Positions 1 through 41,520 of a stretch of 41,520 nt of DNA are shown piece by piece. The notes beneath the pieces were generated by a model. That model ran no database searches. It saw nothing but the letters and a program-made list of their open reading frames with translations, and was not told the DNA's origin. The DNA is from Planctomycetia bacterium (GTDB taxonomy: Bacteria; Planctomycetota; Planctomycetia; Gemmatales; Gemmataceae). The stretch covers positions 1 to 41,520 of the forward strand of contig SYLG01000036.1 of NCBI GenBank assembly GCA_005808665.1. The letters are read 5' to 3'. The position numbers and the translations under genes were made by a program. How positions within the stretch are numbered: the first letter of the stretch is position 1; each line of letters begins with the position of its first letter.

Positions 1-89
1 AAGTTAACGATTAGAAAACCAAAAACAAAGACAGCCACGAAAATAAAATCAATCACATTGCCCAATTGAGGTATATTCTTGTTCCAAGG

Positions 90-130
90 TGGTCCCCTTT
101 TCAATGAGCAAACTGGTCCCCATTTCAACG
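90..130. repeat. Tandem 17-nt repeat, probable IS end
   Basis: Two near-identical 17-nt copies (90-106 and 114-130; core tggtcccc-N-tttcaa-N-g, two mismatches) lie 24 nt apart. Spaced short repeats of this kind are typical of the termini of some IS families such as IS21 (inference; no transposase is visible in the first 124 bases). The stop codon of the neighbouring giant gene lies inside the second copy, so an element end may have replaced the original 3' end of that gene. Confidence 0.35.
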
Positions 131-3100
131 CTCGTTACCATAGATGGTCGCTGGTCCAATCAAAAGTTTTCCATTAAATTTATACCAATGACTTTCCGCA
201 CCTCTTTTTAGAGGTTGTGGCATATCCGGTGAAGCAAGCCCCACCTCGTCAAAAATGTTTCCCCAAAAACCTTTTAAATCGACAGAGGCGTCTTTTGCCA
301 AAATGATGCGGGATGGTCCATTGGTCACTTCAAGGTCGAATAATTCCCGATCAACCGATTTATCAAGAGACATGGTTAGGGAACAATTTCGGCGGATCTG
401 CACCAAACTACTGGTTATATTGAGTCCATCCTCAACCGGATTGGCAATGACAAGTTCATCAAGGGTAATCGAGGAATTGGTTACATCGAAACCATCATCA
501 CCTGAGAATCGGCTTTCCACGCCCTTGATTTTCCATTCCAATTCCCCAACGCCAATCACTGACAAGGCGTCCACATCATCCAAGCCATTACCATCACCAT
601 CGCCCCCAAGGGGGTCCTGACGGCCCAGGTGCGCTGCGACAATTCTGGTTGCCGTGAAGGACGAGGCTAGACCTTGTTTGGTCGAAGAGATATTGTCCTT
701 GGTCCCAGGCCTTGTCGACCCACAAAAGAAAACCCCACCATTGTTTGCCTGGGCGACAGGAATGTTGGTATGGTCTGTCGCCCCAAAAGTAACGGTTCCC
801 GCAACCATTCGCGAGCCGCTATCAAAAACCAAGGCACTGGTGCTAATATTTCGAATTGCCCGCAAACCGTTTCGGATTAGAATGGTAACCCCGTCCTCAA
901 TGGTCAGGGTTACCCCTGATCGAACATGGATTTCTCCCTCAATAATGTGCGTAACACCACGGATAAAAGTGGTATTTCGAACAATATCGGAGGAAATAAC
1001 CATGGTCTTGGCTAATAACCCGGCAGGTTGCTTGGTCCAGGCAGGCAGGCTAAGGATTGGGACGATGGATCCTGCCGCAGAAATAAGGGACCCGCCTGTT
1101 CCTATTTGCAGGGTTTTCCCAAATTCAAATCTCGCAGCGTCAAGCTCTGGCTTGGTTGGAACGAATTTGAACGAGAGGGTTTTCACATTGACCAAATTGG
1201 TTCCAGGTTCAATCGCCACCAGCGTTTGTTTCCCATTAACGATCACTGGAAGTAGGGGAGAATTCCTGACCACGGTCACAGGATCGGAAAAATGGACATA
1301 AAACCGGATGAAGCCTTGATCGGTTCTCTGAGGATTGCTTTTAGGTGGTGGAACCCATTCGGAATTCACCGCAACAACCGAAACAGGTCGGGTGGAAGGG
1401 TTTTCCAAAAGGGATAAGGCTTTGGCGCGAACTTGGTGACCTGATTGTCCTACGGAAAATACAAAGGCAACGGGCAAGGACTCCCGAATGGGCTTGGTTA
1501 AGCCTAGGGAGGAGTCACCTTGAACCGAAAATGATCCCGTGAATGCATACACACCGTTTGGTGCTCCGGATTTGGCGAACCGGGAAAATTGGCCACCAGT
1601 TCCCATGGCAACATCCATCGTATTGGTAAAGTTTTGACCGTCGGAAACAGCCACAGAAATTGTCCGACGGATCTGGGCTGGATTCAACCCACCTATCGTA
1701 TCGGTTTTCTCTCCAATCCGTAAATCCTGACCAGCGACCTGAAGGTTGACTTCCACTCCACCCTTAACCGGTGTAAATTTGGGTTGGCCAATTCCATTCC
1801 AATAGGTCAACCCTGTCAAAACCTGCAAGTCCAAGGTTTCTGCCTCGGGTATATTGGCCAATTGAATGCCAACCTTTGCGCCAAGGTTTGCACCTGTGGT
1901 AACAAGGCCGTAGCCAAATGCCCTCGCCTGGGTTTCAATCGCAAAACTGGTTCCATGAATGGGATCCATAACGGATGCCATGGTAGCGGCAATGGCGGGT
2001 ACTACATTTTTTGCAGGGGCGGGTGTCGTGGTATTAGCCAGGGTTGGGAGGGATGTGATGGGTGACTTCGCTGGAACCTTTTTTGCGGGAATTGGAGCTG
2101 TTCTCACAAAGTGGAACCCATTCAGGAAGACCCCCTTGGTTGGGACCAATTTCACACTTCCGCTGCCAACCACAACATTGGTGATTCCGGTGTAGTTTCC
2201 AAAATTGACCTCGTAATTGGTTTTTCCTGTATTTCTACGACCAATGTTAATCGGGCCCATGGAGGACCCCGGGGCATTAACCAAGCCGATTTGAACCGGA
2301 TTCACCAAGGGAAAAATGGTTCCAGCGGAAAGGACACCAAGAGTGGTAAGGGCGGGCAACCCCTTTGGTAGCGTAAGCATACCACCTACCTGAATGGCAT
2401 TTCCAACCTCCAAAAGGGGGAGATTCAAGGAAGCGTCGTTTTGGGTGGTGAGGTAGCCAATGGAGGTGGCATTTTTGGCGGTAAGGCTTAGTCCTCCGTC
2501 TACCGTTAGGGAACCGAAGGTGATACAGGACCCACTTATGGCAAGATCAGCTGGGGCCAGTGAATCCTGGGATTCCACGAGGATATTGCCAACAATGGGT
2601 CCGTCAATCTCAAGATTGACCGTACCGCCTGCTGGGGCATTCTGAATGGTAATGGTTTCAATACCATTCGCTGAATCAAGCCTCAAACCACAATTGATCC
2701 CGAATGGGCTGAAAAGAACAGGCCCGATACCCTCAATACTTGGAGTGAATTTGACAACCTTGGTCCTAACCTGAACGGGGTTTCCGGAAACGACAAAAAC
2801 GGCGCCAAGGGTTCGACCCTCAATGGTGATTGATTCAATGGCCGTGGCTGCCGTAAATGCCGAGGTAAGGATCGCATAGGAAAGCCCGATATTGTAAAGT
2901 GTCCCTGTTTGGGAATGGATTATCGTGATATTTCCAATCGACCCCGACCAAGCTGTGAAATTGCTAAGGACCACGGTATTCAGGCCCTGGGCCGCCTCAT
3001 CCGCCAAAACCACTTGAATATCACCGATATTTGAGGCAAAAAAGACGGACCCGGAAATACCCGAAGCATTCCGTCCTGGAACTCGGACGGAAATGTTTCC

Positions 3101-6100
3101 AATGTCTCCCCGAACCCGATTATTCAAGGTCCAATCAAAGTCTGCTGTGAAAACCGATCCTGTGATTCCGGCCCCGATGGAGTTGACGGTTATATTTCCG
3201 ATCCCGGCCGGAGAAGTAAATTGGGACAAATTGATTCCGACTGGCAAAAGAGTGAAGTTGCCGTTCCGCCCGGAATTAACCGTAATGTCGCCGATTTTAG
3301 CCGAGAACTCACCCTGGTCGAGGTCCAAGGCCAACAAAGCCGTATCAAATTGTGATTCGGTGATTCCTGACCCGCTGCGGGTGGAAATGGTTATATTGCC
3401 AATTCCCCCTGCCGGACCACCATGGAAATATGATTTTGAAACGCCCGCACCAACCCCGGGAAGGTTTTGGTCGGCCCGATTATCAACAAGGATATTGCCT
3501 ATTTTTCCGGTATTGTTGAAATTTCCCTTCCCGTCATAAACTGCTGTTTTGGCGATGAACCCGGACTGATCAATGGCAGCACCACCCTCAACCGAGGATA
3601 CCCTTGCTTCGATATCACCCATATTTGCAGAGGTAAAGGTACTTCCTACAATGGCCGAGGATAAAGCGAGCTGTCGGCCAGCCGATTCAGCGTAGATGGC
3701 GGCAATATTACCGTAATTTTCACCGGGATTGGAGGAGTTCGGGTCGTAATCCCCATCAGAATCCGCTGTGAAAACCGAATTCAGGATTGCCGTCCCACCC
3801 ATGGTTTTTGCGGTGATTTTTCCAATTTCTCCAATGGCTGTAAAGGTTGCGTTTGCAATTCCGTTTGATTCAGGTGTTTTTCCCTCCGAGGTAACCGAAA
3901 TATTCCCGAAATTACCCCTGGGGTCCTTGGGGTCATTCCAAAAAGAAATTCTCCCAAGTGCTTCAAATTTGGCACCGTCAATCCCGGTTCCACCCTTTTG
4001 CACATGGACCGAAATATCCTGGAAAGCTCCCCTTGCAGAAAATTCACCTCGACTGATCCCGGTGTTATTCAGGGTAGTCACTGTTAGTGGGCCCATATCC
4101 GAGGAAGCTGAAATTTTGCCGTCTAGGATTCCAATTCCGTTTGTGGATCGAATATCGACCCGGATACTTTCAATTTTCGAACCAAATGCTTTGATGTCAC
4201 CTCGAACAATACCGTTCCCGGTTGTTCCGCCATGAACAGTTACATTAATCGGACCGATTTTTGCCCCATGAAGTGTCGAATCCACCAGGGCGTCCAGCCC
4301 GTTGGCATTGGCAGAGGCGGTAAGGGAGGCAATCGAACCAAAAGCAGGGTTATCAACCGTCAATGCCTGAATCCTTGTATTGGTAATTCCGGAGCCGCCC
4401 GTGGCACCACCCGTTCCTTTGACCGGGCCGATATTGCCATAATTGGCATCAAAGGAACCGCCATTGATCCCACTACCGTCCATAATGGACGAACCTGTAA
4501 TCCCCTCGATGTCTGAATGTGCGACAACAATCACATTAAACAACCCATCGAGCCAACCCGAACCAGTTACCAGGCCGATTCCGCCTGTTGTCCGGTTTGG
4601 TTCGTTGTTGCCATCGCGGTTGTTGAAAGTAACAATTTGAGATTCCTCGATGCCTCTTCCTCCGACAGATCGGCCATAAACCTGGCCAATTTCTGCCGCA
4701 GCAAAATGGGACCTGAAAATTCCAGAAGCGGATCCTAATTGTCCTAATTGTCCGAATGAAATGCCGAGTACCCCTTCGATTTTTCCTTGGGCTTCCAGCT
4801 TTAGGTCTCTTATCGCATCCCCTGTATGGGTCTGGGATTGGATCAATCCAATGTTGCCACCCGCCACAATACTCACATCACTGATACCAAAATTAAGCGC
4901 ATTCCCAAAGGTGCTGATAGAACCGATATTTCCAGTGGCTACAAGTGAGGAGGCCTCCAATCCCCCATCCACAATTTCCAAGGAACCAATATTTTCAGCC
5001 CGGATGGTTGCCAATCGAATACCTGCAGCCCGAACCCGGAATCCGGCGATGTCGCCTCCTGCCACTATGGAAGTTTGTTCAATTCCAAGGAATGTCGAAA
5101 TCAACCCAATGTCTCCCCCCGCCTGAATAGCCAAGGATTCCAGATGTGCCGTTTGGCTGGTGATTGCCCCAATATTACCCCCGGCGACAATTGTGCCAGC
5201 AATGAATTTTGTCGCTTCCAAATATCCCACATTCAGTTTGGCCCTAACCTGTCCCTCGAACCCGCCCTGCCCGGCATCCATGTTCCCTATGGATCCCTCC
5301 CTCGAAAGGGCCACAAATAAGGAATCATAACCATCCGATTGCAGGTTGCCAATGTTTCCATGATTGGCGGTCAGGCCAAAACTGGCGATACCATCCACAT
5401 TGATGTCGGGGAAATTTCCCACCGCCTCGGGATGGGTAGCGTACCATCCCACCTGGTCTGTTTTGTCGCCAGTAACCTGAATGGATCCAATGAAAGTTTC
5501 GGGGAAATTGAGTGGGTCCGTGTAACTTCCTGCCGCATTACCAGAAACACCCAAAGCTTGGATTTGTCCAGTGATTTTGCTGCCGTCGGCCAAAGGAAAT
5601 CCAAGGTGGAGGTGCCCTGCAGAGTTGATGAATCCATTGAAGGCGTTGGGTAAATTGATGGCCAAATCGCTGGTTTTATCCCGGGTTGTGATTTCCCCGG
5701 CGAGGGAGGCAACCCGGACCGTTTGAATCCTTTCGGCACGGACGCTTGCACGCAGGTTGCTTCGGAGTCCAATGATTTTGCCAATGGTTCCCTGGATTTC
5801 GATCACACTTCTGAAATCATTTGTTGTGGCGGTATCAAAAGGATTTTTTGTGTCCGGACTTATAACCCCATTGATTATTATGGATCCTACATTTGCCGCA
5901 CTAATTCCCCCAAGGGAAATTAACCCAGATGCAGGGTTATACATGGTGGAGTCGGTAGCTTGTTGGTTGTTTTGAGTGTTGATCCGATCCACAAAGGGGA
6001 CCAAACCACAATCGAGCGTAATATCATTCTTTATGGAGACCGAACCCAGTCTTGGGACCTCAATGTCAAGGCCTCCTTGCCCCTCCACCTTGGAAATGCC

Positions 6101-6640
6101 ACCCAAGTCAATTTTATTGACAATGGCAGCACTCAGGTAAATGCTTCCCAATTCAGACATAGGAGGGTTTTGGATAGCTTTGGAATAATCTTCAAATGTT
6201 TTAATAGAATTAGCTGTTGTTTCGATTGAAGCGATATTGGTATAACCTGGAGAATATAGGGTGGCGAAAGGATTTCCAAAGCTACCCGTAGGGCTGGGTT
6301 GAGGTTTTTGAACATTGGGGGTCACCACGACCTCCAGACCATTATCCCGGGTTAAACCGGATAGGGTGATAGAATAGGCGTCCGCATTGTCCGAGCTCTT
6401 TCCCTCCAGCTCCACAAAGATCCCCTGGGTCGCCGGGTCGATAATATTCCCAGTTACCTTTACGGAAACCGTATCACCATCACTGTCAAGAAAGGTGGCA
6501 AAGCTAACCAATTGTCCCGAGAGAATCGCAGGTACTTCGCGTGCTTCCAGCTTTTCCAAATGCAGTATTTGACGAGACTTTTTTGGAGCGTTTTTGGTAA
6601 TCGAACGGGGCCGGGACCAACCAAACCATATTTTTTTCAT
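125..6640 (-). CDS. Giant secreted beta-helix repeat surface protein
   Basis: About 2171 residues. I chose the ATG at 6640 (MKKIWFGW...) over an in-frame TTG 36 bases upstream, because the ATG has a GAAAG-type ribosome site before it. The N-terminus is basic and followed by the motif HLEKLEAREVPA, the 'LExLExRxxPA' signature found at the start of many large planctomycete surface or exported proteins. Most of the chain, to about residue 1400, is built of glycine- and asparagine-rich repeats with a recurring core like IGNIxVxSxGxGIxxSxF, at least two dozen copies, as expected for a right-handed parallel beta-helix or adhesin-like solenoid. An Ala/Pro/Lys-rich linker (about residues 1495-1530) separates this from a C-terminal part with another beta-helix-like segment. 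No enzymatic motif was recognised. Its C-terminus ends inside a repeat that looks like an IS end, so it may be truncated. Function is unknown; adhesion or cell-surface structure is a guess. Confidence 0.85.
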   Translation of the reverse strand: MKKIWFGWSRPRSITKNAPKKSRQILHLEKLEAREVPAILSGQLVSFATFLDSDGDTVSVKVTGNIIDPATQGIFVELEGKSSDNADAYSITLSGLTRDNGLEVVVTPNVQKPQPSPTGSFGNPFATLYSPGYTNIASIETTANSIKTFEDYSKAIQNPPMSELGSIYLSAAIVNKIDLGGISKVEGQGGLDIEVPRLGSVSIKNDITLDCGLVPFVDRINTQNNQQATDSTMYNPASGLISLGGISAANVGSIIINGVISPDTKNPFDTATTNDFRSVIEIQGTIGKIIGLRSNLRASVRAERIQTVRVASLAGEITTRDKTSDLAINLPNAFNGFINSAGHLHLGFPLADGSKITGQIQALGVSGNAAGSYTDPLNFPETFIGSIQVTGDKTDQVGWYATHPEAVGNFPDINVDGIASFGLTANHGNIGNLQSDGYDSLFVALSREGSIGNMDAGQGGFEGQVRAKLNVGYLEATKFIAGTIVAGGNIGAITSQTAHLESLAIQAGGDIGLISTFLGIEQTSIVAGGDIAGFRVRAAGIRLATIRAENIGSLEIVDGGLEASSLVATGNIGSISTFGNALNFGISDVSIVAGGNIGLIQSQTHTGDAIRDLKLEAQGKIEGVLGISFGQLGQLGSASGIFRSHFAAAEIGQVYGRSVGGRGIEESQIVTFNNRDGNNEPNRTTGGIGLVTGSGWLDGLFNVIVVAHSDIEGITGSSIMDGSGINGGSFDANYGNIGPVKGTGGATGGSGITNTRIQALTVDNPAFGSIASLTASANANGLDALVDSTLHGAKIGPINVTVHGGTTGNGIVRGDIKAFGSKIESIRVDIRSTNGIGILDGKISASSDMGPLTVTTLNNTGISRGEFSARGAFQDISVHVQKGGTGIDGAKFEALGRISFWNDPKDPRGNFGNISVTSEGKTPESNGIANATFTAIGEIGKITAKTMGGTAILNSVFTADSDGDYDPNSSNPGENYGNIAAIYAESAGRQLALSSAIVGSTFTSANMGDIEARVSSVEGGAAIDQSGFIAKTAVYDGKGNFNNTGKIGNILVDNRADQNLPGVGAGVSKSYFHGGPAGGIGNITISTRSGSGITESQFDTALLALDLDQGEFSAKIGDITVNSGRNGNFTLLPVGINLSQFTSPAGIGNITVNSIGAGITGSVFTADFDWTLNNRVRGDIGNISVRVPGRNASGISGSVFFASNIGDIQVVLADEAAQGLNTVVLSNFTAWSGSIGNITIIHSQTGTLYNIGLSYAILTSAFTAATAIESITIEGRTLGAVFVVSGNPVQVRTKVVKFTPSIEGIGPVLFSPFGINCGLRLDSANGIETITIQNAPAGGTVNLEIDGPIVGNILVESQDSLAPADLAISGSCITFGSLTVDGGLSLTAKNATSIGYLTTQNDASLNLPLLEVGNAIQVGGMLTLPKGLPALTTLGVLSAGTIFPLVNPVQIGLVNAPGSSMGPINIGRRNTGKTNYEVNFGNYTGITNVVVGSGSVKLVPTKGVFLNGFHFVRTAPIPAKKVPAKSPITSLPTLANTTTPAPAKNVVPAIAATMASVMDPIHGTSFAIETQARAFGYGLVTTGANLGAKVGIQLANIPEAETLDLQVLTGLTYWNGIGQPKFTPVKGGVEVNLQVAGQDLRIGEKTDTIGGLNPAQIRRTISVAVSDGQNFTNTMDVAMGTGGQFSRFAKSGAPNGVYAFTGSFSVQGDSSLGLTKPIRESLPVAFVFSVGQSGHQVRAKALSLLENPSTRPVSVVAVNSEWVPPPKSNPQRTDQGFIRFYVHFSDPVTVVRNSPLLPVIVNGKQTLVAIEPGTNLVNVKTLSFKFVPTKPELDAARFEFGKTLQIGTGGSLISAAGSIVPILSLPAWTKQPAGLLAKTMVISSDIVRNTTFIRGVTHIIEGEIHVRSGVTLTIEDGVTILIRNGLRAIRNISTSALVFDSGSRMVAGTVTFGATDHTNIPVAQANNGGVFFCGSTRPGTKDNISSTKQGLASSFTATRIVAAHLGRQDPLGGDGDGNGLDDVDALSVIGVGELEWKIKGVESRFSGDDGFDVTNSSITLDELVIANPVEDGLNITSSLVQIRRNCSLTMSLDKSVDRELFDLEVTNGPSRIILAKDASVDLKGFWGNIFDEVGLASPDMPQPLKRGAESHWYKFNGKLLIGPATIYGNER

Positions 6641-6973
6641 TTTGATTCTTTCAAAAACCGTTTCCAATTGTGCCAAAAAGGTACATTAACTTGTTCAGGT
6701 TTCATTCCCCTGGACAAGTATTCTACCACAACAGGTAGATTGGTAAAGCTATTCAACCTGTTTCCTGGAGTATGCGTCGTAAGCCCTTTCCTGGTAAGGA
6801 AGAATTCAAATAATATTTTTTTCAAATTGATAATTATGGGCAAATTAAGGGGGGGGGGGAGACAGGGCAATTGCATCATGTTAGGGATTATGGGATAGTG
6901 AGGCAGCTGCAAGCTGGGTGGTTGACCGAGGGTCAATCCCGTGTTGCATGGAGGCTGTTTCGGAGAGCCCAGG
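6641..6973. other. Intergenic region with 11-G homopolymer
   Basis: No gene was found here. The region is upstream of the giant surface-protein gene (minus) and of an ISAs1 remnant (plus). It carries an uninterrupted run of 11 G at 6849-6859, about 210 bases upstream of the surface-protein start. Otherwise I see no clear promoter or terminator. Confidence 0.7.
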
Positions 6974-7317
6974 ATGGTTCGTCGAAAAAAGTTGTCGATT
7001 AAAAAAATGGATTACCTTTCACGCATTCCGGACCCCCGCCGTCGCAAGGTCAAACACCCGCTTATCAACATTCTTTTGATCGCCCTTACAGCGTCCCTTT
7101 GTGGTGCCGAAGATTTTGTTGCTATGGCGGATTTCGGTAAAGCCCGAAAAGGTTGGTTTGCGAAGTTCCGGACCTGTCCAATGGCATCCCCTTCCATGAC
7201 CGATTCCATGCGGTTTTCTCCCTGTTGAAACCTGAGATTGTGGAGGCAGAATTTCGGGCTTGGATAGAAGCGTTTCAGGGAGAGCTAAAAGTGAAGCAAA
7301 TTACCAAATCAAAATGA
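6974..7317 (+). pseudogene. ISAs1-family transposase, N-terminal remnant, frameshifted
   Basis: The start (ATG 6974) encodes the typical N-terminal module of ISAs1-family transposases (DDE_Tnp_1-associated domain): YLSRIPDPRRRKVKHPL, then a hydrophobic ILLIALTASLCGAEDF segment and the MADFGKARKGWF block. Near 7165 the frame shifts; the continuation, DLSNGIPFHDRFHAVFSLL followed by PEIVEAEFRAWIEAF, is read in another frame and stops at 7315-7317. The catalytic DDE part is absent. This is a dead fragment of an insertion sequence. No terminal inverted repeats were identified. Confidence 0.8.
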
Positions 7318-7346
7318 TCAAGGGTGGAAACAAAGGCCTTGCCAAT

Positions 7347-9335
7347 TCAGCGTATCCGAAACGGCTTATGGGACTTGAATTGGTCAAGCCTTGCTTTTTG
7401 GGCGGGTAAGGCACAATCATCAAGGATTTGGAGGGCTTTTGTCTGCCACCCTATGGCTCCCTCGAACTGGTTGGACGCTGCATAAGCCGCCGCCACGGAT
7501 TCCAGCCAATCGGGATCAGCCCAACCGGTTGCTTCGCAACCCTCCCGGGCAATTTCAAGAGCTGTTTTCGGGTCCCTAAGGTCACCATCCCCTATTGTTG
7601 CCAAAAGCCATGCCTGATGTCTTAGTATTTCATCCCCAGGCTTGGCCTCCTTGGACATATATTCCGCATCTTCAAGGGCTGTGGCCGGATCACCCGTATT
7701 CAATCGCTGTTGAATGCGAAGCAACCGATGATCCAGGCAATCCGGTTGCCGTTTGACAAGGTCATCGACATCCTCGGTGGCATCCTCCGCCCGTTTTAGA
7801 ACCATCAAAAGTCTTGCTTTGGCACTGCGTGAGGGACTGTGATCCGGATGTGCCTTAACCGCCGCACAGAGGTCTGCCAAGGCACCCTTTTGATCTTTTA
7901 GCCGAAATTTGATTTCATTTCTTAGGCAAAGTGCATCGGGTTGGTTTGGCTGATTTTTCAAGGTTTTTTCCAACTCCTCAAGGGCTGGTTCAAAGCGTTT
8001 TTGCACTTTTAATAGTTCCGCCAAAACAAGTGATATCTCGGAAAAGTTTGGATCCGCCTTGACTGCATCCGCAATCGCTGTGGTGGCCTGATCCAAATCA
8101 TGAAGCTGAATGTGTGCTTTGGCACGCCTCAGGTGAAACAGGGCATTGGCAGGAATGGCAGCACTTAAACGGTTCCAGATTTCCAGGGCTTTTTTCGATT
8201 CGTCCATTTCCAAAAGACATTGGGCCTGAAGTTGCCAAGCATGACCTAACCGGGGATTGTGGCTAATGGCGGATTTACAAATATCCACGGCTTTGGATAA
8301 GCAACCCATTTTATGGAGGACTACCGCTTTTTTGTAAAGGACAGCCCCGTCCCCGGGATGCTGGAAAAGATGCTTGTCCAACTCCTCCATTTCCGCTTTT
8401 AAAAGGTCGGCGGTTCCGGGTGCAGGACGACTTTTTTGGGTATTAACCTCGTAACCGGCATCTTGCTGGATATTGGCTCCTACTTTGGAAAGGCGATCCA
8501 AGGTTGAGCCCACTTCCGCCATCGACTTGAGTCGGTGACCAGGCTGCAGGGAAAGCAAACGCATGACCAATTGGGACAGGCCCTGAGGAACCCCCATTCG
8601 GAGTTCTGGCGGAGTGCGTGGGGCTTTCAAAGCATGGTTTGCAATGATTTCATCGGGTGTATCCCCGGAGTAGGGAACCTCCCCGGTCAGGGACCAATAA
8701 AGCAGACTTCCCAGGGAAAAAAAATCCGAAAAGTTGGTTACACCTCGGCCAACCAGAGTCTCGGGAGCCATAAAGCGAAAATGCACCGGGTCGGATACTA
8801 CCGCCAGGAGCCGACCAATTCCGCCTTGAAGGACATGGGGAAGGACTCCGATTTCAAGGAGCAGGCAGGGTTCCGAGCTGCTTTCCTGAACCAGGACATT
8901 TCCCGGACTTAGTGCCCCGTGGGCCAATTGGTTTTGGTGGGCCACTTCAAGGATTCGGGAAAGCTGGATTCCCAATTGAATGGTGGCATTAATGGAAGGC
9001 CGCCCCAGTTTTGCCATCCTGGCACCAAGGGAGTCACCGGTTCTGGGTTGCTCGATGACCCAGGGAACACTCTTGGTAATCCCGGTGGCAAGCTCATTCG
9101 GCCAGCCGGGGTGATGAATGCGTCTTTTGGAAAACCAATCCTTGAATTCTCCCGTTTCATCCGGGGCCAGGTTCCACCCCTTGTAGGATTTAAGAATTCC
9201 CTCACCGTGCCGGTCGCTATGAACCTTCCACGATTGGGTTAATCCGTCGAAAAACGGTGACCCGCTCACAGTCCAACCGGCCGGAAGGCCGACTGGAAGA
9301 GGTTCTTGAGGCACCTTGGATAGGATAACAGCCAT
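7347..9335 (-). CDS. Protein-kinase-like (pseudokinase) TPR protein
   Basis: 662 residues from the ATG at 9335; an in-frame TTG 18 bases upstream has no ribosome site. Residues about 20-285 have the layout of a Ser/Thr protein kinase of the bacterial PknB type: a possible ATP-binding lysine in GILKSYKG, a helix ending in VAHQNQLAHG, an APE motif (MAPE, about 189-192) and the SDFFSLGSLLYWSLTGEVPY helix. The catalytic loop HRDLKPEN is replaced by HGALSPGN (about 139-146), so the catalytic Asp is missing. The DFG metal site is replaced by EIG (about 162-164). It is therefore probably a catalytically inactive scaffold. Residues about 325-640 are tetratricopeptide repeats with typical A/P/Y spacing (for example AWQLQAQCLLEMDESKKALE). 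No membrane segment was seen. A role as a signalling or assembly scaffold is inference. Confidence 0.85.
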   Translation of the reverse strand: MAVILSKVPQEPLPVGLPAGWTVSGSPFFDGLTQSWKVHSDRHGEGILKSYKGWNLAPDETGEFKDWFSKRRIHHPGWPNELATGITKSVPWVIEQPRTGDSLGARMAKLGRPSINATIQLGIQLSRILEVAHQNQLAHGALSPGNVLVQESSSEPCLLLEIGVLPHVLQGGIGRLLAVVSDPVHFRFMAPETLVGRGVTNFSDFFSLGSLLYWSLTGEVPYSGDTPDEIIANHALKAPRTPPELRMGVPQGLSQLVMRLLSLQPGHRLKSMAEVGSTLDRLSKVGANIQQDAGYEVNTQKSRPAPGTADLLKAEMEELDKHLFQHPGDGAVLYKKAVVLHKMGCLSKAVDICKSAISHNPRLGHAWQLQAQCLLEMDESKKALEIWNRLSAAIPANALFHLRRAKAHIQLHDLDQATTAIADAVKADPNFSEISLVLAELLKVQKRFEPALEELEKTLKNQPNQPDALCLRNEIKFRLKDQKGALADLCAAVKAHPDHSPSRSAKARLLMVLKRAEDATEDVDDLVKRQPDCLDHRLLRIQQRLNTGDPATALEDAEYMSKEAKPGDEILRHQAWLLATIGDGDLRDPKTALEIAREGCEATGWADPDWLESVAAAYAASNQFEGAIGWQTKALQILDDCALPAQKARLDQFKSHKPFRIR

Positions 9336-9464
9336 GTGATCAGCCCCAATCAAAAGGAGGGAGGGCGATACAAATCAAAAAGCAAATACACAATAATCCA
9401 TCTGAAGCCTACCACAAACCGGGGTAAACATCAAGATTTTATTGGAGGATTGCAGTGAGGAAAG

Positions 9465-9504
9465 GCAACAATTTTTCGATATAAATTGATATAACAATTG
9501 TTGC
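9465..9504. repeat. Inverted repeat (9-bp perfect arms)
   Basis: The arms GCAACAATT (9465-9473) and AATTGTTGC (9496-9504) are exact reverse complements around a 22-nt AT-rich spacer that contains two copies of GATATA. There is no U-tract, so it is not an ordinary terminator. It lies 60 bases from a tRNA 3'-end relic and could be a recombination or protein-binding site. Confidence 0.45.
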
Positions 9505-9563
9505 AAGTTGTTTTTTCGAGGTAAAAATGGCGAAAAAGGTAGTAACTCCCTGAGATTGGGGCG

Positions 9564-9588
9564 ACCGGTTCAAACCCGGTTTGGGCCA
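9564..9588 (+). tRNA. Partial tRNA: T-arm and 3' acceptor strand only
   Basis: The stretch accgg-ttcaaac-ccggt (9564-9580) is a perfect 5-bp T-stem with the canonical 7-nt TTCAAAC T-loop, followed by ttgggcc and an A as potential acceptor strand and discriminator. A complete tRNA would need GGCCCAA about 70-90 bases upstream, plus D-arm and anticodon arm; none is present. I read it as the 3' fragment of a tRNA gene, the kind left behind at an attachment site. The amino-acid identity cannot be told. Chance resemblance remains possible. Confidence 0.4.
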
Positions 9589-10008
9589 TAGATTTTGTCC
9601 AAAAAGGGAATTCCAATACCCCTTATTCGCAGCAATTTTTCCATTGGCCGCTCGGTTGAAACCCATCCAAAGTGGATTTATTTCTTTGGGTTTCTCCTGA
9701 TCCTCAAGGTTACCCAACCCTTGTGGTCGATTATTCCATGAGGCCAAAGGATCCCTTGGGATGAACTCCATTGAAGAGGTCCATTGTCCCACCAAAGGAA
9801 TATAGGGGCATAGGCAGCTTGGGTTTGCCCAAAAAAATCGTTATTGACTTTCGAATTTCAATCCTGGCACAGATACCCTCTAAAGCCCATTCCCGGATCT
9901 GGCAGGCTGTTTTTGAATGGGAAAGGCTTGCTGGATTTATTTACCCAATACCCTAGCCTTTCTGTGGTGCTATTTCCTATCCCTAGCCCTCGTTCAGGAG
10001 CCTTTATC

Positions 10009-11106
10009 ATGGCTTTTCCAATTCTCTTTGTTGCACTAATGGGGCTGACCATGAATCAGGTTTCTTCCGAACCATTTGGCAAAATTGGCGATACCGTGAT
10101 CAATCGCCATACCCTGAAAAACAAAAATGGAGTCGTTGTCAAAATAATGGATTATGGTGCCATTGTAACCGATTGGATTGTGCCCGATTCCAAGGGAAAC
10201 AAAATCGACATCGCCCTTGGTTTTGACACATTAGAAGGCTACCTCAAGGGCCACCCCTATTTTGGTTCCAATGCGGGGAGGGTTGGTAATCGGATCGCCA
10301 AGGCAACCTTCAAGTTGGAAGGCAAAATCTATCAGCTGGCAAAAAATAATGGCCCCAACGCACTTCACGGTGGGCTTAAGGGATTTGACAAAGTTATTTG
10401 GAAATCCACCCCGGTTGAAGGGAAAACCGCCATTCAATTTCAGTACAAAAGTCCCGACGGCGAGGAGGGTTATCCGGGCAACCTGGATGTTTCCATTACC
10501 TATACCCTGGAAGAGGACAACGGCCTGAAACTGGACTTTCGGGCCACCACCGACAAGGCAACCCCAATCAATTTGGCCCACCACAGTTATTTCAACCTGA
10601 ATGGCCACAATAGCGGCGACATTCTGGGCCACACCATGCGATTGGCGGCAGACAATTACACTCCGGTGGATGATACTCTCATTCCCCTTGGAAAAATCGA
10701 ACCGGTTAAAGGGACGCCACTTGATTTCACGACGCCCCAAAAAATTGGGGCAAGGTTTGCCGAACTCAAAGCCGATCCCATCGGCTACGATCATAATTAT
10801 GTCGTGAATCGACCCGTTGGTGACAAGACCCTTAAGGTTGCTGCCCTTGTCCGGGCGGATAGTGGCTTACAACTGCGCGTCCTTTCGACCGAACCTGGTG
10901 TTCAGTTTTATACGGGCAATTTTTTGGACGGAACAAACATTGGCAAAGGCGGGGCAGTATACAAGAAACATGGTGGATTCTGCCTTGAACCCCAACACTT
11001 TCCAGACTCCATCAACCAACCCAATTTTCCAAGTGTTGTCCTTTCTCCGGGCGAAACCTACAGCCAAACCACCATTTTTCGGGTAACAACCATCCCAATG
11101 CGCTAA
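10009..11106 (+). CDS. galM: Aldose 1-epimerase (mutarotase), exported
   Basis: 365 residues. The ATG at 10009 has CAGGAG nine bases upstream and opens a short hydrophobic signal sequence (MAFPILFVALMGLTM...), so the enzyme is likely exported. It interconverts alpha and beta anomers of hexoses such as glucose and galactose. Family landmarks are GSNAGRVGNRI (substrate-binding Asn/Arg), NALHGGLKGFDK, the catalytic-His region INLAHHSYFNLNGH, YDHNYVV, and the catalytic-Glu block GFCLEPQHFPDSINQPNFPS. The length matches the family plus a signal peptide. It stands alone, followed by a hairpin. The fold and motifs are clear; the natural sugar is not predictable. Confidence 0.95.
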   Translation: MAFPILFVALMGLTMNQVSSEPFGKIGDTVINRHTLKNKNGVVVKIMDYGAIVTDWIVPDSKGNKIDIALGFDTLEGYLKGHPYFGSNAGRVGNRIAKATFKLEGKIYQLAKNNGPNALHGGLKGFDKVIWKSTPVEGKTAIQFQYKSPDGEEGYPGNLDVSITYTLEEDNGLKLDFRATTDKATPINLAHHSYFNLNGHNSGDILGHTMRLAADNYTPVDDTLIPLGKIEPVKGTPLDFTTPQKIGARFAELKADPIGYDHNYVVNRPVGDKTLKVAALVRADSGLQLRVLSTEPGVQFYTGNFLDGTNIGKGGAVYKKHGGFCLEPQHFPDSINQPNFPSVVLSPGETYSQTTIFRVTTIPMR

Positions 11107-11130
11107 CCCTGCACCCCTAAAAACAAAACA

Positions 11131-11176
11131 TTGGATCGGCCTTTCCCCCTTTTTTTTGAGGAAAAGGCCGGTCCAA
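11131..11176 (+). terminator. Hairpin downstream of galM
   Basis: TTGGATCGGCCTTTCC (11131-11146) pairs with GGAAAAGGCCGGTCCAA (11160-11176), with one G-U pair and one bulge, around a 13-nt loop rich in T. No T-run follows the second arm, so it may be a rho-independent terminator without a good tail, or a 3'-stabilising stem. Confidence 0.5.
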
Positions 11177-11374
11177 TGGTGAAGGAATTTTGCCGACTCT
11201 GGTTTTAAGTTCCTGGTCGAAAAAGGAGGCTTTCCTCCTAAAATGATTTTTCAAGAAAATTTGTCTCATCGGTATACGATTCCGAAACAAATAAGTTTGA
11301 ACAAAATCAGCCAGAATACTTTGGGTGACTTGCGGTTTTTCTAACCCGGCCCCGCAAAAACAGAATGGAAAACC

Positions 11375-12031
11375 ATGTCCAAGGAAGAAACTGCTCCCCG
11401 CGAAAAAATATTGGCCCTTGTGGATGAATCGAACCTTTTGGCGGCGGCAAGGTCTTGCAACCGTAGTCCCGACTGGCTTTCTGTAAAGGATTTTCTCCTG
11501 GATGAGAGCAATGGTGGCGAGGGGGAGGTTGTGGTTTATGTTGGCCTTCCGCCTGTGTTTGTCGCTGAATTTCAGGACCAAAGGGCACGAAAGCTTCGGT
11601 TTGTTCATTGGCTCAAAACCCACGGGTTCCTGGTGGTAACCAAAGACGGGGCTCCCACCGGCGATGGCCACTACAAGGCAGATGTTGACCTTTTAATGGT
11701 TGTGGAAGCCATGGAATTGGTTCAAAGGTTTCGACCGGAAAGTTTAGTTCTGGTCACCAACGATCCTGACTTTGCCCACCTGATCGGTTACCTTCGCCGG
11801 GGGGGCATTCGGGTAGAGGTTGCTGCGATAGATTCGGCCGTAGGGGGTGATCTCCGTGGGTCGGCCAGCAATATCCTTGACCTAAAACCATTGCTCACCC
11901 GTTTTGAAAGTTTGCGTCCAACGAACGATGGCCCAAGCCAGGTGGCCGAGGCCAAGCCCTCTGCCCCCAGGTTCACAGATCCTGAGGCCCTTGCAAGGGA
12001 AAGTGAGGAGTTGCCTCAGGCCCTATCGTAA
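11375..12031 (+). CDS. NYN-domain (PIN-like nuclease) protein
   Basis: 218 residues. Residues about 12-165 form a NYN/LabA-like domain of the PIN nuclease superfamily. Visible acidic metal-binding positions are D17 and N20 (VDESN), D104/D106 in KADVDLLMV, and the TNDPDF motif near 131-136, followed by RRGGIRVEVAAI. These are the catalytic residues expected for a metal-dependent RNase; activity on RNA is inference. The C-terminal 55 residues are polar and probably disordered. It precedes the thioredoxin gene by 69 bases on the same strand, perhaps co-transcribed. No partner suggests a pathway. Confidence 0.85.
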   Translation: MSKEETAPREKILALVDESNLLAAARSCNRSPDWLSVKDFLLDESNGGEGEVVVYVGLPPVFVAEFQDQRARKLRFVHWLKTHGFLVVTKDGAPTGDGHYKADVDLLMVVEAMELVQRFRPESLVLVTNDPDFAHLIGYLRRGGIRVEVAAIDSAVGGDLRGSASNILDLKPLLTRFESLRPTNDGPSQVAEAKPSAPRFTDPEALARESEELPQALS

Positions 12032-12100
12032 TGGTTTTTGTTTTTATTCCCCTGAATGCCTTTGGGTTTTTGGGATTTTTTTATGAAGGAGGTATAGCTA

Positions 12101-12430
12101 ATGGCTGCTGCCAATGTTTTGAATCTGACGGAAGCCAATTGGGCGACTGAGGTGGATGCCTGTACTATTCCGGTGTTGGTGGATTTTTGGGCTCCCTGGT
12201 GTGGGCCATGTCGAAGGCTAGCACCAACCATTGACGCCCTTGCGACCAAATACGAGGGCCGGGTAAAGGTGGCCAAACTCAATACGGATGAGGCCCAAGG
12301 ATTATCCGGGAGCTTCAACATTTCAGGTATCCCCTGTGTACTCCTTTTCAAAAATGGGGTGGAATCCGGTAGACTTGTTGGGATGCTTAGCGAGGGGGAA
12401 TACAGCAAGGCCTTGGACCGCCTCCTTTAA
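12101..12430 (+). CDS. trxA: Thioredoxin
   Basis: 109 residues, the usual size of a cytosolic thioredoxin. The redox motif WCGPC is at 33-37, preceded by VLVDFWAP, and the cis-proline loop is GIPC (P78). Most thioredoxins have Thr after the cis-Pro; here it is Cys79, an extra cysteine beside the active site. A strong ribosome site (AAGGAGGT, 12086-12093) sits 7 bases before the ATG. It reduces disulfides of cytosolic partners with electrons from thioredoxin reductase (family knowledge). A strong hairpin follows. Confidence 0.96.
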   Translation: MAAANVLNLTEANWATEVDACTIPVLVDFWAPWCGPCRRLAPTIDALATKYEGRVKVAKLNTDEAQGLSGSFNISGIPCVLLFKNGVESGRLVGMLSEGEYSKALDRLL

Positions 12431-12454
12431 CCAAAGCCTCGCAATGGTAAAATG

Positions 12455-12489
12455 CCAGACCCTCGGTAAGCAAAGCCCCGAGGGTCCGG
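12455..12489 (+). terminator. Rho-independent-like terminator after trxA
   Basis: The arm CCaGACCCTCGG pairs with CCGAGGGTCcGG, a GC-rich stem of about 11 bp with an 11-nt loop, 25 bases after the thioredoxin stop. The T-tract after it is weak (GTTTAAA). Confidence 0.65.
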
Positions 12490-12592
12490 TTTAAACTCCA
12501 AGGTGGCCCAATCCAATGGAGCCATCATTCTCATTAAGCCTTAATCAGCCAGCCAACCTTATCCTGTACCATGGAGTGTTGGGGGCAAGTCC

Positions 12593-14200
12593 ATGTTTTT
12601 GCGCAATCTCTTGTTTTTGTCCATGGTTACCATCGGTACCCTTACGCTTGGTTTTAACCTGATACCGCCCCGGCATGGATTGCCGCCAACCCCAAGTAAT
12701 CCGGAATCGTACCAGGTGGATCAATTTCAGGGTACTGTGAAGCAGGTGGATGCCTCCTTTCAGAAATCCTGGTCAGCTGATAACATTCAAGCGGCCCTCC
12801 CTGCGGATGAATTGGCCCTAGCCAGAAGGCTATCGCTTGGTTTGATGGGAACAATTCCCTCCCTCGAAGAGATCCGGCAATTGGAATCCCAACCTGCCGG
12901 GGAAAGGGTGAATTGGTGGATCGACCATATTCTTCAGGATCGACGGTATTCCGACTACCTGGCCGAAAGAATGGCACGGGCGTTTGTGGGAACGGAGGAC
13001 GGGCCCTTTATTTTTTTCAGACGGCGCAAGTTTGTGGCATGGCTCTCGGAACAGATCACCAAAGGTGTCCCCTATGACCAAATGGTGCGGGAGGTCATCG
13101 CCACGGAGGGCCTTTGGACTGAAAAACCTGCCACCAATTTTATCACGGTGACCGTGCAAAACGACAAACAGAATCAACCGGATCCCGTCCGCCTTGCCGG
13201 GCGGGTGACCCGTGCTTTTTTGGGTGTCAGGCTGGATTGTGCCCAATGTCATGATCACCCTTTTGCGCCATGGAAGCAGTCGGATTTTGAGGGGTTTTCC
13301 GCCTTTTTTGGTCAAACCCATATTGGATTTCAAGGGGTGTATGATGGACCGGGTGAATATGTTGTTGAAGATCGAAAAAAAGAGGTCAAACGAACCGTAG
13401 CACCCATGGTAGCCTTCTCCAGGGATTTGTTACCCAAGGATGGGACCCTTCGGGAGCAAATGGCCTCCTGGGTGACCCACAAGGACAATCCCTATTTTGC
13501 CCGGGCCGCAGTCAATCGGGTCTGGGCACTTCTATGCGGCCAACCCTTGGTAACCCCGGTCGATAACCTTGAAACCGAAGCCCCTATTGCTCCCGCCCTG
13601 AAGATTTTGGCCGACGATTTTTCCAGTCATAACTTTGATTTGTCACGGTTGGTGCGCATCATTGCCAGCACCGAAACTTACCAGAAACAGAGCCTTTCCC
13701 TGCTTGATTCCTCTGGCCTTGCAGAAAAAGCGTGGGCCCAATTTCCATTGACCCGCCTAAGGCCCGAACAGGTCGCTGGCAGCATCCTCCAGGCATCGTC
13801 GGTCGCAACGGTAAACGCCGATTCCCACCTTGTTACCCGGCTTATCCGATTGGGAGCTCAAAATGATTTTATCAAACGCTATGGCGATAGCGGCGAGGAT
13901 GAGTTCGACAGTCGTGGGGGCACCATTCCCCAACGGTTGGTGATGATGAACGGGAAATTGGTCACCGAAAGGACTGGGGGGGGAGCATTCACCGCAACCA
14001 CCCGAATCCAATGGTTGGCCTCCGAGGATCCCAAGGCGGTGGAATTGGTGTTTCTTGCGGTATTAACACGCCGTCCCACCCCGGAGGAATCCGCCTTTTT
14101 TGAGGAAAAATTGCAAAACCCTGAACTGTCCCGAGGCCAGGAGATACAGGATCTTTTTTGGACCCTTGTGAACACTACGGAGTTCTCATGGAACCACTAG
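12593..14200 (+). CDS. DUF1549/DUF1553 (PSCyt2-PSD1) exported protein
   Basis: 535 residues. It begins with a hydrophobic export signal (MFLRNLLFLSMVTIGTLTLGF). Residues about 70-260 match DUF1549 (PSCyt2): LARRLSLGLMGTIPSLEEI and TRAFLGVRLDCAQCHDHPFAPW, whose CAQCH is a CxxCH-type motif. Residues about 290-520 match DUF1553 (PSD1): YFARAAVNRVWALLCG, LVTPVDNLE, the RPEQVAGSILQASS region and RRPTPEESAFF. The N-terminal cytochrome (PSCyt1) module of longer relatives is absent. This family is strongly expanded in planctomycetes; its biochemical role is not established. Its stop overlaps the ATG of the following DUF1501 gene, a pairing repeated throughout planctomycete genomes. Confidence 0.93.
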   Translation: MFLRNLLFLSMVTIGTLTLGFNLIPPRHGLPPTPSNPESYQVDQFQGTVKQVDASFQKSWSADNIQAALPADELALARRLSLGLMGTIPSLEEIRQLESQPAGERVNWWIDHILQDRRYSDYLAERMARAFVGTEDGPFIFFRRRKFVAWLSEQITKGVPYDQMVREVIATEGLWTEKPATNFITVTVQNDKQNQPDPVRLAGRVTRAFLGVRLDCAQCHDHPFAPWKQSDFEGFSAFFGQTHIGFQGVYDGPGEYVVEDRKKEVKRTVAPMVAFSRDLLPKDGTLREQMASWVTHKDNPYFARAAVNRVWALLCGQPLVTPVDNLETEAPIAPALKILADDFSSHNFDLSRLVRIIASTETYQKQSLSLLDSSGLAEKAWAQFPLTRLRPEQVAGSILQASSVATVNADSHLVTRLIRLGAQNDFIKRYGDSGEDEFDSRGGTIPQRLVMMNGKLVTERTGGGAFTATTRIQWLASEDPKAVELVFLAVLTRRPTPEESAFFEEKLQNPELSRGQEIQDLFWTLVNTTEFSWNH

Positions 14201-15477
14201 GACGGCGGCATTTTTTCAGAACATCGGCTTCCCTTGCAGGAGCAAGCTGGTTGACCCCAGTGGGCCAATGGCTTGCCTGTGCCGCCGAGGGGATTGCACC
14301 GGGCGCCCTTCCTCCAAAAACATCGTTTGGGGGCACAGCCAGTTCGGTAATTGTGTTATGGATGCAGGGTGGCCCTAGCCAACTGGAGACTTTTGATCCT
14401 CATGAAGGATCCAGGATTGCCGGGGGAACGACCAAAATTCAAACGGCAGTTAAAGGCCTCTACCTTGCCTCCGGGTTGGAGCAATTGGCTGAGGAAATGG
14501 GTTCGGTATCCCTAATCCGTTCCATGATGAGCAAGGAGGGGGACCATGAACGGGGGACCTACAATATCAAAACCGGTTTTCGGCCCGATCCCACCGTATT
14601 TCATCCCTCTTTGGGTGCAGTGGTTTGCCATGAATTGCCCAATGGCGGGACAGAAATACCCCGGCATGTGAGTATATTATCCTCGCAATGGCCTGCCAGG
14701 GGAGGATATTTAGGCGACAAATGGGATGCATTTTTGATGGATGATCCGGCAGGACCTGTCCCGGATACCAAATCCTATTTAACAAAAGAACGGGAAAAAA
14801 AACGAATGGAAGGCCTCCAATTCGTGGAACAGTCCTTTGCAAAAGGTCGAGCCAAAAGGGTTGAGGAAACACTTCACCGGGAAACCATTCGGGGGGCCCT
14901 CAAATTGATGACCTCCGAGCAACTCAAAGCGTTTGATGTTTCCCTTGAACCCCAATCCATCCGCGATTCCTATGGCGATTCCGCCTTTGGGAGAGGTTGT
15001 CTGGCGGCACGAAGGCTTGTTGAGGCAGGGGTTCGGTGTGTTGAAGTAAACCTTGGGGGTTGGGACACTCACGCCAACAACCATCAGTTTTGTGCCGCAA
15101 ATAATAAAATCCTGGATCCTGCTTTCAGTGCCCTTTTGCGCGACCTCCGCCAACGCAATATGCTCGGAAGTACTTTGGTGATCTGTATGGGGGAGTTTGG
15201 CCGCACACCCTCTATCAATCCCACCGGGGGACGCGACCATTGGCCTGGTGGATTCAGTATCGCCCTGGCAGGCGGTGGCATTCAAGGGGGCAGGGTCATC
15301 GGCGAAACCGACCCTGAGGGCAAGGAGGAACCAAAAAAACAGGTAAAAGTAGCCGACTTCCATTCCACTGTTTTCGAAGCTTTGGGTATTGACCACAAAA
15401 AAGTCAACCAAACCCCGATTGGTAGAACCGTTAAATTTAGCGAGGGAGATCCCGTGCGGGCATTACTCGATGCCTAG
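14188..15477 (+). CDS. DUF1501 protein, Tat-exported, sulfatase/phosphatase-like
   Basis: 429 residues from the ATG at 14188, which overlaps the stop of the upstream DUF1549/1553 gene; an earlier in-frame TTG lies deep inside that gene. The start GRRHFFRTSASLAGASWL is a twin-arginine signal. DUF1501 landmarks follow: VIVLWMQGGPSQLETFDPH, RSMMSKEGDHERGTYNIKTG, GGWDTHANNH, MGEFGRTPSIN, GGRDHWPGGFSIALAGGG. The family is related to alkaline phosphatase/sulfatase folds, but its substrate is unknown. It probably acts outside the cytoplasmic membrane with its upstream partner. Its stop lies 11 bases from the stop of the convergent TGA-containing thioredoxin gene. Confidence 0.94.
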   Translation: MEPLGRRHFFRTSASLAGASWLTPVGQWLACAAEGIAPGALPPKTSFGGTASSVIVLWMQGGPSQLETFDPHEGSRIAGGTTKIQTAVKGLYLASGLEQLAEEMGSVSLIRSMMSKEGDHERGTYNIKTGFRPDPTVFHPSLGAVVCHELPNGGTEIPRHVSILSSQWPARGGYLGDKWDAFLMDDPAGPVPDTKSYLTKEREKKRMEGLQFVEQSFAKGRAKRVEETLHRETIRGALKLMTSEQLKAFDVSLEPQSIRDSYGDSAFGRGCLAARRLVEAGVRCVEVNLGGWDTHANNHQFCAANNKILDPAFSALLRDLRQRNMLGSTLVICMGEFGRTPSINPTGGRDHWPGGFSIALAGGGIQGGRVIGETDPEGKEEPKKQVKVADFHSTVFEALGIDHKKVNQTPIGRTVKFSEGDPVRALLDA

Positions 15478-15488
15478 CCAAAGGAGTC

Positions 15489-16046
15489 CTATTTTTCCGA
15501 AACCAGGCGACGAATCAGGGATTCAACGGCATTGGCATCTTCCTCCTCGGGGGGAAACTTTTTCGAAACCTTGTTGGTGCGGTTGAAAACAAACTGCGCC
15601 GGGTAGCCGTTGACCCCGAATTTTTTCATCCAGAGTTCATCAGGTTCATCCAGCCAAATATGGATCATGTCCGAGGGGTCGAGCCTTGCCAGGAACGATT
15701 CTGCCTTTTTCTTGGCCTTTACCAGTCCTTCCTCGTTGTCGATGGGCGTGAGCAGGTGGACGCTAATGGCAATGAATCCTTGTTTGCCGAGTTCCTTTTG
15801 CAACTGAACCAGGTGCGGGAACCCTTTTTTGCAAGGCAGTCAGTCGTGTCGCCACAAGTCCACCAAAACAACTTTTCCGGTTTGGGCCCGGACGAGCTTG
15901 GCCAGTTTGCCATATTTAAGATCTCTTAACAGGCTTGCCTGGGAAGTGGGTGGCAACTGTGGGGACTGGTTCCCCATTAAAGAAGGAATCATCAAACCCG
16001 TCGTGGCAAATGCAGGCAGGGTGGCTAAAAAGCGTCGACGGATCAT
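15489..16046 (-). CDS. TlpA-like exported thioredoxin, candidate selenoprotein (in-frame TGA at first redox Cys)
   Basis: One frame of 186 codons with a single internal TGA (15842-15840), codon 69. The ATG at 16046 follows GGGAGAAAG. MIRRRFLATLPAFATTGLMI is a Tat-like signal. Then comes the thioredoxin beta-strand KVVLVDLWRHD, the TGA, and LPCKKGFPHL. In TlpA/ResA-type thioredoxins this block reads W-x-x-x-C-x-x-C (for example WATWCGPC); here the TGA occupies precisely the first Cys and the second Cys (C72) is kept. The fold continues unbroken: VQLQKELGKQGFIAIS, a helix, IHIWLDEP, the cis-Pro strand GVNGYPAQFVF, to a normal stop. The coding pattern on both sides is equally good, with no frameshift. 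I infer Sec insertion giving UxxC. Alternatives are a recent Cys-to-TGA mutation (one base from TGC/TGT), a sequencing error, or a UGA-truncated 68-residue product. The gene is convergent with the DUF1501 gene and divergent from an MFS gene; it is alone in its transcript. No selA, selB, selC or selD is visible in the window. Confidence 0.72.
15798..15834 (-). promoter_or_regulatory. Candidate bacterial SECIS stem-loop
   Basis: Counting from the T of the internal TGA as 1, nucleotides 9-14 (TTGCAA) pair perfectly with 40-45 (TTGCAA). Inside, nucleotides 18-22 (AGGGT, with one bulged G) can pair with 29-32 (ACCT) around a 6-nt apical loop (TCCCGC). The total length and the distance of the apical loop from the TGA (23-28 nt) are in the range of bacterial SECIS elements, which lie in the coding region right after UGA. 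The lower stem is AT-containing and the upper one short, so stability must be computed. The codon context UGA-C is also a weak stop context. Confidence 0.4.
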
Positions 16047-16336
16047 GGCATCTTTCTCCCATTTACTTCTCCTGCTTATGCTAATCGGCTATCCCTTGCA
16101 AGGACAGGGGAAACACAACCCTTGGGTATTCATAAACTGATCCAATGGGATCTGATTGCTTCCTTTTCAGGCCACCATGTGCCAACCGATGGATGGTTTC
16201 CTTTGAATTTCAAATTCCTGGTTTGGGGAAACCATGTTTTCCCTAAGGGCGGTGCCAAAGGGAAAAACGATTGCTTATTCTTGTGCGAACCCAAAAATCG
16301 CAATGTCCAATCTCCGATTGAAATGGGCCGGACCCC

Positions 16337-17569
16337 ATGATCCAAAGTCCCTGGGAAGGATGGATGGGCGGATTATTTCGTTCCTTGGGTAGGCCACCCT
16401 TCCGCAGCTATTTTTTTGGCCAGGGGCTTTCCCTTCTTGGAACCTGGATGCAGTATGCCGCCCTGGGATGGTTGGCTTTTTCCTTCATGGAACAATCGAA
16501 ATGGCCCGCTTGGGTTCAGGCCGCCCAACTGTTGCCTTCCGTTGTGCTTGGACCGCTTGCCGGAAGGTTGATTGACCGGGTCTCCAAACGGTCGCTAATC
16601 CTTGTTACCCAATTGGGGTTGGCCATTTTGGCCCTTCTGCTTGCCTTAGCTGCCCATTGGCAATGGCTTGATCCGTTTACTTTGGTGCTTTGGGCCTCGG
16701 TGAGCGGCTTGGTTATGGCAATTGACCTGCCTGCCAGGTTATCGTATTTGGCCGATTTGGTGGGCAGAGAGCATCTTTCCAACGCCGTGGCACTTAATTC
16801 GTTCGCCTTTAACCTTGCCCGGGCGGTTGGGCCCAGCCTTGCGGCCGCGATGTTCTGGATCCTTTCCGTGAAAGCTTGTTTTGTTTTAAACGCCATGAGC
16901 TACCTGGGCTTGATGTTTGCCCTTTGGGGAAATGGCGTCCCTGGGAACCCCCCTATTCCCGAAGAAAGTAGCAAAGAAAGGCAACCCCGGATTCCCGGAA
17001 AACTCATTGGGGTTATAGTCCTTGCAGGATTCGTGGCCGGTTTCGGTTGGCCCATTGTGGCCTTATCGCCCGGTTATGCCGCCCAAATCCTTTTTCTTGG
17101 ACCGGCCGCCTATTCGATGGTTGTGGGGGGAATCGGTTTGGGAGGATTGATGGCATGCATCCTGGTGGCCGCAGAGAAATCAGCCAAGGGCCGGGAATTC
17201 CGGATTGGGGCCTCCATGGTTTGTGCTGCCCTGGGCCTTTTGATTATGGGGTTTTTCCATCAGTTAGTTTGGGCGTTATTGGGTGCCTGCCTGGTAGGCC
17301 TGGGAATGGTTGGGTTTATGGCAACAACCCAAACCGTCATTCAAATCGGAGCTCCCCCGAGCCTTCGTGGTCGCATTTTGGGAATATGGACCGCTACCCT
17401 AAGTGGTGCTTTACCTCTTGGAAATTTTGTTGCCGGTCCCCTTGCGGACCATTGGGGAGTGGACTGGGTCCTAAAGGTCATGGGCACGGGAATTATTTGC
17501 GCCTGGGCTACCTGGCTGATTTTGGGATATTACCGTTCAAAGCGAACAGGAGTTTCATTGGATTCCTGA
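16337..17569 (+). CDS. MFS transporter, MFS_3/EntS-like
   Basis: 410 residues with about 11-12 hydrophobic segments, the size of a major facilitator. The N-terminus FRSLGRPPFRSYFFGQGLSLLGTWMQ and the loop GPLAGRLIDRVSKRSLI are typical of the MFS_3 (EntS/enterobactin exporter-like) group, together with the segment RLSYLADLVGREHLSNAVALN. It sits in the cytoplasmic membrane and probably exports a small molecule by proton antiport; the substrate is unknown. It is divergent from the TGA-containing thioredoxin gene, with 290 bases between the starts. The start ATG has no strong ribosome site. Confidence 0.92.
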   Translation: MIQSPWEGWMGGLFRSLGRPPFRSYFFGQGLSLLGTWMQYAALGWLAFSFMEQSKWPAWVQAAQLLPSVVLGPLAGRLIDRVSKRSLILVTQLGLAILALLLALAAHWQWLDPFTLVLWASVSGLVMAIDLPARLSYLADLVGREHLSNAVALNSFAFNLARAVGPSLAAAMFWILSVKACFVLNAMSYLGLMFALWGNGVPGNPPIPEESSKERQPRIPGKLIGVIVLAGFVAGFGWPIVALSPGYAAQILFLGPAAYSMVVGGIGLGGLMACILVAAEKSAKGREFRIGASMVCAALGLLIMGFFHQLVWALLGACLVGLGMVGFMATTQTVIQIGAPPSLRGRILGIWTATLSGALPLGNFVAGPLADHWGVDWVLKVMGTGIICAWATWLILGYYRSKRTGVSLDS

Positions 17570-17589
17570 TACCCAATGGGAGGGCAACC

Positions 17590-17636
17590 GGATAGGGGTT
17601 TCACTTGGCAAAAAAAATTCCTATCCTGATAGGATA
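17590..17636. promoter_or_regulatory. Inverted repeats upstream of fabI (possible operator)
   Basis: TATCCT-GAT-AGGATA (17622-17636) is a perfect palindrome with a 3-nt centre. GGATAGG (17590-17596) also pairs with CCTATCC (17620-17626), sharing half of the palindrome. The sites lie 50-95 bases before the fabI start. They may bind a dimeric regulator or form alternative hairpins at the end of the MFS transcript. Confidence 0.35.
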
Positions 17637-17684
17637 TATGAACAACCCGTTTGGGCTGTTGCCTTTGGGGAGCCTGTCTTACCT

Positions 17685-18569
17685 ATGATGCGTGTGGACC
17701 TTTCTGGCAAAGTGGCCCTGGTGACCGGGGTAGGTGACAATGTGGGATTCGCTTGGCACATTGCCAAAGCCCTTCAGGCAGCCGGGGCGCGCCTTGTGTT
17801 CGCCTGTCATCCCCGACTTGTTGGCATTGTCGAAAGCATTATGGAACGGGATGCCGACATGGACAGTCGGATTTTGCCCTTTGGAGCGGGCAACCTCCAT
17901 GTGGACAAAATATTCGCCTGCGATGTCAGCTATGACACGCTTGCCGATGTCGATGCAAAAACCCGTGAAGACAAGCGCTATAGCAAGCATGGGGATTTTA
18001 GCATCGAAGGACTTGTCAACAATCTCAAATCCGCCGGTTACAATGGGATCGATATCCTCATCCATTCGGTTGCATTTAGCCCCGAAATCAAAAACAAGCT
18101 GGCCGATACTACCCGTTCGGCCTATCGCGTTTCGCTGGATGTTTCCTCGTATTCGATGATTGGCCTTCTAAAAGCCCTTGATCCCATGATGGCAAACCTG
18201 CCAGGAGGAGCCTCGGCGGTTGGATTGACTTATTTGGGTGGCGAAAGGGTTGTTCCCCACTATGGCGGGGCCATGTCCACCGCCAAAGCGGCCCTCCAAA
18301 TGGATGCCAAGGTGTTGGCAAGCAACCTTGGCCCCAAGGGAATTCGTGTTAACCTGGTTTCCGCCGGCCCCTATGCCAGCCGCGCCGCACGGGCCATAGG
18401 CGACATCGACGAAATGATTAAGCACGCTGCCGATCGCTCGCCCCTTCAGCGTGGAATTGAAGCCGATGAGGTGGGCTATGCCACTGCTTTCCTTTGCAGT
18501 CCGTTGGCTTCCGCCATCACCGGTCAAATTCTTTATGTCGATTGTGGGTACAATGTGATTGGTGTTTAA
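17685..18569 (+). CDS. fabI: Enoyl-[acyl-carrier-protein] reductase (NADH), chlamydia/plant type
   Basis: 294 residues. It reduces the trans-2 double bond of enoyl-ACP, the last step of each fatty-acid elongation cycle. The cofactor site is VALVTGVGDNVGFAWHIAKAL. The catalytic block is Y183-LGGERVVPH-Y193-GGAMSTA-K201. The spacing Y193-x7-K201 and the wording YGGxMSxAKAAL match the plant/chlamydial type; the classical E. coli type has one residue less. The insert around residues 85-105 (DAKTREDKRYSKHGDFSIEGLV) is also found in that type. The end GQILYVDCGYNVIG is usual for FabI. Two ATGs are adjacent (17685, 17688). It is transcribed alone, cytosolic, and a likely target of FabI-directed inhibitors (family knowledge). 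Confidence 0.95.
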   Translation: MMRVDLSGKVALVTGVGDNVGFAWHIAKALQAAGARLVFACHPRLVGIVESIMERDADMDSRILPFGAGNLHVDKIFACDVSYDTLADVDAKTREDKRYSKHGDFSIEGLVNNLKSAGYNGIDILIHSVAFSPEIKNKLADTTRSAYRVSLDVSSYSMIGLLKALDPMMANLPGGASAVGLTYLGGERVVPHYGGAMSTAKAALQMDAKVLASNLGPKGIRVNLVSAGPYASRAARAIGDIDEMIKHAADRSPLQRGIEADEVGYATAFLCSPLASAITGQILYVDCGYNVIGV

Positions 18570-18816
18570 CCGTGGGAAGGTTGGGATCAAAAAAAATCAA
18601 ATTTTTCCACGCCCTTACCTGTTGAAAAGGGAATTCGGGTCAGGGGAGCTGATAAAGATTGCGGTCCGTTTTTGATTTAACTTTGGCATTGGCCCCCTTG
18701 GTTTCACCAGAAATATCCCGGATTCCCAAACTCCCTTCGACAATTTGGGATGAGATTTGATCTTTTTTTTGTAGAATCACCGAAGAAAAACAATTCCCAC
18801 CAAAAAAGTGGCTGCC

Positions 18817-20610
18817 ATGCGCCAAATTGGAATTCTGCTGGTTTGGGTGATTTTATCCGCAAGCCAAACCAGTGCCCAAACCACTCAGGAACCGCCACTG
18901 CTTCCTGACTTTCCAGGGGTACCCGGCGGAACAACCAGCCCGCCTGGCCTTCCACCTCCGGGAAACAACCCAACGAACCCTCCTTCCGGGTTGCCCGGGG
19001 GTGTGCCCGGATTTCCCGGTGGCCTGCCTGGTTCCACCACGGAACCACCCATGAGTATCCCCGGGTTGCCAAACCTTCCACCAGGCGGATTGAATCCCGT
19101 TGAACCCTCAAAAATGGAACCAGGGTCCGTCCGGGGGCCAAAAAGCGATTTGGGTACGGGTGGTCCGGCCCCTAGTTTTTTTCCGGTAGACCCCCCCTTT
19201 CCCCAGGTCCTTTTGCGAACCCGGGTTGCTGGGATTGCCAGCCCTAATGAGGAGGTTACCTACCGGTTACAACTCAACAATCCTACCGCCGCCCCGGCAC
19301 ACCAAGTCCGTGTTCGCCAATCGCTACCCTTGCAAGGGAAATTCCTCAAAAGTACCCCAACGCCCACCAGCCAGGAAGGCGAATTGATTTGGCAAATCGG
19401 AACGATTGAAGCGGGGGCCCAACGGGAAATTGTGGTTGTTTACCTTGCCACCGGCAATGGAGACCTGGAAACAACCTCACGGGTGTCGTTTGAGTATGGT
19501 CAATCGGTCAAAACGCGAATTGAATCCGCACTTCAATTGCGATCCAGCGGTCCACCTTCCGTTTTGGTAGGGGAAACTTTTACACTTGTTTCAGAAGTGA
19601 CCCACACCGGAAACGCACCGCTGGAAGATGTTACCCTGACCCAAACCCTGCCCCAGGGAGCGGAATTTCTGAGCAGCAAGCCATCCACGACTGGGGAAAG
19701 TCCTTTGATTTGGAAACTGGGAAAACTCCAATCGGGCGAAATGAAACGGATTGAGATCCAACTTGTCTCTAAAAAAGCGGGGCCTATGGAATCCATTGCA
19801 ACCGCAACTAGTGGTACCCAAAAACGGGAAGCCCAACTGAAAATGGTTGCAGGGCAGGTAAGTTTGGACCTTTCCAAGGGGGGGCCAGACCGGAGGGCAG
19901 TGGGTCGCCCGGCAACCTATTTCATAACAGTTGCCAACAATGGCTCGAGTCCGGCCTCCAATGTAAAAATTACCCATAAACTGGATCCAAATATTGAACT
20001 CCTTTCGGCAAGCGCAGGCGGAAGCAATTTCGGTGGAGAGGCCAGGTGGTTGATCCCCCAATTAGGGCCTGGGCAAAAACAAACCGTAACCATGGTGCTT
20101 CGTGCCTTGCGGGCTGGGGAATTGAAAAGCCGAACCGAAGTTGTGGCAGATCGTATCACGGAAGGCCTCCAGGCGGAAAAAATCACCCGCTTTGAGCCTC
20201 CCAAAGGCCTCATGGTGGAATTGGATAAGGTCTCTGATCCCGTTTTGGTTGGGGAACAAACGGCTTATACCGTTAGGCTTTTGAATTTCGCCAATCAGGC
20301 ATATGGTGGAGTGGTGGTTGCTATTACCTTGCCCGAGGAGGTTCAGGTGGTGGATGCACGGGGACAAACCGCCGCCGACCGCAAAGGCAACCGGGTGGTG
20401 TTTGCCCCCATAGCCAGCGTGGCAACAAACCTTCAACCCACTTTTACCGTATATGGCAAGGCATTAAAACCTGCCGATGCCAGAATTCGGGTTGAGGTAT
20501 CCGCAACCGAATTGACAACCCCGATCCTCTTTGAAGAGGGAATCAGGATACAGGGAACTGACCCAACACCCATTGCCGGTCAAAGGACACCCTTGGGAAT
20601 GACACCCTAA
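18817..20610 (+). CDS. Exported DUF11-repeat protein with Pro/Gly-rich segment
   Basis: 597 residues from the ATG at 18817; a GTG three codons earlier is possible. The start MRQIGILLVWVILSASQTSAQ is a Sec signal peptide cut after SAQ. Residues about 25-110 are a Pro/Gly-rich low-complexity region (GLPGGVPGFPGG and similar). From about residue 130 there are four DUF11-type immunoglobulin-like repeats, each with an 'xYxLxLxNxGxAPAxxVxVxxxLPxGxxFxxS...W.IGxLxxGxxxxIxV' pattern (for example VTHTGNAPLEDVTLTQTLPQ and VANNGSSPASNVKITHKLDP). Such modules occur in planctomycete cell-wall and surface proteins. No enzyme motif was recognised; a structural or adhesive role outside the cell is inference. 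Confidence 0.88.
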   Translation: MRQIGILLVWVILSASQTSAQTTQEPPLLPDFPGVPGGTTSPPGLPPPGNNPTNPPSGLPGGVPGFPGGLPGSTTEPPMSIPGLPNLPPGGLNPVEPSKMEPGSVRGPKSDLGTGGPAPSFFPVDPPFPQVLLRTRVAGIASPNEEVTYRLQLNNPTAAPAHQVRVRQSLPLQGKFLKSTPTPTSQEGELIWQIGTIEAGAQREIVVVYLATGNGDLETTSRVSFEYGQSVKTRIESALQLRSSGPPSVLVGETFTLVSEVTHTGNAPLEDVTLTQTLPQGAEFLSSKPSTTGESPLIWKLGKLQSGEMKRIEIQLVSKKAGPMESIATATSGTQKREAQLKMVAGQVSLDLSKGGPDRRAVGRPATYFITVANNGSSPASNVKITHKLDPNIELLSASAGGSNFGGEARWLIPQLGPGQKQTVTMVLRALRAGELKSRTEVVADRITEGLQAEKITRFEPPKGLMVELDKVSDPVLVGEQTAYTVRLLNFANQAYGGVVVAITLPEEVQVVDARGQTAADRKGNRVVFAPIASVATNLQPTFTVYGKALKPADARIRVEVSATELTTPILFEEGIRIQGTDPTPIAGQRTPLGMTP

Positions 20611-20712
20611 CGGGGTTTCCATCCTGTTGGTTCCCAAATTCCGGCTCGGAAAATAGAAAAACTTTCTCCCTCGGCAGGATTTTCCACACCTTTTTATGTC
20701 AAAGGAGCCCCA

Positions 20713-21744
20713 TTGCTCGCCTTTGATTTTCTTGAACAATCGGGGATTGATACCTTGACGGCGATCTATGCCGTCGCCGGGGAGGAATCCTTTCTCAAAC
20801 GGGAATGCCTGAAAAAACTCAAAACCCATATCCTTGGCGATCAGGATCCGGCTTTGGCCTTTTCCGTTTTTGGCAAAGCGGACACTCCTTTTGCCGATGT
20901 CCGGGATGAATTGGACACCCCTCCCTTTTCTGGCGGAAAACGGCTGGTATTTTTGGAGGATGCGGATGATTTCATTAGTCTTCACCGGGCCATGGTGGAG
21001 GGACTTTTTGCAAAACCACCAACCGCTGGGGTTTTGATAATTTCTGCCAAGACAATTGCCGCCAACACCAATTTGGCCAAGTTATTGAAAAAGAAGGATG
21101 CTCTCATCGACTGCAAGGCACCCAAGCCGGATATTGTACCCGGTTGGTGTGTGCGTTGGATGAAAAGCCAATATGGCAGGGTCCTGCCTATGGATTCGGC
21201 AAGTTACCTTTCGGAGTCAGTGGGTGCAGAATTGGGCCTTTTGAATCAGGAAATGTCCAAATTGTCCGCAAGTATTCCCGAAAATATTCCGCTAACGGTC
21301 GAAATCATTCGTCCGTTGATCAATCGCTCCAGAGTCGATCAGATTTGGGGCATTTTCCGCTTTATGTCCAATGGACAGGTTCCCAAGGCAATGGGCCTTT
21401 TGCATGAAGTCCTCGATCAGGAAAACGAGCCCTACAAGTGCCTTGGTGCCTTTTCCTATCAATTCCGCAAATTGGCAAAATTGGCACGCCTTTTGACCGG
21501 AGGCATCCCCCAGGATCAGGCCATGCAGGCGGCAGGCATCATGCCTTTTGTCCGTAATGAAGCTATGGGTCAGCTCAAATCCATGGGTGCACAAAGGCTT
21601 CGCAAAATTTTGACCTGTTTCATTGAGGCAGACCGAAACTTCAAAGGGGGTTCATGCCTTTCTGAACGAACCCAACTGGAGCGGCTGATTTTGAAACTTG
21701 CCTCGCCCACATCACAGGTTCAGGCACCGGGTAGCAGACGATGA
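20713..21744 (+). CDS. holA: DNA polymerase III delta subunit
   Basis: 343 residues from a TTG start at 20713, chosen because AGGAG lies 6 bases upstream and no ATG fits. The delta subunit opens the sliding clamp within the clamp-loader complex. Evidence is the family layout: YAVAGEESFLKRECLKKLK at the N-terminus, FSGGKRLVFLEDADDFI, GVLIISAKTI, LNQEMSKLSASI, and the C-terminal DQIWGIFRFMSNGQVPKAMG and GAFSYQFRKLAKLARLL. Delta is one of the more divergent replication proteins, yet these blocks are in order. The stop overlaps pdxA by four bases (ATGA), implying translational coupling. Confidence 0.93.
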   Translation: MLAFDFLEQSGIDTLTAIYAVAGEESFLKRECLKKLKTHILGDQDPALAFSVFGKADTPFADVRDELDTPPFSGGKRLVFLEDADDFISLHRAMVEGLFAKPPTAGVLIISAKTIAANTNLAKLLKKKDALIDCKAPKPDIVPGWCVRWMKSQYGRVLPMDSASYLSESVGAELGLLNQEMSKLSASIPENIPLTVEIIRPLINRSRVDQIWGIFRFMSNGQVPKAMGLLHEVLDQENEPYKCLGAFSYQFRKLAKLARLLTGGIPQDQAMQAAGIMPFVRNEAMGQLKSMGAQRLRKILTCFIEADRNFKGGSCLSERTQLERLILKLASPTSQVQAPGSRR

Positions 21745-22724
21745 ATCCAAAACCGCTTATCGCTTTCACCCCAGGCGATCCGGCTGGGATCGGCCCGGAA
21801 ATCATTGTTGCGGGGTGGGCCAAGCTTTGTGAGATTTGCGTCCCCGTGGTGGTAGGTAGCACCCAATCCATCCTCCGGGCCATGCCATTTTCCACCAACA
21901 GGATCATAACCCAATCCATTGCTTGTCCCCAAATGGCGAAAGGTTTGGCTAACCAAATCGACATCGTCGAAGCGACAAAAACCGATTTAAGCACCCTTGA
22001 TTGGGGCAAAATAGATGCAAGGGGAGGTATCTGCGCAAGGGATAGCCTCCATTTTGCCATTGACCTGGCTCTTGAAGGGGCTGTTGACGCCATTGTCACC
22101 GGGCCACTCCACAAGGAAAGCCTTCGCCTTGCCGGAGAAACGCATCCAGGCCACACCGAGATCTTGGCAGAACGCTGTGGGGTTAAAAACCATGCCATGG
22201 TCCTTGCGACAAACGAGGTTGCTGTCCTTCATGCAACACTTCATATGCCCATGCGGGGTATTTTTTCCCGTTTGACCCCAGAACTCATTGCCGATCAGGC
22301 GGCCCTCTTGAGCCGCCTTTTGGAACGACTTGGCAAGGGTAAACCACGCTTGGCGCTCCCTGGGTTAAATCCCCATGCTGGAGACGGTGGCCTGTTCGGG
22401 GATGAGGAAGAAAGGATTTTGACCCCCGGTGTGCAATTGGCCAGGTCCAATGGTCTCGATCTTATAGGCCCCATTTCCCCGGATAATGTGTTTATTCGGG
22501 CCTTTGATGGCGAGTTTGATGGCATTGTTGCCCTTTACCACGATCAGGGGCACATTCCATTGAAACTTGTGGGGCGCCGCCGGTGTGTAAACATTACCGC
22601 CGGGCTTCCCATTGTGCGAACAAGCGTGGCCCACGGCACGGCGTTTGACATTGCTGGAAAAGGCATTGCCCACCCGGACAGCCTCATTGAGGCCACCCGC
22701 TGGGCCGTAAGGCTATTGGGGTAG
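21741..22724 (+). CDS. pdxA: 4-hydroxythreonine-4-phosphate dehydrogenase
   Basis: 327 residues. It oxidises 4-phosphohydroxy-L-threonine in the DXP-dependent route to pyridoxal phosphate. Signature blocks are IAFTPGDPAGIGPEI, VTGPLHKESLRLAG, HPGHTEILAERCG, LNPHAGDGGLFGDEE, and LYHDQGHIPLKLV, which carry the metal-binding histidines and substrate contacts. The end GTAFDIAGKGIAHPDSLIEA is also typical. The ATG overlaps the stop of holA. It converges with the ABC permease gene 26 bases away. Confidence 0.97.
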   Translation: MNPKPLIAFTPGDPAGIGPEIIVAGWAKLCEICVPVVVGSTQSILRAMPFSTNRIITQSIACPQMAKGLANQIDIVEATKTDLSTLDWGKIDARGGICARDSLHFAIDLALEGAVDAIVTGPLHKESLRLAGETHPGHTEILAERCGVKNHAMVLATNEVAVLHATLHMPMRGIFSRLTPELIADQAALLSRLLERLGKGKPRLALPGLNPHAGDGGLFGDEEERILTPGVQLARSNGLDLIGPISPDNVFIRAFDGEFDGIVALYHDQGHIPLKLVGRRRCVNITAGLPIVRTSVAHGTAFDIAGKGIAHPDSLIEATRWAVRLLG

Positions 22725-22750
22725 GGATTTTTTTGACGACATCCTGAATT

Positions 22751-23521
22751 TTATACATCCCTGCGGGAAAAATACGCCATCCCGAAAAGACTGGTAATGG
22801 TGCAAACAACCAGGCTGAACAGGGTGATTTCCCCTAAAGCCACCAGGCTGTAATGCCCCTTGATAACATAGGGCAGACGGTTCCAAACCAAATGAAGTTG
22901 GGGAACCAATCCCGGTACAAGGCTGAGGATGGCCCCGCCGCCGTAAAGGGCAAACCAAAGAACCATGATGCCTACCAAGGTATTGTTAAGGATGGAACTT
23001 AGCATTACCCCAATGGAAACAAGGGCCGCCAAAAGCATTCCAACTTCCCAGGTAGCCAACATACATCCCTTCAAGTCAAGATCTTCCTTCAGGAAAAACT
23101 GGCCCAAAATCGTGGCGATTAAACTCACCAGAAAGAAACCGCAAAGGACTGCCCCCAAGCGGGAATGGAATTTGCCAAGGTAGTATTGGCGACGACTTAT
23201 CCCCCGGGAAAGGATACTGTCCGCAAGGGTTCCCCTCTCCGAAGAAATTGCCCCGGCCGCAAGTATGACCACTAACCCTACCGATCCCATCAAAACCCAT
23301 CGGACAAGATCCGTCAGGAAAGTGGATGCCTCCTGAACAAGCCCGGCCTCCCGGTGGGCGCCCAGGCGATATACAAGCCAACACCCGGTTGCCAACAGGC
23401 AAACACCAACCCATGCCCGCCATACCCAACCACAAAGAACTTGACCAAAATCAGCTTGAAGGACAGCCCAATAGGGAAGCCACCGGTTAATCACAACATT
23501 TACAGCGGGGGATTCAGCCAT
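22751..23521 (-). CDS. ABC-2-type transporter permease
   Basis: 256 residues from the ATG at 23521, which has GAGGAT upstream; an in-frame TTG at 23581 lacks this. About six hydrophobic segments are visible (for example VGVCLLATGCWLVY, WVLMGSVGLVVILAAG, LGAVLCGFFLVSLIATIL, MVLWFALYGGGAILSLV). The SSERGTLADSILSRGISRRQYYLGKF segment is typical of ABC-2 permeases such as those of NatB/YhaP type. It is the membrane partner of the ATPase encoded just upstream (73 bases). The exported substrate is unknown. Confidence 0.88.
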   Translation of the reverse strand: MAESPAVNVVINRWLPYWAVLQADFGQVLCGWVWRAWVGVCLLATGCWLVYRLGAHREAGLVQEASTFLTDLVRWVLMGSVGLVVILAAGAISSERGTLADSILSRGISRRQYYLGKFHSRLGAVLCGFFLVSLIATILGQFFLKEDLDLKGCMLATWEVGMLLAALVSIGVMLSSILNNTLVGIMVLWFALYGGGAILSLVPGLVPQLHLVWNRLPYVIKGHYSLVALGEITLFSLVVCTITSLFGMAYFSRRDV

Positions 23522-23593
23522 GGTGTCTATCCTCAGTGGTGCCAACCAGCTCCTGGGGTTTCCTTTCTCCAAGAGTCCCAAAACCTCCGGGAA

Positions 23594-24616
23594 TCAGGCC
23601 GCCATTTTTGGCGGTTGCTTGTATATGCGGGCGAATCCGGCGGTTTCGTCTTTTTCAACCAGGTCCAAAAAAGCCTGTTCGGTTTGTTGGCCCACGCTTC
23701 TGATCCCAACCAGCGTAACCTTGCATTCGTTCAGGGCCATCATGACGGTGGCAATACCATTTGCAGAATTGAGTTCATCGTTGAAATAAAGGGTAAGCTT
23801 TCTGTGTTGTAGTTCCACGGACCGGACCTCCCCGGTTCCCCGAAGCATGGAAAGCAGCTTTGTGATCGAGCGTTGGTCCCCCTCAAGGTCAACCTCATAA
23901 TGGTTGCGGCGCATCCGGCCTTTGAGGTCCTGAAGCGATCCGCAATAAATCATTTGGCCCCGACTTAGAACCGCAGCATGATTGCAAACCTCGTCGATGT
24001 CGCCAAGGTTATGGCTGGAAACGATAATGGTTTTGGCCTGGCCCAAACCCTTCATCAAATCGAGCATACTGCGTCTTGCCTCCGGATCCAGGCCGTGGGT
24101 TGGCTCGTCCCAGAAGAGGAGGTCAGGCTCATTGATAAGGCTGGTCGCCACGGCAAGCCGTGCGCTCATCCCATTGGAGAATGTGTCAATGGGATCGCCG
24201 GAGGCTCCCAATAAACCAACCGCCCGGATGAGCGAAGCCAACCGCGGTTTTCGTGTGTCCCGAGATAGCCCGAATAGCCTAGCCATGTAATCCAGATAGG
24301 TAATCGGGGTCATTCCTTTGGGAAATTGGGGGTTCGTGGGAATGTAGCCTATTTTGCGACGCAGATCGGCGGAGTTCGGAGTCATCACCTCACCAAACAC
24401 CTTGGCCCAACCTGCGGTGGGTCTGTGAAGGCCGATTACCAACCGCAAAAGCGTCGTTTTTCCGGCACCATTGGCTCCAAGCAAACCCAAAACCGTTCCC
24501 GGTTCAAGCTTTAAGGAAACATCATTTAGGGCGATCTGGCTATTCTGGTAAATCTTGGTTAGCTGATTTGTTTCCAGAACCAGTTCGGCCTTCTTTTCGG
24601 CCACCTTGGCCTCCAT
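23594..24616 (-). CDS. ABC transporter ATP-binding protein
   Basis: 340 residues from the ATG at 24616. Walker A is GANGAGKTT, Walker B LLFWDEPTHGLDP, and the H-loop VSSHNL. The signature motif is FSNGMSARL rather than LSGGQ, a looser form common in CcmA/NatA-like ATPases for ABC-2 permeases. A C-terminal extension of about 90 residues (from HYEVDLEGDQRSITKLLSML) resembles the regulatory tail of such ATPases. It energises the permease gene downstream on the same transcript. The gene is divergent from the ParA-like gene; 144 bases separate the starts. Confidence 0.94.
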   Translation of the reverse strand: MEAKVAEKKAELVLETNQLTKIYQNSQIALNDVSLKLEPGTVLGLLGANGAGKTTLLRLVIGLHRPTAGWAKVFGEVMTPNSADLRRKIGYIPTNPQFPKGMTPITYLDYMARLFGLSRDTRKPRLASLIRAVGLLGASGDPIDTFSNGMSARLAVATSLINEPDLLFWDEPTHGLDPEARRSMLDLMKGLGQAKTIIVSSHNLGDIDEVCNHAAVLSRGQMIYCGSLQDLKGRMRRNHYEVDLEGDQRSITKLLSMLRGTGEVRSVELQHRKLTLYFNDELNSANGIATVMMALNECKVTLVGIRSVGQQTEQAFLDLVEKDETAGFARIYKQPPKMAA

Positions 24617-24760
24617 GACGGGGGTGGGAATCCGGAAATGGGGGCTGGAATACACTCCAACCCAAATTCTCAATCCGTTGGGCTCCTTGGGATTCCACCC
24701 AATGCCTTCTCACCGTATACTTTCGGCTTAACTTGGCCTTTTCCCTAACCGAGGTGGCCC

Positions 24761-25696
24761 ATGCAGCGTATTGCGGTGCTAAATCAGAAGGGTGGCGTTG
24801 GAAAAACCACTACTTCCGTTAATCTCGCAGATGGATTATCCCGATTAGGCCAAAAAATTTGCCTAATCGACCTCGACCCCCAAGCCCACACCACCACCCA
24901 TTTGGGTGTTGCCAACCAAGTCAACCTGCCTACGCTCTACCATTCCCTGGTGAATGGTCATCCTTTACCCTCCCTCTTGCAAAAACGGGCGGAAAACCTT
25001 TATTTAATCCCATCGGACATCCATTTGGCGGCTGCCGAGGTGGAACTTGCCGGGGTGGTTGCCCGCGAACTCATTTTGCGCGATCAATTGGAGACCCTCC
25101 GGACCCCCCAAGGGGATCTTTTTGATTTCATAATCATGGATTGCGGCCCTAGTTTGGGTATCCTCACCCTAAACGCTTTGGCCTCCACAAGGGATGTAAT
25201 CATACCCCTTCAGCCTCATTTCCTGGCCCTCCACGGCATGGGTAAACTTTTGGAGACAACAGGCATCGTTGCCAAAAAGCTGAATCCAAGCCTTAGGGTT
25301 CTTGGCATCCTCCTTTCCATGTTCGAAGCCAACACGAAACTGGCCCAGGAGGTTACCGGGGAGTTGGAGTCCTATTTGGCCAAAGCGAAAGGTACCAGGC
25401 TCCCTTGGGCAGATGCCAAGCTCTTTCAATCCAAAATTCGCCGGAATATCAAACTCGCCGAAGCCCCAGGATTTGGGCAATCCATTTTTGATTATGAACC
25501 CAAAAGCAATGGTGCCGAGGATTTTGATTTGCTGGCAAGGGAAGTCCTTGGGATCACGCAAAGCCGGGAGGCAAATTGCAATCTGGTGGATCAATTCCAT
25601 TCCCAGCATGACTTGGCCCCACCCTCAAGCTTCAGTCATTCCCAGGATTCCTTCCAAGACATGGCCTCCGAGCAAAAAACATGGCCGAATCCCTGA
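24761..25696 (+). CDS. ParA-family ATPase
   Basis: 311 residues. The deviant Walker A box is QKGGVGKTT at residues 9-17, with signature lysine K10 and K15 contacting the nucleotide. Next come CLIDLDPQAHTTTHLG (Walker A') and FIIMDCGPSLGILTLNAL (Walker B). Later blocks LRVLGILLSMFEANT and KLAEAPGFGQSIFDY are typical of ParA/Soj. Such ATPases position chromosomes, plasmids or other cargo on the nucleoid. No parB or parS is visible nearby, so an orphan ParA is possible. About 45 extra C-terminal residues are polar and unusual. The end overlaps ybeY by 16 bases, so the two are probably translated together. Confidence 0.92.
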   Translation: MQRIAVLNQKGGVGKTTTSVNLADGLSRLGQKICLIDLDPQAHTTTHLGVANQVNLPTLYHSLVNGHPLPSLLQKRAENLYLIPSDIHLAAAEVELAGVVARELILRDQLETLRTPQGDLFDFIIMDCGPSLGILTLNALASTRDVIIPLQPHFLALHGMGKLLETTGIVAKKLNPSLRVLGILLSMFEANTKLAQEVTGELESYLAKAKGTRLPWADAKLFQSKIRRNIKLAEAPGFGQSIFDYEPKSNGAEDFDLLAREVLGITQSREANCNLVDQFHSQHDLAPPSSFSHSQDSFQDMASEQKTWPNP

Positions 25697-26148
25697 TCCA
25701 GATTTCCATTGCCGTTCCCCAGGAAATCGTTCCCATTGACAAAGCCTATTTTCGCAAAGTGGCCCAATCGGTGCTTGGGGAGGAGGGTGTAAAAAAAGCC
25801 TCAGTCAGTCTTGCCTTTGTCGATGACCCTACCATTCACCGCTTGAACAAGCAGTTTTTGGATCATGATGAACCGACAGATGTGCTTTCTTTTCCCATGG
25901 GTGGAGGCAAGTCAGGTTTGGAAGGGGAATTGGTCATCGGGGTAGAGGTTGCTCGGCGAATAGCCAGGGAACATGGCCATTCCGAGAAAGCGGAATTGGC
26001 CCTTTATACGATCCATGGAATATTGCATTTGGTGGGTTACGACGACAAATCTTTCACCAAAGCCGTCAAAATGCGCAATGCAGAACGGCACCACCTGAAG
26101 GTGCTGGGACTTCCCGATATCGCCCCGCACCTGAAAAAACGAAAGTAA
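25681..26148 (+). CDS. ybeY: Endoribonuclease YbeY (16S rRNA maturation)
   Basis: 155 residues. YbeY is a zinc-dependent RNase needed for 16S rRNA 3'-end processing and ribosome quality control. Evidence is DEPTDVLSFPM and the metal motif HGILHLVGYDD (H112, H116, D122). The common form is H-x3-H-x5-H; here the third ligand is Asp. Conserved R-E positions follow (MRNAERHHLK). It is the second gene of a parA-ybeY overlap and converges with a small exported protein gene, with 12 bases between the stops. Confidence 0.93.
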   Translation: MAESLIQISIAVPQEIVPIDKAYFRKVAQSVLGEEGVKKASVSLAFVDDPTIHRLNKQFLDHDEPTDVLSFPMGGGKSGLEGELVIGVEVARRIAREHGHSEKAELALYTIHGILHLVGYDDKSFTKAVKMRNAERHHLKVLGLPDIAPHLKKRK

Positions 26149-26160
26149 TCAAACCGGATT

Positions 26161-26670
26161 TTATTTTTCCAATACCTTTATAACCGAATCAAGATCCTTT
26201 TCATTCATTACCTTATAACCCTTGGAAAAGGTCACCTTGTTTCCTTTTGCGATTACCACCGTGGCAATATCATCCGGATTGATTCCCCATCCTTCGGGAT
26301 AGGGATTATCGGAAACAAACGCACTCCAGGTCGTTTGGCCCAATTGCAGCGATTTTTGGATGGCCGGAAGCCGCCTTTGCGCAGGTTCCAGCTCCTTTGC
26401 CTGCCACACCACCACGATGTCGGTAAATTCCTTTTTCTTGACCAGGTCCTGGTCAAGCGATCGGAGAAACCGTGCCGCCGGACGGTCAAACCTGTCCCTA
26501 GGCAAAAAGAGGTAGACGGTCTTTCGGTCCGGGCGCTCCTTGGTAAGGTCTTTTTCCTCGACCGAATCCTCTTTGATGACATGGACCTTCAAAGGCGGCA
26601 ATTTGGCCCCTTTTGCAATTTGGCCTGGAGGTTGTGTCAAAAGTGCGGACAGCAAAGCGAATGCAAGCAT
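26161..26670 (-). CDS. Small exported protein, cysteine-free thioredoxin-like (uncertain)
   Basis: 169 residues. The ATG at 26670 is favoured because AAAGGAG lies 7 bases upstream. The N-terminus MLAFALLSALLTQPPGQ is a likely Sec signal. The pattern KTVYLFLPRDRFDRPAARFLRSLDQDL, then VVVVWQ and IATVVIAKGNKVTFSKGY resembles a thioredoxin-like fold without the redox cysteines: there is no Cys in the mature protein. No known function is recognised. It starts two bases after the stop of the HNH gene and may be read from the same transcript. Confidence 0.7.
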   Translation of the reverse strand: MLAFALLSALLTQPPGQIAKGAKLPPLKVHVIKEDSVEEKDLTKERPDRKTVYLFLPRDRFDRPAARFLRSLDQDLVKKKEFTDIVVVWQAKELEPAQRRLPAIQKSLQLGQTTWSAFVSDNPYPEGWGINPDDIATVVIAKGNKVTFSKGYKVMNEKDLDSVIKVLEK

Positions 26671-26672
26671 TA

Positions 26673-27227
26673 TCAAACTCCTTTAAATTTATTATTCAAC
26701 CAGCGGAAAATATTCCGTTGGTCGGCATGGGTGGCCCTTCGGACTTGAATCATGAGGTAGTTTAGGGAAGGTCGCTGGGGGGAGATGTTGGAGGCACCCT
26801 CATTGCATACGGAACAAAGGGCTTTAAGGTTGTTCAATTCATCATTTCCTCCAAGGGACTTATCTAGGATATGGCCAATGTGGAGGCGGGTTTTTCGCCG
26901 GGAGTCATCGGGATGAGGTTCCCCGGCCACCGCACCACACATTTGACATGTAAAACCATTACGATCCAAAACGAGTGCCCTGGTTTCCTTGGAAATTCCC
27001 CGGGAAAATGCGGGTTTGGGCTTGGCACTTTCCAGGAGGTATTGGCCTGGTTTCAGATCCGCACGGTCGTTGTGGGTCAGGATTGGAAAACCTTCCTCAT
27101 TCCGAAGCTCACGAACCCGACGGGCCCACTCGCTAATATTTCCCGAAGCGACCCTCAATTCATCCGAGTTGATTATTCGGCCAATGTTCCCAAGAAAAAA
27201 TGCCCGAATCTGGTTTCTGGCACCCAT
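26673..27227 (-). CDS. HNH restriction endonuclease (predicted)
   Basis: 184 residues. The N-terminal 65 residues look like a winged-helix DNA-binding domain (LGNIGRIINSDELRVASG, EWARRVRELRNEEGFPI, LKPGQYLLE). An HNH nuclease with a zinc-type knuckle follows: C94-x2-C97, the catalytic block LHIGHILDKSLGGNDELNNL (H116/H119, N-rich), then C138-x2-C141. This arrangement is found in type II restriction enzymes partnered by C5-methyltransferases. It starts 3 bases after the methyltransferase stop, supporting a restriction-modification pair. The recognition sequence is not predictable by eye. Confidence 0.85.
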   Translation of the reverse strand: MGARNQIRAFFLGNIGRIINSDELRVASGNISEWARRVRELRNEEGFPILTHNDRADLKPGQYLLESAKPKPAFSRGISKETRALVLDRNGFTCQMCGAVAGEPHPDDSRRKTRLHIGHILDKSLGGNDELNNLKALCSVCNEGASNISPQRPSLNYLMIQVRRATHADQRNIFRWLNNKFKGV

Positions 27228-27230
27228 AGT

Positions 27231-28187
27231 TTAGCCTGTCATTCTTTCGGTTATGATCCTTTCGTCAAGGATTCCCTTGAGTTCCAATCCAAATGCCTTG
27301 GCAACAGGTGGAGGGACTGCATTTCCAACCTGTTTATAGGAAAGTGTCTTGGAACCACAAAAATGCCACGAATCCGGAAAACCCTGAATCCTTGCCACCA
27401 TTCGCACAGTAAGTTTGGGACATCCTTCAAAGTCCGGTTCCGGGGCGTCATTGGCCAAACTGCGGCCATCCACCCCCAAAGCTTTCCAGGCTTCTCGTGC
27501 CCGGGATGGACCGAGGTCGGGTCCTCCATGTTTTTTTGACCCCCCCACAATGGTAGGGGCAATGGCAGCGGCATTTGCCCGCCATTGCGATGCCTTTTTC
27601 CAACCCTTAAGTTTGATTAGGTCAAAAAGCAATTCTCCAACCGGGATTGGTGGTTCATGGTGCGGGCAGGGCCATGGCAAGGAAGGGGCGATGGACTTTT
27701 TGAGGCCGAAGAAAATGACCCTGGGGCGAAGCTGGGATACACCAAAATCAGAGGAGTTTACAAGTCGCCAATCGAAGCGGTATCCGAGTTTTTCAATTTT
27801 TTCCTTGTAGGATTGGCGGTAATCTTCAAACCGTGGGGAAAGTATACCTTTCACATTTTCAATCAATATGGCATTTGGTTGCAGTTCGCCAATAATTCTT
27901 AGGGCCGTGGGGAAAAGGTCCCTTTCATCATCTTTTCCTAATTGTTTCCCGGCAATTGAAAATGGGGGACAAGGGAGGCCTGCCGCAAAAAGGTCCACAC
28001 CCTTGAAATCGGTACTCTTGAAGTCTTTCATGTCTGCCTGAAGAACATTCCAACCCGGGCGATTTTTCCTTAGGGTTTCACAGCACGCCTGGTCGATTTC
28101 AATTGCCGCAACATGATCAAAACCGGCTTGTTCCAAACCAAGGGCCTGGCCACCCGCTCCCGCACAAAACTCGATCACCGTTGCCAT
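27231..28187 (-). CDS. DNA (cytosine-5) methyltransferase
   Basis: 318 residues from the ATG at 28187; an earlier in-frame ATG at 28214 overlaps the end of the amidase gene and is also possible. The ten-motif C5-methyltransferase pattern is complete: motif I EFCAGAGGQALGL, IV with catalytic C73 (GLPCPPFS), VI ENVKGI, VIII QLRPRVIFFG, IX/X SYKQVGNAVPPPVA. The target-recognition region lies at about 185-265. It methylates host sites to protect them from the adjacent HNH endonuclease (inference from adjacency). The gene sits directly behind an unrelated housekeeping-type amidase gene. Confidence 0.95.
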   Translation of the reverse strand: MATVIEFCAGAGGQALGLEQAGFDHVAAIEIDQACCETLRKNRPGWNVLQADMKDFKSTDFKGVDLFAAGLPCPPFSIAGKQLGKDDERDLFPTALRIIGELQPNAILIENVKGILSPRFEDYRQSYKEKIEKLGYRFDWRLVNSSDFGVSQLRPRVIFFGLKKSIAPSLPWPCPHHEPPIPVGELLFDLIKLKGWKKASQWRANAAAIAPTIVGGSKKHGGPDLGPSRAREAWKALGVDGRSLANDAPEPDFEGCPKLTVRMVARIQGFPDSWHFCGSKTLSYKQVGNAVPPPVAKAFGLELKGILDERIITERMTG

Positions 28188-28201
28188 AAGAATACCTAAC
28201 C

Positions 28202-29083
28202 CTAATCCGCCCATCTTTTGGAGACATTTTCATAAGAATCAACCCGGCGGTCCCGTAAAAAAGGCCAGTTGCGTCGAGTATCCTCGATCTTTGCCAGATC
28301 GCATTCGACGACTTGTACCTCGGTTGCATGGGTCGAAGCGCGGACCAAAACCCGGGCAAAAGGGTCGCTTACAAACGAATTGCCCCAAAACTCCAAACCC
28401 GATTTGCCCTCGCCCTGGCCGTTTGCCTCAAAACCGACCCGGTTGACCGAGGCAACAAATACCCCATTCGCCAAGGCATGGGCCCTTTGGGAAAGCTCCC
28501 ATGCCTCGCGTTGGGCTTCGCCATATGCATCCTTTTCCGGAGGATGCCAACCGATTGCCGTGGGATAAACAAGGATTTGGGCACCGGAAAGGGCCGTGGC
28601 CCGTGCTGCCTCCGGGAACCATTGGTCCCAGCAAATCAAAACCCCGATTTTTCCCACGGAGGTAGCAAAGGATTTGAAGCCAAGATCTCCGGGAGTAAAG
28701 TAGTATTTTTCATAAAAAAGCGGATCATGGGGAATGTGCATCTTGCGATAAATCCCTGAAAGGGAACCGTCTTTTTCCAACACGACTGCGGTATTGTGAT
28801 AGATTCCAGGTGCCCGTTTTTCAAAGAGGGAGCCAACCACCACAATTCCCAGTTTTTTGGCCAATCCCGACAGTTTTTGGGTGGTTGGTCCGGGAATGGT
28901 TTCTGCCAAATCAAATAGTGCCGGGTCTTCTTTTTGACAAAAATAAGGGGTTAAAAATAGCTCGGGAAGAACGACCAGATTGGCCCCTTTCGCGGCTGCT
29001 TCAACCATTCGGGCCTCTGCTTCGGCCCAATTTGCCTTTGAATCCTCCACCATCCTCATCTGGATTAACCCTACCCGAATCAT
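28202..29083 (-). CDS. aguB: N-carbamoylputrescine amidase-type carbon-nitrogen hydrolase
   Basis: 293 residues from the ATG at 29083 (MIRVGLIQMRM), preceded by GGCGGTGA; upstream in-frame starts add 20 residues that do not match the family. The nitrilase-fold catalytic triad is present: E41 (PELF), K114 (KMHIP) and C151 (CWDQWFPEAAR). The wording YRKMHIPHDPLFYEKYYFTPGD and AIGWHPPEKDAYG is close to AguB enzymes, which convert N-carbamoylputrescine to putrescine in polyamine synthesis. Its stop overlaps the alternative methyltransferase start. Confidence 0.93.
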   Translation of the reverse strand: MIRVGLIQMRMVEDSKANWAEAEARMVEAAAKGANLVVLPELFLTPYFCQKEDPALFDLAETIPGPTTQKLSGLAKKLGIVVVGSLFEKRAPGIYHNTAVVLEKDGSLSGIYRKMHIPHDPLFYEKYYFTPGDLGFKSFATSVGKIGVLICWDQWFPEAARATALSGAQILVYPTAIGWHPPEKDAYGEAQREAWELSQRAHALANGVFVASVNRVGFEANGQGEGKSGLEFWGNSFVSDPFARVLVRASTHATEVQVVECDLAKIEDTRRNWPFLRDRRVDSYENVSKRWAD

Positions 29084-29353
29084 GTTCACCGCCAAATTCT
29101 CCCAGGTTCTTGAGATAGGGTCTGTTGGTAAAGGAAGCCTCAATCCCCAAATGAAACTTCACCCCCACCATTTTATGATACAAGCAAATTCCCTACCCCA
29201 AACCCTCGGTTCGTCCACCAATTCCAGGGGATGGATTCAAGTCCGTTGTACCCTTGCCAAAATCGGAAATGGGGAGACTCATTATTCGTTGGGCAAGGCA
29301 GGTTTTTGCGGTTAGCCTTGTAAGGTAAGTTAACCTGATAAAGGAGATTTTTT

Positions 29354-30196
29354 ATGACAGAGCCTAGGGTGATTCGCGTTGGGCACAGTCCTGATCCTGA
29401 TGATGCTTTCATGTTCCATGCCCTGGCCAACGAAAAAATGATCACACCAGGGCTACGCTATGTCCACCAGTTGGAGGATATCGAGACGCTCAACCGTCGA
29501 GCCCTCCAGGGTGAACTGGAGGTCAGTGCGGTAAGCATCCATGCCTATGCCCACCTCCTCGATAAATATGCCCTTTTATCAAGCGGTTCGAGTATGGGGG
29601 ATGGCTATGGACCCCTCCTGGTGTCGAAAAGGCCCATGACTCTTTCGGACCTTAAAGGTAAAAAAATTGCAGTTCCTGGTACCTTAACCACAGCGTTTTT
29701 GACACTTTCCCTTGCCCTGGAAAGGGATTTTACCCATGAAGGGGTTGCGTTTGACCAGATCCCGGACGAAGTGATTTCCGGCCGCCAGGAAGTGGGACTT
29801 TTAATCCATGAAGGGCAGCTCACTTATAAAGAAATGGGGCTTCATGCCGTTTGCGATTTGGGGGTTTGGTGGAAAGAAAAGACAGGGTTTCCTCTCCCCC
29901 TGGGTGGAAATGTGGTTCGGAAGGATCTTGGACCAACCCTTATGCGCCAAATCAGCACCGACATTAAAAAAAGCATTCGCTATGGCCTGGACCATCGTGA
30001 CGAGGCTCTTGTCCATGCCCTCAAATACGGACGGGGCATGGATCCAAAACTTGCAGACCAATTTGTCGGTATGTATGTCAACGATTGGACGCTTGATTAT
30101 GGGGATCGGGGTAGGGCGGCCATTCGTTGCCTTTTGGAAGAAGGGCACAAGATCGGCCTCTTGCCCGCACCGGTTCAAGCCGAGTTTGTAGAATAA
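29354..30196 (+). CDS. mqnD: 1,4-dihydroxy-6-naphthoate synthase (futalosine pathway)
   Basis: 280 residues. It cleaves cyclic dehypoxanthinyl futalosine to 1,4-dihydroxy-6-naphthoate in the alternative menaquinone pathway. Landmarks are VGHSPDPDDAFMF at the N-terminus, the binding block SSGSSMGDGYGPLLVSK, VPGTLTTAFLTL, and VCDLGVWWKEKTGFPLPLGG. AAAGGAG lies 8-12 bases before the ATG. No other mqn genes are in the window. It reads in the same direction as the PVC cytochrome gene 63 bases downstream. Confidence 0.95.
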   Translation: MTEPRVIRVGHSPDPDDAFMFHALANEKMITPGLRYVHQLEDIETLNRRALQGELEVSAVSIHAYAHLLDKYALLSSGSSMGDGYGPLLVSKRPMTLSDLKGKKIAVPGTLTTAFLTLSLALERDFTHEGVAFDQIPDEVISGRQEVGLLIHEGQLTYKEMGLHAVCDLGVWWKEKTGFPLPLGGNVVRKDLGPTLMRQISTDIKKSIRYGLDHRDEALVHALKYGRGMDPKLADQFVGMYVNDWTLDYGDRGRAAIRCLLEEGHKIGLLPAPVQAEFVE

Positions 30197-30259
30197 TGGG
30201 TACAAACCCATTGGGTCATCCTCTGGCCGAAATTGGTTTGGCGGGAGGTCCATTTCCTC

Positions 30260-33205
30260 ATGGCTGTCCTTTTTCGTTTGCATTGCATTTGTCTTCTCAT
30301 CGTTTCCTTCCATGCTCCCGCCCTATTGGCTCAAAACTTTACCCCCGAAAAAAGCCAGGCCAGGGCCGTTCCCCCTCCGGGGTTGCGGGCGGTTTTGGTT
30401 GGGTCGGAACCTCAGGTTCGTCAGCCTCTGTCGATGAGTTTCGACCATAAAGGGAGGTTGTGGGTGCTGCAATACCTGCAATACCCAAACCCGGCGGGAT
30501 TGAAACCGGTAAGTCGGGACCAATTCCTCCGAACGATTTGGGACAAAAAACCGGAAGCTCCGCCCAAAGGTCCAAAGGGAGCCGACAAAATCACCATCCT
30601 TGAGGATCCGGGTCCGGATGGCCGGTTTCGCCAATCCAGGGATGTTGTTGGTGGTCTCAATCTGGCCACAGGTTTTGCCATTGGCCGAGGTGGTATTTAT
30701 GTTCTCCAAGCCCCTTATTTACTTTTTTATCCGGACAAAAATGGTGATGATGTTGTGGATGGAGATCCCGAAGTCCTTGTGGACGGATTTGGGATGGAGG
30801 ATTCCCACGCGCATGGAAACTCACTCATTTGGGGCCCCGATGGTTGGTTGTATGGTGCCCAGGGAAGTACGGTAACGGCCAAAATCCGTGGCCTTACATT
30901 TCAACAGGGCATTTGGCGCTTTCATCCGGTGAGCAAAAAATTCGAATTGTTTTCGGAGGGGGGAGGCAACACTTGGGGGCTTGATTTCAGCCCGGAGGGA
31001 GAGGTGTTGGCGGGCACCAATTGGGGAGGTTTCGCCCTATTGCATCAGTACCAGGGGGCGTATTACATTAAAGGATTTGCCAAACATGGACCCTTGCAAA
31101 ACCCCCATTCCTACGGGTATTTTGATCATGTCCCTTATCAAAGCTTTCAGGGAGGCCATGTTACCTGTGGCGGGATTCTTCATCAAGGGCAGGCACTTGG
31201 CCCCCAATTTGACAAAACCTACATTGCGGGAAATCTCCTGTCAAGCGTTGTCAATTGGCACAAACTCGAATCCAATGGCAGCACCTACAAGGCATCCCAT
31301 GGAGGTGTTTTTCTCAATCCTCGGGACAGTTGGTTTCGCCCCGTGGACCTGTTCGATGGTCCCGATGGGGCGGTGTATGTTGCCGACTGGCACGATCATC
31401 GTGCGACCCACCTTGACCCGATCGACAACTGGGACAAACGCAATGGCCGGATCTTTAAAATCGAGTCGCAAACTGTAACTCCCATGCCGCCTTTTGATAC
31501 AGGAAAACTTTCCTCCGAAGAGCTCATTGTCCGGTTGGATCACCCCGAAGTTTGGTGGCAACGCGAGGCACTTCGCCTTTTGTATGAACGAAAAGATGCC
31601 TCCACATCGGAGGGCCTGATTTCCTCTTTGGAAATACCAAACACACCCAACCCCGTTCGCAAACTTTGGGCCTTGAACGCCTCGGGATTACTTGACGAGG
31701 CATTGCTGGTCAAGTTCCTTACCCATTCCGATTGGTCCGTCCGGATGTGGGCCGTCCGGTTTCTGGGCGATTCGGAAACAATAGGTTTGGCTTCCCAAAA
31801 AACACTCGAAGAGGTGTCTCAATCCGAGGAAAACCCTCGGGTTTTGGCTCAGTTGGCTTGTTCGTCAAGGCGTTGGCAAGCCAAGGCAGCTCTTGGGATC
31901 ATCAAAACCCTGAGTATGAGAAATGATGCAGTTAAGGACCCCTTTTTACCTCTTCTGATTTGGTGGGCCCTTGAAACCCATGCGGTGAAAGGGCAAACGG
32001 CAATCGCCTCCTGGATCAACGATCCGGTTTGGGTAAAATCTCCTTTGGTCCAAGGGGCACTTATTGAACGGCTCACCAGGCGTTTTATGGCTTCAGACCT
32101 TAAAAACGGGCCCAAGGTGGTTGTCAATCTGCTCAAAAAAGGGGGGAAACCGGCCCTTGCCGGGCTTGAAAAATCCCTTGAGGGAGTGTTTTTGGAGAAA
32201 ATGCCCGAGCCTCTTCGGGCTTGGCTCGAAAACAAGAGGGCAAGCGATACGGTCTCGGTTCAATGGATTTCCATCGGAACAAGGCTTGGCGATGAAGATA
32301 GCTGGCTTCATGCCTTGGCACTGGCTACGGGCCCGAAAACCGAGGCGAAGGAACGCATTGCCCTAATTAAACTTGTGGCCCAAAGTGGCAAAACGGAAGG
32401 AGGTGAAGCCCTTTTGGATATTGTGAAGAACTCAAACCAGGCGGAGGTTCAGTTAGCGGCTTTGGAAGGGCTCGCCGGCTTTTCCAATCCAGCCATTGGA
32501 CCAACCGTTATCAAACGCCTTCCCAAGTTACCCAAAGGCACGACCAATGCCGCCTTGACCCTGTTGGCTTCACGCCCCGTCACAGCAAAAATGCTCCTCG
32601 ATGCGGAGGATACCGGGGGAATTGGCAAGGATTCGATTACCCTTGACCATGCCCGAAAAATGTTTAGCCACAAGGATCCGGAACTGTTGAAACGGCTGGA
32701 GAAAAAATGGGGCAAATTAAGCCCGGCTACCGAGGGCGAAAAACAGGCCCGAATGTCCTATATCCAATTAATCATTGGCCGTTCAGGGTTCGCCGATCCC
32801 GCCAAAGGCAAGCCAATCTATGAGCAAAAATGCGCCACCTGTCACCAACTGTTTGGGCAAGGGCAAAAGATTGGCCCTGATCTTACCACGGCGGATAGGC
32901 AATCCCTTGCTCCACTTGTCGGGCACATTGTCGATCCTAGTGCCAATATTCGACCTGAATTTCGTGCTTTTATTGTCGAAACCAAGGATGGAAGGCTGCT
33001 TACCGGTTTGATTGCCGAGGAGACAACCGGGGCGGTTACCTTGTTTGATGCCAAAGGAGAGCGCATCGTTGTTCCCCGACCTCAAATCGAGGAAATGAAA
33101 GCATCCCCTTCATCGCTAATGCCCGAAAAAGCCTTGGATGGCCTATCGGACCAGGAAATTGTGGACTTTTTTGCGTACCTGAGACTTCGTGAGGCCCCCA
33201 AGTAA
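30260..33205 (+). CDS. PVC-type propeller/HEAT/cytochrome c protein
   Basis: 981 residues from the ATG at 30260, with GGGAGG upstream; an in-frame TTG adds nine residues. A Sec signal (LHCICLLIVSFHAPALLAQ) shows export. Residues about 30-405 form a glucose-dehydrogenase-like beta-propeller (LSMSFDHKGRLWVLQYLQYP, NSLIWGPDGWLYGAQG, GPDGAVYVADWHDHR). Residues about 405-815 look like HEAT/ARM helical repeats. The C-terminal domain carries a single heme c motif CATCH near residue 858 (GKPIYEQKCATCHQLFGQGQKIGPDL). This PVC-specific architecture is common in planctomycetes; an electron-transferring periplasmic dehydrogenase is proposed, substrate unknown. It overlaps none of its neighbours; an exported isomerase-like gene follows 28 bases later. 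Confidence 0.94.
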   Translation: MAVLFRLHCICLLIVSFHAPALLAQNFTPEKSQARAVPPPGLRAVLVGSEPQVRQPLSMSFDHKGRLWVLQYLQYPNPAGLKPVSRDQFLRTIWDKKPEAPPKGPKGADKITILEDPGPDGRFRQSRDVVGGLNLATGFAIGRGGIYVLQAPYLLFYPDKNGDDVVDGDPEVLVDGFGMEDSHAHGNSLIWGPDGWLYGAQGSTVTAKIRGLTFQQGIWRFHPVSKKFELFSEGGGNTWGLDFSPEGEVLAGTNWGGFALLHQYQGAYYIKGFAKHGPLQNPHSYGYFDHVPYQSFQGGHVTCGGILHQGQALGPQFDKTYIAGNLLSSVVNWHKLESNGSTYKASHGGVFLNPRDSWFRPVDLFDGPDGAVYVADWHDHRATHLDPIDNWDKRNGRIFKIESQTVTPMPPFDTGKLSSEELIVRLDHPEVWWQREALRLLYERKDASTSEGLISSLEIPNTPNPVRKLWALNASGLLDEALLVKFLTHSDWSVRMWAVRFLGDSETIGLASQKTLEEVSQSEENPRVLAQLACSSRRWQAKAALGIIKTLSMRNDAVKDPFLPLLIWWALETHAVKGQTAIASWINDPVWVKSPLVQGALIERLTRRFMASDLKNGPKVVVNLLKKGGKPALAGLEKSLEGVFLEKMPEPLRAWLENKRASDTVSVQWISIGTRLGDEDSWLHALALATGPKTEAKERIALIKLVAQSGKTEGGEALLDIVKNSNQAEVQLAALEGLAGFSNPAIGPTVIKRLPKLPKGTTNAALTLLASRPVTAKMLLDAEDTGGIGKDSITLDHARKMFSHKDPELLKRLEKKWGKLSPATEGEKQARMSYIQLIIGRSGFADPAKGKPIYEQKCATCHQLFGQGQKIGPDLTTADRQSLAPLVGHIVDPSANIRPEFRAFIVETKDGRLLTGLIAEETTGAVTLFDAKGERIVVPRPQIEEMKASPSSLMPEKALDGLSDQEIVDFFAYLRLREAPK

Positions 33206-33233
33206 ATTGGATTACCCAAAGGAGAGATTACCC

Positions 33234-34124
33234 ATGTCCGATTCCCATTCCCGCCGTGGATTTACCAAAGCAATCGGGGCCGTTTGGTTGGGGGGCGTTT
33301 TGTCCCAAAGTAGCCAAGCCCTGGAACAAACCCCAGCCCAGAAACTTAAACTCAAAATGGCGGTAAAATATGGCATGATCGGTGGAAATGATTCCGTTGA
33401 AGAAAAGTTCAACCGGATCAGGAAACTGGGATTCCATGGTGTAGAGATGGATAGCCCTTCCGGGGTGAATGTCCTTGAGGCTTGCCGGGCCCGCGATAAG
33501 ACTGGTATCAACATCCACGGGGTGGTGGATTCGGTTCACTGGCGTGATACCCTTAGCCATCCCGATGAGGCAATTCGCAAAAAAGGCTTGGAGGCACTGT
33601 TAGGTGCCATTAAAGATTGCAAAGCGTATGGTGGCAGCACGGTCCTCCTTGTTCCCGGAGTGGTCAACAAGGATGCCAATTATGAGCAATGTTTTGAACG
33701 GAGTGCCATCGAGGTGAAAAAGGCAATCCCGGCCGCCAAAGAGGCCGGTGTCAAGATTGCGATCGAAACGGTGTGGAACAATTTTATCACCAAACCCGAA
33801 CAGATGAACGCCTATGTCGATCAGTTTCAGGACGAAACGGTAGGGGCCTATTTCGACATTAGCAATATGATCAAATTCGGGGTCGCCCCTGCGGATTGGA
33901 TCCGCCATATGGGAAAAAGGCTTTTGAAATTCGACTTCAAAGGATTTTCCAAAACCAAACAATGGTGTGAGATCGGTCAAGGTGACGAAAACTGGCCCGA
34001 GGTTCTAAAGGCACTTGTCGAGGTTGGCTACAAAGGCGAATTTGCCACCTCGGAAGTCAGGGGCGGGGATGAAAATCGACTTAAGGAGGTCGCTGACCAA
34101 ATGAAACAGGTGCTTGGGTTATAA
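33234..34124 (+). CDS. Exported sugar phosphate isomerase/epimerase-like TIM barrel
   Basis: 296 residues. The ATG at 33234 has AAAGGAGAG upstream. A twin-arginine signal (SRRGFTKAIGAVWLGG) directs export. The remainder is an AP-endonuclease-2-type TIM barrel as in xylose isomerase-like epimerases: KLGFHGVEMDSPSG, INIHGVVDSVHW, GGSTVLLVPGVVN, AKEAGVKIAIETVWNNF (metal-binding Glu), FDISNMI, LLKFDFKGF and GDENWPEVLKALVEVGYKG. These proteins are abundant in planctomycetes next to cytochrome/dehydrogenase genes and are thought to act on sugars. The exact substrate is unknown. Confidence 0.93.
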   Translation: MSDSHSRRGFTKAIGAVWLGGVLSQSSQALEQTPAQKLKLKMAVKYGMIGGNDSVEEKFNRIRKLGFHGVEMDSPSGVNVLEACRARDKTGINIHGVVDSVHWRDTLSHPDEAIRKKGLEALLGAIKDCKAYGGSTVLLVPGVVNKDANYEQCFERSAIEVKKAIPAAKEAGVKIAIETVWNNFITKPEQMNAYVDQFQDETVGAYFDISNMIKFGVAPADWIRHMGKRLLKFDFKGFSKTKQWCEIGQGDENWPEVLKALVEVGYKGEFATSEVRGGDENRLKEVADQMKQVLGL

Positions 34125-34152
34125 CCCCCTTTGGGTTTGGGTTACAAAAGGG

Positions 34153-34191
34153 TGTAGCTGAAACCAAAATGATGTAGCTGAAACAAAATGA
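34153..34191 (+). repeat. Tandem 20-nt direct repeat
   Basis: tgtagctgaaac(c)aaaatga occurs twice in succession (34153-34172 and 34173-34191), the second copy one base shorter. It lies directly before the terminator hairpin after the isomerase gene. A local duplication; no function evident. Confidence 0.6.
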
Positions 34192-34220
34192 GGCGACGGG
34201 ATCTATTCCCGTCGCCTCAT
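34188..34220. terminator. Bidirectional terminator hairpin
   Basis: A perfect 14-bp stem, ATGAGGCGACGGGA (34188-34201) with TCCCGTCGCCTCAT (34207-34220), around a 5-nt loop. It lies between two convergent genes (isomerase on plus, ppdK on minus) and can serve both. On the minus strand the flank is TTTTGTTTC, a fair T-tract for ppdK. Confidence 0.8.
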
Positions 34221-34247
34221 TGGATTCAAATCCCATTTCGGGGTTAG

Positions 34248-37025
34248 TTACTTGGCTGCCTTGGCGGCAACTTTGGCCGCTTTGGCTTTTTCCTTGGCAG
34301 CCTTCTCCTCAAGGACTGCTTGAGCTGCGGCAAGCCTTGCCACCGGTACGCGGAAAGGGCTACAGCTTACATAGTTCAAGCCGATATTGTGGCAGAACTT
34401 GACGGAGTCGGGCTCTCCGCCGTGCTCGCCACAGATACCCACTTTGAGGTCTTTTTTGGTCTTGCGACCACCTTCCACACCGATTTCCATCAGTTTGCCG
34501 ATACCATCAAAGTCGATGACCTGGAAAGGATCTTTTTTCACCACATCCAATTCGGTGTATTGGGTGATAAAGCTGCCATAGTCGTCCCGGCTCATACCCA
34601 AACCCGTTTGGGTAAGATCGTTGGTGCCGAATGAAAAGAACTGGGCGGTTTGGGCGATTTCGCTGGCCGCCATGGCTGCACGAGGCAGTTCAATCATCGT
34701 CCCAACGAGGTAGTCCACCCGGATTCCCTGTTCGGCGAAAACTTTTTCCGCAGTACTGTTGACCAAGGCCGCCTGAAGGTCAAGCTCCTTTTTGAAACCG
34801 ACCAAGGGAATCATTATTTCGGGGTTAACCTCGATTCCCTTTTTCTTGACGATGCAAGCTGCCTCAATGATAGCCCGGGCCTGCATTTCGGTGATCTCGG
34901 GAAATACGATTCCCAAGCGACAACCGCGGAAGCCCAACATGGGGTTAAACTCATGAAGTCCCTTGACGCGGCGTTCGATTTCCTCGACCGATACCCCCAT
35001 TTCCCTGGCCATTTCCTCCTGGCCCTTGGCATCGTTGGGAAGGAATTCATGAAGTGGGGGATCAAGGGTACGGATGGTAACCGGTAGGCCATTCATCGTT
35101 TCGAAGAGACCTACGAAATCGTTTCTCTGGAAGGGGAGCAATTTCTCCAAGGCGGCTTTTCGTGCCTCGATCGAGTTGGCGAGAATCATTTCGCGCATTT
35201 CCCGAAGGTGTTCAAAAAACATATGTTCGGTTCGGCAAAGGCCAATTCCTTCCGCACCAAAAGCAACCGCTTGAGCTGCCTGATTGGGCTGGTCGGCATT
35301 GGTGCGAATGTTTAGGTGGCGAACCTTGTCCGCCCATTTCATCACCTTTTCAAACTGCTTGAAAACGGAAGATTTTCCGGGTTTCAGGGACTTTTCGATC
35401 AACACCTGAACGACTTCGCTGGGCTGGGTGGCCAGCTTGCCGGCAATCACTTCCCCGGTAAAACCGTCGATGGAAATCCAATCCCCATCGTTTAGCACCT
35501 TTTCCCCAACAGAAAGGGTCATTTTTTCATAGTCGATCTGGAGCTTGGAACAGCCCACGATGCAGACTTTTCCCATTTGCCTGGAAACCAGAGCCGCATG
35601 GGAGGAAGCACCTCCGAAAGCGGTCAGGATACCATCCGCAGCTTGCATACCACGAATATCTTCGGGGCTGGTTTCCCTTCGAACAAGGATGATGCGGTGG
35701 TCCGCATGTTTGCCGTATTGTTGGGCATATTTCTCCGCATCTTCCGCGAAAAATTTAATGCGACCCGTTGCCGCCCCTGGGCCGGCATTGATACCCTTGG
35801 CGAGCAAATTCCCCTCTTTAATGGCCTGGGTTTTAGCCTTGGCGTTAAAAAGCGGCTGGAGAAGTTGGTTCAAATCGTCCGGGGGGATACGGTTTTTACT
35901 AATGGCGGTTTTCCAATCGATCAGGCCCTCATCCACCATATCCACAGCAATCCTGACGGCGGCGAAACCGGTCCGCTTGCCATTTCTTGTCTGAAGCATC
36001 CAGAGTTTGTGCCGCTGGACCGTGAATTCAATGTCCTGCACATCTTTGTAATGGGTTTCGAGAATACCCCGCACCTTGTCCAGTTGGGCATAAACATCGG
36101 GCATTTCTACCTGAAGTTCCGCAATTTTCTTGGGGGTCCGAATCCCCGCCACCACATCCTCGCCCTGGGCGTTGGTCAGGTATTCCCCATAAAAAACATT
36201 TTCCCCGTTTGCAGGGTCCCGGGTAAAGGCCACGCCTGTGCAACAGTCGTCACCCATGTTGCCAAACACCATGGAGCAAATGTTGGCCGCTGTGCCCCAT
36301 TCGTGGGGAATCCCGTATTGGCGCCGGTAAACAATGGCTCGGTCATTCATCCAGGATCCGAATACGGCTCCAATGGCCCCCCACATTTGTTCATGAGCGT
36401 CTTCAGGAAAATCCTGGCCGGTTCGGTCCTTGACCGCCTTCTTGAAACGGGCAACTAACTCCTGAAGGTGGGATACCGTCAGCTGGTTATCCTCGTGGAC
36501 GCCTTTCTCGTGTTTGAGTTCCTCCATGATTTTTTCAAACGGGTCAATCTCCGTCTTGGACTGGGGTTTGAGACCCAAAACAACATCGCCATACATTTGG
36601 ATGAAACGGCGGTAGGTATCCCACGCAAATCGCTCATTTCCCGTTTTGGCGATAAGGCCCTTAAGGGTGGCTTCGGTTAATCCAATATTCAAAACGGTAT
36701 CCATCATACCCGGCATGGAGTCTCTGGCGCCGGATCGGCAAGAAACAAGGAGCGGATTTTTGGGATCGCCCAGCTTGGCTCCCATTTCCTTTTCCATTTT
36801 GGCGACGGATTCATTGACCTGGGCTCGAAGTTCAGGAGGGTAGGTTCGCCCATGTTCATAAAAATAGGTGCAAATCTCGGTAGTAAGGGTAAATCCAGCA
36901 GGTACAGGCAGCCCGATTTTTGCCATCTCCGCAAGGTTGGCACCTTTGCCCCCCAGAAGGGTTTTCATCTTGGAATCGCCATCGGCGGAGTTGCCGCCGA
37001 AATAATAAACATACTTGTGACTCAT
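34248..37025 (-). CDS. ppdK: Pyruvate, phosphate dikinase
   Basis: 925 residues from the ATG at 37025 ([34 protein letters not shown]); GAAGG lies upstream. It interconverts pyruvate + ATP + Pi with PEP + AMP + PPi. The ATP-grasp domain carries [20 protein letters not shown]. The swivelling phosphohistidine domain has [22 protein letters not shown] with the catalytic His. The PEP-binding barrel ends in [15 protein letters not shown] and [19 protein letters not shown], including the active-site Cys. A lysine/alanine-rich tail ([19 protein letters not shown]) extends past the usual end. The gene is alone and divergent from rpsR, with 298 bases between starts. Confidence 0.97.
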
Positions 37026-37255
37026 AAAGGTCGCCTTCACTCCCATGTTGTCGCCGAAAAAAGGTCGGCGAAACAAAAACCTTGGCAAAATCTGGTACCA
37101 AGCACCTTGGATACCCGGTTAAGATAGGGAAAAAGGGCCAAAAGTCCAAAAAAAGAGCTAGTTCTTGGAGGTAAACCAACCAAAAGTGAACGAAATGACA
37201 TTACAGATAGCCAAAGATATGACATGAAGATTTTGCCGCCAATTGGCTTCGGTGG

Positions 37256-37284
37256 TTGACAGATGTGCCATTTCGTTTTAGGCT
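37256..37284 (+). promoter_or_regulatory. Sigma-70-like promoter for rpsR
   Basis: A perfect -35 box TTGACA (37256-37261), a 17-nt spacer, and TAGGCT at the -10 position (37279-37284, three of six matches). It lies about 40 bases before the rpsR ATG. The -10 is weak, so the call is tentative. Confidence 0.45.
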
Positions 37285-37323
37285 AAAGGTTCGGCAAACA
37301 TCCCTTAAGGTTTCAGGTGGTCA

Positions 37324-37566
37324 ATGGTTCGCAAAAAGAGTTTCGTGGGTAAGAAAAACCGTTGTCGTTTTTGCACCAAGGAGGGATGTCCTCGCCCCAC
37401 TTTCGTTGATTACAAGGATGTCTTCACTCTTAAGAAAATGTGTACCAGCCAAGGCAAAATGTTCTCGCGCAAACGATCTGGCAATTGTGCCGCTTTCCAG
37501 CGGGCGGTTGCCGATTCTGTAAAGCGGGCGCGTTTTCTAGGCCTGCTCCCCTATGTAGGTGAGTAA
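37324..37566 (+). CDS. rpsR: Ribosomal protein bS18
   Basis: 80 residues, the normal size. It binds 16S rRNA on the platform of the 30S subunit next to bS6. The core FVDYKDVFTLKKMCTSQGKM, SGNCAAFQRAV and VKRARFLGLLPYV matches bS18. Cysteines C14, C17, C22 and C40 (RCRFCTKEGC) suggest the zinc-binding form. AGGTGG precedes the ATG at 37324. In most bacteria rpsR lies with rpsF, ssb and rplI; here it is separate, between ppdK and thrS. Confidence 0.96.
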   Translation: MVRKKSFVGKKNRCRFCTKEGCPRPTFVDYKDVFTLKKMCTSQGKMFSRKRSGNCAAFQRAVADSVKRARFLGLLPYVGE

Positions 37567-37567
37567 C

Positions 37568-37584
37568 AAGGACTTTTTGTCCTT
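37568..37584 (+). terminator. Small hairpin after rpsR
   Basis: AAGGAC-TTTTT-GTCCTT, a 6-bp stem with a T5 loop two bases after the rpsR stop. It lies 57-75 bases before the thrS start. It could be a weak terminator or an attenuating element. No T-box-like leader was seen. Confidence 0.35.
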
Positions 37585-37658
37585 CCCCACTCATTCCAAA
37601 CAAAAAGGTTCTCGGCCCGTGCGAGGCCATCCTCCCGGGCTTGGTTCCGGATGAAAGG

Positions 37659-39878
37659 ATGTGCCCCGTGCCCGTTATGATTTTGCCTGATGGTTCCCAG
37701 AAATCCGTGCCATCGGGTTCTTCCTCCAGGGATATCGCCGAATCCATTGGCAAACGCCTGGCCCAAGCCGCCATTGCCGCCCGTGTCAACGGGATTGTCG
37801 TCGATTTATCTGCACCCTTACCCGATTCTGTCGAGCCCCAAACCCTTCAGATCCTCACCGAACAGGGCGATGATTCGCTCGAGGTCCTTCGCCATTCCTC
37901 CGCCCATATTATGGCCAGGGCAGTAGTCCGCCTTTTTCCCAATACCCAATTGGCATTTGGTCCTCCCATTGAAAACGGATTTTATTACGACATCGACTCC
38001 CCAACCCCCATTCGCGAGGAAGATTTCCCACGGATTGAGGAGGAAATGAAAAAAATCATCGCCTTGGCAGAGCCCTTTGAACGCTTTGAGCGAACTGTTC
38101 CCAAGGGACGCGAACTGGTTCAGGGAATGGGCCAGGACTACAAGGTTGAGCACATAGATGGGGAACTCTTCAAATATCCACTCTTGAGCTTTTATCGCCA
38201 AGGGGAGTTCGTTGACCTTTGCCGGGGGCCTCACCTTCCGCACGCCGGCCGGGTCGGTGCTTTTAAAATTCTTTCGATTGCAGGGGCCTACTGGAAAAAC
38301 GATTCCAGCCGGAAGCAACTACAGCGGCTTTATGCCACCGCTTTTTTCTCGCAAAAAGAGCTCGATGATCACCTAAAACGGATGGAAGAAGCCAAAAAAA
38401 GGGATCATCGGCTTTTGGGCAAACAACTCGCCCTGTTCACCATCAGCCAGCAGGTTGGCCCCGGCCTCATTCTGTGGATGCCCCGGGGTGCCCTGGTGCG
38501 GAGCATCCTTGAGAATTTCATCCGGGACGAACTTCTGAAGCGGGGTTATTCCCCCGTTTACACCCCCCATATTGGCAAACTGGAACTCTACCGAACGAGC
38601 GGCCATTTTCCCTATTACCGGGACTCCCAGTTTCCGCCCCTGTACCAACATCCCGCGGCCCAGGCCATTGACCTCCTTCAACACCGACTTTCCGCCGGGG
38701 AACTCTCTCCTGAAAAAGAAACCGAAATGGAAAAGTTTCTCGAACAGGCGAGCCTTTCCATTCCAGGCTATGCCGCCGCGAAAACACAGGCCGAAAAGCT
38801 TGCGATCGTGGATGCCTTTTCCCAGGAATTGTTAGCGAAATTCCAGATTGGCATTCCCGGGTTTGAAAAGGCGGAAGGCCGGGACGACCGTACCAAATTG
38901 CTTTTGGGTTGGCTGGAAAATCAGGAAGGTTACCTCCTGAAACCAATGAATTGTCCCCATCACATTCAGATTTATAAGGCCGAACGACGAAGCTACCGCG
39001 ACCTTCCCCTGCGACTTGCCGAGTTTGGAACGGTTTACCGGTATGAACAGACAGGCGAATTGTCCGGAATGACCCGGGTGCGTGGCTTCACCCAGGACGA
39101 TGCCCACCTTTTCATTACCCCGGAACAAGTGGAAGGCGAACTCCAAAAAAACATCGAGTTGGTCCTTTTCGTCCTGAAAACCCTCGGGCTGAACGACTAT
39201 CGGGTGCGCCTTGGTTTGCGGGCAAAAGGTTCCGATAAATATGTAGGGTCGGATGATGATTGGAACAGCGCGGAGGAGTCGCTTTTACGCATAGTCAAGG
39301 CTCTTGACATGACCTATTCTGCCGAGGAGGGCGAGGCAGCCTTCTATGGCCCCAAGATCGATTTCGTTGTCCGGGACTGCATTGGTCGTGAATGGCAATT
39401 GGGTACGGTTCAGCTGGATTATAACCTTCCCAAACGGTTTGATCTGGAGTACATCGGTGCGGACAACAAGGCTCACCGGCCTGTCATGATCCACAGGGCC
39501 CCCTTTGGCTCCATGGAACGGTTTATGGGCATCCTCATTGAGCACTTTGCCGGGGCTTTCCCCTTTTGGTTGACCCCGGAACAGGTTCGCATCCTTCCAG
39601 TCAGCGAAAAATTCAATGATTACGCCCGTTCGGTGGAATCCAGACTTCGCGAACACGGGTTGAGGGTTACCGGGGAATATAACTCTGAAAAGGTGGGGGC
39701 AAAAATCCGCCAGGCCACTTTGGATAAAGTCCCCGTCATGCTGGTCGTGGGCGATAAAGAAGTTCAGGCAAACGCCGCCGCCGTCCGCCATCGCATCAAG
39801 GGGGACCTTGGCATGATTGGTATTGATGCGCTCATCGGCCAGTTGGAGGCAGATGTCAGGTCCCGAACACTCGTCTAG
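37659..39878 (+). CDS. thrS: Threonyl-tRNA synthetase
   Basis: 739 residues from the ATG at 37659. The start is uncertain: GTG 37668 has the better ribosome spacing (AAAGG, 9 bases) and ATG 37677 opens the TGS domain (MILPDGS). Order of domains: TGS (about 5-65), editing domain with HSSAHIMARAVVRLF and DLCRGPHLPHAG, class II catalytic core with YLLKPMNCPHHI, VRGFTQDDAHLF and IHRAPFGSMERFMG (zinc ligands C and H), and anticodon-binding domain from about 640. Between FPYYRDSQFPPL and YLLKPMNCPHH there is an insertion of about 80-90 residues (about 325-420) compared with the E. coli type, accounting for the long protein. It charges tRNA-Thr in the cytosol. Confidence 0.96.
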   Translation: MCPVPVMILPDGSQKSVPSGSSSRDIAESIGKRLAQAAIAARVNGIVVDLSAPLPDSVEPQTLQILTEQGDDSLEVLRHSSAHIMARAVVRLFPNTQLAFGPPIENGFYYDIDSPTPIREEDFPRIEEEMKKIIALAEPFERFERTVPKGRELVQGMGQDYKVEHIDGELFKYPLLSFYRQGEFVDLCRGPHLPHAGRVGAFKILSIAGAYWKNDSSRKQLQRLYATAFFSQKELDDHLKRMEEAKKRDHRLLGKQLALFTISQQVGPGLILWMPRGALVRSILENFIRDELLKRGYSPVYTPHIGKLELYRTSGHFPYYRDSQFPPLYQHPAAQAIDLLQHRLSAGELSPEKETEMEKFLEQASLSIPGYAAAKTQAEKLAIVDAFSQELLAKFQIGIPGFEKAEGRDDRTKLLLGWLENQEGYLLKPMNCPHHIQIYKAERRSYRDLPLRLAEFGTVYRYEQTGELSGMTRVRGFTQDDAHLFITPEQVEGELQKNIELVLFVLKTLGLNDYRVRLGLRAKGSDKYVGSDDDWNSAEESLLRIVKALDMTYSAEEGEAAFYGPKIDFVVRDCIGREWQLGTVQLDYNLPKRFDLEYIGADNKAHRPVMIHRAPFGSMERFMGILIEHFAGAFPFWLTPEQVRILPVSEKFNDYARSVESRLREHGLRVTGEYNSEKVGAKIRQATLDKVPVMLVVGDKEVQANAAAVRHRIKGDLGMIGIDALIGQLEADVRSRTLV

Positions 39879-39941
39879 CGCCCAAGGCCCCAGGCAGGCC
39901 AAAATCATCAGGACTAAAATCACCAGGAAAAGGGCCACGCC

Positions 39942-40772
39942 ATGAGCGAGTTTGCCTCGGTATCGTTGGACCAAGTCAGGGACTATTGGAATCGCCGCCC
40001 TTGTAATTTGCGCCATTCCAAAAAAGAGGTCGGTTCCAGGGAGTATTTCGACGAAGTCGAAGCCAGGAAATACTTTGTGGAACCCCACATTCCAGGGTTC
40101 GCCGATTTTTCGAAATGGCGGGGCAAGCGCGTTCTGGAGATCGGATGTGGCCTTGGTACCGATACCATGAATTTTGCCCGTGCCGGGGCCAGTGTTGTTG
40201 CCATTGATTATTCTGATGTTTCCCTGGATCTGGCCAGCAAAAGGGCTTGGGCTTTTGGGCTTTCCGATAAAATACATTTTGTTCATGGCAATGCCGAAGA
40301 ATTGGCCTCATTGGTCCCCGAGGGGCCTTATGACCTTGTCTATTCCTTTGGCGTAATCCACCATACCCCCAACCCGGAACGAGTCATTTCCCAAATTCAT
40401 AGGCTCATGGGGCCTGAGTCCGAACTTAGGCTAATGGTATATGCCAAAATCAGCTACAAGACACTATGGCTAATGCACACGGAAGGGCCTTGGGAGATTG
40501 GGACGCTTGACCCGCTGGTTGCCAAAAATTCCGAGGCTCAAACGGGCTGCCCGGTGACCTACACCTATACGCGCAAAGGGCTTGACCGATTCCTGGAGGG
40601 ATTCCAAATCACAGAGGCCAAAAAATCCCACATTTTTACCTGGGACATCGAGCACTACATCAGACACGAATATGTGCGTGACAAAGTTTGGCAGGGTGTC
40701 TCGGAACAGGACCTTGCCGAATGGGAAGAAGAGTTGGGTTGGCATTGGTTGGTAAAAGCCAAATTGGCCTAA
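39942..40772 (+). CDS. Class I SAM-dependent methyltransferase
   Basis: 276 residues with AAAGGG upstream of the ATG. The Rossmann methyltransferase core is at about 60-175: motif I KRVLEIGCGLGTDTMNFARAG, VVAIDYSDVSLDLA (acidic residue for the ribose), and YDLVYSFGVIHHTPNPERVI (motif IV/post-IV). This is the Methyltransf_11/25 type. The C-terminal part (RHEYVRDKVWQGVSEQDLAEWEEELGWH) may bind the substrate, which cannot be named. It follows thrS by 63 bases and may be read with it. Confidence 0.9.
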   Translation: MSEFASVSLDQVRDYWNRRPCNLRHSKKEVGSREYFDEVEARKYFVEPHIPGFADFSKWRGKRVLEIGCGLGTDTMNFARAGASVVAIDYSDVSLDLASKRAWAFGLSDKIHFVHGNAEELASLVPEGPYDLVYSFGVIHHTPNPERVISQIHRLMGPESELRLMVYAKISYKTLWLMHTEGPWEIGTLDPLVAKNSEAQTGCPVTYTYTRKGLDRFLEGFQITEAKKSHIFTWDIEHYIRHEYVRDKVWQGVSEQDLAEWEEELGWHWLVKAKLA

Positions 40773-40826
40773 TTGGCAGTACCTGTTCTACGGTTTTAGG
40801 GAACTGTTCCGTTAAAGGGTATTTAA

Positions 40827-40850
40827 GGTGGCCCCCATTTCGTAGACACC
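40827..40850. repeat. Possible IS terminal repeat
   Basis: The stretch ggtggcccccatttcgtaga plus cacc looks like the ends of some IS3-type elements and lies downstream (transcript direction) of the IS3 transposase relic. The partner end is outside the window. It also resembles the first repeat copy at 90-106 (aaggtgg-Y-cccc-N-tttc), suggesting related ends (inference). Confidence 0.25.
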
Positions 40851-40957
40851 GAGTTAAGGGAAACTGGATTGGGTAAGAATTCCGGGATTCCTGAACCAAA
40901 CCCTAATGGTTGGGTGGTTCCGAGTTCAACTCTATTCTTGTCACTGATTTTTGGCCG

Positions 40958-40996
40958 CTTGCCGCTTGTCACCTTGCGAGGGTGACAAGCGGCAAG
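40958..40996. repeat. Long perfect hairpin, 16-bp stem
   Basis: CTTGCCGCTTGTCACC (40958-40973) and GGTGACAAGCGGCAAG (40981-40996) are exact reverse complements around a 7-nt loop. It lies between the methyltransferase gene and an IS3 relic. It has no T-tract beside it, so it could be a strong stem from a small mobile repeat (REP/MITE-like), or a terminator without a tail. Confidence 0.7.
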
Positions 40997-41036
40997 GGTT
41001 CTAAACCAGCCTGGATTTTTGAAAGGGTCTACTTGG

Positions 41037-41263
41037 TTATCTATTTTCCTTTGTGCTTTGGGGATGCGGGCCTTTTTCCATGAGGAACTCATAAACAAGT
41101 GACAAATGGAACCCACATGGGTTGTAATATCTTTCGATGAACCCGAACATTTCGGTTTTCAAATGTTGCCTGATCCATCGGGAATCAAGGTAAAGACCCA
41201 TTTTGAAGGTCTCAAAAAAGGATTCCATGGGAAAATTGTGGCTAATTAGCCTGAATAATCCGG
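41037..41263 (-). pseudogene. IS3-family transposase (OrfB) C-terminal relic
   Basis: Read on minus from about 41263: GLFRLISHNFP-MESFFETFKMGLY, then FGFIERYYNPCGFHLSLVYEF. This is the end of an IS3-family OrfB transposase, whose usual wording is DNAxMESFFxTLK ... FxYIExFYNxxRxHSxLGYxSP. The catalytic Glu (in MESFF) is kept, but the upstream DDE part is missing behind a TAA stop and a deletion, so it is not functional. No OrfA was found. Confidence 0.7.
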
Positions 41264-41520
41264 TTTAGATGTTCCCTCCGTGCCAACGAAAATCTTGAAA
41301 TTTCCAGAAACACCTATTGACCAATGAGCAAAAAGGAAGACAATCCATAAGGGAAGGTCGATTTTTCTTCGTGTATTTTCGGTATGCGTTCACGGGATTT
41401 TGAGATTTTAGTTGACACGAATGGGTCTTTCCAGCGATACCAGCTGGCATGCAGTCACCCGACATACTTTTGGAAACGGTACACGATCTCGAGACTTTAC
41501 TCAGATGTGCCAGGGAGGAG
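41264..41520. other. Window end, no gene recognised
   Basis: Short frames exist here, but none resembles a known family. It is probably the decayed upstream part of the IS3 element. Confidence 0.5.

Follow-up and report, generated by a model that had tools for sequence, protein, structure and literature searches.

The window analyzed here, a 41,520-nucleotide stretch of contig SYLG01000036.1 from a Planctomycetia bacterium of the family Gemmataceae (assembly GCA_005808665.1), carries on its minus strand a complete candidate selenoprotein gene (15489–16046). Translation from 16046 to 15489 with TGA read as selenocysteine (Sec, U) yields a frame of 185 codons that begins with ATG, ends with TAG, and contains exactly one internal stop, a TGA at 15840–15842 in the context W-R-H-D-U-L-P-C. 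The frame is therefore intact, as the preliminary description of this DNA had proposed, and the ribosome site claimed there can be read directly as a Shine-Dalgarno-like GGGAG at 16056–16060, 9 nt 5′ of the ATG. The recoded TGA would place selenocysteine at residue 69, the first position of a UxxC active site whose putative resolving residue, Cys72, is encoded by the TGC at 15831–15833. A signal region with a twin arginine (MIRRRFLATLP...) spans 15957–16046. Mechanical ORF calling recovers the C-terminal piece alone (15489–15803, 104 aa); as had been anticipated, an ordinary gene finder would therefore miss or split the gene. The gene stands alone, flanked by DUF1501 and MFS genes on the opposite strand. 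Positions 12593–15477 of the plus strand carry a DUF1549/DUF1553 gene and, after it, a DUF1501 gene, converging on the selenoprotein gene.

The joined protein scores above the Pfam cut-offs for Redoxin (residues 46–173, 34.9 bits against a cut-off of 26.6), Thioredoxin_8, and AhpC-TSA. Its AlphaFold model has a mean pLDDT of 86, with the low confidence in the leader that is expected of such a segment, and the nearest solved folds are those of ResA, DsbE, and CcmG (ResA, E 5.8e-9), which bears out the thioredoxin fold suggested around the TGA. In the profile alignment, the TGA residue sits on the first cysteine of the ResA/DsbE CxxC motif; Trp65, residue 69, Cys72, and Pro149 are invariant across the homologue alignment. 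The protein thus combines the features of TlpA/ResA-like Redoxin proteins: a thioredoxin fold, UxxC at the start of a helix, and a conserved proline loop. No NCBIfam model (ResA, TlpA, DsbE, or any selenoprotein model) exceeds its cut-off for this protein, the scores falling far below for ResA (25.4 of 170), TlpA (32.6 of 230), and DsbE (20.8 of 123).

Many Redoxin-family proteins are peroxidases, and the protein might instead be a selenoprotein of peroxidase-like character (a thiol peroxidase or an AhpC/GPX-type enzyme) or some other selenol enzyme, not a disulfide reductase. Its matches to AhpC-TSA and Redoxin besides the thioredoxin models fit this alternative, as does the presence of GPX structures in the fold comparison, where they rank lower. 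We consider it unlikely, if worth keeping in mind, because UxxC at the helix start together with the invariant Pro149 is typical of disulfide reductases and the best fold and profile matches are ResA, DsbE, and CcmG.

A homologue with exactly one TGA is found in 32 of 99 related genomes, distributed over 20 genera and two families of one order, a recurrence that chance does not explain. In the translated members, the TGA occupies the same column, within W-x3-U-x2-C, and the other homologues carry TGC or TGT there; the column recommended earlier for inspection is thus TGA or Cys in relatives, under an extraction pattern that admitted only these codons. In a phylum-wide search, close Sec-form members came only from this order, the TGA-bearing matches elsewhere being weak, more distant, and mostly in longer frames. 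A scan of genome contigs returned mostly ordinary ResA/TlpA proteins.

The source genome (4.48 Mb in 186 contigs, rated 100% complete) contains all four components of the selenocysteine machinery that the preliminary description had named as a check. The tRNA-Sec lies at C155:67074–67167 (70.4 bits, cut-off 47), and ARAGORN assigns it the anticodon TCA (UCA). SelA (C22:30499–31860, 532.9 bits) adjoins SelB (C22:32723–33808, 335.3 bits), and SelD is encoded at C155:15072–16007 (353.7 bits). The SelD gene is itself a candidate selenoprotein gene (L052), with one in-frame TGA in the sequence AGUAGK, at the place where SelD proteins carry either cysteine or selenocysteine. Among the 32 one-TGA genomes, SelA scores above its cut-off in 27; of the five without such a match, two (G002 and G040) carry a strong tRNA-Sec. 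In G040 (C138:11283–14593), some 2.5 kb separate this tRNA-Sec from a weak SelA-like match, and no SelA exceeds the cut-off. In the remaining three (G018, G057, and G059), no SelA or tRNA-Sec match exceeds its cut-off, but SelA is found in a congener of each, which makes missing contigs the likely cause. This probably holds even for G018, a U-bearing genome of 95% completeness.

An alignment of the Sec forms reveals a putative SECIS element, absent from the preliminary description, at 15789–15824 on the minus strand, consisting of an outer helix, an apical stem, and a GGUUC loop (15806–15810) located 29 nt after the UGA codon. It was found by alignment, since Rfam gave no credible match at the locus even at an E value of 10. 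Among the homologues, the alignment is gapless over the 63 nt from the TGA, and a stem-loop of the form GCAUCU-GGUNN-AGAUGC recurs at a constant distance downstream of the TGA in each of the 31 Sec-form sequences examined, with positions 26–31 pairing with 37–42 when counted from the start of the TGA. All six apical pairs form in 27 of these sequences and five of six in the other four; the loop begins with two Gs in 31/31. Covariation accompanies this conservation: base pair 26/42 has switched from G-C to C-G in 4 of 24 Sec-form sequences, and both sides have changed at three pairs of the outer helix. Across the Sec forms, 82.7% of cells are paired, compared with 76.6% in shuffled alignments (none of 500 reaching the observed value), a test that is supporting rather than decisive because shuffles ignore relatedness. 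Slid versions of the alignment give 29–44%, and 15 Cys forms give 57.9%, with no excess over their shuffles.

Because the hairpin overlaps a conserved stretch of protein, the behavior of third codon positions matters here. Positions +29, +32, +38, and +41 show little or no variation among Sec forms and vary freely among Cys forms. Between the window gene and its counterpart in the nearest congener, L023, dS is 0.04 in the 18 SECIS codons after the TGA, versus 0.58 beyond them. Folding energies of single sequences separate Sec from Cys forms weakly (mean z approximately −1.0 versus −0.4), and the window element taken alone is no more stable than its synonymous resamplings. A SECIS covariance model run over the source genome matched the window gene only, the model being biased toward the sequence of this protein. 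The published bSECIS model (PMC13188914) specifies a loop of 3–9 nt whose first two positions contain G, a stem of 4–16 bp, a distance of 16–37 nt from the UGA, and an MFE of −7.5 or below. With its GGUUC loop 29 nt after the UGA and an MFE of −12.9 (54 nt), the window element conforms to this description, with one mismatch in the stem. That mismatch, a 1×1 C-U in the apical stem, is common to the window gene and its two congeners, and probably arose from one ancestral change in these three sequences. L086, a separate relative, is mismatched at this position too, with U-C.

Coding constraint also continues past the TGA. In the comparison of the window gene with L023, dN/dS is 0.20 overall and 0.22 downstream of the TGA; against a third congener, synonymous sites are near or at saturation and dN is low. 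Values against congeners lie at approximately 0.1–0.2. The gene is therefore not decaying, which answers the concern raised at the outset that it might be a pseudogene. A nonsense mutation of the CxxC codon in a decaying gene, or a sequencing error, would require a single substitution from the TGC or TGT found in relatives, yet the TGA is common to three species of the genus and to many other genera and is followed by both a conserved SECIS element and codons under purifying selection, making this explanation highly improbable. Scarcely more credible is that TGA specifies another amino acid through a Trp or Gly code change or by unspecific read-through: the frame would be open under any TGA-reading code, but TGA terminates 6 of the 21 long window ORFs as well as the same gene in two congeners, so that it still serves as an ordinary stop and the code is not reassigned; the aligned homologues have Cys at the column (their extraction being limited to TGA or Cys codons), and SelA, SelB, SelD, tRNA-Sec, and a SECIS element are present.

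The Sec machinery, the TGA/Cys column, the SECIS element, and the dN/dS values together give good support to the earlier suggestion of a Sec-containing thioredoxin-like protein. On this sequence evidence, we are highly confident that the product of the window gene is an exported thiol-disulfide oxidoreductase of the TlpA/ResA (Redoxin) type, with selenocysteine as its attacking residue. The sequence supports decoding of UGA codon 69 by the tRNA-Sec (UCA) after its charging by SelA with selenophosphate from SelD, with SelB bringing in this tRNA and recognizing the stem-loop with the GGU loop 29 nt downstream of the UGA. The most likely chemistry, judged from the sequence and the model, would begin with attack by the U69 selenolate on a disulfide or other oxidized substrate; Cys72 would then resolve the intermediate, after which the resulting U-C bond would be reduced again by a DsbD-type donor in the membrane. 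The source genome encodes one protein of the DsbD transmembrane family.

The Tat-like signal noted earlier stands for the window genus, in which the RRxFL motif is kept in 3/3 members; it does not extend to other genera, where leaders are mostly of the ordinary Sec-type or lipoprotein-like and mostly without the twin-arginine motif. The window protein may follow the Tat route, by which it would leave the cytoplasm already folded.

A quick protein tree, built with the active-site column masked, requires eight changes between Sec and Cys forms, at least two of which are forced by well-supported branches. The direction and number of these exchanges are provisional because the deep branches are weak. 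It is possible, and we suggest it tentatively, that the Sec forms are a selenoprotein subfamily in their own right, belonging to one planctomycete order and marked by repeated exchange of Sec and Cys, in which an RNA hairpin dictates protein sequence by fixing the codons of P-H-L-V-[QE]-M. If this were so, the hairpin would account for the Met found where Cys forms mostly have Leu. The same tentative scenario has the window genus turning a stem pair into a mismatch by change on both sides, losing the old gene neighborhood, and gaining a Tat leader. Closely related Sec and Cys forms occur together in this one order, and some of its genomes have them as tandem pairs; such a set offers a testbed for the timing and causes of Cys-to-Sec replacement in an exported bacterial redox enzyme, and for the constraint that an RNA hairpin within a coding sequence places on the protein.

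The E. coli fdhF SECIS is a small hairpin within the coding sequence downstream of the UGA, with GGU in its loop. The window element is alike in these respects, but its loop lies further downstream, it is without the fdhF-type bulged U, and in the window genus its stem carries the 1×1 mismatch. E. coli formate dehydrogenases N and O are Tat-exported selenoproteins; they resemble the window protein in joining selenocysteine with a twin-arginine leader and are unrelated to it in fold and chemistry. ResA, DsbE (CcmG), and TlpA are alike in fold, active-site position, and export (predicted here from the leader), whereas the window protein has Sec in place of the first Cys and scores far under their NCBIfam cut-offs.

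UxxC redoxin and TlpA-like selenoproteins have already been catalogued (PMC13188914, PMC9312934). One of these surveys lists a Redoxin family selenoprotein (PF08534, UxxC; HEU0032618.1) and a thiol-disulfide isomerase-like selenoprotein (cd02966, UxxC), the listing of these families making no mention of planctomycetes (PMC13188914). The window protein has the Pfam family, UxxC motif, and thioredoxin fold in common with them and, compared by description only, may belong inside either entry. Planctomycetes, among them Gemmata obscuriglobus, are reported to have Sec machinery (PMC4807772); our search of open-licence papers found none on thioredoxin-like selenoproteins of this planctomycete group. 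The kind of selenoprotein is known; its planctomycete branch is well supported and previously unmodelled, with no NCBIfam model. Planctomycete selenoproteomes are probably undercounted, because standard annotation misses or splits such genes.

Within the window genus, the Sec form has no conserved operon partner. Several other genera have the gene order metallophosphatase, Methyltransf_16, Sec-form gene, and flavin-reductase-like gene; in some of these genera, FAD-linked oxidase genes similar to those for glycolate oxidase subunits come next. Such neighborhoods, with metallophosphatase, Methyltransf_16, flavin reductase, and FAD-linked oxidases, are seen at L083, L091, and L067, the last of which also includes a molybdopterin-binding oxidoreductase. 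Tandem redoxin gene pairs occur at L077, L059, and L058 and among matches in G005, G015, G022, and G054, several of them consisting of a Sec form beside a TGA-less form. A second, different selenoprotein candidate is present at L084 and L085 (G018:C134 and G044:C125). It has a TlpA-like domain with a C-U-I-N-C motif fused to NHL repeats, and it matches Pfam AhpC-TSA and NHL with no NCBIfam model above cut-off; a hairpin with a GGUC loop follows its TGA.
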